From positions 1 through 51,930 of the forward strand of contig JAEUSP010000105.1 of assembly GCA_016788565.1 (NCBI GenBank): DNA of 51,930 bases, read 5' to 3'. A program made the position numbers and the translations under genes. Of this stretch, positions 1 to 51,930 are shown piece by piece; position 1 is the first letter of the stretch, and every line of letters begins with the position of its first letter. The DNA comes from Chlorobiota bacterium (GTDB lineage Bacteria; Bacteroidota; Ignavibacteria; OLB7). The notes beneath the pieces are model-generated. The model ran no database searches and had not been told where the DNA came from. It was given only the letters and a program-made list of their open reading frames with translations.

Positions 1-1
1 C

Positions 2-2809
2 AAAAAGATGGCTGGCAGCACTCCCCTTGCCGACTCCATCCAGCACACCTACTTGGAGATTACTCACTACAAGTTCAAGGATCAGCAGCGGAGCGCGACC
101 GGCGAGCGGGTGCTGCTGGTGACGAACAAACGGACCTGGCCGATTGATTGGGATCACGATTCCACAAACCCCTATTGGGATGGCAACTACGGGCTTGGGG
201 CGATTGATGTTCGGCTTCCGGTGCTTCGGCTGAAGAACAGCACCGGTGTTGTTGCCGATAGCTTCATCATCGAGCGCGTTGGCGAACCCTACGCCTGGCG
301 CGACACAGGAGCCTTCGGGCAAAATTTGCCGCTGCAATGGTTGGAGCCGGGCTGGGGTGCAATGTACCGCGTGATTCCGCTGGCCTCCGGCGTGAGCGAT
401 TACGGAACAAGTTTCAGCAATGCTGTTCGCAGCTTGAAGGTTGGCGGACGGCAGTTCGTCGTCTTTGAACGCGATTCGGCAATCTTCCTCCGCACCTTCG
501 ATGAACACGGTGTCTGGAACAACACCGAATGGCGAATCTCTGATGCCGACGACACCAGCAACATTGCCGAATCTGGCTATCAGCAATTTGCCAACAACAT
601 GTACCCCGCCATTGCCAAACCATTCGATGCCAACTCCCTAATGATCGTCTGGGAGCGGAAGGATAACTACGCTGGAACCTCCACCATTGAGGCCTGCCGA
701 CTTGACACACTTCCCACAACCGCAACGCTCCCCGACACCACCCGCCGGGCCCTTGCGCCCCCAGTAACCCTTACTGCAAACTGGATGCGGTTGATGCCGA
801 GCGTTGTGGGCATTATCGGGGATGGCTACATCGCCAGCTGGTCGCGCGCTCCGCTGAAGGGGATCAACGTGGTGGCCATCCGCGATAAGAACAACTTCAG
901 CGTCAGCAATGATGTCTCGCAACGGCAAGTTGCCTACGCCAGCGCGGCCGATCCCGATGTTGGGTTCACCCCTGACACCAATGCTTGGCACTCCAGCCTT
1001 GCCCATGTTCCGCGAGATCGAGGGCGATCGTCTATCGGGATTCCGGGTTCTCCAAATGGAGGTAGCCCAGCGTGGCAGGACCTCTCTTGGGTTCATTCGC
1101 ATCTGGCCTACCAGCAAGGCACACCGGATCAAGCCAACAGCCAGTTCATCTTCTACAACACGGTCTATTCCCGAATAGGAGCAACCGGGCAACCGGGTCT
1201 GACGCTTTCTTCCACTGAACACGTCTCGAAAGGGTTAGATGGGTGTGGGTTTCTTCACCCTTGCATTGCCGCCGATAGTGCCCGCATTGGCGTGGCGTTC
1301 CAACTCAACACAGCAAAGAACCGCTACGTGGTGCTTCGCTTCCGCGATTCGATTGACGTGCAAGCGAACGTGGTGGGGACCGACACCAACGGCAACCAAC
1401 TTGGAGTATGGACAACGCCAGCCTACAAGTATGGTGGCGAGTTCTGGTTGCCAACAATCTTCCCGCCAACATCCCCCATTATTATCAAGCCTGTGTATCT
1501 CGAGCGGCCGTCGGTGACGGAGTTTCCCGCATCGGCAAAGCTCTCGATGGATGGCGGCCTTTCTTGGGTCTGGACGAACATGAAAGAAGTTCCCGGAATG
1601 AGCCAACACACCGGGGTGATGATGTATCGGTATGGCTGGAAGCAACCGGAGCTGATGGCATTTGGCCGTTATCCCACAATGACCTTAGCCCCCACCGCAA
1701 CCGAGGATGGGTTTGCGCAAACCAGCATCTTCCACCGCGGCGACACCATGCAACGGTTCTGGCGCGATCATCGCTACTTCGATAGCGTTCGGTACTACCC
1801 CTCGTATGTTCTGAACACTCCTGCCGAGAAGAACGCCTTCTTCAGCGCGACACCAGCAACGCGGAACATCCACTCGTTTGTGAACCTCATCCAGCCGGAA
1901 ATCTATTGCAACGGCTGGATGTTCGGCGGCGGCATCGGCCACGATTGGATTGATGGCACGCCGGAGCATCCGCCAACGCCCCCCGGAGGAATGCCGCCAA
2001 CGGGGATACCAACCGGGTATCCGGGATTACCGCCGATATTTTTCCAGCCGCCGGGGGGGATCGCGACAACAACGGGAACGGGCATCACAACGCTGGAAGA
2101 AGCAACGAACATCAACCGAACAAGTGTCTTCACGGCGGCAACGCATCCAGTGAATATCCGGCGTGTGATCTTGCGGAACAGTGGCTTGCAAGCATGGCTT
2201 GCGTCGGCTCCGTTCGATAGTCTGCGGAACGCGCCAGCAAACATCTACCTGCTGACGGAGTTAGTGCGCGCCAGCGATAGCGCAGTGCTGTGGCGTGGCG
2301 ACACGGTAACGGCCCGCGACATGGACACAGTGCTGGAAGAGGAGATGGTGGAAGTTCCGGTGGGGTTGGTTGCAAGCCCAGGAACCGGAGTGTTCGTTCG
2401 GCTGCGGACCGAAGCCAGCCAGGGGTTGAACTACGTGGTAGAATCGGGATTCCATTTTGGGCAGCGGTTCGACACAACGAGCAGCATGGCAAAGCGTTCG
2501 TGGCATCGCCAGCGGAAGGGGGAAGCGGAAACCGGTGGGGAAGCGATGTCTGCAGAGGTCATCCCGAACCCAATGCAGGCGGGCAGAGTGAAGGTGCGAT
2601 TGGAAGTGCGCCAAGCCGGAGCGGTTCAGCTTGGTTTGTACACACTGCTTGGCCAGCAAATTGCCGCATTGCCGGATGCTAAGATTCAGCAAGCGGGTGA
2701 GTACTGGCAAGAGGTGGACCTGAGCGGCCTACGCCCCGGCATCTACCTTCTGGTGGCGCAGCAAGGGAACCAGAAGGCTTCGGCGAAGGTGACGGTGGTG
2801 GGGAGGTAG
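2..2809 (+). CDS. T9SS-secreted protein, 5' end cut off by the window
   Basis: The reading frame is open to the left edge and the first residues do not form a signal peptide, so the true start lies outside the window. About 935 codons are visible. Most of the protein resembles no family I can name: it is rich in Trp, Asn and Asp, and a proline/glycine-rich linker lies near residues 650-690. The last ~85 residues are a typical T9SS type A sorting domain: IPNPMQAGRVKVRLE, then LYTLLGQQ, GEYWQEVDLSGLRPGIYLL and a final KVTVVGR. This domain is known to direct export through the type IX system and is then removed or anchored at the surface. A GC-rich hairpin follows 33 bp after the stop. The sorting domain is certain; the function of the main part is unknown. 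Confidence 0.85.
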   Translation, partial: KKMAGSTPLADSIQHTYLEITHYKFKDQQRSATGERVLLVTNKRTWPIDWDHDSTNPYWDGNYGLGAIDVRLPVLRLKNSTGVVADSFIIERVGEPYAWRDTGAFGQNLPLQWLEPGWGAMYRVIPLASGVSDYGTSFSNAVRSLKVGGRQFVVFERDSAIFLRTFDEHGVWNNTEWRISDADDTSNIAESGYQQFANNMYPAIAKPFDANSLMIVWERKDNYAGTSTIEACRLDTLPTTATLPDTTRRALAPPVTLTANWMRLMPSVVGIIGDGYIASWSRAPLKGINVVAIRDKNNFSVSNDVSQRQVAYASAADPDVGFTPDTNAWHSSLAHVPRDRGRSSIGIPGSPNGGSPAWQDLSWVHSHLAYQQGTPDQANSQFIFYNTVYSRIGATGQPGLTLSSTEHVSKGLDGCGFLHPCIAADSARIGVAFQLNTAKNRYVVLRFRDSIDVQANVVGTDTNGNQLGVWTTPAYKYGGEFWLPTIFPPTSPIIIKPVYLERPSVTEFPASAKLSMDGGLSWVWTNMKEVPGMSQHTGVMMYRYGWKQPELMAFGRYPTMTLAPTATEDGFAQTSIFHRGDTMQRFWRDHRYFDSVRYYPSYVLNTPAEKNAFFSATPATRNIHSFVNLIQPEIYCNGWMFGGGIGHDWIDGTPEHPPTPPGGMPPTGIPTGYPGLPPIFFQPPGGIATTTGTGITTLEEATNINRTSVFTAATHPVNIRRVILRNSGLQAWLASAPFDSLRNAPANIYLLTELVRASDSAVLWRGDTVTARDMDTVLEEEMVEVPVGLVASPGTGVFVRLRTEASQGLNYVVESGFHFGQRFDTTSSMAKRSWHRQRKGEAETGGEAMSAEVIPNPMQAGRVKVRLEVRQAGAVQLGLYTLLGQQIAALPDAKIQQAGEYWQEVDLSGLRPGIYLLVAQQGNQKASAKVTVVGR

Positions 2810-2842
2810 CGCGGCGGCTGAACAGAACTCGATGAGGATATT

Positions 2843-2875
2843 CCGCCGCCACCAACCGAGCGTTGGTGGCGGCGG
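2843..2875 (+). terminator. GC-rich hairpin after the first T9SS gene
   Basis: A perfect 14-bp stem (2843-2856 with 2862-2875) closes a 5-nt loop, 33 bp after the stop codon. It has the position and strength of a terminator but no clear T-run follows, so it may be a transcript-end stabiliser instead. Confidence 0.6.
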
Positions 2876-2883
2876 GATTGTGT

Positions 2884-2953
2884 GGGGGATCGGAGGTCGG
2901 GGATCGCTGAATACTCCATCACTCACTTCCATTCGGCATTCACCATTCCATCA
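2884..2953. repeat. Composite 7-bp-period array
   Basis: Ten consecutive heptamers can be read in one phase. On the plus strand the left part is GGGGGAT CGGAGGT CGGGGAT, related to the CCG-type array at 20992-21201. The right part, read on the minus strand, gives AATGGTG AATGCCG AATGGAA, related to the AAT-type array at 20934-20975. The order AAT-type then CCG-type is the same as at 20.9-21.2 kb. The rest of the space 2810-3116 holds the hairpin above and the leader of the zinc-ribbon gene; I see no gene there. Confidence 0.6.
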
Positions 2954-3116
2954 GTTTTCTTCAAAAAAAATCACTGCCAACTCACATTTCCCAAACTGAT
3001 AATCGTTTCTGGCGTTTCCGATAATCGCAGCCGATATCTTGAATGGCATAAACAACGCCACCACAACGAAAACAGAGCAGAGAGTTCTAACAGAGGAACC
3101 AAGAAAGGAACACGTT

Positions 3117-3404
3117 ATGCAGCCCGTTTCAACAATCCGACCAACAATGTCGCCAGGCTATCGCGAACTTCGGCAATGCCCAAAATGTGGCTCCTTCGGC
3201 AGCGAGGCCGACACCTACTGCGCTTGCTGCGGAACCCAACTAAAACTCACCTGCGGTTCCTGCGGAACACCGGTGGAGCAGGCCATGGCCTTCTACTGCA
3301 CGCATTGCGGAACACGACTGGCCGAGGGGGGAAGAATTGCAAAAGAACGGAGAGGTGAGCCGGGCAGCACAACAACGTTTTTCCGGGACAACCGTGGGCA
3401 ATAA
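3117..3404 (+). CDS. Small double zinc-ribbon protein
   Basis: A 95-residue soluble protein. The middle carries two rubredoxin-like knuckle pairs: CPKCGSF with CACCGTQ, then CGSCGTP with CTHCGTR. This is the double zinc ribbon (DZR) pattern expected to bind two Zn2+. Such modules usually mediate protein or nucleic-acid contacts, and nothing here fixes the partner. The ATG at 3117 is chosen because AAAGGAA lies 7 bp upstream; a longer frame from a TTG at 3039 has no ribosome binding site. The C-terminal tail is short and basic. It lies 71 bp before the secreted protein at 3476 on the same strand and may share its transcript. The zinc ribbon is secure, the role unknown. Confidence 0.7.
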   Translation: MQPVSTIRPTMSPGYRELRQCPKCGSFGSEADTYCACCGTQLKLTCGSCGTPVEQAMAFYCTHCGTRLAEGGRIAKERRGEPGSTTTFFRDNRGQ

Positions 3405-3475
3405 CCGCCCAACAATCACACACGATCGCAACTGACAACCAACACACAACCAACACACAGAAAGGAGACAGAACC

Positions 3476-3973
3476 ATGAAGAAGCAACTCAGCAACCTGA
3501 TCAAAATCGCAGCAATCGCCATTGCAATGGTTGCCGCAACAGCAATCCCCGCGCTTGCGCAACGGGGGGGAACAATCAGCCCAAACACCCCAATCCAAAT
3601 TGCCAAAGTCACCGATGTTGATGTGGCTCCGTACTTAGGCTCCGGCAACGGCGGCGGCGATTGCCCGCAAGGCGCAAGCTACTCGGCAATGATTACCGTT
3701 GATGGAGCCTGCACGGTAAAGTTCGCATGGATTACCGACAAAAATCCGAACCCGCCAGCCTCCAGCTACACCAGCATCAAGTTCGACAAAGCGGGGTCGA
3801 AACCATACTACTACTACTTCAGCGCGACCAACGCGAACCCCACCATGTCGGGCTGGGTTGGGGTGAAAATTATTGCCCCAAACCAAGTGGAGTCGAACCA
3901 TGTGAACTACTCGCTAAACTGCAATCCAACCAACACTGTTCAGGTGAATCCGAACATCAAAATCAAGCCGTAA
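3476..3973 (+). CDS. Small secreted protein of unknown function
   Basis: 165 residues. The N-terminus is a clear Sec signal peptide: MKKQ, then a hydrophobic stretch, with cleavage likely after ATAIPALAQ. The mature ~136 residues are rich in Asn, Thr, Tyr and Pro, contain three cysteines (DCPQG, DGACT, SLNCN) and a YYYY run, and look beta-rich, perhaps a single Ig-like sandwich. I recognise no family. AAAGGAG sits about 8 bp before the ATG, one of the best ribosome binding sites in the window. The leader is nearly free of G (ACAACCAACACACAACC), much like the leader of the lipoprotein at 4342. There is no T9SS sorting domain, so it is probably periplasmic or released by another route. Confidence 0.7.
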   Translation: MKKQLSNLIKIAAIAIAMVAATAIPALAQRGGTISPNTPIQIAKVTDVDVAPYLGSGNGGGDCPQGASYSAMITVDGACTVKFAWITDKNPNPPASSYTSIKFDKAGSKPYYYYFSATNANPTMSGWVGVKIIAPNQVESNHVNYSLNCNPTNTVQVNPNIKIKP

Positions 3974-3976
3974 TTG

Positions 3977-3996
3977 GCAGATAAAAAAATATCTGC
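3977..3996 (+). terminator. Weak hairpin just after the secreted-protein stop
   Basis: GCAGATA (3977-3983) pairs with TATCTGC (3990-3996) around a loop of six A residues, starting 4 bp after the stop. The stem is only 7 bp and no T-run follows, so termination is uncertain. Confidence 0.3.
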
Positions 3997-4051
3997 TCCG
4001 AAGAAAAAACTCTGCTAACTCTTCGCCAATCGCTTCCGTTAAGCAGCACAA

Positions 4052-4299
4052 GAGAGAGAGAGAGGCAGAGAGTGAGATAAGACGAAGCCTGGCAACAGCA
4101 CGCAGGCATCACACAAAACCCGGCGGGGATACCAAAAACATCACCCGCCGGGCTTCGGAACCGACAAGAACCGCGCAGAGTGAGTGAGAGGAGAGAGCGG
4201 CTTTTAGAGAGAGAGAGAGACTGAGGTTCCGAACTCACAACAACTACGGGGCGCGCTATCACACACACCGCGCTTCTTTCCGGCAAACCAAGCCGGAAA
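4052..4299 (+). promoter_or_regulatory. Structured leader with three inverted repeats and GA tracts
   Basis: The 368-bp space before the NlpC/P60 lipoprotein holds no gene but much structure. (1) CCCGGCGGG at 4119-4127 and CCCGCCGGG at 4144-4152, extendable by GAT/ATC with one bulge. (2) TTCGGAACC at 4154-4162 and GGTTCCGAA at 4225-4233. (3) TTTCCGGC at 4277-4284 and GCCGGAAA at 4292-4299, an 8-bp stem with a 7-nt loop, 42 bp before the ATG. GA microsatellite tracts lie near 4052-4076 and 4207-4220. No stem has a T-run. This could be an mRNA leader that controls expression or stability, or part of an unrecognised repeat. The structures are seen; the role is inferred. Confidence 0.45.
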
Positions 4300-4341
4300 A
4301 ACAACACAACCACCACACAAGAAAAAGGAGAGAAGACGGCC

Positions 4342-5424
4342 ATGCGCCAGAACGTCGCACGTACTATCAAAAGCGTCATCAGTGGGACCGCGCTGATGAC
4401 GCTTTCTATTGTCGGTTGCAGCGATACCAGCAACCCGTTAGCAAGCCAAGAAACCGCAGCCCCATTTGCCAAGCACGCCAACCAGTACAGCTATCAATCA
4501 AAAAGCAATCCGGCCCGCACCGAGGTGTATGATGGCTCGGCACTGATTGCCACATTCACCAACGGCAGCTACACCGTTACCCTTAGCGGGCCAAGCCGCA
4601 CCTTCACCGAAACCAACACCGTTGGCGGAACCACGTACACCGCAACCGTTGCCCACACCACGTGGGTTCGCACCCTTCCGGCAGCGTTCAATGGGGCGGT
4701 GGATACTACTTGGCTGAACGACGCGCTTGCCGCCAACACCGCCGGAACCGCCGATGTCCTGGCCATTGCCATGCAGTATGTTGATGGAGCCGCAGCACTC
4801 TATCAAGGCAGCCAAAAAATTGCAGACGATGCCGACTACGGCCCTTTGCAAGATGACGGCACGCGCCAAGAAGGCTCCGATTTCAACGATTACCTGGGGC
4901 TTGATTGGAACTACGGTGCCACCACTGATGCCGCCGAAAGCAACCAGATTAACTCCCTTGATTGCTCCGGTTTCATGCGGATGATTTGGGGCTACCGCCA
5001 CCACGGAACTGGCGCGGCTGGCGTTGTGGACACCCTCCCGATGTCGCTTGATGGGACCGCAAATTTTGCCACACTTCCGCGCAAGTCGTTCCAGATTTGT
5101 GATTCGGCGATGGGGGTGACGATCATCAGCAATAGCGGCGGGATGGTGACAAACTACGCCCCACTGAACATTGGCGACCTTGTCTTCTTCGATGCCGACA
5201 CCACCGCTTCCGACGGTGCGCGGATTGACCACGTGGGGATGTACATGGGGCTGGATAACGCCGGCAAACGCCGATTTATCAGCAGCCGAAAATCTATCAA
5301 CGGGCCAACAATGGGGGATTACAAGGGGTCGTCGTTGCTGGATAAGTTTGTGAAGAAAAGCGGAACGAACATCTACGAGCCAGTGCTTTATACCAAAGCC
5401 TTCCGTGCCGCCCGACGGTTGTAG
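4342..5424 (+). CDS. NlpC/P60-family lipoprotein (probable cell-wall hydrolase)
   Basis: 360 residues. The N-terminus is a lipoprotein signal with lipobox SIVGC, so the mature protein begins at a lipidated Cys near residue 27 and is membrane-anchored. The C-terminal half is an NlpC/P60-type domain: NSLDCSGFMRMIWGY carries the predicted nucleophile Cys, LNIGDLVFFDAD is the conserved GDLVFF strand, and IDHVGMYMG supplies the His. These enzymes cleave stem peptides of peptidoglycan, and some act on other amide bonds. The ~150 residues between lipobox and domain (DGSALIATFTNGSYTVTLSG) match nothing I know. The gene follows the structured leader at 4052-4299 with GGAG about 12 bp upstream. A 7-bp-period repeat starts 1 bp after the TAG stop. 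Function is inferred from the catalytic motifs. Confidence 0.75.
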   Translation: MRQNVARTIKSVISGTALMTLSIVGCSDTSNPLASQETAAPFAKHANQYSYQSKSNPARTEVYDGSALIATFTNGSYTVTLSGPSRTFTETNTVGGTTYTATVAHTTWVRTLPAAFNGAVDTTWLNDALAANTAGTADVLAIAMQYVDGAAALYQGSQKIADDADYGPLQDDGTRQEGSDFNDYLGLDWNYGATTDAAESNQINSLDCSGFMRMIWGYRHHGTGAAGVVDTLPMSLDGTANFATLPRKSFQICDSAMGVTIISNSGGMVTNYAPLNIGDLVFFDADTTASDGARIDHVGMYMGLDNAGKRRFISSRKSINGPTMGDYKGSSLLDKFVKKSGTNIYEPVLYTKAFRAARRL

Positions 5425-5425
5425 G

Positions 5426-5467
5426 CGGGGAGCGGTGGTCGGGGAGCGGTGGTCGGGGATCGGAGGA
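5426..5467. repeat. Heptamer array of CGG type directly after a stop codon
   Basis: Six units in phase: CGGGGAG CGGTGGT CGGGGAG CGGTGGT CGGGGAT CGGAGGA. They begin one base after the lipoprotein stop. The pattern CGGNRRN is the reverse complement of the CCG-type array at 20992-21201. Confidence 0.75.
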
Positions 5468-5525
5468 TGGATGTTTTTAACCTTGCTTGTTTCGGTGGCG
5501 GCTGGTTGGTTGGCAAACCCACGCC

Positions 5526-5657
5526 ACGTCATCGCCCCGACGGGTCGGGGTCTTCGACAAGGAGTCTTCGACGAAGCGATCTCGCGGGTTTCTGGGATGG
5601 CATCGGACACACTGCCACACGCGGGATCGCCACGTCGCTATCGCTCCTCGCGATGAC
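5526..5657. repeat. Imperfect palindromic dispersed repeat
   Basis: The two ends are imperfect inverted copies. The left end reads CACGTCATCGCC and passes through GAAGCGATCTCGCGGG. The right end reads CGCGGGATCGCCACGTCG and continues to CCTCGCGATGAC. This resembles the widespread bacterial repeat whose ends read CGTCATTGCGAGGAGCGAAG (from memory, not searched). The whole space 5425-5891 holds no gene: it contains the heptamer array, this element and a REP-like copy. Confidence 0.5.
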
Positions 5658-5672
5658 CGGACTTCGCTGCTG

Positions 5673-5713
5673 GGTGGCTCCACTCATACTTCGACGGGGC
5701 TCAGCAAGAGCGG
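5673..5713 (-). repeat. REP-like repeat, CTGAGCCCCGTCGAAG family
   Basis: On the minus strand this reads GCTCTTGCTGAGCCCCGTCG, then AAGTATGAGTGGAGCCACC. It matches the plus-strand copies at 16403-16502 and 27067-27158 over about 40 bp with few differences. Confidence 0.65.
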
Positions 5714-5891
5714 CGGGCAGCATCCGCTGGCATCCGCTCTTGCTCCTATTTTCTACTTTCTATTTCCTCACTTCCTCGGCTTTGGTTCCCGCATCACTGT
5801 TTTCAGTAGATTGCTCCCCACACAATTGATGGAGAGATAGCTCTATCAATCACACACACATCAACAACCGTTTACTTGGAGGAACCATCCC

Positions 5892-6506
5892 ATGATGGAA
5901 ACCAGATTTCTGAACCGTATCGCGCTAACCGCACTGCTTGCTGTTAGCATTACCGCTTGCGGCGGAAAGGACAAAGCCGACGACGGCAAAAAAACTGAGC
6001 CGACAAAGGAAGCTCCTGCTGAAAAACCACAAGGGCGGCAGTACTCTTCCCAAATGGAGAAATTCAGCGTGGCTTTTCCTGGAGAACTTGGCCCGCCGCA
6101 ACGCTCGGAGCAACCAGTGGCCACCGAGATCGGGAACATCAACATGGTGCAAGTGGTCTCCAGTTCAGCCGATGGCAACACAGCGGCGATGGTGATGTAC
6201 GGGGCCTATCCCGAGTCAGCATTCACGGATAAGCCAACGGCCAAGATGCTTGACGACATCCGCGATGGAGCAATGAAAAGTGGGGAAGCCAAGCTGGATA
6301 AGCAGGAAGATTACGACTTCAACGGGCATCCAGCGCGCCGCTGCTTCTTTAACGTGAACATGGGGGGGCAGCAAGGCTACGCACGGTTTGACTTCATCCT
6401 TGCCAAGCCGGCCTTGTACCAAGTGGCCTACATCAGCACCAGCAAAGCCAACGTGGAGAATGCCACAACGGAGGACTACTTCAAATCTTTCAACATCATG
6501 AAGTAA
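5892..6506 (+). CDS. Lipoprotein of unknown function
   Basis: 204 residues. The signal peptide ends in AVSITACGGKDKADD, so the mature chain starts at Cys23 followed by a charged, probably disordered linker rich in Lys, Glu and Pro (to about residue 55). The remaining ~150 residues have the alternation of an alpha/beta domain (SQMEKFSVAFPGEL, AMVMYGAYPESAF, ARFDFILAKPALYQVAYIS) reminiscent of small PsbP-like or stress-associated lipoproteins, but I cannot name the family. There are two adjacent ATGs (5892 and 5895); GGAGGAA at 5878-5884 serves either. A strong bidirectional terminator lies 30 bp after the stop, so this is a single-gene unit. Confidence 0.75.
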   Translation: MMETRFLNRIALTALLAVSITACGGKDKADDGKKTEPTKEAPAEKPQGRQYSSQMEKFSVAFPGELGPPQRSEQPVATEIGNINMVQVVSSSADGNTAAMVMYGAYPESAFTDKPTAKMLDDIRDGAMKSGEAKLDKQEDYDFNGHPARRCFFNVNMGGQQGYARFDFILAKPALYQVAYISTSKANVENATTEDYFKSFNIMK

Positions 6507-6535
6507 GCTCCAGCAAAACAGCGTGAGAAAAAACG

Positions 6536-6571
6536 CAGGGGCAGCATCATTCGGTGCTGCCCCTGTTTCAT
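6536..6571. terminator. Bidirectional terminator between convergent genes
   Basis: A perfect 11-bp stem, CAGGGGCAGCA (6536-6546) with TGCTGCCCCTG (6555-6565), and an 8-nt loop. TTTCATT follows on the plus strand; on the minus strand the upstream A-run (GAGAAAAAACG) becomes a T-run, so it can end the GT9 gene as well. Confidence 0.8.
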
Positions 6572-6608
6572 TGGGGGAGAATACCTCAACGGCGGGGGCG
6601 TTCCAAGC

Positions 6609-7736
6609 CTATTGCTCACCCTCCCGCAATAACTCCCGAACCCCCGATAGCACAGACTCCACTATCTGTTCCATGATCGCACTATCCATGACAACCACCC
6701 GCGACGGCACACCAACCGGTTCCCAACCCCCAACTACATCTGCAGGAATAATCGCCACGATTGGCCGCCCCATTGCCGAGGCGATGTGAACAATCGCGGT
6801 GTCGGGGGTGACAACCACTGCGGCTTTTTCAATTCCAGCAATCACCCCGCCCAACGTGCGAAACGGAAGCGCGCTCACTCCCGCGCCCGCTTCTTGGGCA
6901 ATACTTTCAGCCCGGGAATGCTCCTGCGGGCTTGCAATGATTCCCACCGGAAGCCCCAACCCGGCCAGCCCTTTCGCCAACTCCACATTCTGTTGTTCGC
7001 TGAACTTGCGGTCGGCTTTTCCGGTGGAGATATTGAGGAGTATCCATTGCTTGTTCAGCAGCCCTTTTTCCGCAAGCAGCGCGTCGGCAATCGCCAGATC
7101 ATCTGGCCGCAGGGGGATGGAGTAGGGGAAGTAGGGGAGTTCCGATTCGACCGCAATGTTCCCGGTCAGCACCGCCAGCGTCCGGTCGCGGAAATGGAGT
7201 TCGCTGGGGATGATGACGCTGTGGTTGAACAACCGTTCATGCAGCGGAACACGCATCCCAAGTGTTCGCCCGTTGGGGACGCACAACCCAAGCAGCAATG
7301 CCGGAAGTGTGGTTCTTCCCAACACCAGTTGCAACCCAGCATCGTACTGGCGGCGGCGGCAATGGAGTATCAGCCCAAGCCGCTTCAGCAGCGATCCTTC
7401 CAGCACCTCCACAACGGAAATCCGCGCATCATTTTGGAAGAACGCACGGTTGGCGGGCGCGGCAATCAGATCAATCTGGACGGTGGGGTTCAGGTAGCGC
7501 AGCGCGTCAATCAGCGGCGTGGTGATGACGGCATCCCCCAGACGGTCGTGGCGCAACAGCAGCACACGGCGCAGTTGTTCGGGGCGCAGCAGTGGCAACC
7601 CTTGCTTGCGGCCAAACAGCAGGTTCAGCAACCTGAACTTCGCTTGGCGAAGCAGCGACGGAGAGAGATAGTGGTCTTGGCTCACGCAAAAATGATGTTC
7701 TGAAAGGTCAAAATTACACCAGCCGATTGCCTGCAC
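6609..7736 (-). CDS. Glycosyltransferase family 9 (heptosyltransferase-like)
   Basis: About 375 residues. N-terminal half: LRRVLLLRHDRLGDAVITTP is the signature of the GT9/ADP-heptose:LPS heptosyltransferase fold. C-terminal half: ILLNISTGKADRKFSEQQ and VVVTPDTAIVHIASAMGRP form the nucleotide-sugar-binding region. These cytoplasmic enzymes add heptose or related sugars to lipopolysaccharide cores or other glycans. The start is unsure: there is no in-frame ATG near the N-terminus. GTG at 7736 has AGGAG touching it with no spacing, and GTG at 7685 (giving 358 residues) has no site; I keep the longer form. It stands opposite the UPF0173 gene. A second GT9 gene lies at 13627, so the two may act on the same glycan. 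Confidence 0.85.
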   Translation of the reverse strand: MQAIGWCNFDLSEHHFCVSQDHYLSPSLLRQAKFRLLNLLFGRKQGLPLLRPEQLRRVLLLRHDRLGDAVITTPLIDALRYLNPTVQIDLIAAPANRAFFQNDARISVVEVLEGSLLKRLGLILHCRRRQYDAGLQLVLGRTTLPALLLGLCVPNGRTLGMRVPLHERLFNHSVIIPSELHFRDRTLAVLTGNIAVESELPYFPYSIPLRPDDLAIADALLAEKGLLNKQWILLNISTGKADRKFSEQQNVELAKGLAGLGLPVGIIASPQEHSRAESIAQEAGAGVSALPFRTLGGVIAGIEKAAVVVTPDTAIVHIASAMGRPIVAIIPADVVGGWEPVGVPSRVVVMDSAIMEQIVESVLSGVRELLREGEQ

Positions 7737-7848
7737 CTCCTGTTTGGGCTATCTTGCCAACGCTCTCTTACATCCAAACCACGGACTTTGCAGCGGGTGT
7801 GCCAGTGTGGCAGCGGCAGTTCAACTTCTTCAACAGCATTCATACTCC

Positions 7849-8532
7849 ATGGCTGATCTTTCACTGACGTTTCTGGGGCATTCCGCTTTCCAGATTCGCA
7901 TCGGCAGGTTCGAGATATTGATTGATCCTTTCATCACCGGGAATCCTTCGGCCACCGTGAGTGCCGATTCTTTGAACCCTACCCACATCATCCTAACCCA
8001 CGGGCATGGCGACCATCTTGGCGATGCAGAAATGATTGCCAAACGAACCGGAGCGTTGGTGATTGCCCCGTTTGAAGTTGTCACCTACCTGAGCGAGCGG
8101 GGATGCAATGGGTGGGAGATGTCCACCGGAGGGGCGCGGGATTTTGAGTTCGGGCGGGTGAAGTTCACTATCGCACACCACGGATCGGGCGGGCCGGGGG
8201 GATACAGCATGGGAACCGCCTGCGGGGTGCTGCTGATGATTGCCGGAAAAACCATCTACCACGCCGGCGACACCGCACTGTTCTACGACATGAAGCTGCT
8301 TGGCGAACGCCACCCAATGGACGTTGCGTTGCTTCCGATTGGGGATAATTTCACGATGGGAATTGAGGACGCAGCCTACGCGGTGGAGCTTCTGAAGCCA
8401 AAACTGACGATCCCCATCCATTACAACACCTTCCCACCGATTCAGGTGGATGTGAATGAGTTCAGCAGGCTTGTGGTGGCGGCGGGCTTTGAAACGTTGA
8501 TACTCAATCCTGGCCAATCGCTCACGCTGTGA
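7849..8532 (+). CDS. UPF0173 metal-dependent hydrolase (MBL fold)
   Basis: 227 residues from the ATG at 7849 (MADLSLTFLGHSAF). Metallo-beta-lactamase-fold motifs are in order: LTFLGHSAF at the N-terminus, ILTHGHGDHLGD (HxHxDH metal site) near residue 50, a further histidine in IAHHGSGGP, HAGDTALF as the Asp-bearing motif, and IPIHYNTFP near the C-terminus. This is the UPF0173/YtkL-like family, whose substrate is not established. An upstream extension in the same frame has no signal peptide or ribosome site and is left out. The Nudix gene follows after 62 bp on the same strand. Confidence 0.85.
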   Translation: MADLSLTFLGHSAFQIRIGRFEILIDPFITGNPSATVSADSLNPTHIILTHGHGDHLGDAEMIAKRTGALVIAPFEVVTYLSERGCNGWEMSTGGARDFEFGRVKFTIAHHGSGGPGGYSMGTACGVLLMIAGKTIYHAGDTALFYDMKLLGERHPMDVALLPIGDNFTMGIEDAAYAVELLKPKLTIPIHYNTFPPIQVDVNEFSRLVVAAGFETLILNPGQSLTL

Positions 8533-8594
8533 AACGGGGGAAGCTATGCCTTGCCGTGTATCGAATCTGGACCGAGAACCTAACCGAGAAAACC

Positions 8595-9191
8595 ATGGAT
8601 TCATCAGCCAACAGCAGCATACAACCGTGGGAGACTCTGCAGAGCGAGCCGGTTCTCCGCTCGCCAATTTTTGAGATACGCAAGGTTCGCCGCCGCAGCC
8701 GCGACAGCGGGAAGGAAGGGGAGTTCTACCGGATTGATGCCCACGATTGGGTGAACGTGATTGCCGTCACCGACGACAACCGTGTGGTTCTGGTGCGCCA
8801 ATATCGGCATGGCTCCGATGAGATCACCCTTGAAATCCCCGGCGGAATTGTTGACGAGGGGGAAACCCCGGAAGAAGCTGCACGGCGTGAACTGCTTGAG
8901 GAAGCCGGGTACCATTGCGCCGAAGCCGTCATCATTGGCCGGGTTCGCTCCAACCCCGCCTTGTTCAACAACTGGACCTGGACCGTGCTGGCAACTGGCC
9001 TATCCCCAGGCGCGACAAAGTTCGATGAGCATGAAGAGATTGAGCTTGTGGAGCTTCCAATCACGGATATTCCGGAGCTGATGCGGAATGGAGTCATCAC
9101 CCACGCGCTGGTGGTGGCGGCTTTTCAGTGGTATCACCTTTGGCAAACCACCGCTGGCAGCCCTGCCGATCCTGCCGACACAGGTGCCTGA
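8595..9191 (+). CDS. Nudix hydrolase, ADP-ribose pyrophosphatase type
   Basis: 198 residues from the ATG at 8595. The Nudix box is complete: GGIVDEGETPEEAARRELLE continuing EEAGY, matching Gx5Ex7REUxEExGU near residues 85-108. The N-terminal part (FEIRKVRRRS, VNVIAVTDDNRVVLVRQYRH) resembles ADP-ribose pyrophosphatases of the NudF type, which hydrolyse ADP-ribose to AMP and ribose 5-phosphate with Mg2+. Exact substrate cannot be read from sequence. The in-frame GTG at 8529 overlaps the previous stop and adds an unconserved stretch, so the ATG is preferred. Confidence 0.85.
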   Translation: MDSSANSSIQPWETLQSEPVLRSPIFEIRKVRRRSRDSGKEGEFYRIDAHDWVNVIAVTDDNRVVLVRQYRHGSDEITLEIPGGIVDEGETPEEAARRELLEEAGYHCAEAVIIGRVRSNPALFNNWTWTVLATGLSPGATKFDEHEEIELVELPITDIPELMRNGVITHALVVAAFQWYHLWQTTAGSPADPADTGA

Positions 9192-9399
9192 AAAGATTAA
9201 CCACAACAATTCTGCTGTCATATCCCCAGCGTGCCGTATTTTCGGGGGCCGGAAGCAGGTGGGGAAGACCTTCCCCTTGTTGCCAATGGTTTGGGGCCGA
9301 TTTCCCGGCTGCAACTGATCCTTCAGAAATGACCAACGCTCAATCTCTCACATCCATCAAACTCCTCCATCCGTTCGCCAGTTTTTTACCAGCATCAAC

Positions 9400-10455
9400 A
9401 TGGGCAAAGTAATTGCAGTAGCAAATCAGAAAGGTGGAGTCGGGAAGACGACGACCGCAGTGAACCTTGCGGCCTCGCTTGCTGCTGCCGAACAACCAAC
9501 ACTGCTGATTGATACCGACCCGCAAGCCAATGCCACCAGCGGGCTGGGGATCAACCCGCAGCAACTGACGAAGACGATTTACGAGGTGATGGTGGATGGC
9601 ATCCCCCCGGCAGAAGCCACCATGAAAACGGAGTTGGCATATCTGGAAATGATCCCCTCACACATCAACCTTGTGGGGGCCGAGATTGAGATGATTGAGG
9701 TGGTGCACCGGGAGAAAGTTCTGCTGAAAGCGTTGGAAGCCATGCGGCGCAAATACACCTACGTGGTGATTGACTGCCCGCCATCGCTTGGCCTGCTGAC
9801 GCTGAACGCGCTGACGGCTGCTGATTCCGTGCTGATCCCTGTGCAGTGCGAATACTACGCGCTGGAAGGGTTGGGGCAGTTGCTGAACACGATCTCCATC
9901 GTGAAAAAACATCTGAACCAATTGTTGGATATTGAAGGGGTTCTGCTGACGATGTACGACAGCCGCTTGCGGTTATCGAACCAAGTGGCCAGCGAGGTTC
10001 GGCGGTATTTCGGCGATAAAGTCTTCCAGACGATCATCACCCGAAATGTTCGGTTAAGCGAGGCACCCAGCCACGGAAAGCCGGTGCTGCTGTACGACGC
10101 GCTTTCCATCGGGACCAAAAACTACATGGACCTTGCCACCGAGATTCTTCGGCGCGACGGCATCCTTGCCGAACCGCCCGCGGTGGATGTGGCCTCGGCG
10201 ATTATTTCGCCACCGCCGCAATCTGCCCCGCCGTCACTCCCCAGGCAGGCCCCGGCCACGGAACCACCAGCCGAACCAGCAGAAAAAATTCTGGCTGCTT
10301 CAGCTTCCCGGCCACAAGCAACAACCGCTGGTTCGGCGCAGCAGGCTGGTGCCGAAACTGGCAACGGCAACGGCAACACCCGCCAGCAATCCCAGGATTC
10401 GGCGGCGGCACCTGCACAACAACAACAACAACGCGACATCTCTTCCCTCGGATAA
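9400..10455 (+). CDS. parA: ParA/Soj chromosome-partitioning ATPase with a long tail
   Basis: 351 residues. Deviant Walker A motif KGGVGKTTT begins at residue 11, switch region [12 protein letters not shown] near 45, and [18 protein letters not shown] near 125: the ParA/MinD family, an ATPase that forms gradients on the nucleoid for DNA segregation. The catalytic domain ends near residue 255, the usual length of Soj proteins. About 95 further residues are low-complexity Ala/Pro/Gln/Ser, ending in [13 protein letters not shown] and encoded partly by a CAA microsatellite near 10420-10432. ParB follows after 24 bp. The GT9 and Nudix genes upstream are separate functions. Confidence 0.95.
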
Positions 10456-10479
10456 AACAACGTGACTGGAACCGGAACA

Positions 10480-11445
10480 ATGGCCAAGAACAAAGGTGTG
10501 TTAGGGCGCGGACTTGGGGCGCTACTTTCAGGAAACGCAACGGCAGCGGAAGCCGCCGACCTGCGCGAGAATCTTCCCAACGACGATGGCCGGTCGGTGG
10601 GGACTATCTGCAAAATTGACATTGCAAAGGTTAGCCCAAACCCATTTCAGCCGCGTGTTGATTTCAATCCGCAGGCACTGGAGGAGTTGAAGCACTCAAT
10701 CTTGGAGCATGGCGTGATCCAGCCGATCACGGTGCGGCGCGTTGGCGAACGATTCGAACTCATCTCCGGCGAGCGTCGCGTCCGCGCATCCATTGATGCA
10801 GGGCTGACCGACATTCCCGCCTACATCCTTGATGTAAACAGCGACCGCGGGATGCTGGAGATTGCGCTGATCGAGAACGTCCAGCGTGAAAATCTGAACC
10901 CAATCGAAATCGCGCTTGGCTACCAACGGCTGATTAAAGAATGCAGCCTGACGCAGGAGGAAGTGGCCGATAAAGTTGGGAAAGACCGCTCCACCGTCAC
11001 CAATATGCTGCGGCTGCTTCGGCTTCCGCAGAAGATTCAGGAATCGCTGCGGGAAGCTGAAATCAGCATGGGGCATGCCCGCGCACTGCTAACAATCCAA
11101 GATATCGAAGGGCAGATTGAGGTCTGGAAACAAGTCCGCGACGAAGGGTTATCGGTGCGGAAAACCGAGGCGATAGTGAAGCAAGTGGCACAGTTGGGTG
11201 CGGCTTCGCGGAAGGAGAAGAAAACCGCGGCTACCAACGGCGCAACCACCCCAAGCCCAACCCGAACCGAGCTAGACCTGACGCTAACGGAAATTTCCGC
11301 ACGGCTTCGGCAAGTGTTCGGCACGCAAGTGAAAGTGAAATCGAACGCCGCCGGCGACGGCAACATCACCATTGACTTCTACAACAGCGAAGATTTGGAG
11401 CGGTTGCTGGAATTGTTTGCGGTGATTGAGCGGCATGGGCGATAA
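10480..11445 (+). CDS. parB: ParB/Spo0J chromosome-partitioning protein
   Basis: 321 residues from the ATG at 10480. LGRGLGALLSG at the N-terminus is the ParA-contact segment typical of chromosomal ParB. IDIAKVSPNPFQPRVDF opens the ParB/Srx CTPase domain, with LISGERRVRASIDAGL and IENVQRENLNPIEIALGY as box motifs. A helix-turn-helix follows (LTQEEVADKVGKDRSTVTNM), which binds parS. A linker leads to a C-terminal dimerisation domain. An earlier in-frame GTG at 10462 has no ribosome site. It is coupled to parA. I could not find a parS palindrome by eye near the operon. Confidence 0.95.
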   Translation: MAKNKGVLGRGLGALLSGNATAAEAADLRENLPNDDGRSVGTICKIDIAKVSPNPFQPRVDFNPQALEELKHSILEHGVIQPITVRRVGERFELISGERRVRASIDAGLTDIPAYILDVNSDRGMLEIALIENVQRENLNPIEIALGYQRLIKECSLTQEEVADKVGKDRSTVTNMLRLLRLPQKIQESLREAEISMGHARALLTIQDIEGQIEVWKQVRDEGLSVRKTEAIVKQVAQLGAASRKEKKTAATNGATTPSPTRTELDLTLTEISARLRQVFGTQVKVKSNAAGDGNITIDFYNSEDLERLLELFAVIERHGR

Positions 11446-11489
11446 CGAAAGGCAAGGTTGACACTTCTTACCGATTCCCGATCACCACT

Positions 11490-12074
11490 ATGGACTCCAC
11501 TACTCTTCTCAGCATCACCTTCCTTCTGGCTGGTGTGGCGTTGTTTGGCGTTGCGTATGCGGCATGGCAGCGCGCACGCGCCACTGCCGAAGCTGCACGA
11601 ATTTCTGGCGGGCGAATCCTGCTGAATATCGAACCAACCACAATCCTAACGCACGAGGAACCCTCCGACGTTCGGATGAAAAAAATGGCGGACATCTGCG
11701 CTTCGGTTGGGCGGCGTAGTTTTGGCGAGGAGCTTGATTACTCCGTTGCCAGCATCGGACGGATTGATAAAATTATCCAGCGTGGATGGGGAACCTCCGC
11801 CCAACAGCCATCGGGCGATACCATCACGGCAATCGGCGCATATATCGGCGAGGTGCTGGCTCGCAACAGCCGTGGCCGCTGGGTAAGCGACCTTACCTAC
11901 GTTGACCCCGCCACTCTGCTGTTCGTTCCGCGAAACGTTGCGCCGGAGGAGGATGTGATCCGCGTCAGCCCGTTTATGATGGTCCGCCAGAAATTTTCCA
12001 AAATGCACGGCTACGACCTTGCCGCCGCCTTCACCGCAACCGAGCAAAAACTGAAAGAGCTGAACGCTGCATGA
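11490..12074 (+). CDS. Membrane-anchored protein of unknown function
   Basis: 194 residues. One N-terminal transmembrane helix (ITFLLAGVALFGVAYAAW, residues 8-25) is followed by a basic stretch and a soluble domain of ~150 residues. The segment ITAIGAYIGEVLARNSRGRW looks like a pattern seen in uncharacterised bacterial proteins, but I cannot name the family with confidence. The stop overlaps the start of the thioesterase gene in an ATGA, so the two are translationally coupled, and it sits 44 bp after parB. It is therefore probably cotranscribed with the partition genes; no functional link is shown. Confidence 0.75.
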   Translation: MDSTTLLSITFLLAGVALFGVAYAAWQRARATAEAARISGGRILLNIEPTTILTHEEPSDVRMKKMADICASVGRRSFGEELDYSVASIGRIDKIIQRGWGTSAQQPSGDTITAIGAYIGEVLARNSRGRWVSDLTYVDPATLLFVPRNVAPEEDVIRVSPFMMVRQKFSKMHGYDLAAAFTATEQKLKELNAA

Positions 12075-12484
12075 TCGGCCACACCACCAACGTCCGCGTC
12101 CGCTACCGCGATACCGACCAGATGGGGGTGGTCTATCATGGGGTCTATCTGGAATTTTTCGAGACGGGAAGAACGGAGCTGCTGCGCACCTGCGGAATGG
12201 CTTACTCTAACATTGAACGCGGTGGATTGTTGCTGCCGGTGCTGGAAGCCACACTGCAAATCCAACGCCCAGCCCGCTACGACGAACTCATCGCCGTCAC
12301 CGCCACGATGCACGAGCCGACGGGAATTCGCTTGCTGATTCAGTACCAGATTCACCGTGGCGATCTTCTGCTGGTGAGCGGTTCCACCACCCACGTGTTC
12401 ACCACTGCCGACGGCATGAAGCCGGTTCGGCCCCCCGCCGGCTTTTTGGAGGTGCTGCGGCAAGGCAACCAGTCCGCTTCCTGA
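12071..12484 (+). CDS. Acyl-CoA thioesterase, YbgC/FadM family
   Basis: 137 residues, a single hotdog-fold domain of the usual family length. VRVRYRDTDQMGVVYHGVYL contains the catalytic Asp (YRDTDQMG) and the conserved Tyr-His pair; EFFETGRTELLR forms the start of the hotdog helix. Members hydrolyse acyl-CoA thioesters, and YbgC itself associates with Tol-Pal in proteobacteria, though no tol genes are present here. The start ATG lies inside the stop of the upstream gene (ATGA overlap). The MBL-fold gene follows after 17 bp. Confidence 0.85.
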   Translation: MIGHTTNVRVRYRDTDQMGVVYHGVYLEFFETGRTELLRTCGMAYSNIERGGLLLPVLEATLQIQRPARYDELIAVTATMHEPTGIRLLIQYQIHRGDLLLVSGSTTHVFTTADGMKPVRPPAGFLEVLRQGNQSAS

Positions 12485-12501
12485 TATTTCCATTCTTTCT
12501 C

Positions 12502-13398
12502 ATGCCAACCATGCTCCCCTTCCTGACGGTGCTTGGGATTGCCCAAGATGGCGGTGTTCCGCAGGCGGGAGGGCATTGGCACCCGGCTTGGGGCGACCGC
12601 AGTTTGCGCCGCCACGCCGCTTGTTTGGGAATTGCTGACCCAGCAACCAACCAACGCTGGATGATTGAATGCACCCCCGATTTCCGCGAACAACTCCACC
12701 ATCTTTGCGCTGGTTCCCTGCCGGGAGGTTCACCATTGCTTTCTGGTATCGCCCTCACTCACGCACACATTGGCCACTACGCTGGGCTGGTTCATCTTGG
12801 CCGCGAAGCAATGGGCGTGCGCGGGCTGCCGCTGCTGGTAATGCCACGCATGGCCGAATTTCTGAAGCGGAATGCGCCGTGGGAGATGTTGATTCAGGAA
12901 AGGAATGTGGAACTTGTGGTGATGAAGCCGAACCACGCAACGCCGCTGAACGAACGCCTCAGCCTCACGCCAATCTTGGTTCCGCACCGTGATGAGTATT
13001 CGGAGACCGTTGCGTTTGTGATTGCCGGGCCACAAATCCGCGTGCTCTTCTTGCCAGATATTGACCGGTGGGAGTTGCTGGATGCGTGGGGAACCAGAAT
13101 CGAAGAGCTTCTTGCCAGCGTTGACGTGGCCTACCTTGATGCCACTTTTTTTGACCGGAACGAACTGCCCGGGCGGAACATGACGTTGGTTCCACACCCC
13201 ACAATTACCGAAAGTATGGAGCGGTTTGCAAAGCTGCCAGAAACGGAGCGGCGAAAAATTCGGTTCATTCACCTGAACCACACCAACCCCGCGCTGGACC
13301 CGAACACCGCTGCCCGGCAAGCCATTGCAGAAGCCGGATATGCTGTGGCTGAAGAGGGTGAGGTGGTGGGGAATGATGAAAGGAGCCTTGGATATTGA
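12502..13398 (+). CDS. PqqB-like MBL-fold hydrolase
   Basis: 298 residues. LTVLGIAQDGGVPQAGG at the N-terminus, LTHAHIGHYAGLVHLGREAM as a variant metal motif, and HLNHTNPALDPN near the C-terminus match the PqqB-like branch of the metallo-beta-lactamase fold. PqqB takes part in pyrroloquinoline quinone synthesis, but no pqqA, C, D or E genes are nearby, and stand-alone homologues are known, so PQQ should not be assumed. The metal motif reads HAHIGH rather than HxHxDH: the Asp is replaced by Gly. It is the last gene of the parAB run; a CACAGAG-type repeat begins 9 bp after its stop. Confidence 0.7.
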   Translation: MPTMLPFLTVLGIAQDGGVPQAGGHWHPAWGDRSLRRHAACLGIADPATNQRWMIECTPDFREQLHHLCAGSLPGGSPLLSGIALTHAHIGHYAGLVHLGREAMGVRGLPLLVMPRMAEFLKRNAPWEMLIQERNVELVVMKPNHATPLNERLSLTPILVPHRDEYSETVAFVIAGPQIRVLFLPDIDRWELLDAWGTRIEELLASVDVAYLDATFFDRNELPGRNMTLVPHPTITESMERFAKLPETERRKIRFIHLNHTNPALDPNTAARQAIAEAGYAVAEEGEVVGNDERSLGY

Positions 13399-13406
13399 CT
13401 CAATCA

Positions 13407-13494
13407 GAGTGAGCAATCGGCGATACTCCGCCTCTCTCTCTTTCTCCCCTCTGTGTTCTCTGTGCCTCTGTGGTTCTTTCTCTTCCTCACTTCT
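13407..13494 (-). repeat. CACAGAG-type dispersed repeat, copy 1
   Basis: The plus strand begins GAGTGAGCAATCGGCG, then ATACTCC, and passes through CT-rich sequence to CTCTGTGTTCTCTGTGCC. The second copy is at 30900-31000 in opposite orientation. In both, the GCAA(T/G)CGGCGATACTCC end faces the stop codon of the neighbouring gene. The remaining sequence to 13626 shows nothing I can name. Confidence 0.65.
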
Positions 13495-13626
13495 GAAGCG
13501 TAGAAAAACCACCGAAGAGAGAGCAAGCAATTGCAGATTAGAAATCCATTTCTATTTTGCAAAACATGATTCCAAACTTCCCCCTTTTAAGGGAAGTCCA
13601 ACAACATCAAACGCGACTCGATAACC

Positions 13627-14682
13627 CTATCCTTTCACCCCCTCAATCCCTTCCAGCACTCTTCCAGCCTCAATATCCATCATGCAGCGGAAGTGACCTT
13701 TGGGGCAGCGGTCGCGACCGATTGTGCTGCATGGCCGGCAACCCAGCCCGGCGGCTCCAACCACCGCCGAACGTGTGCCGTACGGCGCAAACCCGAACTC
13801 TGGAACTGTTGAACCAAACACTGCCACCACCGGACGCTTCCGCGCCGCAGCAATGTGCGCCATTGCCGAGTCGTTAGTCACCACAACGTCGCAACTGTCA
13901 AGGGCGGCGGCGGTTTCCAGCCAGGATGTTGTTCCGGCAAGATTCAGTGGGAGGGGAAGGGGGATAGATTGTGGCAAGGGCCGCAACGCCGCATCACCGA
14001 ACGTTTCCGCAGCAATGCCGTCGGCAATCATCTGGCAAAGCTGCTGCTCCGGTGCCGAGCCGAACAGCACAATGCGTGCTTGGTAGCGTTCTTGCAAACT
14101 CTTTCCCAGCTCAATAAATCGTTCTGGTGGCCACTGCTTTGTTTGGTGGCGCGCGCCCGGGGCAAAGGCAACCGTAAGGCTTCCCGGCAATGGGGGAATC
14201 GGGCTGATTGTCGCGCCGGTGAACAACTCCAACCCTTCGCCATCGTTCGCAACTTCATCATGTTTCCCAACGGCAAGATAGAGTTCAGGAATTGGGAGGA
14301 TGGGGCGAAGCACATTCCACTTGAACCAGACAAGAAGGCGTTTCTTCAGCGAAGGTTTTTTGATGACCTCAACACGCTTCGCAACCCCCCGGCGAAACCA
14401 GCGGCTTCTCAACGAATTATGCAGGTCGTAGGCCACGTCGTAACGCCCGCCAAGCTGGCGCAGCAAGCTCACTTTCAGCGCGCCAAGCTGGCCGCGCCCG
14501 TCATCCTTGCCGATGGTGATTACCCGGTTGATGTGAGGTGATTGATCCAGCAGTGGAGCAAACTCTTGCTTGGTCAGGTAGTGGATGGTTGCATCGGGGA
14601 ACCGCCTGCGAAGGGCGCGGACGAACAGGCTAGTCAGGACGATATCCCCGGCAGAACTGAAGCGGATGACAAGAAGATTCAT
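13627..14682 (-). CDS. Glycosyltransferase family 9 (heptosyltransferase)
   Basis: 351 residues. The ATG at 14682 opens directly with MNLLVIRFSSAGDIVLTSLF, the standard GT9 N-terminus. VAFAPGARHQTKQWPPERF starts the C-terminal Rossmann domain. CDVVVTNDSAMAHIAAARKRP and VFGSTVPEFGFAPYG form the nucleotide-sugar site. A cysteine-rich end, GCRPCSTIGRDRCPKGHFRC, is a recurrent feature of heptosyltransferase II-like members. It probably transfers heptose to LPS core on the cytoplasmic side. It is transcribed away from the ATPase gene at 14852. Together with the GT9 gene at 6609 it points to LPS or glycan assembly. Confidence 0.9.
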   Translation of the reverse strand: MNLLVIRFSSAGDIVLTSLFVRALRRRFPDATIHYLTKQEFAPLLDQSPHINRVITIGKDDGRGQLGALKVSLLRQLGGRYDVAYDLHNSLRSRWFRRGVAKRVEVIKKPSLKKRLLVWFKWNVLRPILPIPELYLAVGKHDEVANDGEGLELFTGATISPIPPLPGSLTVAFAPGARHQTKQWPPERFIELGKSLQERYQARIVLFGSAPEQQLCQMIADGIAAETFGDAALRPLPQSIPLPLPLNLAGTTSWLETAAALDSCDVVVTNDSAMAHIAAARKRPVVAVFGSTVPEFGFAPYGTRSAVVGAAGLGCRPCSTIGRDRCPKGHFRCMMDIEAGRVLEGIEGVKG

Positions 14683-14851
14683 TGCGGGCGCAATCTACCA
14701 CCCGAACTGACGGGGGCAATGGTTGCGGCGGCTTCAAGCCTTGCCGTCTGCAATCGCTTCGCCAACTAAACCGTCATGTTGCCACCTCTCACATCAGAAA
14801 TTTCCACAACTTCGCGGCTCACGTAAGCAGCAGAACCATTCCAACTGACCC

Positions 14852-16384
14852 ATGATTCATACATCACAAAGTGGGCACCGCCCAGCAACATTCGGCCAAC
14901 TGAAAGATAGCGGCTACCAACCGCTGACGGTGAAAGAGGAGATGCGGAAGAATCTTATCCGTAAACTCCGTTCCAACCAGCCGCTGTTTCCGGGGATTGT
15001 TGGGTTCGACGACACCGTGATCCCGCAACTAACCAACGCAATCCTTGCCCAGCACGACATCCTTCTGCTGGGGCTGCGCGGCCAAGCAAAAACACGCATT
15101 GCCCGAATGCTGACGCTGTTGCTGGATGATTATCTGCCAATCGTTTCCGGCTCGGAAATCAACGACGACCCCTTTGCTCCGGTAAGCCAACATGCCCGCA
15201 ATCTGCTTGCTGAACATGGGGACAACACTCCCATCGAATGGGTTCCGCGCGATGCCCGCTACGGCGAAAAACTTGCAACCCCCGATGTCACCATCGCCGA
15301 CCTTATCGGCGACATTGACCCAATCAAAGCCGCCAGCCGCCGCCTGACCTACGCCGACGAAGGGGCGATTCATTTCGGCATTATCCCGCGAACCAACCGT
15401 GGCATTTTTGTTATCAACGAGCTTCCTGACCTTCAGCCACGCATCCAGGTGGGGCTGTTCAACATCATGCAGGAGAAGGATATCCAGATTCGCGGGTTCA
15501 ACATCCGAATGCCGCTGGACCTTGTGATGGTGTTCACCGCTAACCCCCAGGATTACACCAACCGTGGCTCGATCATCACCCCGCTGAAGGACCGAATTGA
15601 TGCCCAAATAATCACCCACTACCCGCGCACGCTGGAGGATGGAATCGCCATCACCCGCCAGGAAGCATGGGTTGGCCGCGAGCGCGACGGAATGGTGGTG
15701 ATGCCGGAATACATCGAACAAATTGTGGAGATGGTGGCGGTCCAGGCGCGGCTGTCGGAGTTTGTGGATCAAGGCTCCGGCGTTTCCGCACGGATGACAA
15801 TTTCCACGATGGAGTCGCTGGTCTCCAACGCCGAACGCCGCGCAATCATCAACGGCGACCAAGCGGTTGCGCCACGCATTGCTGATTTGCAGCACGCGCT
15901 GACGGGGGTGACCGGAAAAGTGGAGTTGGTGTTTGAAGGGGAGCAGGAAGGGCCGCTGAAAGTTGCGCGCGCGTTAATCGGCAAGGCTGTGCGCCAGGTG
16001 TTTGTTAGCTATTTCCCAAACCCGCTGGAGCGTCCGCGAAAATCGAGCAAGGGGGGTGAGGCCCCAACCGACCCGTATGCTGCAATCCTAAACTGGTTTA
16101 CCGAAGGGAATGAGTTGGAGCTTGAGGATATGATGCCGTTTGCAGCATACCAGAAGGAGCTTGCACGCGTTCCGGGATTGCAGGAGTTGGCGGTGAAATA
16201 TCTGAAGATTAATCGCGCCAACCCGTGGGAGGTTGCCACCGGAATGGAGTTCGTGATAGATGGACTTCACCAAAACTCAAAAATTGCCAAAGAAGAATTT
16301 GACGGGCGCACAGGCTACAAAGATTTAGTTGGAGCAATTTTCACCGGGCGTGGAAAATTCGATGATGAAGAAGATTTGGAATAA
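14852..16384 (+). CDS. ChlI/MoxR-type AAA+ ATPase without a VWA partner
   Basis: 510 residues. P-loop LLLGLRGQAKTR (G74..K80-T81), Walker B-like segment GIFVINELPDLQPRIQVGLF, VFTANPQDYTNRGSIITPLK as sensor 1, and PLKDRIDAQIITHYPRT after it. This is the magnesium-chelatase ChlI / MoxR branch of AAA+ proteins. ChlI inserts Mg2+ into protoporphyrin only with ChlD and ChlH, and MoxR proteins usually pair with VWA-domain partners that sit next door. Neither is in this window: the next gene is an ABC permease. The C-terminal ~130 residues (FVSYFPNPLERPRKSS onward) appear lineage-specific. Annotation as magnesium chelatase would be misleading; a chaperone-like role is more likely. Confidence 0.75.
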   Translation: MIHTSQSGHRPATFGQLKDSGYQPLTVKEEMRKNLIRKLRSNQPLFPGIVGFDDTVIPQLTNAILAQHDILLLGLRGQAKTRIARMLTLLLDDYLPIVSGSEINDDPFAPVSQHARNLLAEHGDNTPIEWVPRDARYGEKLATPDVTIADLIGDIDPIKAASRRLTYADEGAIHFGIIPRTNRGIFVINELPDLQPRIQVGLFNIMQEKDIQIRGFNIRMPLDLVMVFTANPQDYTNRGSIITPLKDRIDAQIITHYPRTLEDGIAITRQEAWVGRERDGMVVMPEYIEQIVEMVAVQARLSEFVDQGSGVSARMTISTMESLVSNAERRAIINGDQAVAPRIADLQHALTGVTGKVELVFEGEQEGPLKVARALIGKAVRQVFVSYFPNPLERPRKSSKGGEAPTDPYAAILNWFTEGNELELEDMMPFAAYQKELARVPGLQELAVKYLKINRANPWEVATGMEFVIDGLHQNSKIAKEEFDGRTGYKDLVGAIFTGRGKFDDEEDLE

Positions 16385-16402
16385 TACTTGTGGTCAACTA
16401 CA

Positions 16403-16502
16403 GTGAGTGTGTAAAATTTGAGCCGAGCTTCCGAACATCGTCCCCGCTCGTGCTGAGCCCCGTCGAAGTATGAGCGGAGCCACCGAACCGAGAAACTACC
16501 GA
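16403..16502 (+). repeat. REP-like repeat, CTGAGCCCCGTCGAAG family
   Basis: The core is CCCCGCTCGTGCTGAGCCCC, then GTCGAAGTATGAGCGGAGCCACC at 16442-16484. It is followed by GAACCGAGAAACTACCGAT. It aligns with 27067-27158, including flanks on both sides. CCGCTC and GAGCGG are inverted, giving a hairpin. It fills most of the 160 bp between the ATPase and the permease. Confidence 0.7.
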
Positions 16503-16544
16503 TTGTACCCTTCGCACAATAACTGTAGATGAGCCAACACTTGA

Positions 16545-17354
16545 ATGAATAAATTCCCCCAGAAATACCTTGCCATTTTCCAAACAGAATTACGGCAAAT
16601 GACAACCTATGCCTGGGATTTTGTCCTGGGGAATATCACGGTTGTGCTTTTTTTCTATGTTTTATTGCAGGTGTGGCAAGCCACAATCACCCCCGAAGAG
16701 TTAGCGAAAATAGAGGGGAACAGCCTAAGTTGGGATCAGTTAATCTGGTTTCTTGCAGCGGGGCAGATTCTATATTTCTCCGTGCAAACCGAAGCGCAGT
16801 TGGAAATTGAGCATGATGTCATCAGCGGCAATATCGTCACCACGCTGGCGCGCCCGTACGATTATTTGCTTGCACGGTTCGCCTCGGTAATGGCCCACAC
16901 ATTGCTTTCGTTTGCGGTTGCCTTCCCGTGCGGAATCATTGTGGCGTGGGCTGCATCGGGAACGTTTGCAATTTCAATTTGGGGAATTCTGGCTTTTTCT
17001 GCCGCTTTTGCTTTCCGTTCCGTGCTGTTTTTTTTGCTTCAAGCAACGGCTGGGCTGGCAACGTTTTGGATTGAAAAAGCAACCGCTTTTGTGTGGGTTC
17101 TTGGGCTGCTGATTTTGGTTTTTGGCGGTGGTGCTGTCCCCATTGAATTTTGGCCAGAACCGTACCGTTCAATAATTGAATTAACCCCGTTCCCCGCCAT
17201 GATGTATTATCCGGCCAAATTATTGATTGATCCTTCGCTGTCGCTTTTTTTCTCGGCGATACTTCGGGCGGTGGCCTGGCTGGTAATTCTTGGTGGAATT
17301 GTGGCGGCTATCTACCACCGGGCGTTGCGTCGGCTGGATATAAATGGTGGGTAA
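16545..17354 (+). CDS. ABC-2 type transporter permease
   Basis: 269 residues with about six hydrophobic segments: GNITVVLFFYVLLQVWQ, LIWFLAAGQILYFSV, HTLLSFAVAFPCGIIVAW, ISIWGILAFSAAFAF, AFVWVLGLLILVFGGGAV and VAWLVILGGIVAAIY. The central part IEHDVISGNIVTTLARPYDYL is typical of the ABC-2 (DUF990-like) permeases. Such permeases need an ATPase subunit, usually encoded alongside together with a second permease; neither is present here, so the partner must be elsewhere or lost. Codon use is richer in A and T at third positions than in the neighbouring genes. Substrate unknown. Confidence 0.75.
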   Translation: MNKFPQKYLAIFQTELRQMTTYAWDFVLGNITVVLFFYVLLQVWQATITPEELAKIEGNSLSWDQLIWFLAAGQILYFSVQTEAQLEIEHDVISGNIVTTLARPYDYLLARFASVMAHTLLSFAVAFPCGIIVAWAASGTFAISIWGILAFSAAFAFRSVLFFLLQATAGLATFWIEKATAFVWVLGLLILVFGGGAVPIEFWPEPYRSIIELTPFPAMMYYPAKLLIDPSLSLFFSAILRAVAWLVILGGIVAAIYHRALRRLDINGG

Positions 17355-17405
17355 AAAAAGATCACACCAGCCGGACAAGCCCGACCGGTGTGATCCCCGT
17401 GTTTT
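17353..17405. terminator. Bidirectional terminator between permease and ispG
   Basis: GATCACACC (17360-17368) pairs with GGTGTGATC (17387-17395), with more pairing inside the loop. Seven A residues precede it and GTTTTT follows, so each strand has a T-run after the stem. Confidence 0.85.
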
Positions 17406-17416
17406 TATCATTGCAA

Positions 17417-18565
17417 TTATTCTTCCGGCTGGAATTTCTCCACTTCCTCCAGCACCGTTCTGACGATTTCTTCCTCTTTGATCCGCCGCACCACTTCCCC
17501 TTTTCGGTACAGAATTCCAACGCCTTTCCCGGCGGCAATGCCGATGTCCGCTTCCGATGCCTCGCCGGGGCCATTCACCACGCAGCCAAGCAGTGCAATT
17601 TTTACCGGTTTTTTCACCCCACGCAGTGCTTCCTCCAGCTCGCGGGTCACTTTGAATAAGTCAATTTCCAACCGGCCACACGTTGGGCAGGCGATGATCT
17701 CCACCGCACGTGAGGCAAGGCCAAGCGAGCGGAGAATTTCTTTGCCGGTTTCCACCTCTTTTTCCGGTTCGTCGGTTAGCGAAACGCGGATGGTGTCGCC
17801 GATTCCTTCGGCCAGCAGAGTTCCGATTCCCACTGCAGATTTGATGGTTCCCACGCGGGTTGTTCCGGCTTCGGTGACACCAAGATGCAGCGGATAATCG
17901 GTGCGTTCAGCAATCAATCGGTAGGCCTCGATCATCAACCGGACATCGGTGGATTTCACGGAGATGATGACATCGCCAAACCCAAACTCCTCGCAGATTC
18001 CTGCGTGGCGCATCGCGCTTTCAAACAAGGCTTCGGCGGTGGGGTAGCCATGTTTTTCCAGGATGTCGTTCTCCAGCGAGCCGCTGTTTACGCCGATGCG
18101 GATCGGCGTTCCCCGTTCTTTTGCGGCTTTCAGCACTTGGTGGATCCGCTCGCGCGAGCCAATGTTTCCCGGGTTGATCCGCACTTTTGCAACCCCGGCT
18201 TCGATTGCTTTCAGCGCGAAGACGTGGTTGAAATGGATGTCGGAAACAATCGGGACGTTCACGCCGCGGACGATTTCGCCGATGGCGTTGGCGGCATCCC
18301 AGTCGTTGACGGTGACGCGAACGATATCTACACCCGCTTCCTCACATCGCTTGATTTGGGCGATGGTGGCGGCGGCGTCCCCCGTTTTTGTTTTCGTCAT
18401 GGTCTGCACGCTGATTGGGGAGTTGCCGCCAACCGGCACGTTCCCAAGCATCACCCGCCGCGATTTCCGGCGGCGAAATGGTGCGGTTGCAATCGGTTGT
18501 TCGTGCCCGGGGGTGGCGGCAGCGTTGCCGTTCTGCCCAACGATCGGAAGCTCTGGAATTGTCAT
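17417..18565 (-). CDS. ispG: 4-hydroxy-3-methylbut-2-enyl diphosphate synthase
   Basis: 382 residues. VMLGNVPVGGNSPISVQTMT and the TIM-barrel segments VPIVSDIHFNHVFAL and VRINPGNIG define the first domain. IIACPTCGR and GCVVNGPGEA carry the three Cys that bind the 4Fe-4S cluster, with the conserved Glu in GPGE. The enzyme converts methylerythritol cyclodiphosphate to HMBPP in the MEP isoprenoid pathway. This is the short two-domain form; many Bacteroidota and Chlorobi enzymes are the long form with a large inserted domain. A polyprenyl synthase downstream in the pathway lies at 27554. The terminator at 17353 ends it. Confidence 0.95.
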   Translation of the reverse strand: MTIPELPIVGQNGNAAATPGHEQPIATAPFRRRKSRRVMLGNVPVGGNSPISVQTMTKTKTGDAAATIAQIKRCEEAGVDIVRVTVNDWDAANAIGEIVRGVNVPIVSDIHFNHVFALKAIEAGVAKVRINPGNIGSRERIHQVLKAAKERGTPIRIGVNSGSLENDILEKHGYPTAEALFESAMRHAGICEEFGFGDVIISVKSTDVRLMIEAYRLIAERTDYPLHLGVTEAGTTRVGTIKSAVGIGTLLAEGIGDTIRVSLTDEPEKEVETGKEILRSLGLASRAVEIIACPTCGRLEIDLFKVTRELEEALRGVKKPVKIALLGCVVNGPGEASEADIGIAAGKGVGILYRKGEVVRRIKEEEIVRTVLEEVEKFQPEE

Positions 18566-18669
18566 ACTTGAGTTGCGTTTCAGTAGGGTTTCACACCCGT
18601 TTTTCTCGCTCGTTTTTGTTGAGTTAATGGAAGCCGAAGCAGTGGAGTTTGGCGGTGGCCATGGTGAAC

Positions 18670-19602
18670 TTACTTCATCCGTTTGCTTGCTTCCATCAAG
18701 GTTGCTTTTTCTTCGGGGGTAAGGCTTTGGTAGCCGTGGCGGCTGATTTTATCCAAGATCGCATCAATGGCTTCCTGGTGATGACCAAAATTCATGCTTG
18801 AGCCAGTGGGGTTGCTGGGCTGCGGTGCCGGGCGGAAGTGAGCCTCGATGATATTCCCCCGTGGCGCGGACGGTGCCGGGCGTTCGGCATGGGTGGGGGG
18901 GAAGTTGTTGGTTGCTGCGGGGCGGCCACCACGGTCGGCCAGCTGGAACAATCCGCCGCGAAGGTAGATACCGCTGGTTTTCAGCAACAGGAACCCAATC
19001 AACGCTCCGCCCAAGTGTGCAAAGTGTGCAACGCCGTCGCTGCTGTTGGAGATGCCAAGCACAAGGTCCAACCCGGCAAACATGAACACGGCATATTTGG
19101 CGCGCATCGGGAAGAAGAAATAGACCATGATAATCCGGTCGGGGAACATCAGCCCGAAGGCGATCATCACCCCCATGATTGCCCCCGACGCACCAACCGT
19201 TGGCGCGCCCGTCCCCATTGCCAGCGTCACCAGCGAGTGGATGATGCCGGCCCCAAGACCGCACAGCAGATAGTAGAGTAAAAATCGCCGCGACCCCCAA
19301 GTTTGCTCAAGCTCCATGCCGAACATCCAAAGGATCAGCATGTTGAAGAACAGGTGCATCACCCCGCCATGCAGGAACATGTAGGTGAAATACTGCCAAA
19401 CCTCAAATGCCGGGTGGCCCAGCGGCCACAATGCCCCGTAGGCGGTAAGGAAGTTCTCCACCGAAAGCTGAAATCCATCCTGAACCCCAGCCGGAAGAAG
19501 CCCAGCGATGAAGACCACAACGTTGATTCCCAGCAGCCATTTAATCACTGGCGGGAACATCGAAAAAGGGCGCGAGCCATAAGGATTGCCGTAGGATGCC
19601 AT
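18670..19602 (-). CDS. Rhomboid family intramembrane serine protease
   Basis: 310 residues. MFPPVIKWLLGINVVVFIAG is the first membrane helix. FLHGGVMHLFFNMLILWMFG is the conserved HxxxN-type loop and helix. VGASGAIMGVMIAFG has the catalytic Ser in GASG, and VAHFAHLGGALIGFLLL has the catalytic His. About six membrane segments are seen. A cytoplasmic tail of ~100 residues ends in a conserved-looking helix pair, DAILDKISRHGYQSLTPEEK. Rhomboids cut membrane proteins within or near the bilayer; the substrate is unknown. It lies between ispG and pgk on the same strand. Confidence 0.9.
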   Translation of the reverse strand: MASYGNPYGSRPFSMFPPVIKWLLGINVVVFIAGLLPAGVQDGFQLSVENFLTAYGALWPLGHPAFEVWQYFTYMFLHGGVMHLFFNMLILWMFGMELEQTWGSRRFLLYYLLCGLGAGIIHSLVTLAMGTGAPTVGASGAIMGVMIAFGLMFPDRIIMVYFFFPMRAKYAVFMFAGLDLVLGISNSSDGVAHFAHLGGALIGFLLLKTSGIYLRGGLFQLADRGGRPAATNNFPPTHAERPAPSAPRGNIIEAHFRPAPQPSNPTGSSMNFGHHQEAIDAILDKISRHGYQSLTPEEKATLMEASKRMK

Positions 19603-19716
19603 TCAATCGTTCTAATTGGTAGAAAGTCGGACAAGATGACGCATTGCTTGGGGGAGTTCTTGTAATCGCCAGCAGGGGAGCCAGCAACGAACTCAATCTC
19701 TTACTGGCTCTACTTT

Positions 19717-20907
19717 TTAACTTCCCAGGGCCGTCACTCCTGGCAGTTCTTTCCCTTCCAAAAACTCTAGCGAAGCACCGCCACCGGTGGATACGTGCGA
19801 GACTTGTTGCTCCAGCCCAAACTGTGCAATGGCCGCTGCGGAATCCCCACCGCCGATGATGGTGGTTGCCCCGGCTTTGGTTGCTGCGGCCAATGCTTCG
19901 GCAACGGCGCGGGTTCCGGCGGCAAACGGCTCCATCTCGAACACCCCCATCGGGCCATTCCAGACGACGGTTTTGGAGGCTATGATTGCTTCGGCAAACG
20001 CCTTGCTGGTTTCCGGGCCGATATCCAACCCCATCCAACCGGCAGGGATTTCATCCACCGATGCGGTTTGCGTTGCTGCGTCGGCGGCAAATTTGTCGGC
20101 CAGCACAACATCGGTTGGAAGAAGGAGCTGCACGTTTTGGGCGGCGGCATCGGCCAGAACGCGCCGTGCCACTTCAATTTTATCTGCTTCCACCAACGAT
20201 GCCCCAACTTCCTTCCCTTGTGCTTTGAAGAAGGTGAACATCATCCCGCCGCCAACGATGATGGTGTTGCACTTGCCAAGCAGGGCATCAATCACATCAA
20301 TTTTTCCGGAAATTTTTGAGCCACCCAGAATCGCCGTGAAAGGCCGCACGGGGTTGGCAACAGCATCACCCAAAAACTGAAGTTCTTTCATCATCAAGTA
20401 GCCGGCGGCTTTTTCCGGCACAAACCGCGCAACCCCTTCGGTGCTGGCATGGGCGCGGTGTGCGGTCCCAAAGGCATCGTTGATGTACACATCGGCAAAG
20501 GCCGCTAACTCCCTGGCAAACGCTTCATCGTTGGCTTCTTCTTGGTTGTGGAACCGGAGGTTTTCCAGCAGCAGCACATCGCCATCTTCCATTGCTTCGG
20601 CAAGCGCGGCGGATTCTGGGCCGATGCAGTCGGGGGCAAGCTCCACCGGTTTCCCCAGCAACTCGGCCAAGCGTTGGGCAACCGGGCGAAGTGAGTATTT
20701 CATCTTCCGTTCCCCTTTTGGGCGGCCCAAGTGTGACATCAGGATTGCCCGCCCGCCATCGGCGATGATTTTGCGGATGGTGGGAAGCGATTCCACAATC
20801 CGTTTGTCGTCGGTGATTGCGCCGCTGTCGTTCAGCGGCACGTTGAAATCAACGCGAACCAGAACGCGCTTGCCAGAAAGGTTCAGTGAGTCAATGGAAG
20901 TTGCCAT
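19717..20907 (-). CDS. pgk: Phosphoglycerate kinase
   Basis: 396 residues, the normal length. [14 protein letters not shown] at the N-terminus, [14 protein letters not shown] for the 3-phosphoglycerate site, [32 protein letters not shown], and [13 protein letters not shown] in the nucleotide domain are all present. It makes ATP from 1,3-bisphosphoglycerate in glycolysis. The ATG at 20907 is chosen from conservation; an in-frame extension upstream runs into repeat DNA. No clear ribosome site is seen. Its 5' flank carries the AAT-type and CCG-type heptamer arrays. Confidence 0.95.
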
Positions 20908-20933
20908 GTGAAATGGAGGGAGTTGGTTGATGA

Positions 20934-20975
20934 AATGTCGAATGTCGAATGCCGAATGAAGAATGAAGAATTTTG
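20934..20975 (+). repeat. Heptamer array of AAT type
   Basis: Six units in phase: AATGTCG AATGTCG AATGCCG AATGAAG AATGAAG AATTTTG. The same family appears at 36953-36978, 39337-39364, 45440-45460 (minus strand) and 2926-2946 (minus strand). Confidence 0.8.
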
Positions 20976-20991
20976 GAGTTGTCTCTGAATC

Positions 20992-21201
20992 CCGACCTCC
21001 GCTCACCGACCTCCGCTCACCGATCCCCGACTTCCGCCCCCCGACCCCCGCTCCCCGACCTCCGCTCCCCGACCTCCGCTCCCCGACCTCCGCTCCCCGA
21101 CCCCCGCTCCCCGACCTCCGACTTCCGATCCCCGACCTCCGATCACCGCTCCCCGATCCCCGATCACCGCTCCCCGACCTCCGCTCACCGACCCCCGTCC
21201 C
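20992..21201 (+). repeat. Thirty-unit heptamer array, CCG type
   Basis: Thirty consecutive 7-bp units, all beginning with CCG; position 4 is A or C (T once), positions 5 and 6 are C or T, and position 7 varies. Units alternate often as CCGACCT CCGCTCC, giving a 14-bp higher-order period. Unit 28 (21181-21187) contains the stop codon of the sigma-54 activator gene. The minus strand is G-rich and could form quadruplexes. No spacers are present, so it is not a CRISPR. Confidence 0.9.
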
Positions 21202-22381
21202 CCTCCATCTGGTATTCCTGAAGTTTTCTGAAGAGCGTTCGCTCGCTGATTCCCAATGCTTGGGCGGTGCGGCGTTTGTTGAAACCGTGGCGTTTGTAGG
21301 CGTGCAAAATAACGCGGCGTTCTACCTCGGCAAGGTTTACTTGGCCAAGCTCGGCAATCGGGTCGGTTGGTTCCGGGGTTGGCGCGGGGGCGGGGGGGAG
21401 CGCGGGGAAGTTGCCGATAGGTTCCACCACAACGCGCCGTCCGCCGTCGCGGATCAATTCTTTCAGTTCACCCACTTCGTTCCGAAGCTCAATCAATGCT
21501 CGGTAGATCAACTCACGTTCCACCTGTTCGCTGGTTTTTCCGGCAAGGTGAACGATGGCGTTGGGGTTCTCGATCACCGGCGGGCGGTTCTCGATGTCAA
21601 GGTGGCGGAACACCGTTTCTTCGGTGATTTGTGTTCCCCCTTCAAGAGTAATCAGCAACTCAACAAAATTCCGCAGCTCGCGGATGTTCCCCGGCCACGG
21701 GTAGCGGATCAGCACCTCCAATGCCCCGCGAGTGATGCCGTTGAAACTGACCCCGACGCGCCGTGCGGTTGCCGCAGCAAACCAGGCAATCAGTATCGGA
21801 ATATCTTCCACACGCTCGCGCAGTGGGGGGATACGAAGCTGCGCGGAATGGAGCCGGTAGTACAGGTCGGCGCGGAATCTGCCAAGCCGAACATCCTCGG
21901 CAAGGTCGCGGTTGGTGGCGGCAATCACCCGCACGTTGGCTTTGCGAAGCTCGGTGCTTCCAACGCGGGTGAACTCGAACGACTCCAACACCCGCAGCAA
22001 TTTTACTTGCGTTGCCAGGGTCATCTCGCCGATTTCATCCAGAAAGACCGTTCCGCCATCGGCCGCCTCGAACAATCCTTTCCGCGAATCCACGGCCCCG
22101 GTAAACGCGCCCCGTTCGTGGCCGAACAGTTCCGATTCCAGCAAGGTTTCCGGGATCGCGCCGCAGTTCACCGGGATCATTCGTTCGGCCGAGCGGCTGC
22201 TAAGTTGGTGGATGGCTTGTGCGAAGACTTCTTTTCCAACTCCGCTTTCGCCAACCAGCAGCACGGTCAGGTCGGTTGGGGCAATCTGGCGAATCAGCCG
22301 AAGCAGTTCCTCGATGGCCGCCGAACGGCCAACAATGCCAAGTTCTGCCTGGGAACGTTCGGTGGGTTGCTGCTTGGGCAT
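21185..22381 (-). CDS. Sigma-54-dependent transcriptional activator, no receiver domain
   Basis: 398 residues. It begins almost directly with the AAA+ domain: [15 protein letters not shown] (Walker A), [15 protein letters not shown] (the GAFTGA loop that contacts sigma-54), [12 protein letters not shown] (Walker B) and [20 protein letters not shown]. The C-terminal Fis-type helix-turn-helix is [21 protein letters not shown] Pro-rich linker lies between. There is no sensor or receiver domain, as in PspF-type activators, so control must come from a separate protein. The ATG at 22381 gives the full P-loop region. The stop falls inside the CCG heptamer array, so the last residues (EGDGGR) are repeat-encoded. 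Confidence 0.9.
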
Positions 22382-22430
22382 GATCCGTTTTTTCTGGATG
22401 CTGGTTGGTGATGGGTGAGTATCTCTGGCT

Positions 22431-22838
22431 TTACACCCGCTCGTGGGTTTGGAACCACTCCTTGATGTAGGAAGAAATTGCGGTGGTTGGCGCGCCGGGG
22501 GTGAACAGATCGCCAACGCCGACCTTTTTCAATTCTTCGATGTCGGCATTGGACATGATGCCGCCGCCGGTCAGAAGAACGTCATCCATCCCGCGCCCCC
22601 GCATCAGCTCCAGCACTTTCGGGAAAATGGTCATGTGTGCGCCGCTCAGCATACTGATGCCGATAACATCAACGTCCTCCTGCAAGGCGGCTTCCACAAT
22701 CATCTCTGGGGTTTGGCGCAGCCCGGTGTAGATTACCTCCATTCCGGCATCGCGCAGTGCTGCGGCAATCACTTTCGCGCCACGGTCGTGCCCGTCAAGG
22801 CCAGCTTTGGCGATCAGTACTCGAATCGGTCGGTCCAT
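22431..22838 (-). CDS. Cobalamin-binding subunit, methylmalonyl-CoA mutase C-terminal type
   Basis: 135 residues, one B12-binding domain. [17 protein letters not shown] holds the DxHxxG motif whose His ligates cobalt; [15 protein letters not shown] and [13 protein letters not shown] are the SxL and GG motifs. Stand-alone domains like this form the small subunit of split methylmalonyl-CoA or related acyl-CoA mutases; the large subunit is not in this window. AGGGAAACAG just before the ATG at 22838 fixes the start. It lies 49 bp upstream of the sigma-54 activator and may share its transcript. Confidence 0.9.
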
Positions 22839-23110
22839 TCTGTTTCCCTGTGTGTGTTGGTTGTGCTCTTCACGAAAACCGCAAAAAATACATCGCTTCC
22901 CCTGCATGGCAAACCACAGGAAGTAACGGGTGGGGGAAGTGTGAGGCAAGTGAGTAAAGGGAATCCAATAACAAGCTGTGGAAGTTGCCACACAATCTGC
23001 CAGATTTTGCCCAGCCTTCACGTATCTTGAAGCGGGAACGCTTCTGGTGGCATCCATGTGTTGCCGCCGTGCTATCGCACTCAATCCGCTTTACACACAC
23101 ACCTTTGACT

Positions 23111-25885
23111 ATGCCAGCAACGCAGCCTCCGAACAGACAGTTTCTTGCAACCAGCTTCGCACATCCAACGGGCCAGGTGGCCGACGCGCTTGGGGCAAAC
23201 CTTGAGCAAGGGCTGAACGACGGCGCAATTGCCCAGATGCGCGCCCAGTACGGAAGCAACACGCTTCCGCAGCCGAAGCAAAAATCGAAGCTGCTGCTCT
23301 TCTTGGAGCAATTCAATAACCCGCTGATCTATATCCTGTTTGGGGCCGCCGCGCTAACAATTATGGTAAGCGATGTGAGCGAGGCGATCACCATCTTTTT
23401 TGTGGTGATCTTCAACGCCATTATTGGCTTTGTTCAGGAGCAACGCGCAAGCCAGCGGCTGAAAGCGGTGATGAATCTTACCGCCCCCACCGCGCGCGTG
23501 CTTCGCAACGGGGTGCAGACCTCCATCGCTGCCGAAGAGCTTGTGGTGGGGGACCTGGTGCTGCTGGAAAGTGGCGTGCGGGTTCCGGCGGATGTGCGTT
23601 TGGCCGATACGGTGGAGCTGACCGTGGATGAATCCATGCTGACCGGCGAATCGCTGCCGGTGCTAAAAAAGTCCGAGGCACAACTTCCCGAACGAATTGC
23701 CCTGGGGGATAAAATTACCATGGCCTTTGCCGGAACCACCGTGCGGAAAGGGCGCGCAAAAGGCTTGGTGGTTGGCGTGGGTGAGTTCTCCGAAATTGGA
23801 AAAATTAGCAAGGGGGTTGCCGAAGCGCAGGACACCAGTTCGCCGTTGCAGGAGCGGCTGGAGAAATTCGGGAAGGTGATGGTGGTGATTATTGCGGCGG
23901 TGATTGGGACCATCTTCACGGTTGGATTGCTTCGCGGCTACGAGACAACCCAGATGCTACTGACCTCCATCGGCCTTGCGGTCTCGGCAATCCCGGAAGG
24001 GCTTCCGATTGCTGTCACCGTCGCGCTCTCCATCGGGGTCTATCAGATGGCGCGCCAGAAGGCAATCGTCCGGCGGATGCGCGCCGTGGAGACGCTTGGA
24101 TCAACCACCGTCATCTGCTCGGACAAAACCGGCACGCTAACCCGCAACCAGATGACAACCGTTGCGATTGCCACCGACGACCGCATCTACCAAGTGACTG
24201 GCGGCGGCTACCAGCCGGATGGCCAACTGATGGATGATGCCGACGAACCGATAACCCCAGAACCGAGCACACCACTCTTCTGGACGCTGCAAGTGGGGCT
24301 GCTCTGCACCGAATCCTCCTTTGCGGCCACCGACGACGGAAGCCGCGAACTGCTTGGCGACCCAACCGAAGGGGCAATGATTGTTGCTGCGGAAAAAGCG
24401 CGTGTCGCCAAGTCAATCCTGAAATCGTGGAAAACCTACACCGCACTGCCGTTCGAATCGGAACGGATGTTCATGGTGACGCAGATTGACGGCGCGGCGG
24501 GAAGCTACTACCTGATAAAAGGCTCGGTGGAAAAAGTGCTGGCGATGTGCAGCCGCGAGCTTAGGAACGAAGGGGAGAAGCCGATAGATATCGCTTGGAT
24601 TCAGGAGCGGCAGGAGCAATTCTCGCACCGTGGGTTGCGGGTAATCGCCACTGCGTATTTGGCGATTGACCCTGTGGCTCCGCCCGATCCAACAACGCTT
24701 GACGGATGCGTTTTTGCCGGGCTGCATGGCATCGAGGACCCCCCGCGCGACGAAGCCCGCACCGCCATTGCCGACGCCCACAATGCCGGAATAAAAGTGG
24801 TGATGATTACCGGCGATCACGTTGCCACTGCCGTCTCGATTGCGCGCCAGCTGAACATCAAAACCGGGCAGCAAGTGCGTGCGGTTCCGGGAATGCAATT
24901 AGAGGAGATGAGCGATGATGACCTGTACGAGCGGGTGAACACAACCGACGTGTATGCCCGCGTCGCGCCCGATCACAAGCTGCGAATCGTGCGGCAGCTT
25001 CAGCGTCACGGCCACGTTGTTGCCATGACCGGCGACGGCGTGAACGACGCGCCCGCACTGAAGCAAGCCGACATCGGCGTGGCAATGGGGAGCGGAACCG
25101 ACGTCGCAAAGGAGGCATCGGCACTGGTGGTGCAGGATGACAATTTCGCCACCATCGTTTCGGCGATTCGGTACGGGCGGGTGATGTTCCGCAATCTTCA
25201 GCACATGGTGCTGTACGTCCTTTCCACCAGCACCGGCGGGGTGCTGACGCTAACCGCTGCGGTCTTCCTTGATTTTGCGTTGCCGATGTTGGCTGTCCAG
25301 CTTCTCTGGATCAACCTTGTCACCGACGGAACCAGCACCATTCCGCTGGCCTACGAGAAGGAGCATGGCGACACCATGAAGGATCAGCCGCGGCGGCGTT
25401 CGGAAGGCTTGGTGAGCATAAAAATGACCGAGCGAATTTTGGGAAGCGCGTTGATTATGATGTTCGGCACGCTGATTGTGTTCGAGGTTGTTCTGGATCA
25501 GTACGGCTACACTGCGTTGTCGAAAGATATTCCAGCCGAGGTGCTGACCTACGCCCGCACCGCCGCATTTACCACGTTAGCGTTATTCCAAATCTGGAAT
25601 GTTCACAACTCGCGGGCGTTGGATCACTCGGTGTTCCAAATCGGATTGTTTGCCAACCGCCCACTGCTGGCTGTGACGATATTGGCACTGTTGCTGCAAG
25701 TGGCGGCGGTGCAGCTCCCGTTCATGCACAGCCTGATGAAAACAATGCCACTGCGGGGCGACACGTGGTTGCTGTGCGTTGGCACCAGCATATCCCTTCT
25801 GGTGTTGGTGGAAGTGCGGAAATGGGTGGGGCGAGTTCTTCTGCGGGCGAAGGAGCATCATGGCGGAGCGGCATCACACGGGTAA
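23111..25885 (+). CDS. Cation-transporting P-type ATPase, probably Ca2+
   Basis: 924 residues. TGESLPV (actuator domain) near 178, PEGLPIAVTVALS in the fourth membrane helix, CSDKTGTLTRNQM with phosphorylated Asp338, and MTGDGVNDAPALKQADIG near 640 complete the catalytic set. LLWINLVTDGTS in helix six and PEGLP in helix four match SERCA/PMR1-type P2A pumps, which export Ca2+ (some also Mn2+). The N-terminal cation-ATPase domain is present (LEQGLNDGAIAQMRAQYG). The ATG at 23111 is chosen; upstream sequence overlaps the divergent B12 gene leader. The 3' end overlaps the GT4 gene by 12 bp. Confidence 0.92.
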   Translation: MPATQPPNRQFLATSFAHPTGQVADALGANLEQGLNDGAIAQMRAQYGSNTLPQPKQKSKLLLFLEQFNNPLIYILFGAAALTIMVSDVSEAITIFFVVIFNAIIGFVQEQRASQRLKAVMNLTAPTARVLRNGVQTSIAAEELVVGDLVLLESGVRVPADVRLADTVELTVDESMLTGESLPVLKKSEAQLPERIALGDKITMAFAGTTVRKGRAKGLVVGVGEFSEIGKISKGVAEAQDTSSPLQERLEKFGKVMVVIIAAVIGTIFTVGLLRGYETTQMLLTSIGLAVSAIPEGLPIAVTVALSIGVYQMARQKAIVRRMRAVETLGSTTVICSDKTGTLTRNQMTTVAIATDDRIYQVTGGGYQPDGQLMDDADEPITPEPSTPLFWTLQVGLLCTESSFAATDDGSRELLGDPTEGAMIVAAEKARVAKSILKSWKTYTALPFESERMFMVTQIDGAAGSYYLIKGSVEKVLAMCSRELRNEGEKPIDIAWIQERQEQFSHRGLRVIATAYLAIDPVAPPDPTTLDGCVFAGLHGIEDPPRDEARTAIADAHNAGIKVVMITGDHVATAVSIARQLNIKTGQQVRAVPGMQLEEMSDDDLYERVNTTDVYARVAPDHKLRIVRQLQRHGHVVAMTGDGVNDAPALKQADIGVAMGSGTDVAKEASALVVQDDNFATIVSAIRYGRVMFRNLQHMVLYVLSTSTGGVLTLTAAVFLDFALPMLAVQLLWINLVTDGTSTIPLAYEKEHGDTMKDQPRRRSEGLVSIKMTERILGSALIMMFGTLIVFEVVLDQYGYTALSKDIPAEVLTYARTAAFTTLALFQIWNVHNSRALDHSVFQIGLFANRPLLAVTILALLLQVAAVQLPFMHSLMKTMPLRGDTWLLCVGTSISLLVLVEVRKWVGRVLLRAKEHHGGAASHG

Positions 25886-27022
25886 TCTGTGCCGAAGGAG
25901 TGAGTTGAAAAATTCCGCGATTCGATAGTGGTTTTGTTGATACCCGTGATTGGCTTCCGCATAATTTCGGGCGCGCGCCCCCATCTGCTGGCGTTCCGTT
26001 GGGTGTTCAATCATCCAACGGAGATCGGCAAGCAACTGCGGGAAATTTCCGGAACAAATACCAATGCCTTCCGAAGCCAATATCCCTGCCGGATCAACAG
26101 AGATAGAAAGGGTAGGGGTTTGGCGCAACCAAGATTCAATAAATACATTGGAAAATCCTTCATACTCACTGGTGTTTATCAACAGTGCTGCTGACTTCAA
26201 TAACTCATCAATTTGTTGGGAGGAGAGTTTTTCAAAAATCTGAAGATTTGGAATGGATGCAGCTTGGCGGTGTAATTCGGAGGTGTACTGCTGGCGTGCG
26301 TTCCCCAACACCATAATAAATTTGGCCTGGAGGTCGCCACACTGTTGCGCCAGTTGAAGAAATAATTCTCCACGTTTTAATGGCCGATAATTGCTGATCC
26401 ATGCAACAGTTAGTTCAGGAGGTTTGATTATTTCTGTTGTGATTTCAGGATGGAGGTTGGGTAAAATTACCGCCTTGCGGGAAAGGGAAGGGGGAAGGAG
26501 TTCGTACTGCTGTTTGTGTTGTGTGATAATTGCATCAGCGTGGTGTAATGTTTTACGCATTTTGCTGTCAGTCCAAACCCCGTATGGCATTATTGCAGCT
26601 TTTTTGATAAAAGATTGCTTGGCGCGGGGCAGCTCGGTAATGCCATGAAATCGCTTCGTGTCGGCATCGCTGGATAATCCGATCACGTACGGAATTTTTT
26701 TGCGTTTACAGTAGCGCACCACTTCGCCACTTTCCTGCAGAATGCTTCGCCCACGTTGATAGACAACATCGGGGGAAATTTCCTGAAGGATTTTCTCGAT
26801 TGCTGCCCACTCAACCTGGAAACCATAGCTTGGCTGCTGAAACCCGTACACAGCCATTGCTCCATCATCAAATTGCCAGCCAAGATTTCCACCCGTTGGG
26901 CACAGATACACCACACGCCAGCCGATATTCTGCATCGCTTTCCCGATGTAGAATATCTGTGTTTCCACACCCCCCTGTTTTTCGGTGTGGAAATAGGAAC
27001 CAGCAATGCACAATGTGGGCAT
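25874..27022 (-). CDS. Glycosyltransferase family 4
   Basis: 382 residues, GT-B fold. GGVETQIFYIGKAMQNIGW is the N-terminal acceptor-side motif with GGVE. LTVAWISNYRPLKRGELFLQ opens the nucleotide-sugar domain. NTSEYEGFSNVFIESWL is the E-x7-E motif of retaining GT4 enzymes. It likely acts in surface polysaccharide assembly; donor and acceptor are not determinable. The gene is visibly poorer in GC than its neighbours, and its 5' flank is packed with repeats, so transfer from elsewhere is plausible. It converges with the P-ATPase gene, overlapping by 12 bp. Confidence 0.88.
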   Translation of the reverse strand: MPTLCIAGSYFHTEKQGGVETQIFYIGKAMQNIGWRVVYLCPTGGNLGWQFDDGAMAVYGFQQPSYGFQVEWAAIEKILQEISPDVVYQRGRSILQESGEVVRYCKRKKIPYVIGLSSDADTKRFHGITELPRAKQSFIKKAAIMPYGVWTDSKMRKTLHHADAIITQHKQQYELLPPSLSRKAVILPNLHPEITTEIIKPPELTVAWISNYRPLKRGELFLQLAQQCGDLQAKFIMVLGNARQQYTSELHRQAASIPNLQIFEKLSSQQIDELLKSAALLINTSEYEGFSNVFIESWLRQTPTLSISVDPAGILASEGIGICSGNFPQLLADLRWMIEHPTERQQMGARARNYAEANHGYQQNHYRIAEFFNSLLRHRLPV

Positions 27023-27066
27023 GGTACGCGCAAGTAGTGAGAATTATGTGGAGTCTCATATCTATG

Positions 27067-27158
27067 GTCGGTGTGCAAAATCCACCGAATATCATCCCCG
27101 CTCATGCTGAGCTCCGTCGAAGTATGAGCGGAGCCACCGAACCCAGAAACCGCCGATC
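27067..27158 (+). repeat. REP-like repeat, CTGAGCTCCGTCGAAG family
   Basis: The core CCCCGCTCATGCTGAGCTCC, then GTCGAAGTATGAGCGGAGCC starts at 27096. CCGCTCAT and ATGAGCGG form a perfect 8-bp inverted repeat. It aligns with 16403-16502, including flanking GTGTGCAAAAT and AACCCAGAAAC. Confidence 0.75.
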
Positions 27159-27205
27159 TTCCACCCGCCGATTTCCTCCTGCACACGCTATACTCCAAAC
27201 AGAGT

Positions 27206-27309
27206 GGTTTGCGAAAAATTTAATCACTGTCATTCCCGCGAAAGCGGGAGCCGAAGGCCTGCGAAGCGTATCCATACCACACCTGGCTGTGTAGAATTTC
27301 GCAAACCAA
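27206..27309. mobile_element. MITE-like element with 12-bp terminal inverted repeats
   Basis: TGGTTTGCGAAA at 27206-27217 and TTTCGCAAACCA at 27298-27309 are perfect inverted copies bounding 104 bp. Inside, CCCGCGAAAGCGGG (27236-27249) forms a tight hairpin. A diverged relative is at 51240-51345, sharing TATACTCCAA upstream, AGTGGTTTGCGA and TGTCATTCCCGCGAAAGCGG. No transposase is encoded. The space 27023-27553 otherwise holds the REP-like copy, a CAATTTGCTC/GAGCAAATTT inverted repeat (27308-27344) and no gene. Confidence 0.6.
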
Positions 27310-27553
27310 TTTGCTCTGAGTGTAACTCTAAATGAGCAAATTTGGCTATGGTTTAGAACGAACATCACGCCGCTCCCAATATCGCTGCAACCCTCTAGAA
27401 AAATGGGAAAGCAAAGCTACAATGCTCAGCCGTAAACTGTTGTTCGCAAACTGTCATTTGCGCAATGTGGAAATTTCAGGGGGTGGTGGGCTATCTTCGT
27501 CGTAAGCCTTTTCCTTGTTGTTCCCAGTATCCAAATCATACTTCCCGCACAGC

Positions 27554-28534
27554 ATGACCTTTGAAGCCCGTTACCAGCAGTACCGCGCCCAGGCCGACCA
27601 ACGAATGATTGAGCTTCTGGAGCGCACCGAACCGCAATCGCTGTACGGGCCAACCCGCTACGTGTTGGAAGCGGGGGGGAAGCGTGTGCGTGCGGTGCTG
27701 GTGATGCTGGCTGCCGAAGCCGTTGGCGGCCAGCCCAGCCAGGCGTTGGATGCCGGGGTTGCCGTGGAAATCCTCCACAACTTCACCCTTGTTCACGACG
27801 ACATCATGGATCGCTCGGCCACACGCCGCGGGCAGCAAACGGTGCACACCCGCTGGGATGAAGGGACCGCAATTCTGGTGGGGGATGTGATGATTGGCAT
27901 CACCTACCAGATTATTCTGCGAAGCATTCAAACACGCCAGCCCCAGGTGCTTGCTGCCATTTCGCAAGGGTTGGTGGATGTTTGCGAAGGGCAGATGTTG
28001 GATAAAGATTTCGAGACCCGCACCCACGTCCAAATGGATGACTATCTGCAGATGATAACCATGAAAACTGGTCGTCTGCTGGAAACCGCTGCCGAAGTTG
28101 GTGGGTTGGTTGGCGGCGGAACGCCCATGCAGATTGCCGCGCTTTGCCAGTACGCCCGGCATCTGGGCCTAGCCTTCCAAATTCAGGATGACCTGCTGGA
28201 CATCACCGCCGCTGCCGACGAGCTTGGGAAACCGATTGGCGGCGATGTGATGGAAGGGAAGCGGACGTGGCTGGTTGTGCAATCGCTGGAACGGGCAACG
28301 TCGCCTCAGGATCGCCAGTTGCTGGCGCGCTTCCTTTCCAACAAAGGGCTTCCGCCGGAAGATGTGCCGGCAATGCGCGAACTCTATCAACGCAACGGAG
28401 TGATTGATGCCGCCCAGGAAGAAGTGCGCTTACACACCGAACGCGCCGAATCCGAACTCCAACATCTTCCCGAAGGGGAGGCGCGCCAGATGCTTGCGTG
28501 GTTCACCCAGATGCTGCTGAACCGTAGGTTCTGA
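27554..28534 (+). CDS. Polyprenyl diphosphate synthase
   Basis: 326 residues. LEAGGKRVRAVLVMLAAEA is the GKxxR substrate region. LVHDDIMDRSATRRG is the first Asp-rich motif (DDxxD), and AFQIQDDLLDITAAADELGK the second. These bind Mg2+-diphosphate and join isopentenyl diphosphate to an allylic primer. Chain length (C20 up to C40) cannot be fixed, though residues before the first motif (ILHNFTL) have Phe, suggesting limited length. The ATG at 27554 follows the conserved start; an upstream in-frame extension is poor. It uses the products of the MEP pathway represented by ispG at 17417. A strong terminator follows. Confidence 0.92.
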   Translation: MTFEARYQQYRAQADQRMIELLERTEPQSLYGPTRYVLEAGGKRVRAVLVMLAAEAVGGQPSQALDAGVAVEILHNFTLVHDDIMDRSATRRGQQTVHTRWDEGTAILVGDVMIGITYQIILRSIQTRQPQVLAAISQGLVDVCEGQMLDKDFETRTHVQMDDYLQMITMKTGRLLETAAEVGGLVGGGTPMQIAALCQYARHLGLAFQIQDDLLDITAAADELGKPIGGDVMEGKRTWLVVQSLERATSPQDRQLLARFLSNKGLPPEDVPAMRELYQRNGVIDAAQEEVRLHTERAESELQHLPEGEARQMLAWFTQMLLNRRF

Positions 28535-28575
28535 ACCAGAGATTTCGGAAAAAATATCTGGCGCGTCAGAATAAC

Positions 28576-28622
28576 AAAAACGGGCAGTGATGCTTTTTGC
28601 ACCACTGCCCGTTTCTGTTTTT
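28576..28622. terminator. Bidirectional terminator
   Basis: AAACGGGCAGTG (28578-28589) pairs with CACTGCCCGTTT (28603-28614). The plus strand ends in GTTTCTGTTTTT and the minus strand in CGTTTTTG, serving the synthase gene and the OmpA-family gene. Confidence 0.9.
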
Positions 28623-28656
28623 GGGTTACTGCAACCCCGCCAGATTAATCGTTGGA

Positions 28657-30612
28657 TTAGTCGTTCGGGATCACTTCAATCATCACGCCACGGTTGTACT
28701 GGCGGCCTTCTGGCATCGAGTTGTCGAAGCTGAGTTGCGACTCTTCTTCACCGTAGCCCACAACTTCGTAGGTGACGGTTTTGCCAGATTTTCCGGTTTC
28801 CCCTTTCAACATATCCCGCACCTCACCCGCGCGCGATTTCGACAAGCGGTAGTTCACGTCGGCGTTGCCAACCGCGTCGGTGTGGCCAATCACATAGACG
28901 GTGGAGCCGTCATCAATGCGTGGGGCAACAACGGTTTTCAGGAAGTTGTCGTACAGCCGCACGGGGTCGTCCGAACCGTACGGGAAGACGATGGTGAAAC
29001 GGCGTGCCGGCTTGCTGAGGCCATCTTTCCGCACCAACTCAAAATCCTTCGTCTGGCGGATCACTTGGCCGTCGGTTGTGGTTGCAATCACTTCGGCGGT
29101 GTATTTCCCTTTCTTCAAATCTTTCATCATCTCGCGCGAGTCAATGCGCTGGTTGGCGTGGCTGAATGGGCCGTAGGTGAGTTCCTTCCCTTCGCCGGTG
29201 ATTTTCACCTGCCAACTTGCAATTTTCCCTTCATCAACATTCAGCACCATGTCGTTTTCGATGGAGGAGGTCTCGACGGAAGTGATGCGGACCGGCTCGT
29301 TTTTGGTTGGTGCTGTCACGATATCAACGCGGCGGTTTTCGGCATTGACCAGCGGGCGATCCTCGGCTGGCGTGCGTGCCGAACCGGACGGCACTGCTGG
29401 AAGCTCGCGATCCTCGACGCTGATGCGGCTTGCATCAATGCCGACGGTGTTTACCAGATAGTCTTTCACTTTGTTCGCCATCGTCGCGCCATCCTTGGCT
29501 CCGTACGGGCCGGCGGCTCCGGATAATTTCACGGTGGAGGCTGGGTCGGCTTTCATCCGTGTGCCGATGATGTTCATCACGTTGTGGTAGATGTTCATCT
29601 GGGCTGCGCGGCGTTGGGTTAAGTCAATTTTGCCAGCCTCGGTGGAGTCCATCAAGTTGTTCTCGTTGAACGTGGCGATATCGCTGCTGCTGATCTGATC
29701 GTAGCGGCTTGGGATTTCGCCAGAAGCTGAATCAAAGAAGACAGCGTTGATGACCGGGAAGTATTCCTCAAACTGGCGTTGGCGCAGATACCCACCGGCT
29801 GGGGTTGCCAGCGCAAGGTTGATGATCCCGCTTCCATCTTCCACTGCAACTTTGTCCAATGGCGGCATGATTCCCATCTTCAGGGCAATACCGGCGCGGA
29901 TGTTTGGGGTGCTCCAGATGTCATCGAACTTATCCTGATCTGCATCAATGATGGTGATGCCGCGCTGGTGCAGCATCCAGGAGCTTTCGATCCAGGGGGC
30001 CAAGTACCAGCGAAGGTCGGCCATCCGGTCGTTCAGCACAAAATCGTAGCTGAAGCCGCCGCCAAAGCCAACGGTAAGGGAGTTGATGTCGGTGATTTCC
30101 TGTGCGGTTGCCGAGCTTGGTTGGCCAGTCGGGTTCGGGTCGGTGAAGTCATACTCGCCGCTCATGTTGATGCCGAACAGCGGGCCGAAGGTCATGTAGA
30201 AAGGGGATTTGGGGACTAAGTTCAGCCGCAGCATCGGCTCGATAGTAACATAGCTGCTGCGGGTGTCGAACGTCTTGTCGTAACCGAACGTGGGGTCGGT
30301 GACTTTTGTGTTGCGGACATCGAAACTGGCACGCAGTTGCGCGCCCCACCAATTTTTGGAATTGTACTCGGCCATCAATCCGATGTACGGCCCGATTCCT
30401 GTTCCATCGGTTGCGATGAACGGCCCAAAGTTGCTGGGCCCCGTGGGTTGCAGCTGCTGGTAGCCGAACGCGCCAAAGTTGTAGTTCAACCCGGCGTTCA
30501 GCCCAATGCGCCAGGGGGCTTCAATCTGTGCGCGGCTTTGCGCCCGCGCTGATACTGCCAAAGCCAACACGCCAACCGCAACCAGCGAAAGCTGTGCAAG
30601 GTTCCGTTTCAT
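28657..30612 (-). CDS. OmpA-family outer-membrane protein with two OmpA-like domains
   Basis: 651 residues. A Sec signal peptide ends at AVSARAQ. The N-terminal ~300 residues look like a beta-barrel (IGLNAGLNYNFGAFGYQQ, alternating aromatic strands). Two OmpA/MotB-like peptidoglycan-binding regions follow: a degenerate one near 340-440 (GIDASRISVEDRE, NAENRRVDIVTAP) and a canonical one at the C-terminus (VYVIGHTDAVGNADVNYRLS, RAGEVRDML, NRGVMIEVIPND). It probably tethers the outer membrane to the wall. AGGAG lies 10-12 bp before the ATG at 30612. It is flanked by strong terminators and repeats. Confidence 0.88.
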   Translation of the reverse strand: MKRNLAQLSLVAVGVLALAVSARAQSRAQIEAPWRIGLNAGLNYNFGAFGYQQLQPTGPSNFGPFIATDGTGIGPYIGLMAEYNSKNWWGAQLRASFDVRNTKVTDPTFGYDKTFDTRSSYVTIEPMLRLNLVPKSPFYMTFGPLFGINMSGEYDFTDPNPTGQPSSATAQEITDINSLTVGFGGGFSYDFVLNDRMADLRWYLAPWIESSWMLHQRGITIIDADQDKFDDIWSTPNIRAGIALKMGIMPPLDKVAVEDGSGIINLALATPAGGYLRQRQFEEYFPVINAVFFDSASGEIPSRYDQISSSDIATFNENNLMDSTEAGKIDLTQRRAAQMNIYHNVMNIIGTRMKADPASTVKLSGAAGPYGAKDGATMANKVKDYLVNTVGIDASRISVEDRELPAVPSGSARTPAEDRPLVNAENRRVDIVTAPTKNEPVRITSVETSSIENDMVLNVDEGKIASWQVKITGEGKELTYGPFSHANQRIDSREMMKDLKKGKYTAEVIATTTDGQVIRQTKDFELVRKDGLSKPARRFTIVFPYGSDDPVRLYDNFLKTVVAPRIDDGSTVYVIGHTDAVGNADVNYRLSKSRAGEVRDMLKGETGKSGKTVTYEVVGYGEEESQLSFDNSMPEGRQYNRGVMIEVIPND

Positions 30613-30899
30613 GGTCAACAGACTCCTGTAATGTGTATGAGTTTTCGAGAAGTGCATCAATATCCTGGTTTGTTCAAGAAATGGGATTCAGCGCCAGATG
30701 CGAAGCAAACACAGCCAGCGTAGATCGGCCTTTATGGAACCACATTGAACTGCCAGCACCACCCAAACGGCGCAAAGCGGAAAAATGTTGGTGCGAACAT
30801 CGGGGGGAAATATCAAATGACGAGTTCAGAATTGTAAGAAGGGGGGAAATGGAGGTCCCCAAATCACCATTCGAGCAGGGGGGAACGTGGCAATTTTCC
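30613..30899. other. Gene-free space upstream of the OmpA-family gene
   Basis: I see the leader of the OmpA-family gene and, near 30840-30895, a G-rich stretch with AGGTCCCC. No credible ORF or RNA gene was found. Confidence 0.5.
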
Positions 30900-31000
30900 C
30901 CAGTGAAGAAGAAATAGAAACACAGAGACACAGAGTTCACAGAGGGAAGAAAGAGAGAAAAAGAGAGAAAGAGAGTTGGAGTATCGCCGCTTGCGAACTC
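30900..31000 (+). repeat. CACAGAG-type dispersed repeat, copy 2
   Basis: AAACACAGAGACACAGAG followed by TTCACAGAGGGAAG and GA-rich sequence, ending in GGAGTATCGCCGCTTGCGAA. It is the opposite-orientation relative of 13407-13494 and ends 22 bp from the cysteine desulfurase stop. Confidence 0.65.
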
Positions 31001-31021
31001 TATTTTTGGCCAACTCTGCTG

Positions 31022-32203
31022 CTACCGGTTACGCTGGCGTTGCACCACCCGAAGCAATGCGTCGGCAGCAATGTCAATTTCACCCTGGGTGGTGAACCGC
31101 CCGAACGAAAAACGGACTGCACCACGCGCTTGCGCTGCCGGAAGCCCCAATGCCAACAGCACGTGGCTTGGTTGCTGGCTGCCGGAAGTGCAGGCCGACC
31201 CGTTCGAGACGGCAACCCCGGCCAGGTCCATCCCCACAATCAATCCTTCGCCGTCCAACCGCTCGGCATCGGCAAAGGTGATGTTCAGGATGTTCGGCAA
31301 TGCCCCTTCGGCGGGGGTGATAATCTGAAGGTCGGGGATCGCTTGCAGCCGCTGCCGAAGCTGGCTGTTCAGTTGCGCAAACGTCCTCCGTGATTGCTCC
31401 ATCTGTTCGGCACACAGTTGCGCTGCCATTGCAAACCCCGCCGCTAACTCTGGCGATTCGGTTCCGCCGCGCCGGTTCCGCTCCTGCGCGCCGCCATGAA
31501 TTAGCGGTTCAAGCTCAAGCTCCTTGCTGACAAACAACGCTCCAATCCCTTTTGGGCCGTGAATTTTATGGGCCGAGAAGGTGGCCATATCCACCCCAAG
31601 TTCCCGCACGTCAAACGGCAGTTTCCCGAATGTTTGGACTGCATCAGTGTGGAAAATTCCGCCGGCTTGATGAACCATTTCTGCAAGCTGGGGGATGGGG
31701 TTGATGGTTCCTGTCTCGTTGTTTGCGTGCATGACCGAGACAAGCGGCTTCCCAGAAATTCCCCTTTCTGGGATTGCCATTTCTGCCAAGCATTTCTGAA
31801 GCTCCGACGGCGCAACACCCCCTTCGTGAGTAACCTCCAACATCTTTACGGAAGCCCCCATCACCTCCAGAAACTCTGCGGGGTGAAGCACTGCGTGATG
31901 CTCGGCGCGGGCGATCAGCAGAGTTGGCCAATGGCCGGTGGAGAGTTTCAGTTTCAGCGCAAGGCCTTTCAGTGCAAGGTTGTTTGCCTCGGTCCCGCCG
32001 CTGGTGAAGATCACCTCCTTTGGCTCGCCCCCAATCATCGCGGCAATCTGCTGGCGCGAATCTTCCAGAATTGACCGCGCCAACTGGCCACCACGATGCA
32101 CCGAGCTTGCGTTGGCCTGGGTTTGGGCGCGCACCTGCTCCATCCGCTCGATTACCTCAGGGGCAAGCGGTGTGGTTGCGCTGTTGTCAAGATATGCTGG
32201 CAT
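31022..32203 (-). CDS. Cysteine desulfurase (IscS/NifS family)
   Basis: 393 residues. YLDNSATTPLAPEV at the N-terminus, FTSGGTEANNLALKG, ARAEHHAVLHPAEF, MHANNETGTINPI, and FSAHKIHGPKGIGALFV with the PLP-binding Lys are all diagnostic. VSNGSACTSGSQQPSHVL carries the mobile catalytic Cys; the loop length is that of IscS/NifS (group I). It removes sulfur from cysteine for Fe-S cluster and thio-modification pathways. No iscU or other isc gene is adjacent. The ATG at 32203 is preferred to a TTG at 32215. It lies 46 bp after dapD on the same strand. Confidence 0.93.
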   Translation of the reverse strand: MPAYLDNSATTPLAPEVIERMEQVRAQTQANASSVHRGGQLARSILEDSRQQIAAMIGGEPKEVIFTSGGTEANNLALKGLALKLKLSTGHWPTLLIARAEHHAVLHPAEFLEVMGASVKMLEVTHEGGVAPSELQKCLAEMAIPERGISGKPLVSVMHANNETGTINPIPQLAEMVHQAGGIFHTDAVQTFGKLPFDVRELGVDMATFSAHKIHGPKGIGALFVSKELELEPLIHGGAQERNRRGGTESPELAAGFAMAAQLCAEQMEQSRRTFAQLNSQLRQRLQAIPDLQIITPAEGALPNILNITFADAERLDGEGLIVGMDLAGVAVSNGSACTSGSQQPSHVLLALGLPAAQARGAVRFSFGRFTTQGEIDIAADALLRVVQRQRNR

Positions 32204-32249
32204 GGTAGGTTTCAAGAATCAGGGATTGGGGGAACGGAGCGATGACGTA

Positions 32250-33086
32250 TCAGCGTAGCGCCGATTCGATTGCGGTGCGGCCGTCGGTTTTGTCGTCGCG
32301 GTATTTCAGGATGATGGGGGTTGATAGACTTAACCCTTGCTCCTGCGCCCATTCGTCGCGGATGGGGCGGCTGCCGGCGATCACCACCGCACCTTCGGGG
32401 ATTTCCAGAGTTCCGGTTTCGGCTGAAGAAAGTATCCGCTGGTTGGGAATATCGTACACCCGCGACGACGCTGTTAGCACCACCCCGGCCGCAAGCACTG
32501 CGCGGCGGCGAACGATTGTCCCTTCGTACACGCCGCAGTTTCCGCCAACCAGCACGTCATCTTCAATGATAACCGGGTTGGCCCCCACCGGCTCTAACAC
32601 ACCACCAATCTGCGCGGCCGCGCTAAGATGAACACGCCGTCCAATCTGGGCGCAGGTCCCCACCAGCGCGTGCGAATCCACCATGCTTCCTTCATCTACG
32701 TACGCCCCGATATTGATGTACATCGGCGGCATACAGATCACCCCGGGGGCCACATACGCGCCGTCGCGGATTGCCGAACCACCCGGGACCAGCCGCACGT
32801 TATTCTGGATTGCAAGGCTTCGCATCGGCAGGTTTTCTTTGTCGAAAAAACTGAAACCACCGGTGGAAGCATCGGCCAGCTGGCCAGCGCGAAAGCCAAG
32901 CAGGATGCCCCGCTTCACCCATGCGTTAACCTGCCAACCGCCATCGTTATCCGGCTGGGCCGAACGAATTTGGCCGCTGTTGAGCAGCCCCTTCAGTTCG
33001 GAAAAAAGGGCGTTGGCTTCCTGGATGGGAAGTTCGGAAATCGGTAGCGCGAAAAGCTCTTCGATGCGTGTTTGAAGCTGGCTCAT
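32250..33086 (-). CDS. dapD: Tetrahydrodipicolinate N-succinyltransferase
   Basis: 278 residues. An N-terminal helical domain (LQTRIEELFALP) leads to a left-handed beta-helix with hexapeptide repeats: VAPGVICMPPMYINIGAYVD, GSMVDSHALVGTCAQIG, GVLEPVGANPVIIEDDVLVG. The C-terminus EWAQEQGLSLSTPIILKY is typical of DapD. The enzyme succinylates tetrahydrodipicolinate in the succinylase route to lysine and meso-diaminopimelate. It sits between a ROK kinase and a cysteine desulfurase without other dap genes nearby. Confidence 0.93.
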   Translation of the reverse strand: MSQLQTRIEELFALPISELPIQEANALFSELKGLLNSGQIRSAQPDNDGGWQVNAWVKRGILLGFRAGQLADASTGGFSFFDKENLPMRSLAIQNNVRLVPGGSAIRDGAYVAPGVICMPPMYINIGAYVDEGSMVDSHALVGTCAQIGRRVHLSAAAQIGGVLEPVGANPVIIEDDVLVGGNCGVYEGTIVRRRAVLAAGVVLTASSRVYDIPNQRILSSAETGTLEIPEGAVVIAGSRPIRDEWAQEQGLSLSTPIILKYRDDKTDGRTAIESALR

Positions 33087-33173
33087 GGATGTTGTTGGGA
33101 CTTGGGTTTTGGGGAGTTGGAACTGTGAGTTGGAGGTGTGAGATAAAACTGTGAGTTAGCCAGAACCGCAGGG

Positions 33174-34157
33174 CTACGCGGCTCCCGCTGTTGTTGCCAA
33201 CATCGCCGCGCCGATAATTCCGGCATTATTCTGGAATCGGGCGGGGCGCAGTTGGATGTCGTGGCTGATAGATTGAATCAGGCGGGCGCGAAGGCTGCGG
33301 CGCGCCGGTTCCAGAAGGTGGCGTTCGGCTTGGGCAATTCCCCCGCCAACAATCACCAGATGAAGGTCCAGAAGGTTCAATGCCGAGGCAAGCGCCGCGC
33401 CAAGAATTTCCCCCATCTCTTCCAGAAAATCTGCGGCAAAACGGTCGCCAGCTTCGGCAGCGGCGTTGATCAGTTTTGGCTCCAATGCGTTCCCTTCGGC
33501 CAGCATCGCGTGCAGCAGCGATTCGGGAAATCGGGGAAGCTGGGCTGCGGCAAGTGCGGTCATGTAGCGTTGCCCCAAGTAGGCTTCCACACAGCCGCGC
33601 GCGCCGCAGTTGCAGAGGTGTCCGTTCATCACAACGGACAGATGTCCGATTTCCCCCGCGCCGCCGGTTGCGCCACGCCAGATACTGCCGTTGCTGATAA
33701 TGCACCCGCCCACCCCAGTGCCCAACGTAATAAACAGGAAATCGCGGTCGGTTGCGCCGGGGGCTTGTGCTTCGGCAAATGCGGCAACGTTGGCATCGTT
33801 CTCGACGGCTATCGGAAGGGGTTGCTTCAGCAACGGGCGCAGCCGTTCGGCCACGGGAACAACTCCCCAACCTGGGAAATTTGGCGGGTAGGAAATTTCC
33901 CCCCGTTGATTGATTACTCCCGGAACCCCCAACCCAACCGCCGCAATCAGTCCGTTCTGTTCATCAATCAGCCTGTTGATCCCTTCGGCAATGCGCGCCA
34001 GCACGGCATCCGCGCCCCGCTCGGCTTCGGTGGGGATTGCGAACTGGTGCAGGATTTGGCAATCGGGGGAAACAAGGCCGAACTTGAGTGTGGTTCCGCC
34101 AACATCTACCCCAATCAATGGATGCTGCGAAGGTGCGCTGCTGTTGCGGAAACTCAT
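33174..34157 (-). CDS. ROK-family sugar kinase (glucokinase-like)
   Basis: 327 residues. IGVDVGGTTLKFGLVS is the phosphate-1 ATP motif, AVENDANVAAFAEAQA includes the catalytic Asp, FITLGTGVGGCIISNG is the phosphate-2 motif, and GEIGHLSVVMNGHLCNCGAR continuing GCVEAYLG is the ROK signature with the Zn-binding His-Cys3 set. There is no N-terminal DNA-binding domain, so it is an enzyme rather than a repressor, probably phosphorylating glucose or an aminosugar. The start overlaps the stop of the ftsB-like gene by ATGA. Confidence 0.92.
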   Translation of the reverse strand: MSFRNSSAPSQHPLIGVDVGGTTLKFGLVSPDCQILHQFAIPTEAERGADAVLARIAEGINRLIDEQNGLIAAVGLGVPGVINQRGEISYPPNFPGWGVVPVAERLRPLLKQPLPIAVENDANVAAFAEAQAPGATDRDFLFITLGTGVGGCIISNGSIWRGATGGAGEIGHLSVVMNGHLCNCGARGCVEAYLGQRYMTALAAAQLPRFPESLLHAMLAEGNALEPKLINAAAEAGDRFAADFLEEMGEILGAALASALNLLDLHLVIVGGGIAQAERHLLEPARRSLRARLIQSISHDIQLRPARFQNNAGIIGAAMLATTAGAA

Positions 34158-34465
34158 TCGGGAACGCGGTAGATAATTTCGCCGCTGCGGACCATCCCGT
34201 AGCGTTCGCGAGCAAGCCGCTCGATGGTGGTTGTGTCGGCCTTGTAGCGGCTGATTTCGTGCCGCAGTGAGTCGGATTTGGCGCGCTCGATGTTCAGTTG
34301 GTCGCGTGTTTCGGATGCCTGCGATTCCAACTGAACGCGGCGAAGAACCCCACGGCTACCGAACGTGGCAATGGCCAGCACCGGCAACGCAACCGCCACC
34401 AGCAGCAAAGTGCGGCGGCGCATCGTCAGCGGTTTTGGGCGGAAACGTCGGCGGAAAAGTCTCAT
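34154..34465 (-). CDS. FtsB/DivIC-type septum formation protein
   Basis: 103 residues. A basic N-terminus, one transmembrane helix (TLLLVAVALPVLAIATFG), then a coiled coil (RVQLESQASETRDQLNIERA KSDSLRHEIS) and the conserved end IERLARERYGMVRSGEIIY. This is the FtsB/DivIC family, which bridges FtsL and FtsQ in the divisome. The overlap with the ROK gene (ATGA) couples their translation. The DUF3892-like gene ends 21 bp upstream. Confidence 0.85.
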   Translation of the reverse strand: MRLFRRRFRPKPLTMRRRTLLLVAVALPVLAIATFGSRGVLRRVQLESQASETRDQLNIERAKSDSLRHEISRYKADTTTIERLARERYGMVRSGEIIYRVPE

Positions 34466-34486
34466 CGGGAAAATGTTCGGGAAAAA

Positions 34487-34843
34487 TTATGGCATTGGCT
34501 CACGGTCGTATTCCCCCCGCTCAATTGGCCCGTCGTCGAACTCCCCGATGTTGCTCATCCGCTCGAACATCTCATCAATCTCCTGCTCGGCGGGGTCCTC
34601 CTCCTGCGGCAAATCCCAGATGGAGCGCACGCCAAACGGGTCATCTACCGTCGGCTCAAGATGCCCTTCCTCGGCAAGCATGGTGATCGTGTAGCGGCGG
34701 TCGTCGCCAAATGTCACGTAGTAATCATGGCCGGCATCCAGATGTTCGGCCAACTCCATTGTGGAAAGGTGATCCTCTTGGTCAGTAACCAGATGCGTGA
34801 TCGTCCCCTGGTCATCGGTGAGGATTCGTACAATCTCCGGCAT
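34487..34843 (-). CDS. Small acidic protein, DUF3892-like
   Basis: 118 residues. ILTDDQGTITHLVTDQED followed by LDAGHDYYVTFGDDRRYTIT and LEPTVDDP resembles the DUF3892 layout of short beta strands, but the match is by eye. The C-terminal ~45 residues are strongly acidic (Glu/Asp-rich) and probably disordered. It is the first gene of the minus-strand run leading to ftsB-like, ROK, dapD and the desulfurase. No function is known. Confidence 0.65.
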   Translation of the reverse strand: MPEIVRILTDDQGTITHLVTDQEDHLSTMELAEHLDAGHDYYVTFGDDRRYTITMLAEEGHLEPTVDDPFGVRSIWDLPQEEDPAEQEIDEMFERMSNIGEFDDGPIERGEYDREPMP

Positions 34844-35084
34844 AGCACACGGCTCCTACGTCGCACGGACGTAATTTTGTGACGTAACTCTTTGGAGAAA
34901 AAATTAGGCTATGGGGCTGTTCGTCATCGCCAGCAATGGATTGCTGATTAGCAGCTCAGAACGCATGAAGTGAGCAGGGGAAATGGCCGATGCCAAACCA
35001 ACATCTATCCTGCACTCTGAGTTGCAAACCAACCTCTGTGACGAACGCCAACTCAACTTACTCAATCATCAGGAGAAAAACACC

Positions 35085-35516
35085 GTGAAGAACAGTTTGA
35101 TTGCAGGGCTGCTTGCCCTAACCGTGGCCCTGGGGGCCTGTGCCAAAGAAGAAAAAGCTGCTGAAACCACCAAACCAGACGCTGCGCCGGTTGCCGAGAA
35201 AAAAGTGGAAGCAACGCCAGCAATGGATGTCAGCGGCCCGAACGTCGTGAAAATTGCCTTGCCAACCATGCAGTGTGAGTCGTGCGCAAAAACAATCAAA
35301 GGCGCGGTGAAAGGGGTGAACGGCTACGAAGATGCCACGGTTGATGTAGATAACAAAGTGGCCTTCATCCGCGTGGCAAACAACACGCCGGAAGTCAAAA
35401 TGGAGTTGGAGAAAGCGATTGCCAAATCGGGCTACAGCACCGAAAATGTGAAGCGCGACCAAGCCGCCTACGACGGCCTTGATGAATGCTGCAAAGAAGA
35501 TGGAATGAAGAAGTAA
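35085..35516 (+). CDS. HMA-domain lipoprotein (metal-binding)
   Basis: 143 residues from a GTG at 35085; AGGAG at 35071-35075 fixes this start, and the longer ATG frame at 34983 lacks a signal. The lipobox is LGAC, followed by a Lys/Ala/Glu-rich linker. An HMA fold starts at VVKIALPTMQCESCAKTIKG, with the MxCxxC copper/heavy-metal site in MQCESC, and runs to SGYSTENVKRD. A second possible metal site, ECCKEDG, ends the protein. HMA domains usually belong to cytoplasmic chaperones or P-ATPases; a lipid-anchored periplasmic form suggests metal capture in the envelope. A strong hairpin terminator follows. Confidence 0.85.
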   Translation: MKNSLIAGLLALTVALGACAKEEKAAETTKPDAAPVAEKKVEATPAMDVSGPNVVKIALPTMQCESCAKTIKGAVKGVNGYEDATVDVDNKVAFIRVANNTPEVKMELEKAIAKSGYSTENVKRDQAAYDGLDECCKEDGMKK

Positions 35517-35550
35517 TCACTGCTGGGGCCACTTCCCCGAAGCACTCAAC

Positions 35551-35589
35551 AAAGGGAGCGTCGTTCAATCGAGGCTCCCTTGTTTGTTC
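35551..35589 (+). terminator. Rho-independent terminator of the HMA gene
   Basis: AAGGGAGC (35552-35559) pairs with GCTCCCTT (35574-35581), followed by TGTTTGTT. It lies 35 bp past the stop and just before aroA. Confidence 0.75.
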
Positions 35590-35618
35590 CAAAAAAGAAC
35601 CAATCAGAAGAAACCAGC

Positions 35619-36995
35619 ATGGAGATCATCCAGATTTCGCGCCCCGACTCTCCGTTGCGTGGCCAGATTTCTGCGCCGGCCGATAAATCTATCACCCACC
35701 GCGCACTCCTGTTCGGCGCGCTGAACAGCCGTGCAACGCATATCCTGAACCCCTCCAGATCTGCCGATTGCCTGGCCACTGCAAACTTGCTGCAATCGCT
35801 GGGCTACCGTCTGTTGGCGGAAGGAAACGAACTCACTCTGCTACCACCTGAGCTTCCATCTGAACCTCCATCAACACCCCGTTCGGAGCCACTGTGGATT
35901 GACTGCCACAACAGCGGAACCACCGCACGGATGTCGCTGGGGTTGCTTTCGGCCACTTCCGGTGTGTTCCGGTTGACGGGGGATGACTCGCTTCGCAAAC
36001 GCCCGATGGAGCGGGCCGCCGCGCCGCTTCGGCTGCTTGGTGCAACGGTGCAAACCTCCAACGGAACAATGCCGATCACCATCCACGGAAACGGGGAGTT
36101 GAAAGGGTATCGGGGCGCTCCGATTCCGGTGGCTTCGGCGCAAGTCTGGACGGCGTTGGCGTTGGCCGGGGCGCGTTCGCAGGCTGGGGTGATCCTTCGC
36201 CAAACAACTCCCATGCGGGATCACTCCGCAAGGATGATGCAACATCTGGGGTTGCCGCTATCAATCGCCAACGATGTGGCAACAATTCAGCCCGCAACGT
36301 TGGATGCTGAAATTTTCATCACCATCCCCGGCGATCTTAGCGGGGCGGCGTTTCTGGTGGCGGCAGCGGTGCTGGTCCCGGGTTCGCATCTGGTGATTAG
36401 CAATGTTGGATTGAACCCCACCCGCATCGCGTTCTTGCAGGCGTTGCGCGGGATGGGGGCGCAGGTGCAGTGGGCGATTGAAGGTGAGGTGAGCAACGAG
36501 CCGTGTGGCAGCATCACCGCCGAGTATTCCCCCAAGATGCACGGCATTGAGTTGGACCCAACCAACCCAAACAGCCCCCCCATTGCGTCCATTGCCGAAA
36601 TGATGGATGAGCTTCCACTGCTTGCATTGGTTGCCGCGCGCGCCAAAGGAACAACCGTGGTGCGCGGCGCGGCCGAGCTTCGGGTGAAGGAGTCGGACAG
36701 GATTAGCCAAACAGCGGCGGTGTTGCGTGAGTTAGGTGGGGAAATCGAGGAACTGGAAGATGGTTTCCGCATCACCGGAGTGCAAGAACTTGAGGGGGGA
36801 TGCAACATTGACCACGCGGGGGATCACCGAATCTGCATGATGGCTGGCGTAGCTGGGCTTATCACCAACCAACCGATTGAAATCCCCAACCCCTCAGTCG
36901 CAGAAGTCTCGTTTCCGAGGTTTTGGGAGGTGTTGGCCGGGGTGGGGGAGGGCAATGTCGAATGTCGAATGTCAAATAGAGTTGTTCCCAAATAA
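35619..36995 (+). CDS. aroA: EPSP synthase, repeat-extended C-terminus
   Basis: 458 residues. ISAPADKSITHRALLFGAL (phosphoenolpyruvate side), DCHNSGTTARMSLGLLSA, LTGDDSLRKRPM, IPGDLSGAAFLVAAA, and VKESDRISQTAAVLRELGG with DHRICMMAGVAGL near the end are the complete EPSP-synthase set. It makes 5-enolpyruvylshikimate 3-phosphate in the shikimate pathway. The ATG at 35619 is used. The last ~12 residues (VECRMSNRVVPK) are read through an AAT-type heptamer array at 36953-36978, so the original stop was probably displaced. Confidence 0.94.
   Translation: MEIIQISRPDSPLRGQISAPADKSITHRALLFGALNSRATHILNPSRSADCLATANLLQSLGYRLLAEGNELTLLPPELPSEPPSTPRSEPLWIDCHNSGTTARMSLGLLSATSGVFRLTGDDSLRKRPMERAAAPLRLLGATVQTSNGTMPITIHGNGELKGYRGAPIPVASAQVWTALALAGARSQAGVILRQTTPMRDHSARMMQHLGLPLSIANDVATIQPATLDAEIFITIPGDLSGAAFLVAAAVLVPGSHLVISNVGLNPTRIAFLQALRGMGAQVQWAIEGEVSNEPCGSITAEYSPKMHGIELDPTNPNSPPIASIAEMMDELPLLALVAARAKGTTVVRGAAELRVKESDRISQTAAVLRELGGEIEELEDGFRITGVQELEGGCNIDHAGDHRICMMAGVAGLITNQPIEIPNPSVAEVSFPRFWEVLAGVGEGNVECRMSNRVVPK
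36953..36978 (+). repeat. Heptamer array of AAT type inside the aroA 3' end
   Basis: AATGTCG AATGTCG AATGTCA and a partial AATAG unit, all within the aroA reading frame. It encodes residues unlike any EPSP-synthase C-terminus. Confidence 0.75.
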
Positions 36996-37083
36996 GTTTT
37001 TCGTGGTCACGAGGCCAGTAACTACAAGGCTCCAGCATGCCCAAAAATCAATTTCAGAACAACTCTAATGATCTTCTTCGCCA

Positions 37084-37260
37084 TTATTTCCCGAATTCAG
37101 TCAAATGCTGTTTGTTCGTTGAACGGTTTTTCACTCCCGATTCTACACCCCCAAATGTCCGTTTATTCTTTTCATAGAAACTTCCGGTCGCTTCCTTCCG
37201 GTCCTTTGGTGTAACCGGTGCTTCCCGCTGCGGTGCTGTTTTTGTTTTTGCGTTTTTCAT
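37084..37260 (-). CDS. Possible small basic protein
   Basis: A 58-codon ORF from ATG at 37260 to TAA at 37084. The product is rich in Lys, Arg and Thr (MKNAKTKTAPQREAPV, then YEKNKRTFGG), with no signal or membrane segment. It lies 48 bp downstream of mltG on the same strand. There is no clear ribosome site and third codon positions are less GC-rich than in neighbours. I cannot say it is expressed. The rest of 36996-37308 shows nothing else. Confidence 0.3.
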   Translation of the reverse strand: MKNAKTKTAPQREAPVTPKDRKEATGSFYEKNKRTFGGVESGVKNRSTNKQHLTEFGK

Positions 37261-37308
37261 GGCTTTGTGGATTTACTGTTTGCACTGCGTGTAGCCGAAC
37301 CCCACTAC

Positions 37309-38340
37309 TCACTCGGTCCCCACCCGCTTTCGGTATAATTTCACCGCTGCTTCATGCTCGGTTCCGGTGCGGCTGAAGGTATGTTCGCCGCTGCCGTCGG
37401 CTTTGGCAACCATGTACAGGTAGTCGTGTTTTGTTGGCTTCAGCGTGGCCATGATGGATGCACGCCCAGGGTTGTTGATCGGGGTGGGGGGAAGCCCTTT
37501 GTAGCGGTAACTGTTGTAGGGGCTTTCCAACTCCAAATCTTTGTACAACAACCGCCGTGGGCCATCGGGAAGAATATATTGGATGGTGGGATCTGCCTCC
37601 AATTTCATCCCGCGCCGCAAACGGTTCAGATATAACCCAGCCACAATCGGACGGTCGCCGTCGGTGCGCGATTCCCCTTCAACAATGGAGGCAAGGATGA
37701 TCGCTTCGTAGGGAGTAAGCCCCTGGGCCGCAGCAAGTTTTTTCAGGCCGTCGGTGTAGAATGCGCGGAATGTTTCGGCCAATCGGGTGAGGATTGCCTC
37801 CGGTTGTTCCCCCCAGTAGAGGAAGTAGGTGTCGGGCATCAGATAGCCTTCGGCGGTTGGGGCATTAATGCCGATCTTCTCCAGAAATTTCCGGTCGGTT
37901 GCCAGATTGATGAACGCTGCCGAATCCACACCGATTTCGCGAGTGAGTATCGAGGCCATTCGCCGTATGGTGCTTCCTTCCGGGAAGGTTACTTTCACCC
38001 GCACCGATGAGCGGCCTTCCACCAAAGCGTTCAGCAATGCCGCGTTGGAGATTCCCCGGGTGAACTTGTAGGTTCCTGGCCTGATCTTCCCATCGCTTCC
38101 GGTGGTGACGGCCAGCAACCGAAACGCCATGCTGTTGCTGACCAACCCAGCCGCCTCCAACGTGTCCAGCACCTGGGCAAACGAAGCCCCGGCGGGGATG
38201 CGAACCGTGACTTGGTTGGCATTGGAGGAACTGGACCAGATGGAGTAAGCAAACCAACCAAGAATGATGAAAAGGCAAGCAAGCAGACCGATGATGATAT
38301 TTTTCAGCATGGAGTTACTTGCGGAGTGACCCTGTGGCAT
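37309..38340 (-). CDS. mltG: Endolytic peptidoglycan transglycosylase MltG
   Basis: 343 residues. One N-terminal membrane anchor (IIIGLLACLFIILGWFAYSI). A LysM-like segment VRIPAGASFAQVLDTLEAAG follows. The YceG catalytic region includes GYLMPDTYFLYWG, IILASIVEGESRTDGDRPI with the catalytic Glu, and LYLNRLRRGMKLEADPTIQ. MltG cuts nascent glycan strands and sets their length. The ATG at 38340 is the first that gives a short cytoplasmic tail; the frame is open upstream but overlaps the divergent TPR gene leader. Confidence 0.93.
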   Translation of the reverse strand: MPQGHSASNSMLKNIIIGLLACLFIILGWFAYSIWSSSSNANQVTVRIPAGASFAQVLDTLEAAGLVSNSMAFRLLAVTTGSDGKIRPGTYKFTRGISNAALLNALVEGRSSVRVKVTFPEGSTIRRMASILTREIGVDSAAFINLATDRKFLEKIGINAPTAEGYLMPDTYFLYWGEQPEAILTRLAETFRAFYTDGLKKLAAAQGLTPYEAIILASIVEGESRTDGDRPIVAGLYLNRLRRGMKLEADPTIQYILPDGPRRLLYKDLELESPYNSYRYKGLPPTPINNPGRASIMATLKPTKHDYLYMVAKADGSGEHTFSRTGTEHEAAVKLYRKRVGTE

Positions 38341-38398
38341 TGTAGTTTCTTCTGTCGGTGATTTCTTTGCAGTAATTGAAAATACGTCCCGCATCCAA

Positions 38399-39331
38399 AT
38401 GACGAACACCAAGCACTTCATGATACTGAAACGGGCATCCCAACTTGCCGCGGCTGTGGCCTCTTTTTTTGCTGTAATGGCCGTGCTGTCAGTGGCTGCG
38501 CTGGCGCAGAAGCAGAAGCAGAAGCAGCAGCAGCCAGTGGATGTCCTTGCGCTTCCCGCCCCAGATTCGGTTGATTCGGCAAAAGCCACCACCATCGCCG
38601 ATCCTGTGGAAGATTCCACGATTGCCGCAGCGTGGGGGGCGATTGCCACCGATCGAACACTGGTTGCCGAGTATCAGAAAATCATTGCCATCTACAAAAC
38701 ACGGAAGCTGCCAGAGCAAGAATATGAGGTTGCCACAAAGATGATGACCGCAAATGCTGGCTCGCCAATCGCTTGGTTCACTTACGCCGACGTGATGCTG
38801 GACAACTCCGAACCCGACACCGCCATCTTTTGGCTGCAACGTGCGCTGATTGTGGACCCAAGTTTTGTGCGGGCGCACACGCTGCTGGCCGAAGCATGGG
38901 GGATGATGGACTCCACTGGGCGAGCGATAGCGCATCTGGATACCGCAATCGCCCTGAACCCACGGTTTGCGCAATCCTACTTGCAGCGGGCAAATCTGTT
39001 TAGCAAGTTGAAGCGGTACAATGAAGCCGCACAAGATTTGCAATCCCTTGTGGAGTTGATTCCGGAGAATGTTGGCAACTGGATGCGGCTGGGAGCCATG
39101 CTGGCAAACGCGGGCAACCATCTGGATGCTGCCGAGACATTCCGAACTATTATGGCAATGCACCCAGCAATGCCGGACCCGCTGTTCCGTTTTGCCGAGG
39201 AATCGGTGGCCGCTGGCAATTCCGAAGAGGGAATGCGCGCCTACGAGAAATTCATGCTCACCTTCCCCACCGACTCCCGCGCCCTTGAAGCCGAACGCCG
39301 CGCCCGCGCAATGGGAGGGGGAAGACCGTGA
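38399..39331 (+). CDS. Secreted TPR-repeat protein
   Basis: 310 residues. A signal peptide reads ASFFAVMAVLSVAALAQ; the start may be the ATG at 38399 or 38420. A Gln/Lys-rich linker follows. Tetratricopeptide repeats cover about residues 125-265: DTAIFWLQRALIVDPSFVRA, RAIAHLDTAIALNPRFAQSY, NEAAQDLQSLVELIPEN and LDAAETFRTIMAMHPAMPDP. It is probably a periplasmic adaptor. An AAT-type heptamer array starts 5 bp after the stop. Confidence 0.82.
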   Translation: MTNTKHFMILKRASQLAAAVASFFAVMAVLSVAALAQKQKQKQQQPVDVLALPAPDSVDSAKATTIADPVEDSTIAAAWGAIATDRTLVAEYQKIIAIYKTRKLPEQEYEVATKMMTANAGSPIAWFTYADVMLDNSEPDTAIFWLQRALIVDPSFVRAHTLLAEAWGMMDSTGRAIAHLDTAIALNPRFAQSYLQRANLFSKLKRYNEAAQDLQSLVELIPENVGNWMRLGAMLANAGNHLDAAETFRTIMAMHPAMPDPLFRFAEESVAAGNSEEGMRAYEKFMLTFPTDSRALEAERRARAMGGGRP

Positions 39332-39336
39332 GGTGA

Positions 39337-39364
39337 AATTGATAATGGATAATTGAAAATGAAG
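39337..39364 (+). repeat. Heptamer array of AAT type
   Basis: AATTGAT AATGGAT AATTGAA AATGAAG, in phase, starting 5 bp after the TPR-gene stop. Confidence 0.65.
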
Positions 39365-39474
39365 TGTTCCGGCAAGCTTGGCATGGGTCGAGGGTGAGAT
39401 TGGAGGCTCCGTTGCCGTGTTTGGGAGAGGGGAGGAAGGTGAGGTGAGTGAGGTGGGGAGCGAGCAACAGTCGA

Positions 39475-39517
39475 AAAAAAAACGACCCGCACAGCAGAGT
39501 TACTGTGCGGGTCGTTT
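39475..39517 (-). terminator. Strong intrinsic terminator of the porV-like gene
   Basis: A 15-bp perfect stem, AAACGACCCGCACAG (39480-39494) with CTGTGCGGGTCGTTT (39503-39517), 8-nt loop. On the minus strand an eight-base T-run follows (39475-39482). Confidence 0.92.
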
Positions 39518-39537
39518 CGTTCGGGACTGTGTGTTGT

Positions 39538-40641
39538 TTACTTGACGACTTTATCAAAATCCACCACCAGCGTAAACCGTAGCGTGTTCGCCAGCGGGTG
39601 GGTGTCCTCAATCGTGTTGATGTAGCTGAAATCGAAGCCGTAGATGTCGTACCGAAGCCCCGCGCCAAAAGTGAGGAACTCACGGTTGCCACCGTTGGCC
39701 GATTCGGTAAAGTATCCGGCGCGCAAGGCCACTAATTTTTCGTACCAGTACTCCAAGCCTGTTGCAAGCTCAACGCCTTTGCCGTTGCTCCAAGCTGTCA
39801 CCAGCGACTTTGGCACCGGATCAACTTCGGTGTCGCTTGGGCGGTTCACCAGCAACTTGGCGATGTCGAGCGAGAACGTGAGGTCGTTGAACTCATCCTC
39901 CACAAGGTGCAATCCGGTTCCAAAACGGAACATTGTTGGAAGCGGGTCGGCCTGGGCGATGTCAATGTAGTGGATTTTGGGACCGATGTTGGTGATGGTT
40001 GCCCCTAAACTGACGAAATCTTTCGGCATTCCCCAATCGGTGCTTGGCTTCCAGATTGCCCCGATGTCGAACCCGACGCTTCGCCCAATTCCGCTCCCTT
40101 GCTCGTTGGCAACGGGAACTGAAGAGAGGTTCGATTGAATGAACCGAGCTTGAACGCCTGCGCCAACTTCATCGGAAAGTTTTGTGGCGTAGCCAACGCC
40201 AAGTGCGAACTCTAACGAGCGGAATTTCTGCCCAGCTTGGCCATTCTCGAACGTCTGCTGGAACTCACCCAGGTCCAAAAATGTGATCTGGCCGCTCAGC
40301 ACACCATCAAGATCATTGACGAAGGTTGAGCCAGCCAGATAGCTGTAATGGAGGTCGGCATTGAACTGCGGCAGCCATTTGGAATAGGTCAGCCCTAACT
40401 GAGTATTCTTCTGGTAGGCCAGCCCGCCGATGTTCCAGAACGTTGCGTTGATGTCGTTTGCCGTTCCCGTGCCCGATTCGCCGATGGCACTGTTCCGTGC
40501 GTTTGGCGAAATCAGCAGGAATGGAACCGCAGAACCGCCGCCGGTTGTTTGGGCGGATAACCCTATCGGCCCAAGCAGTAGCAGCGAAAGTGCCGGCAGT
40601 AACCGGCGCGAGACAGATGTCCACATATTGGAGATTCTCAT
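39538..40641 (-). CDS. PorV-like T9SS outer-membrane protein
   Basis: About 367 residues. Signal peptide with cleavage near GLSAQ. AVPFLLISPNARNSAIGE is the characteristic PorV/PorQ N-terminal motif, followed by NATFWNIGGLAY and repeated amphipathic beta strands of a FadL-like barrel to the C-terminal NTLRFTLVVDFDKVVK. PorV proteins shuttle T9SS cargo from the translocon to the attachment complex. This supports the T9SS reading of the large cargo genes in the window. The start may be 40641 or 40626; neither has a clear ribosome site. Confidence 0.85.
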   Translation of the reverse strand: MRISNMWTSVSRRLLPALSLLLLGPIGLSAQTTGGGSAVPFLLISPNARNSAIGESGTGTANDINATFWNIGGLAYQKNTQLGLTYSKWLPQFNADLHYSYLAGSTFVNDLDGVLSGQITFLDLGEFQQTFENGQAGQKFRSLEFALGVGYATKLSDEVGAGVQARFIQSNLSSVPVANEQGSGIGRSVGFDIGAIWKPSTDWGMPKDFVSLGATITNIGPKIHYIDIAQADPLPTMFRFGTGLHLVEDEFNDLTFSLDIAKLLVNRPSDTEVDPVPKSLVTAWSNGKGVELATGLEYWYEKLVALRAGYFTESANGGNREFLTFGAGLRYDIYGFDFSYINTIEDTHPLANTLRFTLVVDFDKVVK

Positions 40642-41084
40642 TGAGTTTGGTGTGCAATTTACGTTCAATCTGGGCAATGCAAACGCTTTCGCGCCTTAAA
40701 AAACACGAAGGTTCTTCGTATCAGTTCGTGCTCTGCATCTGCTCCTGATGCTGTTAAACGGCGTACAGGGTCTCCAAATTGCTCGATAAATGCGTCCTTC
40801 TCTTTGTGAATTTCTCTGTGAGAGTTCTCTGTGTGAGTTTCTCTGTGTGAGTTTCTCTGATGTTGCTTCAAAGGCAATATAGCCGCCCGGCTATCACCCA
40901 TGCAAGGGGAATTTAGACGGGGGGATAACACAGCCCAGTTGGCAAAAGTTTCTACAAGCACTGTACCGGCGTGTGCGGTTGTGGCTGTTCGGGGGTGGGG
41001 AAGGAAGGGAGAGTTGGTGATAGAGTTGGCGAAGGTTATGTTTGGCAGCAACCAATTCAGTCAATCATCAACTCACACGCACCT
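40642..41084. other. Gene-free space with a 7/14-bp repeat
   Basis: At 40812-40859 the sequence reads TTCTCTG TGTGAGT TTCTCTG TGTGAGT TTCTCTG after a slightly shorter first unit: a 14-bp tandem built of two heptamers. The rest contains no ORF I believe in. Confidence 0.6.
40812..40859. repeat. Heptamer-pair tandem, TTCTCTG/TGTGAGT
   Basis: The last five heptamers are in exact phase; the preceding unit is one base short. Its content overlaps the CACAGAG family in composition but the period differs from the 8-9 bp spacing seen there. Confidence 0.6.
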
Positions 41085-41585
41085 ATGCAACCCGAAGCCT
41101 GGCTACGCGGCCCTGTTCCCAACATTGATCCTTACTTGATGCCGGCAGCGCACATTTTACTTCAAGCAGAAGATGAAATAAACGCAGCTGTTGCCGGATT
41201 AACCACCGAACAAATTTGGAGCCGGCCAGGCGGCGCGGCCTCCATTGGTTTTCACCTGCGGCATATTGCTGGAAGCACCAATTCGTTGATGATCTATGCG
41301 CGTGGCGAGCAGCTGAGCGATGAGCAACGCGCCGCAATCGCGCTGCAAGGTGAGCCGGGGATGGATCTCCCCGAACTGCTATCCGAGCTTCACGAAGCGT
41401 TTGCCAACGCCATGGAAAGCTACCGCACAACGCCCCGTGAAATTTTTTTGGAGCCTCGCGGTGTTGGCCGGGCAATGCTTCCCAGCAATGTTTTTGGAAT
41501 TTTAGTTCACGCCGCCGAGCACGCCCAACGCCACACAGGGCAGATTGTGACAACGGCGAAGATTGTGAGGGCTGGAGTGATGTAA
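41085..41585 (+). CDS. DinB-like four-helix metal-binding protein
   Basis: 166 residues from the ATG at 41085. The pattern LLQAEDEINAAVAGL, GFHLRHIAGSTNSLM and HAAEHAQRHTGQIV gives the DinB/YfiT-type four-helix bundle with three metal-binding His. Such proteins often act as thiol transferases or stress enzymes; the substrate is unknown. A longer in-frame start upstream is cysteine- and glycine-rich junk. A perfect 12-bp inverted repeat follows 56 bp after the stop. Confidence 0.8.
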   Translation: MQPEAWLRGPVPNIDPYLMPAAHILLQAEDEINAAVAGLTTEQIWSRPGGAASIGFHLRHIAGSTNSLMIYARGEQLSDEQRAAIALQGEPGMDLPELLSELHEAFANAMESYRTTPREIFLEPRGVGRAMLPSNVFGILVHAAEHAQRHTGQIVTTAKIVRAGVM

Positions 41586-41641
41586 TTCACGTTCATCGGG
41601 AACGCATGGTTTGAATGTGAGTACTGAGCCCCTTCGGTGAA

Positions 41642-41676
41642 CCCGCTCATGCTAAGCCAGATGAAGCATGAGCGGG
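41642..41676. repeat. REP-like palindrome between convergent genes
   Basis: CCCGCTCATGCT (41642-41653) and AGCATGAGCGGG (41665-41676) form a perfect 12-bp stem with an 11-nt loop. The arms resemble the CCGCTCAT/ATGAGCGG arms of the REP-like family, but the loop differs. It may act as a transcript-end stabiliser for both genes. Confidence 0.65.
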
Positions 41677-41731
41677 AAGGAGGGAAGGGATTATGAACAC
41701 TCACCCTTCCCCACAACGCCACCTCACTTTT

Positions 41732-44700
41732 TTATTTCCCCACCACCACCTTCTTCGCCACTACCATCTTCTGGTTGCTGACGGTGATAAGGTAGGTTCC
41801 AGCGGGTTGATTGCTTAGATCGAGGTTGTGGAGCAACTCGTCGCCGTTCGGTTGCACGCTGTGGGTGCTGACCACGCGCCCTGCCGGATCAACCACCGTA
41901 ACGCTTACCGGGCGGCCACCAAAATTCCCCATTGCCTCCACCGTGAACTCACCCGTTGATGGATTCGGATAGACCTCGCTCCACGCGCCTTCGCTTGCGG
42001 TTTCCTCCACCCCCAATGGCAATCCAACCGCAAAACTGAAAATCATCCGCTTCCCAAAATCTGCCGGAAGGCTACGAATCACCGTCACTTTCCCCCCCTC
42101 AATTTTTCGCAACGACGCGCTGCCGCTTCCAACTGCTGAAATCAGCGGATAGGCCAGCCCAAATCCTTCGTTGGCCACAATCTCCAACGTGTAGCAATCG
42201 GGCGGAAGTTGGAAGGTATCCAAATAGGTGGCGTTGATATCCATGCCGGAGCGGCCAATAATCTGGGTCCCCGCGCTGTTCTTCAGCGAGTAGGTGACAT
42301 CGTTCGGGATGGCGTTGTTTTTAATCCGGAAAATGTACTCCGTTGCGGCATACAGTGGGGCTGGGGTGAAGATGGTTTCGGCCTTGTTGTTGCGTGCATA
42401 TTCGTCGGTGCTGCCGTTTACGGCGGTTACTTCGGCAAAAAATTCTTTGTCGCCGATTCCGCCGCTGTACCATTCTTGGGCCTCAAAGGGCATCTCAACG
42501 GTGGCCGTTTCCAGAAATTTCAGCGAGCCGTTCCATTGGAAAATTCGGATTGTCCCGCCAACAACTCCGTAGCGAATTTCTGCGCTTGTCATCTCCGCCG
42601 CGCCGGTGTTTTTGATCCGAATTGTTGGATTGCTGCACATCGGATTGAATTTCCGGTAGAACTCCCAACTGGTTGGCTTGATAATCGCATCCACCGTTGC
42701 GTCGTGCTGGAAGTTTGGCGCGCCGTACTGGATCAGGTCCATCGTCATCACGTAGTTGCCGGTCCCCTGCCCGGTGTTGTTGGCCGGAACCGGATCAATG
42801 CCGTAATCCAGCCGAACGCTGTCGCCGCTGATGTAGGGGGTTAGCTCAAACTCATAATCATCCACCATTGCCCCCGGGCACCAGCCAGCGCGTGGCGGAG
42901 CCCAATTCCCGCCTTGAGCCATCACCGGATTCATGGCGCAGTTGTCGTTCTGCCAGATGTCCCAGGCAAACCGCTGCACGCCGTTGATATGCAGGTAGTG
43001 CTTTTTGTCGGCCCACTCGCAGCAGTGGATCAGCCCCTGGTTTGCGTCGTAGGTTCCTTCGTGTCCATGTCCGGTGATTCGCGTCTTGATGCGGAAGCCT
43101 TTGGCGGCTGGGTCAATCTTCACCGATTGCTCGGTTAATGCTTTGTTCTCGGCTAGGTTGCGGTAGCTGTAATTGCCGGAGCTTGGCCAGACGTGGTTCA
43201 CTTTCACAACATCACGCGGCGGGGTTCCACGGATGAAAAGGAATTTCAGATCTATCAACTCCTGCTGGTTCCCCGCGCTGATAGTCACTTGGTCATGGAG
43301 GTAGGGGGCGTAATCGGTGACATCGTACACCCAGGTGAAGCCGTTCGGGCCAAGATCAAGGCCAATGCCGTACGGGGTGATGAACCGCCCAAGCTCCACA
43401 ACATCCACCACTTCAAATGGCTCATAATACTCCCGCACGTTTGCCCGCAGAGTGACCCGCGCTGGCACTGCGGTGGAGTCTGCAACAGTGCCGTCAGGGG
43501 CGTAGGTGTAGCTTTGGCCGGCGGCCCAGACTTGAAGCGTATCGGTGGGGGTGGTGGGATCGGTGGGATGCTCGAACATCACAACGGTGGTTGGGCTGTT
43601 CATCACCGTGTCGGCCACCAGCGCCGAATCAAGCTGCGATTGATACTGTCCGCTCAGGAACCCAACATTTGGGCGGGTGCTGCTTGCGGTGAATCGCTGG
43701 AATATCCCGCTTCCGGTCACTGGCCGGTAGATTGGAAGGCCCATCATTACTCCATCGTGATTGCTTGCCGAGCGGTCGTCGGCGGTGGTTCCAACGCTGT
43801 CGTTCAGGGGGTAGTACAGAATCAGGCTTTGGTAATCGGGATTGTCGGGGGTGATGCTTTGGTTCATCAGGTTTAGGATTGCTGCGGTGTCAAGCTCCTT
43901 CTTCCAAACGGAAAATTCTGCAAGCCCACCCAAGTAGCTTGTGGAACCGGAGCTGACCCCTTTGCCAACAACAAACTCTGTGATGCCGGTCATCGCCATT
44001 TTTTTCCCCGAACCACTGCTCCACAGTTTCCCATTCAAGAAAATTCGCATGGTTCCGGTGGAGGCGTTTTTTGTGAAAGCCCAGTGGTTCCATCCCCCTT
44101 TTTGCGCATCGGCTGGGGCGGCTTTGTTGATGCGGTCGAACGCGCCGCCGTTGTTCCCTGCGTCCCAGTAGATGCTTCCATCACTCCAAGGCAAATGGAC
44201 GTTCAGCACACGATTCCCTTCGGCATCGCGCCCTTCAAAGGCGTAGGTGTTTTGGGGAAGCGAGCGGTCGCCCAATGCCCAAAAACTGACGGTGACGGCA
44301 CTATCAAGCTGGCTGAACGGGGCGGCTGCATCGGGAACGCTCACGTAATCGTTGCTGCCGAACTCCAGATAGCCGATTGGGCGGATTGCCGTAAGGCTGG
44401 TGGTGAGCGGTGTTGCTGTTCCCACCAGGGCAATGGAGGCTCCGTCGCTGCCATCGTGGCTAAGTTCCACCATCAGGTTCGATGTCCCATTCCACGTAAA
44501 CGGTGTTGTGAAATCAATCCGAATGATGCTGCCAGCGCCGATGTTCGCCGTGCGTTGATAGACCGTTGCAAACCCGCTGTTATCGTAACGGTTCGCGGCC
44601 AGCGCAGCAAGGGTTGTTTCCTTTATCCGAACGGTCAGGTTCTGCACCGTTCCCCCCGCCGTTGCTGCGTCAAACTTTATTCCGGTGATAGGGCCAGCTG

Positions 44701-45241
44701 TCAGCCCGGCAGCCTTCAACTCCTCGGCACTCCACAAATAGACTCCTTTCCCGATTTCGGATCCGCTGTTGAACAACGATGTTAGCGGATAGGCTCCGGC
44801 CCCAATTTTTGCTTCCGTTTCTTGGGTGGTGCTGGTGATGGTTCGGTAGTATTGCCATCGCTGGTAGATGCTGGAGGTTGGCGCGGTGGTGTAGGCAAAA
44901 GAATCGGGCGCGGCAGTCCCAATCATAAAATTAGAGTGTGATTTTTTCAGCGAGTCAATCACCCCCGTGCTGTCGTACAGCATGGCGTTGGTGATGTAAT
45001 CCCACTCACCGCACGGATATTTATCCTGCGTTGTGGCGGGGTCGCATTTCAGGTTTTGCAGCATCAGGATTTTTTCCCACCGTTCCTTCGCCGGGAACTG
45101 CCAGGTCCCTTTTCGCTTGGTGATATCCTTCCACGTCAAGGTTTCGACCGTGATGCTATCCCCCGACGATTGGCCAAACGCCACGCCGGAAAAAAAGCAG
45201 AAGCAAAGAAGGAGAGTTGCAAGAAGTCGGTAAGCAATCAT
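41732..45241 (-). CDS. Peptide-N-glycosidase F-like protein with LamG domain, T9SS cargo
   Basis: 1169 residues. Signal peptide ends near GVAFGQ. Residues ~50-90 (KERWEKILMLQNL, C77-GEWDYITNAML) resemble the N-terminal PNGase F domain, whose Asp is catalytic. A LamG/concanavalin-like insert spans about 310-480 (DYVSVPDAAAPFSQLDSAVT, GGLAEFSVWKKELDTAAIL). The PNGase F C-terminal part follows: RFITPYGIGLDLGPNGFTWV, GHGHEGTYDANQ, HCCEW with the likely second catalytic Glu, and NPVMAQGGNWAPPRAGWCPG. A T9SS sorting domain ends it (YPNPSTGEFTVE). PNGase F releases N-linked glycans from proteins. The domain order, with LamG inside, is unusual. Confidence 0.85.
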   Translation of the reverse strand: MIAYRLLATLLLCFCFFSGVAFGQSSGDSITVETLTWKDITKRKGTWQFPAKERWEKILMLQNLKCDPATTQDKYPCGEWDYITNAMLYDSTGVIDSLKKSHSNFMIGTAAPDSFAYTTAPTSSIYQRWQYYRTITSTTQETEAKIGAGAYPLTSLFNSGSEIGKGVYLWSAEELKAAGLTAGPITGIKFDAATAGGTVQNLTVRIKETTLAALAANRYDNSGFATVYQRTANIGAGSIIRIDFTTPFTWNGTSNLMVELSHDGSDGASIALVGTATPLTTSLTAIRPIGYLEFGSNDYVSVPDAAAPFSQLDSAVTVSFWALGDRSLPQNTYAFEGRDAEGNRVLNVHLPWSDGSIYWDAGNNGGAFDRINKAAPADAQKGGWNHWAFTKNASTGTMRIFLNGKLWSSGSGKKMAMTGITEFVVGKGVSSGSTSYLGGLAEFSVWKKELDTAAILNLMNQSITPDNPDYQSLILYYPLNDSVGTTADDRSASNHDGVMMGLPIYRPVTGSGIFQRFTASSTRPNVGFLSGQYQSQLDSALVADTVMNSPTTVVMFEHPTDPTTPTDTLQVWAAGQSYTYAPDGTVADSTAVPARVTLRANVREYYEPFEVVDVVELGRFITPYGIGLDLGPNGFTWVYDVTDYAPYLHDQVTISAGNQQELIDLKFLFIRGTPPRDVVKVNHVWPSSGNYSYRNLAENKALTEQSVKIDPAAKGFRIKTRITGHGHEGTYDANQGLIHCCEWADKKHYLHINGVQRFAWDIWQNDNCAMNPVMAQGGNWAPPRAGWCPGAMVDDYEFELTPYISGDSVRLDYGIDPVPANNTGQGTGNYVMTMDLIQYGAPNFQHDATVDAIIKPTSWEFYRKFNPMCSNPTIRIKNTGAAEMTSAEIRYGVVGGTIRIFQWNGSLKFLETATVEMPFEAQEWYSGGIGDKEFFAEVTAVNGSTDEYARNNKAETIFTPAPLYAATEYIFRIKNNAIPNDVTYSLKNSAGTQIIGRSGMDINATYLDTFQLPPDCYTLEIVANEGFGLAYPLISAVGSGSASLRKIEGGKVTVIRSLPADFGKRMIFSFAVGLPLGVEETASEGAWSEVYPNPSTGEFTVEAMGNFGGRPVSVTVVDPAGRVVSTHSVQPNGDELLHNLDLSNQPAGTYLITVSNQKMVVAKKVVVGK

Positions 45242-45376
45242 GGCAGGTAGATTAGTAGTTGTCGGTTGCAAACGGAGGGAACGGTTGTTGGTTGTTCTGC
45301 ATGGTTCATTCGAGACACAGAGGGGGAGAGAAGAGAGGGGGCTTCCTATTCGGCATTCCCCTCACTGTTGGATTGT

Positions 45377-45467
45377 GGTCAGTAGTCAGTGGTCAGTAGT
45401 CAGTGGTCAGTAGTCAGTGGTCAGTTGCAAGAACCAATTTGACATTCGACATTCGGCATTCCCCTCA
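45377..45467. repeat. Heptamer array RGTCAGT fused to AAT-type heptamers
   Basis: Seven units GGTCAGT/AGTCAGT alternate from 45377 to 45425; TGCAAGA and ACCAATT follow, then TGACATT CGACATT CGGCATT, all in the same 7-bp phase. A 22-bp direct repeat (45348-45369 and 45451-45472) flanks the array. The pgpA stop codon (45465-45467) lies within the last unit. Confidence 0.85.
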
Positions 45468-45995
45468 CTGTTCTCCCAAAAATTTCGTCACCAGTCCGGC
45501 GAACGAGAGGCCGTACCAGATGATATGGCTGGCGATATTTGCGTAGATGCCGGCCACAACGTCATCGGCCATAATGCCAAGCGGCCCGCGGCGGCGGTCG
45601 AAGTAGCTGGCGGGCCACAGTTTGGCGATGTCGAAGGCGCGGAACGTGAAGAAACAGATGACGGCCCACTGCCACTGTGGCTGGCCCATCACCAACGGTG
45701 AGGCCAGTGTGATCCACTGCCCGGCGAACTCATCAATCGTGACGAAACTGGGGTCGTCGCCAATCGCTTCCTCGCACGGGCCGGCAAGCCACAGCCCCAC
45801 AAAAAATGCTACCGCACCACTGGCCAACAGCACCCAGGGGTTTGCAAATCCGGGGATGAAGTAGAACAACACCGCTACCGCGCTTGCCACGGTCCCCGAT
45901 GCCACCGGCGAAAGCCCCGTGAACAGCCCGCTGGCAATCAACTGCTTCCAGAAAGGGATGTTATGCTCGCGAAGAAGTGCGGATAAATTTGTCAT
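45465..45995 (-). CDS. pgpA: Phosphatidylglycerophosphatase A
   Basis: 176 residues with several membrane segments: LIASGLFTGLSPVASGTVAS, PWVLLASGAVAFFVGLWL, and the C-terminal IIWYGLSFAGLV. TIDEFAGQWITL is the conserved acidic motif of PgpA. It removes phosphate from phosphatidylglycerophosphate to give phosphatidylglycerol. It overlaps pgsA, the preceding step, by 35 bp, so they are one operon. The 3' end (GEQ-stop) runs into the flanking direct repeat at 45451-45472. Confidence 0.9.
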   Translation of the reverse strand: MTNLSALLREHNIPFWKQLIASGLFTGLSPVASGTVASAVAVLFYFIPGFANPWVLLASGAVAFFVGLWLAGPCEEAIGDDPSFVTIDEFAGQWITLASPLVMGQPQWQWAVICFFTFRAFDIAKLWPASYFDRRRGPLGIMADDVVAGIYANIASHIIWYGLSFAGLVTKFLGEQ

Positions 45996-46587
45996 GGATG
46001 AACCGGAGGACGTGACGATTAGCGATCAGATATTGAACCGCAGTGATGATAGACAGCGCGGTCAGAAGCAGCATGGAGGTTGTGATAACCCACGGCGAAA
46101 ACAGCCCCTTGATAGCCTGGGGAGAAATATACTCACGCAGCCACTCCACATTCCCCAGCGTGAAGGCCAGCACCACATACCAGAGGAAGATCAGTTGCAA
46201 CGCTGTTTTCCATTTGGCAAGGTTGCTGGTGACAACCGGTTGGTTGCGGCGGTCGGCGATTACGCGAAGCACCGTTACCAGAACATCGCGGCCAACAATG
46301 GCCAGCACCATCCAGAGTGAGAGGATATCGAGGAACGCAAAAGCAAAGAAGGCCGCGCCAATCAGGACCTTATCGGCAAGGGGATCGAAGAACCGCCCGA
46401 AGCTGCTCATGGCATTGTATTTGCGGGCATACCAGCCGTCGTACCAATCGCTGATTGCTGCAACCAGAAACACCCCTGCCGAGGCTTGCACCATTACTCC
46501 ATCACCGCTCATCAGTAAGTAGATGAACAGCGGTGTCAGCACAATCCGCGAGGCGGTGATGATGTTCGGCAGTTGTTCGGGACGCAT
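45961..46587 (-). CDS. pgsA: Phosphatidylglycerophosphate synthase
   Basis: 208 residues. The CDP-alcohol phosphatidyltransferase motif is complete: SDWYDGWYARKYNAMS followed by SFGRFFDPLADK (DG..AR..G...D...D). Hydrophobic helices fill the remainder. It joins CDP-diacylglycerol and glycerol 3-phosphate in the membrane. Coupled to pgpA by a 35-bp overlap, so two consecutive steps are co-expressed. Confidence 0.93.
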   Translation of the reverse strand: MRPEQLPNIITASRIVLTPLFIYLLMSGDGVMVQASAGVFLVAAISDWYDGWYARKYNAMSSFGRFFDPLADKVLIGAAFFAFAFLDILSLWMVLAIVGRDVLVTVLRVIADRRNQPVVTSNLAKWKTALQLIFLWYVVLAFTLGNVEWLREYISPQAIKGLFSPWVITTSMLLLTALSIITAVQYLIANRHVLRFIHDKFIRTSSRA

Positions 46588-46886
46588 GGGAAAAGATGTG
46601 CCAGGGGAAGCCCAGCGGCGATGCTATGCCAGCAGAATGAATCAGCTTCCGCGCAACCACGTTGTGGGACCCAACACTGACGCGGCAAAGGTACACAACC
46701 GGCTGGAATGTGGAAGAAGCTCATCCCGTGAAAATCCAATCTGCTACTCCATTTGGCAAATAGCGCTTACGCCCTGAACCCAGCCACAACAAATCATCAA
46801 CAAACCGTGATCTTCCTTGCACGTCAGGCTGCCCGCCACGTAGCTTGCGGCTGGCACAATTCATCAATCCTTTCCTATCCCAACAA

Positions 46887-47864
46887 ATGCGCAGATTGTT
46901 TGCTCAGTTCTTGGTGTTGTTGCTTATCGTTCCGGCGGTTGGTTCGGCACAAAAATTTTCGGAGTTCACCGAGTTCTACCGCTCGGTTCGGGTGAACGGG
47001 TTGGAGCAACTGGTGTTTGCTTATCCTTCCACCGATCCCCTGCGCGACCCATCGGCCTACGGGGTGAAACGGGATTCGGCAGGGCGGCCGGTGATGGTGA
47101 TGCGTTTCTACTTTGGCAACCCCCACACCCGTGGGCTGTGGACGTACATGCGAATCCAATACCTCACCAGCAGTGAAGCCGGAACCACACTGCAACGCCG
47201 CACCTTCCACGCGCCGAACAACGCGCCAATGCAGGTTGGATATGCCTACGGTGAGGAAGCTCTGTTCCGTGCCAACGGGGAAATTATCCGCTACGCCCAG
47301 CTTGACCGCGAGGACAATCTGCTGGGGAAAGTTCCCATCGTGACCGCTTGCCGCTACCGCTACACCGCGCCAACCAGCGTGATCCAGGAATGGAGGTTTG
47401 AAAGCGGCAAACTCCATTGGGTTGCCAACAACTACCCCGACAGCTCGCAACGGTTTCTGGAGCACGCCCCCGACGGTGCGTACTTCCGAACCCTAACAAT
47501 GGATGAGCGTGGCCAGGTGGCCCAGGAGAGTCTGCTGGGGATTGACAAACGTCCGTTTGCGTACCAAGCCGGGGTGTATGCTGTTCGCTACGTCCGCGAC
47601 ACAGTCGGGCAGATAACTTCCCTGAGCTACATCGGAGCCGACGGCGCGCCAACAGCCGACACATCGGGGATTTCCACAATCCAGTTTGAATATGATGACT
47701 GGGGGAGGGAAGTGGTGTGGAAAGCATTTGGCCTTGATGAAAAACCACACGGGGGTTCCAGCGATGGAGCCGCCAGAATCGTCCGGCAATACAGCAGTTT
47801 TGATGGCTCGTTGGAAAAAGAAGAAATCTACAATGCCGAGGGGGCGCGGGTTGGGGGTGAGTAG
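46887..47864 (+). CDS. Secreted protein of unknown function
   Basis: 325 residues from the ATG at 46887. The signal peptide is RRLFAQFLVLLLIVPAVGSA. The mature part shows repeating segments such as YGVKRDSAGRPVMVMRFYFG, TLTMDERGQVAQESLLGIDK, YVRDTVGQITSLSYIGADG and FEYDDWGREVVWKAFGLDEK, loosely like the YD/WG repeat or MORN-type patterns of secreted bacterial proteins. No named family. No T9SS domain at the end, so probably periplasmic. The upstream gap 46588-46886 holds no gene. Confidence 0.75.
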   Translation: MRRLFAQFLVLLLIVPAVGSAQKFSEFTEFYRSVRVNGLEQLVFAYPSTDPLRDPSAYGVKRDSAGRPVMVMRFYFGNPHTRGLWTYMRIQYLTSSEAGTTLQRRTFHAPNNAPMQVGYAYGEEALFRANGEIIRYAQLDREDNLLGKVPIVTACRYRYTAPTSVIQEWRFESGKLHWVANNYPDSSQRFLEHAPDGAYFRTLTMDERGQVAQESLLGIDKRPFAYQAGVYAVRYVRDTVGQITSLSYIGADGAPTADTSGISTIQFEYDDWGREVVWKAFGLDEKPHGGSSDGAARIVRQYSSFDGSLEKEEIYNAEGARVGGE

Positions 47865-47897
47865 TGGGGTGGGCAAGCACACTGCTTCACTCTCAGT

Positions 47898-50800
47898 TTA
47901 TTTCACCAGCATCATCGCAATGCTCTGCTGCCAGTCGCCCGATTTGATGCGGAAGTAGTAGATGCCGGACGGGTAGCCGGTCGCGTCCCAGTCAATGGTG
48001 TAGCGTCCGTGCTGCATCGGTTGGTCAAGCAACCGCGCAACCACTCTTCCTGATTCATCAAGAATCTGAGCGGTGACGTGGCCATCAAGCCCAAGAGAGA
48101 AGGGGAGGGAAGTGAGAGGGTTAAAAGGGTTCGGGTGGTTTTGCTGAAGGCTGAAGGAGTTGGCCGAAAGCTCAATCAATCTCAGGTTCAACCCGCACAG
48201 CGAATCCACCGCAACAACGCCACTTCCCGGAAGGCTTTGCGTGCAAGGTGCGTCCGGTATCGTCACCGTTGCGGCCACCCTTGCTTGTGTGGTGTTTCCC
48301 AAAAACAGCGTGAACTCCGGGGCAACCACTGCCCCAATTCCTGCAAGAGTTTTCCCCCTTGGAGCTTCAGCAAACAGCCGCAGGCTATCGGCTTCGGCTG
48401 CTTCCACCGTTAGCGTCCATCCTTCCAGCAATGTTCCGTTGGTGGCCGATTGCAGTTCTGCTGTTGTGGGGTGGGTTAACCGCATGATGGTGGTGTCGTA
48501 GCGAAGGCTTACCCGAACGGATGTGGCCTGCATCGCCGCAATATCTTGATGAAGCAACACGGGAACCCGGATGCTTCCCCCCAAGCGCCCGTGGAGGTTT
48601 GCGCCGATTGTCGTTTGCAAAATCCGTGGAGCAGTGTTCACCCACACCGTCACCGAATCGCTTGCGGCGCAGCCGTACTGGTTGGCCGCCGTGACGCGAT
48701 AGGTGGTTGTGATTATCGGAGCGGCGATTGGGTTGGGGCAATCTGCGCAACTCAGTCCTTCGCGTGGCCACCAACGGAACTGCCCTGTTCCGTTTGCTTC
48801 AAGCCCCACACTCTCCCCCTTGCAAATCGCCTGATCTGACCCGGCCTTAACGGTTGGCAACGGAGTAACCGTAACGGTGAGAGAATCGCTGGCGATGCAG
48901 CCCAGCGTGTTGGTTGCAACCGCCACGTAGCGTGTGGTTGTTGTGGGCGCAGCAACTGGGTTTGGGCAATCGGTGCAACTAAGCCCAGTGCTTGGTTGCC
49001 AGCGGATTTGGCCAGCCCCAACCGCACGCAGCATTGCCTCCCCGCCGAAGCAGATCGTGGTGTCGTTGCTGGCTTGGATTTCTGGAAGGGGAACCACCGT
49101 AACGGTGATGCTGGCAGTATCGGCACAACGCCCGCCGTTGCTGACAACTGCGCGGTAGGTGGTGGTTGCCGTTGGCGTTGCGATTGGGGTTGGGCAATCG
49201 GCACAACTCAGCCCGTTTGCCGGAACCCACTGGATGTCAGTTCCCCCCGAAGCCAAAAGCTGAACAGAAGTGCCAGCACAGATGGCAGTATCGCTGCTAA
49301 CCGTAGCCGCAACAAAGGGAACCACCGTAACGGTGACTGAGTCGCGGGCGGTGCAGCGGTTGCTGCCGATAGCTTGCAGGTAATAGGTTGTGGTTTGTTG
49401 CGGCGTAGCCATGGGGGAAGGGCAATCAAAGCACGAGAGGGAAGGGGAAACATCCCACAGCAGCAGTCCGTCGGCCAAGCCATGCAGTTGAAGGCTATCG
49501 CCAGCGCAGATGGTGGTATCCATTCCAGCATCAACCAACGGTAGTGGAAGCATTGTCACTACAATGGTATCGTATCCATTGCACCCAGCCTGGTTGGTTA
49601 CTTCCACCGCATAGCTCCCCCCATTTCTCACAATGATCTTCTGTGTTTGTTCTCCGGTGGACCAACGATAGCTGGCGTACCCTGCACCCGCATCCAATGT
49701 TAGGCTATCTCCTTCGCAGAAGGGTGAAGTACCCGATAGAGTAATTGTAGGCGTGGAGATACTAGACTCAACAGCCAATTCTTTCGACGTAACGGTACAG
49801 CCATCTGCACGGGCGGCAGTAACGGAATACTGGCCAGGTTTCCAAACACGAATGGAACGGGTAAGCGCGCCATTGCTCCAGCGGTAGCTGGCAAACCCTG
49901 TGTTGGCTTCCAGTGTAATCGTGTCGCCATTGCACAGCCCCGTTGCCCCACGTATGGTAATGTTGATCTTCAGTGTATCAATCACAATACTATCGGTGGC
50001 AACGCAGCCGTGTTCGTTGATGCCAGTAACACGGTATGTTCCTGGCTCCAAAGCCTTGATTGTCGGGGAATTCCAAGGTTGGTGCTCCCATTGGAACCTC
50101 ATGGAGGTATCCTCACTGCTTGCTTGAATTATTGTCTGGTCTCCGGGGCAAAGGGGTAAATGTTTATCGGTAGTGAGTTTGATTGCTGCAACTGGAGGGA
50201 GAAGCCGCACATGAGTTGTGAATGTTCTCGGGATAACATTGCAGGCAACTTCAATTTGTGGGAAGCCCTGGCAGGTGACTGAGTACCACCCAGAATCGCG
50301 GCAGATGATTTGTTGAGTTTTTTCTCCGGTGGACCATTGGTAGCTGGCATATCCCGATGGTGCTGAAAGTATCATCGAATCTTTCCCACACATCCCGGAA
50401 TCCATCACGGTAATCCCTGCGGGGTTGAACTTCCATTGCAGAATCTCATGCAGTTGGAAGGAAGATGCTGTTGCTGCAGTAAGCCCTACCCACGCTTTTC
50501 CATTCAGCAACTTCAGGTTTGATTGAATATCTATCGGGATTTGCAGCAGTGGAAAGGAGCAGGTGTCCACATAAACCTTCAAGATATTGGACTGATATTC
50601 GATGATGGCGGTGTGCACCTTGCCGTCATCAATTTTGGGAGCCGGAGCCCACCCAAGCGAATGCTGAACCGAGGCAGTGTTTGGCTTCATCCAGCGGGTT
50701 TGCACGCTGATGTGATAGCTGAATGGTGGATCCTCGGGGTATCCATTGTCGAAGGTGTCGAACTCAATCGCTAAGCATTGTGGGATATCTGCGTAGCCCT

Positions 50801-51164
50801 TTCCATCACCGCTCAATCCTATTGCTGTTTCGCTGCTGTTTTGAATAACGAACGCAATTCCATCGGCCCCATTCAATCCGTTCACATCGAAAGTTCCCCC
50901 TTTGGCCGCAATCTTAAACTGGAACCGCGTCACGAACCCATTGGCTACCGATTGCTTCTGGTTGTACCACACTCCGCCAACTTGGCTAATGCCGGTTGGT
51001 GTCAGGATAATCGAGTTACTATTTCGTGCGGCCGACCCCACATAGTTGTAGCCAACCAGGGAAGCAGGAAATGAAATTTGCCCACGTGCCGTGATGGTGC
51101 AGAGCATCAACAGAACAACGAAGAAGAGCAAGCAGAGAGGGCGGAAGGAAGAAGAAATCAACAT
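47898..51164 (-). CDS. Large L-type lectin-like protein with tandem repeats, T9SS cargo
   Basis: 1088 residues. Signal peptide ends near TITARGQ. Residues ~25-230 resemble a legume/L-type lectin fold (GGTFDVNGLNGADGIAFVIQ, CLAIEFDTFDNG, HTAIIEYQSNILKVYVD). Ig-like modules with YRWSTGEQTQ or YRWSNG motifs follow. Then four tandem ~85-residue modules share LSCxDCPxPxAxP. A cohesin-like segment (GGSIRVPVLLHQDIAAMQA) precedes the C-terminal domain with NHPNPFNPLTSLPFSL and GYPSGIYYFRI, a FlgD-like/T9SS end. It is probably a surface adhesin or glycan-binding protein. Confidence 0.85.
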   Translation of the reverse strand: MLISSSFRPLCLLFFVVLLMLCTITARGQISFPASLVGYNYVGSAARNSNSIILTPTGISQVGGVWYNQKQSVANGFVTRFQFKIAAKGGTFDVNGLNGADGIAFVIQNSSETAIGLSGDGKGYADIPQCLAIEFDTFDNGYPEDPPFSYHISVQTRWMKPNTASVQHSLGWAPAPKIDDGKVHTAIIEYQSNILKVYVDTCSFPLLQIPIDIQSNLKLLNGKAWVGLTAATASSFQLHEILQWKFNPAGITVMDSGMCGKDSMILSAPSGYASYQWSTGEKTQQIICRDSGWYSVTCQGFPQIEVACNVIPRTFTTHVRLLPPVAAIKLTTDKHLPLCPGDQTIIQASSEDTSMRFQWEHQPWNSPTIKALEPGTYRVTGINEHGCVATDSIVIDTLKINITIRGATGLCNGDTITLEANTGFASYRWSNGALTRSIRVWKPGQYSVTAARADGCTVTSKELAVESSISTPTITLSGTSPFCEGDSLTLDAGAGYASYRWSTGEQTQKIIVRNGGSYAVEVTNQAGCNGYDTIVVTMLPLPLVDAGMDTTICAGDSLQLHGLADGLLLWDVSPSLSCFDCPSPMATPQQTTTYYLQAIGSNRCTARDSVTVTVVPFVAATVSSDTAICAGTSVQLLASGGTDIQWVPANGLSCADCPTPIATPTATTTYRAVVSNGGRCADTASITVTVVPLPEIQASNDTTICFGGEAMLRAVGAGQIRWQPSTGLSCTDCPNPVAAPTTTTRYVAVATNTLGCIASDSLTVTVTPLPTVKAGSDQAICKGESVGLEANGTGQFRWWPREGLSCADCPNPIAAPIITTTYRVTAANQYGCAASDSVTVWVNTAPRILQTTIGANLHGRLGGSIRVPVLLHQDIAAMQATSVRVSLRYDTTIMRLTHPTTAELQSATNGTLLEGWTLTVEAAEADSLRLFAEAPRGKTLAGIGAVVAPEFTLFLGNTTQARVAATVTIPDAPCTQSLPGSGVVAVDSLCGLNLRLIELSANSFSLQQNHPNPFNPLTSLPFSLGLDGHVTAQILDESGRVVARLLDQPMQHGRYTIDWDATGYPSGIYYFRIKSGDWQQSIAMMLVK

Positions 51165-51239
51165 GCGAGCAAGGATTGAAAGATGGAAAAGCACACACTG
51201 AAGACCGAATAAAAGTACAGAACAGAACGGAGAAAAAAT

Positions 51240-51345
51240 ATACTCCAATGAAAGTGGTTTGCGATAAAAACCGCGCTGTCATTCCCGCGAAAGCGGGAAT
51301 CCATGCGGTTTAGCACCTCATCCAGCTGAGTAGAAATTTGTTCCG
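51240..51345. repeat. Second copy of the MITE-like element (diverged)
   Basis: ATTCCCGCGAAAGCGGGAAT (51281-51300) is a 20-bp perfect palindrome around GCGAAAGC. Its 5' flank matches 27190-27217 (TACTCCAA, AGTGGTTTGCGA). AAACCGC and GCGGTTT form a second nested inverted pair. The far terminal repeat is not recognisable. Confidence 0.6.
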
Positions 51346-51374
51346 AGTATATATCCGAACTTCTACCGCTTCTG

Positions 51375-51413
51375 AAAAAACAGGGTGCTTCTTGTGTTGC
51401 AAGAAGCACCCTG
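51375..51413 (-). terminator. Strong intrinsic terminator for the last T9SS gene
   Basis: CAGGGTGCTTCTTG (51381-51394) and CAAGAAGCACCCTG (51400-51413), 5-nt loop; on the minus strand a six-base T-run follows. It lies 37 bp after the stop. Confidence 0.92.
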
Positions 51414-51449
51414 TGCGTTAGCAAAAAATCGGATAGATACGCTACCGAA

Positions 51450-51930
51450 TTACTTCGCTACCACCATCGAACGCGCCACGGTTTGGCCGTTGGCAACCAG
51501 ACGGTAGTGGTAGGTCCCGCTGCTCAACCCACGGACGCTGAAGCTGACGCTGTGGTCGCCAGCATCGCGTGTGCCTTCCTCAAGGGTCATCACTTCTTTG
51601 CCTTGCTCGTTGTAGAGCTTCACCGAAACATCACCAGCTTGGGCAATGCGGTAGGCCAATTTCACGATGTCGCGGCCTGGGTTCGGTGCGGTTTGCCACA
51701 GGGTGGTTCCGTTTGCACCCAATGTTGCATCCACACTGCTGGTTCCGTTGGCTTCTCCGGTTCCTGGCTGGATGCGTGTAGCCGTTCCACCAAGCTGGAC
51801 GGTTTGCGCGCCGTTGGTGGCGTTGGTGTTGACGGTGAGCGTTGCGCTGGACGTTCCCTGGTTGAGCGGACGGTAGGTGACTTCCAAGAACTCACTTTGT
51901 CCCGGTGCCAGGGTGGTGCGTGGCAGGCGG
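51450..51930 (-). CDS. T9SS-secreted protein, 5' end beyond the window
   Basis: The frame stays open to the right edge, so the start is outside. About 160 residues are visible. The first part (PGQSEFLEVTYRPLNQGTSS then ATLTVNTNATNGAQTVQLGG) looks like an Ig-like HYDIN/ASH-type beta-sandwich. The end is a T9SS sorting domain: QTAPNPGRDIVKLAYRIAQ, VKLYNEQGKEVMTL, GLSSGTYHYRLVANGQT and a final VVAK. A strong terminator follows. Confidence 0.8.
   Translation of the reverse strand, partial: RLPRTTLAPGQSEFLEVTYRPLNQGTSSATLTVNTNATNGAQTVQLGGTATRIQPGTGEANGTSSVDATLGANGTTLWQTAPNPGRDIVKLAYRIAQAGDVSVKLYNEQGKEVMTLEEGTRDAGDHSVSFSVRGLSSGTYHYRLVANGQTVARSMVVAK

Follow-up and report, generated by a model that had tools for sequence, protein, structure and literature searches.

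The window analysed here is a 51,930-nucleotide stretch of Chlorobiota bacterium, contig C55 of a 4.58 Mb draft genome in 137 contigs (G000). It carries two copies of a short dispersed element with inverted terminal repeats, one of them inserted in a repeat of another family. The features are as follows.

27189..27324, plus strand: MITE copy 1, whole, 136 bp, the duplicated TA at each end included
27189..27219, plus strand: left terminal repeat TATACTCCAAACAGAGTGGTTTGCGAAAAAT of MITE copy 1
27295..27324, minus strand: right terminal repeat of MITE copy 1 (TACACTCAGAGCAAATTGGTTTGCGAAATT on the minus strand)
27228..27249, plus strand: CGTC-1/dRS3-type REP of copy 1, TGTC tag plus ATTCCCGCGAAAGCGGGA, right arm shortened
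27250..27269, plus strand: 20-bp insert GCCGAAGGCCTGCGAAGCGT in copy 1, which splits the REP between GGGA and ATCC; a minority form
51239..51351, plus strand: MITE copy 2, whole, 113 bp, REP intact; limits by eye, the right end being under the script threshold
51277..51303, plus strand: intact CGTC-1 REP TGTCATTCCCGCGAAAGCGGGAATCCA of copy 2
27054..27340 (approximate, by eye), no strand given: second repeat family, with MITE copy 1 inserted in its right terminal repeat; terminal repeat like GGCTCATCTCAAGNTAGTGTGCAAA

The two copies in the window

Copy 1 runs from TATACTC at 27189 to a GAGTGTA that ends at 27324, limits that come from reading the sequence and from a scripted end pair (C55:27189). 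Its left side is TATACTCCAAACAGAGTGGTTTGCGAAAAA, its right side is an imperfect inverse of this, and TA stands at both extremes (27189 and 27324). An earlier note on this DNA had described perfect 12-bp inverted ends. These are present, TGGTTTGCGAAA at 27205-27216 and TTTCGCAAACCA at 27297-27308, one base away from the limits claimed. The 104-bp extent then given to the element (27206-27309) has to be abandoned, as it leaves out the outer part of the terminal repeats; the whole element measures 136 bp.

The core GCGAAAGC is found at 27232-27249 as described before, and so is the relative with ATTCCCGCGAAAGCGGGAAT at 51239-51351, whose core lies at 51281-51298. These are the two core matches in the window; shuffled sequences give a mean of 0.06, and two matches were reached by one of at least 100 shuffles. 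The 9-base end GGTTTGCGA is unremarkable in the window alone, with three matches, a number to which 4 of 100 shuffles also get. Copy 2 shares the outline of copy 1. It is not an extended version of the core, as was previously thought, since most of the elements paired by script have the palindrome intact (102 of the 131 in which a core was recognised). The dRS3 pattern fits copy 2, where the palindrome is intact, and not copy 1, where it is interrupted: the right arm ends at GGGA and the 20-bp insert follows, which leaves copy 1 outside the CGTC-1 definition.

The window also encodes T9SS sorting domains, one open reading frame scoring 34.2 bits (cut-off 23) and another 21.2 bits, in keeping with an origin on the Bacteroidota/Chlorobiota side. 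An Rfam match of window 26900-27700 to a CRISPR repeat, at 18.3 bits against a gathering score of 39, was discarded.

Copy number and distribution

Across the genome, 152 places match the 15-base left end GTGGTTTGCGANAAA at up to one mismatch, and 4 match its reversed control. The end motif TATACTCNNNNNNANNTGGTTTGCGA, which can match either end, has 282 matches at the same threshold (control 0), and the REP core CATTCCCGCGAAAGCGGGA has 130 (control 0). Because left-end and REP-core counts are far above those of the controls, the element is real despite a short end that does not stand out within the window. Further copies thus exist, as the earlier note would have it, and there are more than 100.

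At up to one mismatch, MITE ends are confined to 3 of 61 genomes: G000 with 282 matches, the sister species G001 with 7 and G004 with 3, the other 58 having none. G001 is the sole other genome of the same genus in the set; outside the genus the family has three, G004 among them. A scan of genome contigs for the ends yielded 41 stretches; by record titles, 36 belong to Bacteroidota groups and 1 to Chlorobiota, 3 are labelled Armatimonadetes with coordinates that coincide with G001, and 1 is from Bacillus and is taken for a chance match. Queries of 30-31 bases from the ends met only short, weak matches in plasmid and phage collections. One of 60 phage records matches over 80% of the query length, with 87.5% identity and an E value of 8.

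Two stretches from elsewhere have other hairpins near such ends. In a Tannerella MAG (L101, position 1086 onward) the MITE end recurs some 100 bases away from a hairpin of another kind, TTCCGGCTTTCGCCGGAATGACGG, with no right end seen, and Hymenobacter rubidus (L070) has a long hairpin between MITE ends.

Anatomy of the family

Ends were paired by script in 391,796 bp of fetched stretches around listed copies. This gave 146 pairs, a few long ones of which may combine a left end with the wrong right end. A recognised core lies within 131 pairs. The 15 without one comprise 5 related elements (103, 228 or 231 bp) and 10 apparently spurious pairs. The commonest length is 116 bp (79 of 146). The REP is free of inserts in 102 of the 131 cored pairs; 27 have the 20-bp insert after GGGA, as in copy 1, and 2 have a second insert only. 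This second insert, 21 bp after ATTCCC, is also present in ten of the 27 and brings in a CCCCGACCAGTCGGGG palindrome. The common lengths of 116, 136, 137 and 157 bp agree with these insert combinations. The element is thus short, carries no transposase gene and is present in many copies, as is characteristic of a MITE.

Among the matches listed there are 96 exact left ends, and the script paired 89 of them, one spuriously. The seven unpaired ends are those of the 51254 copy of the window (complete by eye), three copies that proved complete once fetched, a 73-bp copy without REP (L224, L352), a degenerate copy (L048) and a nested one (L271). The 73-bp copy (L224 / L352, contig C77) has both MITE ends, and may be either a cargo-free ancestor or the product of a deletion.

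Copies show no clear bias relative to gene orientation (134 copies). With crude open reading frame calling, the 124 of 134 copies that have a frame called on both sides lie between genes in tandem (68), convergent (33) or divergent (23) arrangement. Most copies are outside long open reading frames, 9 of the 134 overlapping one.

TA target and empty sites

TA stands at both the start and the end of 124 of the 146 scripted pairs, with exact TATACTC at 118 left and 113 right ends. For the empty-site search, the 40-bp flanks of each copy were joined by a single TA and queried against the fetched stretches. Nineteen junction-spanning matches were obtained for 11 sites within the genome. The junction dinucleotide is TA in 10 of the 19 matches (7 of the 11 sites), and the other nine show CA (5), GA (2), TG (1) and TC (1). 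Non-TA junctions are expected if the relatives have diverged, yet are no proof. Both the duplication of the TA target and the empty counterparts, which the earlier note had proposed looking for, are accordingly found.

Several of these sites are in other repeats. The copy at C44:6077 interrupts one whose relative in C47 has TA at the junction (GGGAAGTTATCGGA), five others having CA. The copy at C10:24419 has an empty counterpart, GGGCTGTTACGAGAT, in C14, and the one at C75:19665 sits in GGCTCATCTCAAGTTAGTGTGCAAAG, which is intact with TA in C75:71264 and in C59. At sites C36:1466 and C74:29085, the empty match is a second copy in the same stretch. Copy 1 of the window lies in the second repeat family; its joined flanks read CACACGCTAACTCTAAATGAGC, relatives read CACACTAACTTGGGATGAGCC (C27) and CGCACGATAACTTGAGATAAGCC (C78), and of six relatives of the interrupted repeat five have TA at the site and one has AA.

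The orthologous locus of G001 is without the element. Flanking genes match (query 1-1174 at 84%, 1600-2661 at 88%), and 74 bp separate the two matches, as against 425 in the window. This locus shows absence and not a clean junction, because the second repeat is missing there too. Since more than the MITE is missing, clean junctions come from paralogous repeats only.

Resemblance of the ends to IS630

The earlier note supposed that the element is moved by a transposase encoded elsewhere. IS630-family fragments with resembling, though not identical, ends are present in G000 and in the sister species; this speaks for the supposition, and the lack of a complete IS630 gene in G000 speaks against it. 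A DDE_3 profile search of the G000 draft gave no match, and neither this profile nor tblastn found a complete IS630 gene there, only fragments. Contig breaks inside the insertion sequence may explain the missing DDE_3 match. At contig ends L173-L191 it was observed that many G000 and G001 contigs break inside a multi-copy IS630, the full transposase gene being absent from the assemblies.

A complete insertion sequence is present in Hymenobacter frigidus (L162), with ends TATACTCGTCACGAAGCAGTTTGCG / TATACTCGTCACGAAGTGAATTGCG. Its transposase belongs to the IS630 family (NF033545, 198.3 bits with a cut-off of 100; DDE_3, 89.9 bits). It was found by a DDE_3 search of 19 end-bearing genomes, 15 of which match, followed by a search for TATACTC in 30 loci, and its ends are thus selected. 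The L162 protein was then compared by tblastn with five genomes of the family. In G000 it matches the starts of C30 (E 3.6e-9) and of C35, C36, C78 and C105 (E 0.011 each), so that, considered one by one, four of the five fragments are weak as protein matches. The starts of C35, C36, C78 and C105 show a transposase-like C-terminus followed by GAGTATA, and C30 stops before the element end. In G001 the best match is in C79 (E 6.3e-22), with many weaker ones; a 153-aa N-terminal piece from G001 is IS630-like (NF033545, 66.8 bits, under the 100-bit cut-off for the full protein). G001 also has 17 copies, 98-100% identical, of another type of IS end. The short C-terminal pieces alone matched no NCBIfam family, and an apparent open reading frame beside the L098 end, read for transposase, gave nothing usable.

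MITE ends agree with the IS ends of G000, G001 and Hymenobacter at 18-23 of 33 positions, and shuffles at about 8-9. The G000 and G001 ends were located by protein search, independently of the end motif. To the resident IS ends the MITE ends are similar at 22 and 20 of 33 positions and not identical; a different IS630, or one that has been lost, may be the true partner.

Perhaps the repeat is instead a host functional element, a terminator or an mRNA 3′ hairpin, copied by recombination. RNA folding is indeed strong (z −5.3 on one strand of the window copy and −4.0 on the other, −6.9 in a 116-bp copy and −3.0 in the 51239 copy), most copies avoid long open reading frames, and the REP is nearly invariant. 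These properties are outweighed by the precise junctions of insertions into other repeats, by the likeness of the ends to IS630 and by the slight preference in gene context, and we consider such an origin very improbable.

The REP hairpin as cargo

CGTC REPs have been defined by a CGTC or TGTC tag, an 8-bp stem starting with AT and tails that are mostly CCA (Di Nocera et al., 2013; PMC3733652). Family 1 has a 4-base loop, and the dRS3 repeat of Neisseria is a CGTC-1 element (PMC3733652). The intact REP of the present element has the same parts, namely the TGTC tag, an 8-bp stem with AT first, a GAAA loop and the CCA tail. The full pattern, TGTC-ATTCCCGC-GAAA-GCGGGAAT-CCA, is found in the 51239 copy and in 61 of the 62 aligned copies. 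The 18-base core string also occurs in one paper on Neisseria gonorrhoeae.

Of the 130 core matches in the genome, 120 were seen in fetched stretches, and 118 of these are inside the MITE (117 in scripted pairs, plus the 51280 copy of the window by eye). The sole two REPs seen outside it, at C80:59205 and C80:59331 (L229), form a local direct repeat with flank CCACCTCCATGTCATT.

Could the REP itself be the mobile unit, as in REP/BIME elements moved by RAYT, a Y1 HUH transposase, with the outer repeats incidental? The core has the anatomy of a REP, and the genome has one Y1_Tnp match. On the other hand, empty-site junctions fall at the outer TATACTC ends and not at the REP, and nearly all REPs seen lie between those ends. 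In the 3.3 kb read at the Y1_Tnp locus there is no REP core at up to one mismatch and no TATACTC. Moreover, in the survey that defined them, CGTC REPs are without association to transposase genes (PMC3733652). Mobility of the REP on its own is thus extremely improbable. A GTAG REP or REPIN moved by RAYT was also set aside, the tag here being TGTC and the single Y1_Tnp locus having no REP core. That locus (L061, region C137:35586-35927) was seen to be a lone Y1_Tnp gene amid repeats that translate as ASPGQRPGNKGKEGFQALKGRP.

The REP, searched as 25 bases with at most one mismatch, is present in 13 of the 61 genomes, G000 and G001 included. In G001, 3 of 3 matches lie between MITE ends. The next highest counts after G000 are in G049 (29) and G031 (22), genomes of the same class that have no MITE end at up to one mismatch; some of the loci were read, and the REPs there are partly head-to-head dimers. 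REPs without flanking MITE ends in these more distantly related genomes suggest that the MITE took up the REP, the reverse order being less probable. An intact REP is not needed for spread, since 29 of the 131 elements with a recognised core have the REP interrupted and were multiplied nonetheless.

Conservation of the REP

For the alignment, 62 copies of 115-116 bp were picked by their left end, and the spurious pair C117:2433, which by itself accounted for nearly all REP changes when included, was left out. The 27-nt REP has one change, as against 274 in the 60 columns that belong neither to it nor to the left end. An earlier count on 78 copies (0 of 454 changes in the REP) was set aside, as those copies were partly picked by the REP itself. 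The right 30 columns are loosely selected, pairing having required a recognisable right end; this does not favour the reading of REP invariance, because such selection works against seeing changes there. Of the 20 changes that occur in one copy only, the REP has 1, fewer than the 6.2 expected (p 0.006). This signal is far weaker than the total one, so most of the contrast between REP and spacer lies between subfamilies; hence selection may have acted on source elements or in the host, and homogenisation is possible too.

The halves of the element appear to have been shuffled around the REP. In 87 copies, all four combinations occur for 75 of the 143 site pairs that span the REP. For pairs confined to one half, the figures are 20 of 78 (left) and 23 of 55 (right). 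This shuffling and the weak single-copy signal accord with the view that invariance reflects no function and stems from young copies or from recombinational homogenisation. The four-gamete contrast is nevertheless confounded by distance and recurrent mutation, and in the same alignment the single change in the REP stands against 274 in other columns. We give this view chances a little short of even. In the main reading, the near-invariance of the REP would reflect either a need for the hairpin, on the part of the host or of transposition, or homogenisation among copies. With so few changes in the hairpin compared with the remainder of the element, the question arises whether REP hairpins serve the element or the host.

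Comparison with known elements

The bacterial MITEs Correia/NEMIS and RUP are of IS630/Tc1-mariner type and insert at TA. The present element is like them in being short, non-coding, flanked by TIRs and TA duplications and present in high copy number. It would differ from them in its own end, TATACTC-N9-TGGTTTGCGA, found mostly in records labelled Bacteroidota, the end of Correia/NEMIS being specific to Neisseria, and it differs in that its cargo is a CGTC REP.

Reports of CGTC REPs, including dRS3, come from five phyla, and their defining survey gives no dedicated transposase (PMC3733652). Unlike the CGTC-1/dRS3 repeats described there for Neisseria, the REPs seen here are nearly all placed inside a MITE with ends of its own. 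REPs between inverted repeats do have precedents. In A. variabilis, GTAG-15 dimers occur within TATAGGA...TCCTATA palindromes, and in H. neapolitanus CGTC-1 dimers occur within 41-bp palindromes (PMC3733652). Both resemble the present element in this arrangement, and that of A. variabilis is also bounded by TATA. Section 7 of the survey names no transposase for these palindromes and finds none without REPs (PMC3733652), whereas the outer repeats here resemble IS630 ends. QMITE2 of Coxiella burnetii is likewise a MITE containing a REP, but that REP is of the GTAG type, the direct repeats are variable (7-11 nt) and not TA, and IS630 goes unmentioned in the text (PMC5896051). REPs in palindromes or MITEs are thus known in kind (PMC3733652; PMC5896051); what is new is that an IS630 MITE serves as the carrier of a CGTC REP. 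In the open-licence literature searched, no description of the element was found; three papers that contain both end strings are unrelated.

Proposed mechanism

Taken together, the element is very probably a non-autonomous MITE of the IS630/Tc1-mariner type that carries a CGTC-1 REP as cargo and would be mobilised in trans by an IS630 transposase. The earlier interpretation, a MITE that depends on a transposase from another locus, is supported as largely right, with the element both MITE and REP. In the proposed scheme, an IS630-family transposase acting in trans would recognise the terminal repeats, excise the element and insert it at a TA, which would be duplicated. Catalysis in trans is here deduced from sequence. 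In this lineage the MITE would have taken up the CGTC-1 REP hairpin, the direction of capture being probable from comparison of genomes, and would then have multiplied its cargo to more than 100 copies. Multiplication of a REP inside an identifiable transposon of a different kind offers a concrete and testable route by which such hairpins spread.

Related repeats and a broader reading

Same-type ends surround other palindromes in G000, in 103-bp (3 seen) and 228-231-bp (2 seen) elements. In the sister species, 13 of 14 fetched stretches gave a scripted pair; two of the pairs are identical, lie at contig ends and are perhaps not independent. By eye, additional palindromes are present in several G001 elements, in some cases with a CCCCGA...TCGGGG module or a diverged REP, and five elements (L335-L339) hold a degenerate palindrome only.

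Several MITE subfamilies of the genus, with partly different ends, thus appear to hold different palindromes, some CGTC-like by eye. For this reason a bolder reading may be entertained, in which IS630-type MITEs quite generally capture CGTC-type REPs and spread them, and the hairpin is kept because it is useful to the element. The hairpin might help through replication-coupled excision, or might end transcription and so make insertions harmless. Many related Bacteroidota MITEs show no obvious REP, which counts against such generality, and we regard this reading as doubtful.

The 228-231-bp MITEs (C38:20914-21141, C47:12541-12771) have the same ends and paired CGTCATCGCGAGGAG..CGATCTCGCG palindromes, and a similar palindrome adjoins a MITE end in G001 C86 (L063). 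The 103-bp elements are part of a family of 102-103 bp (C48:10789-10891, C91:18683-18785 and C105:54869-54971; in G001, L335-L339, L343 and L344) whose ends resemble those of the G001 IS630 (TTTGCGAAATTC); its G000 members hold a degenerate REP-like core, ATGCCCGTGAAAGCAGGCAT. The second dispersed repeat, MITE-like in form and seen also in L213/C63 and L021/C27, has an inner palindrome, CCGCTCATGCTGAGC..GTCGAAGTATGAGCGG. It has many matches in G000, and its core is also present in G001.
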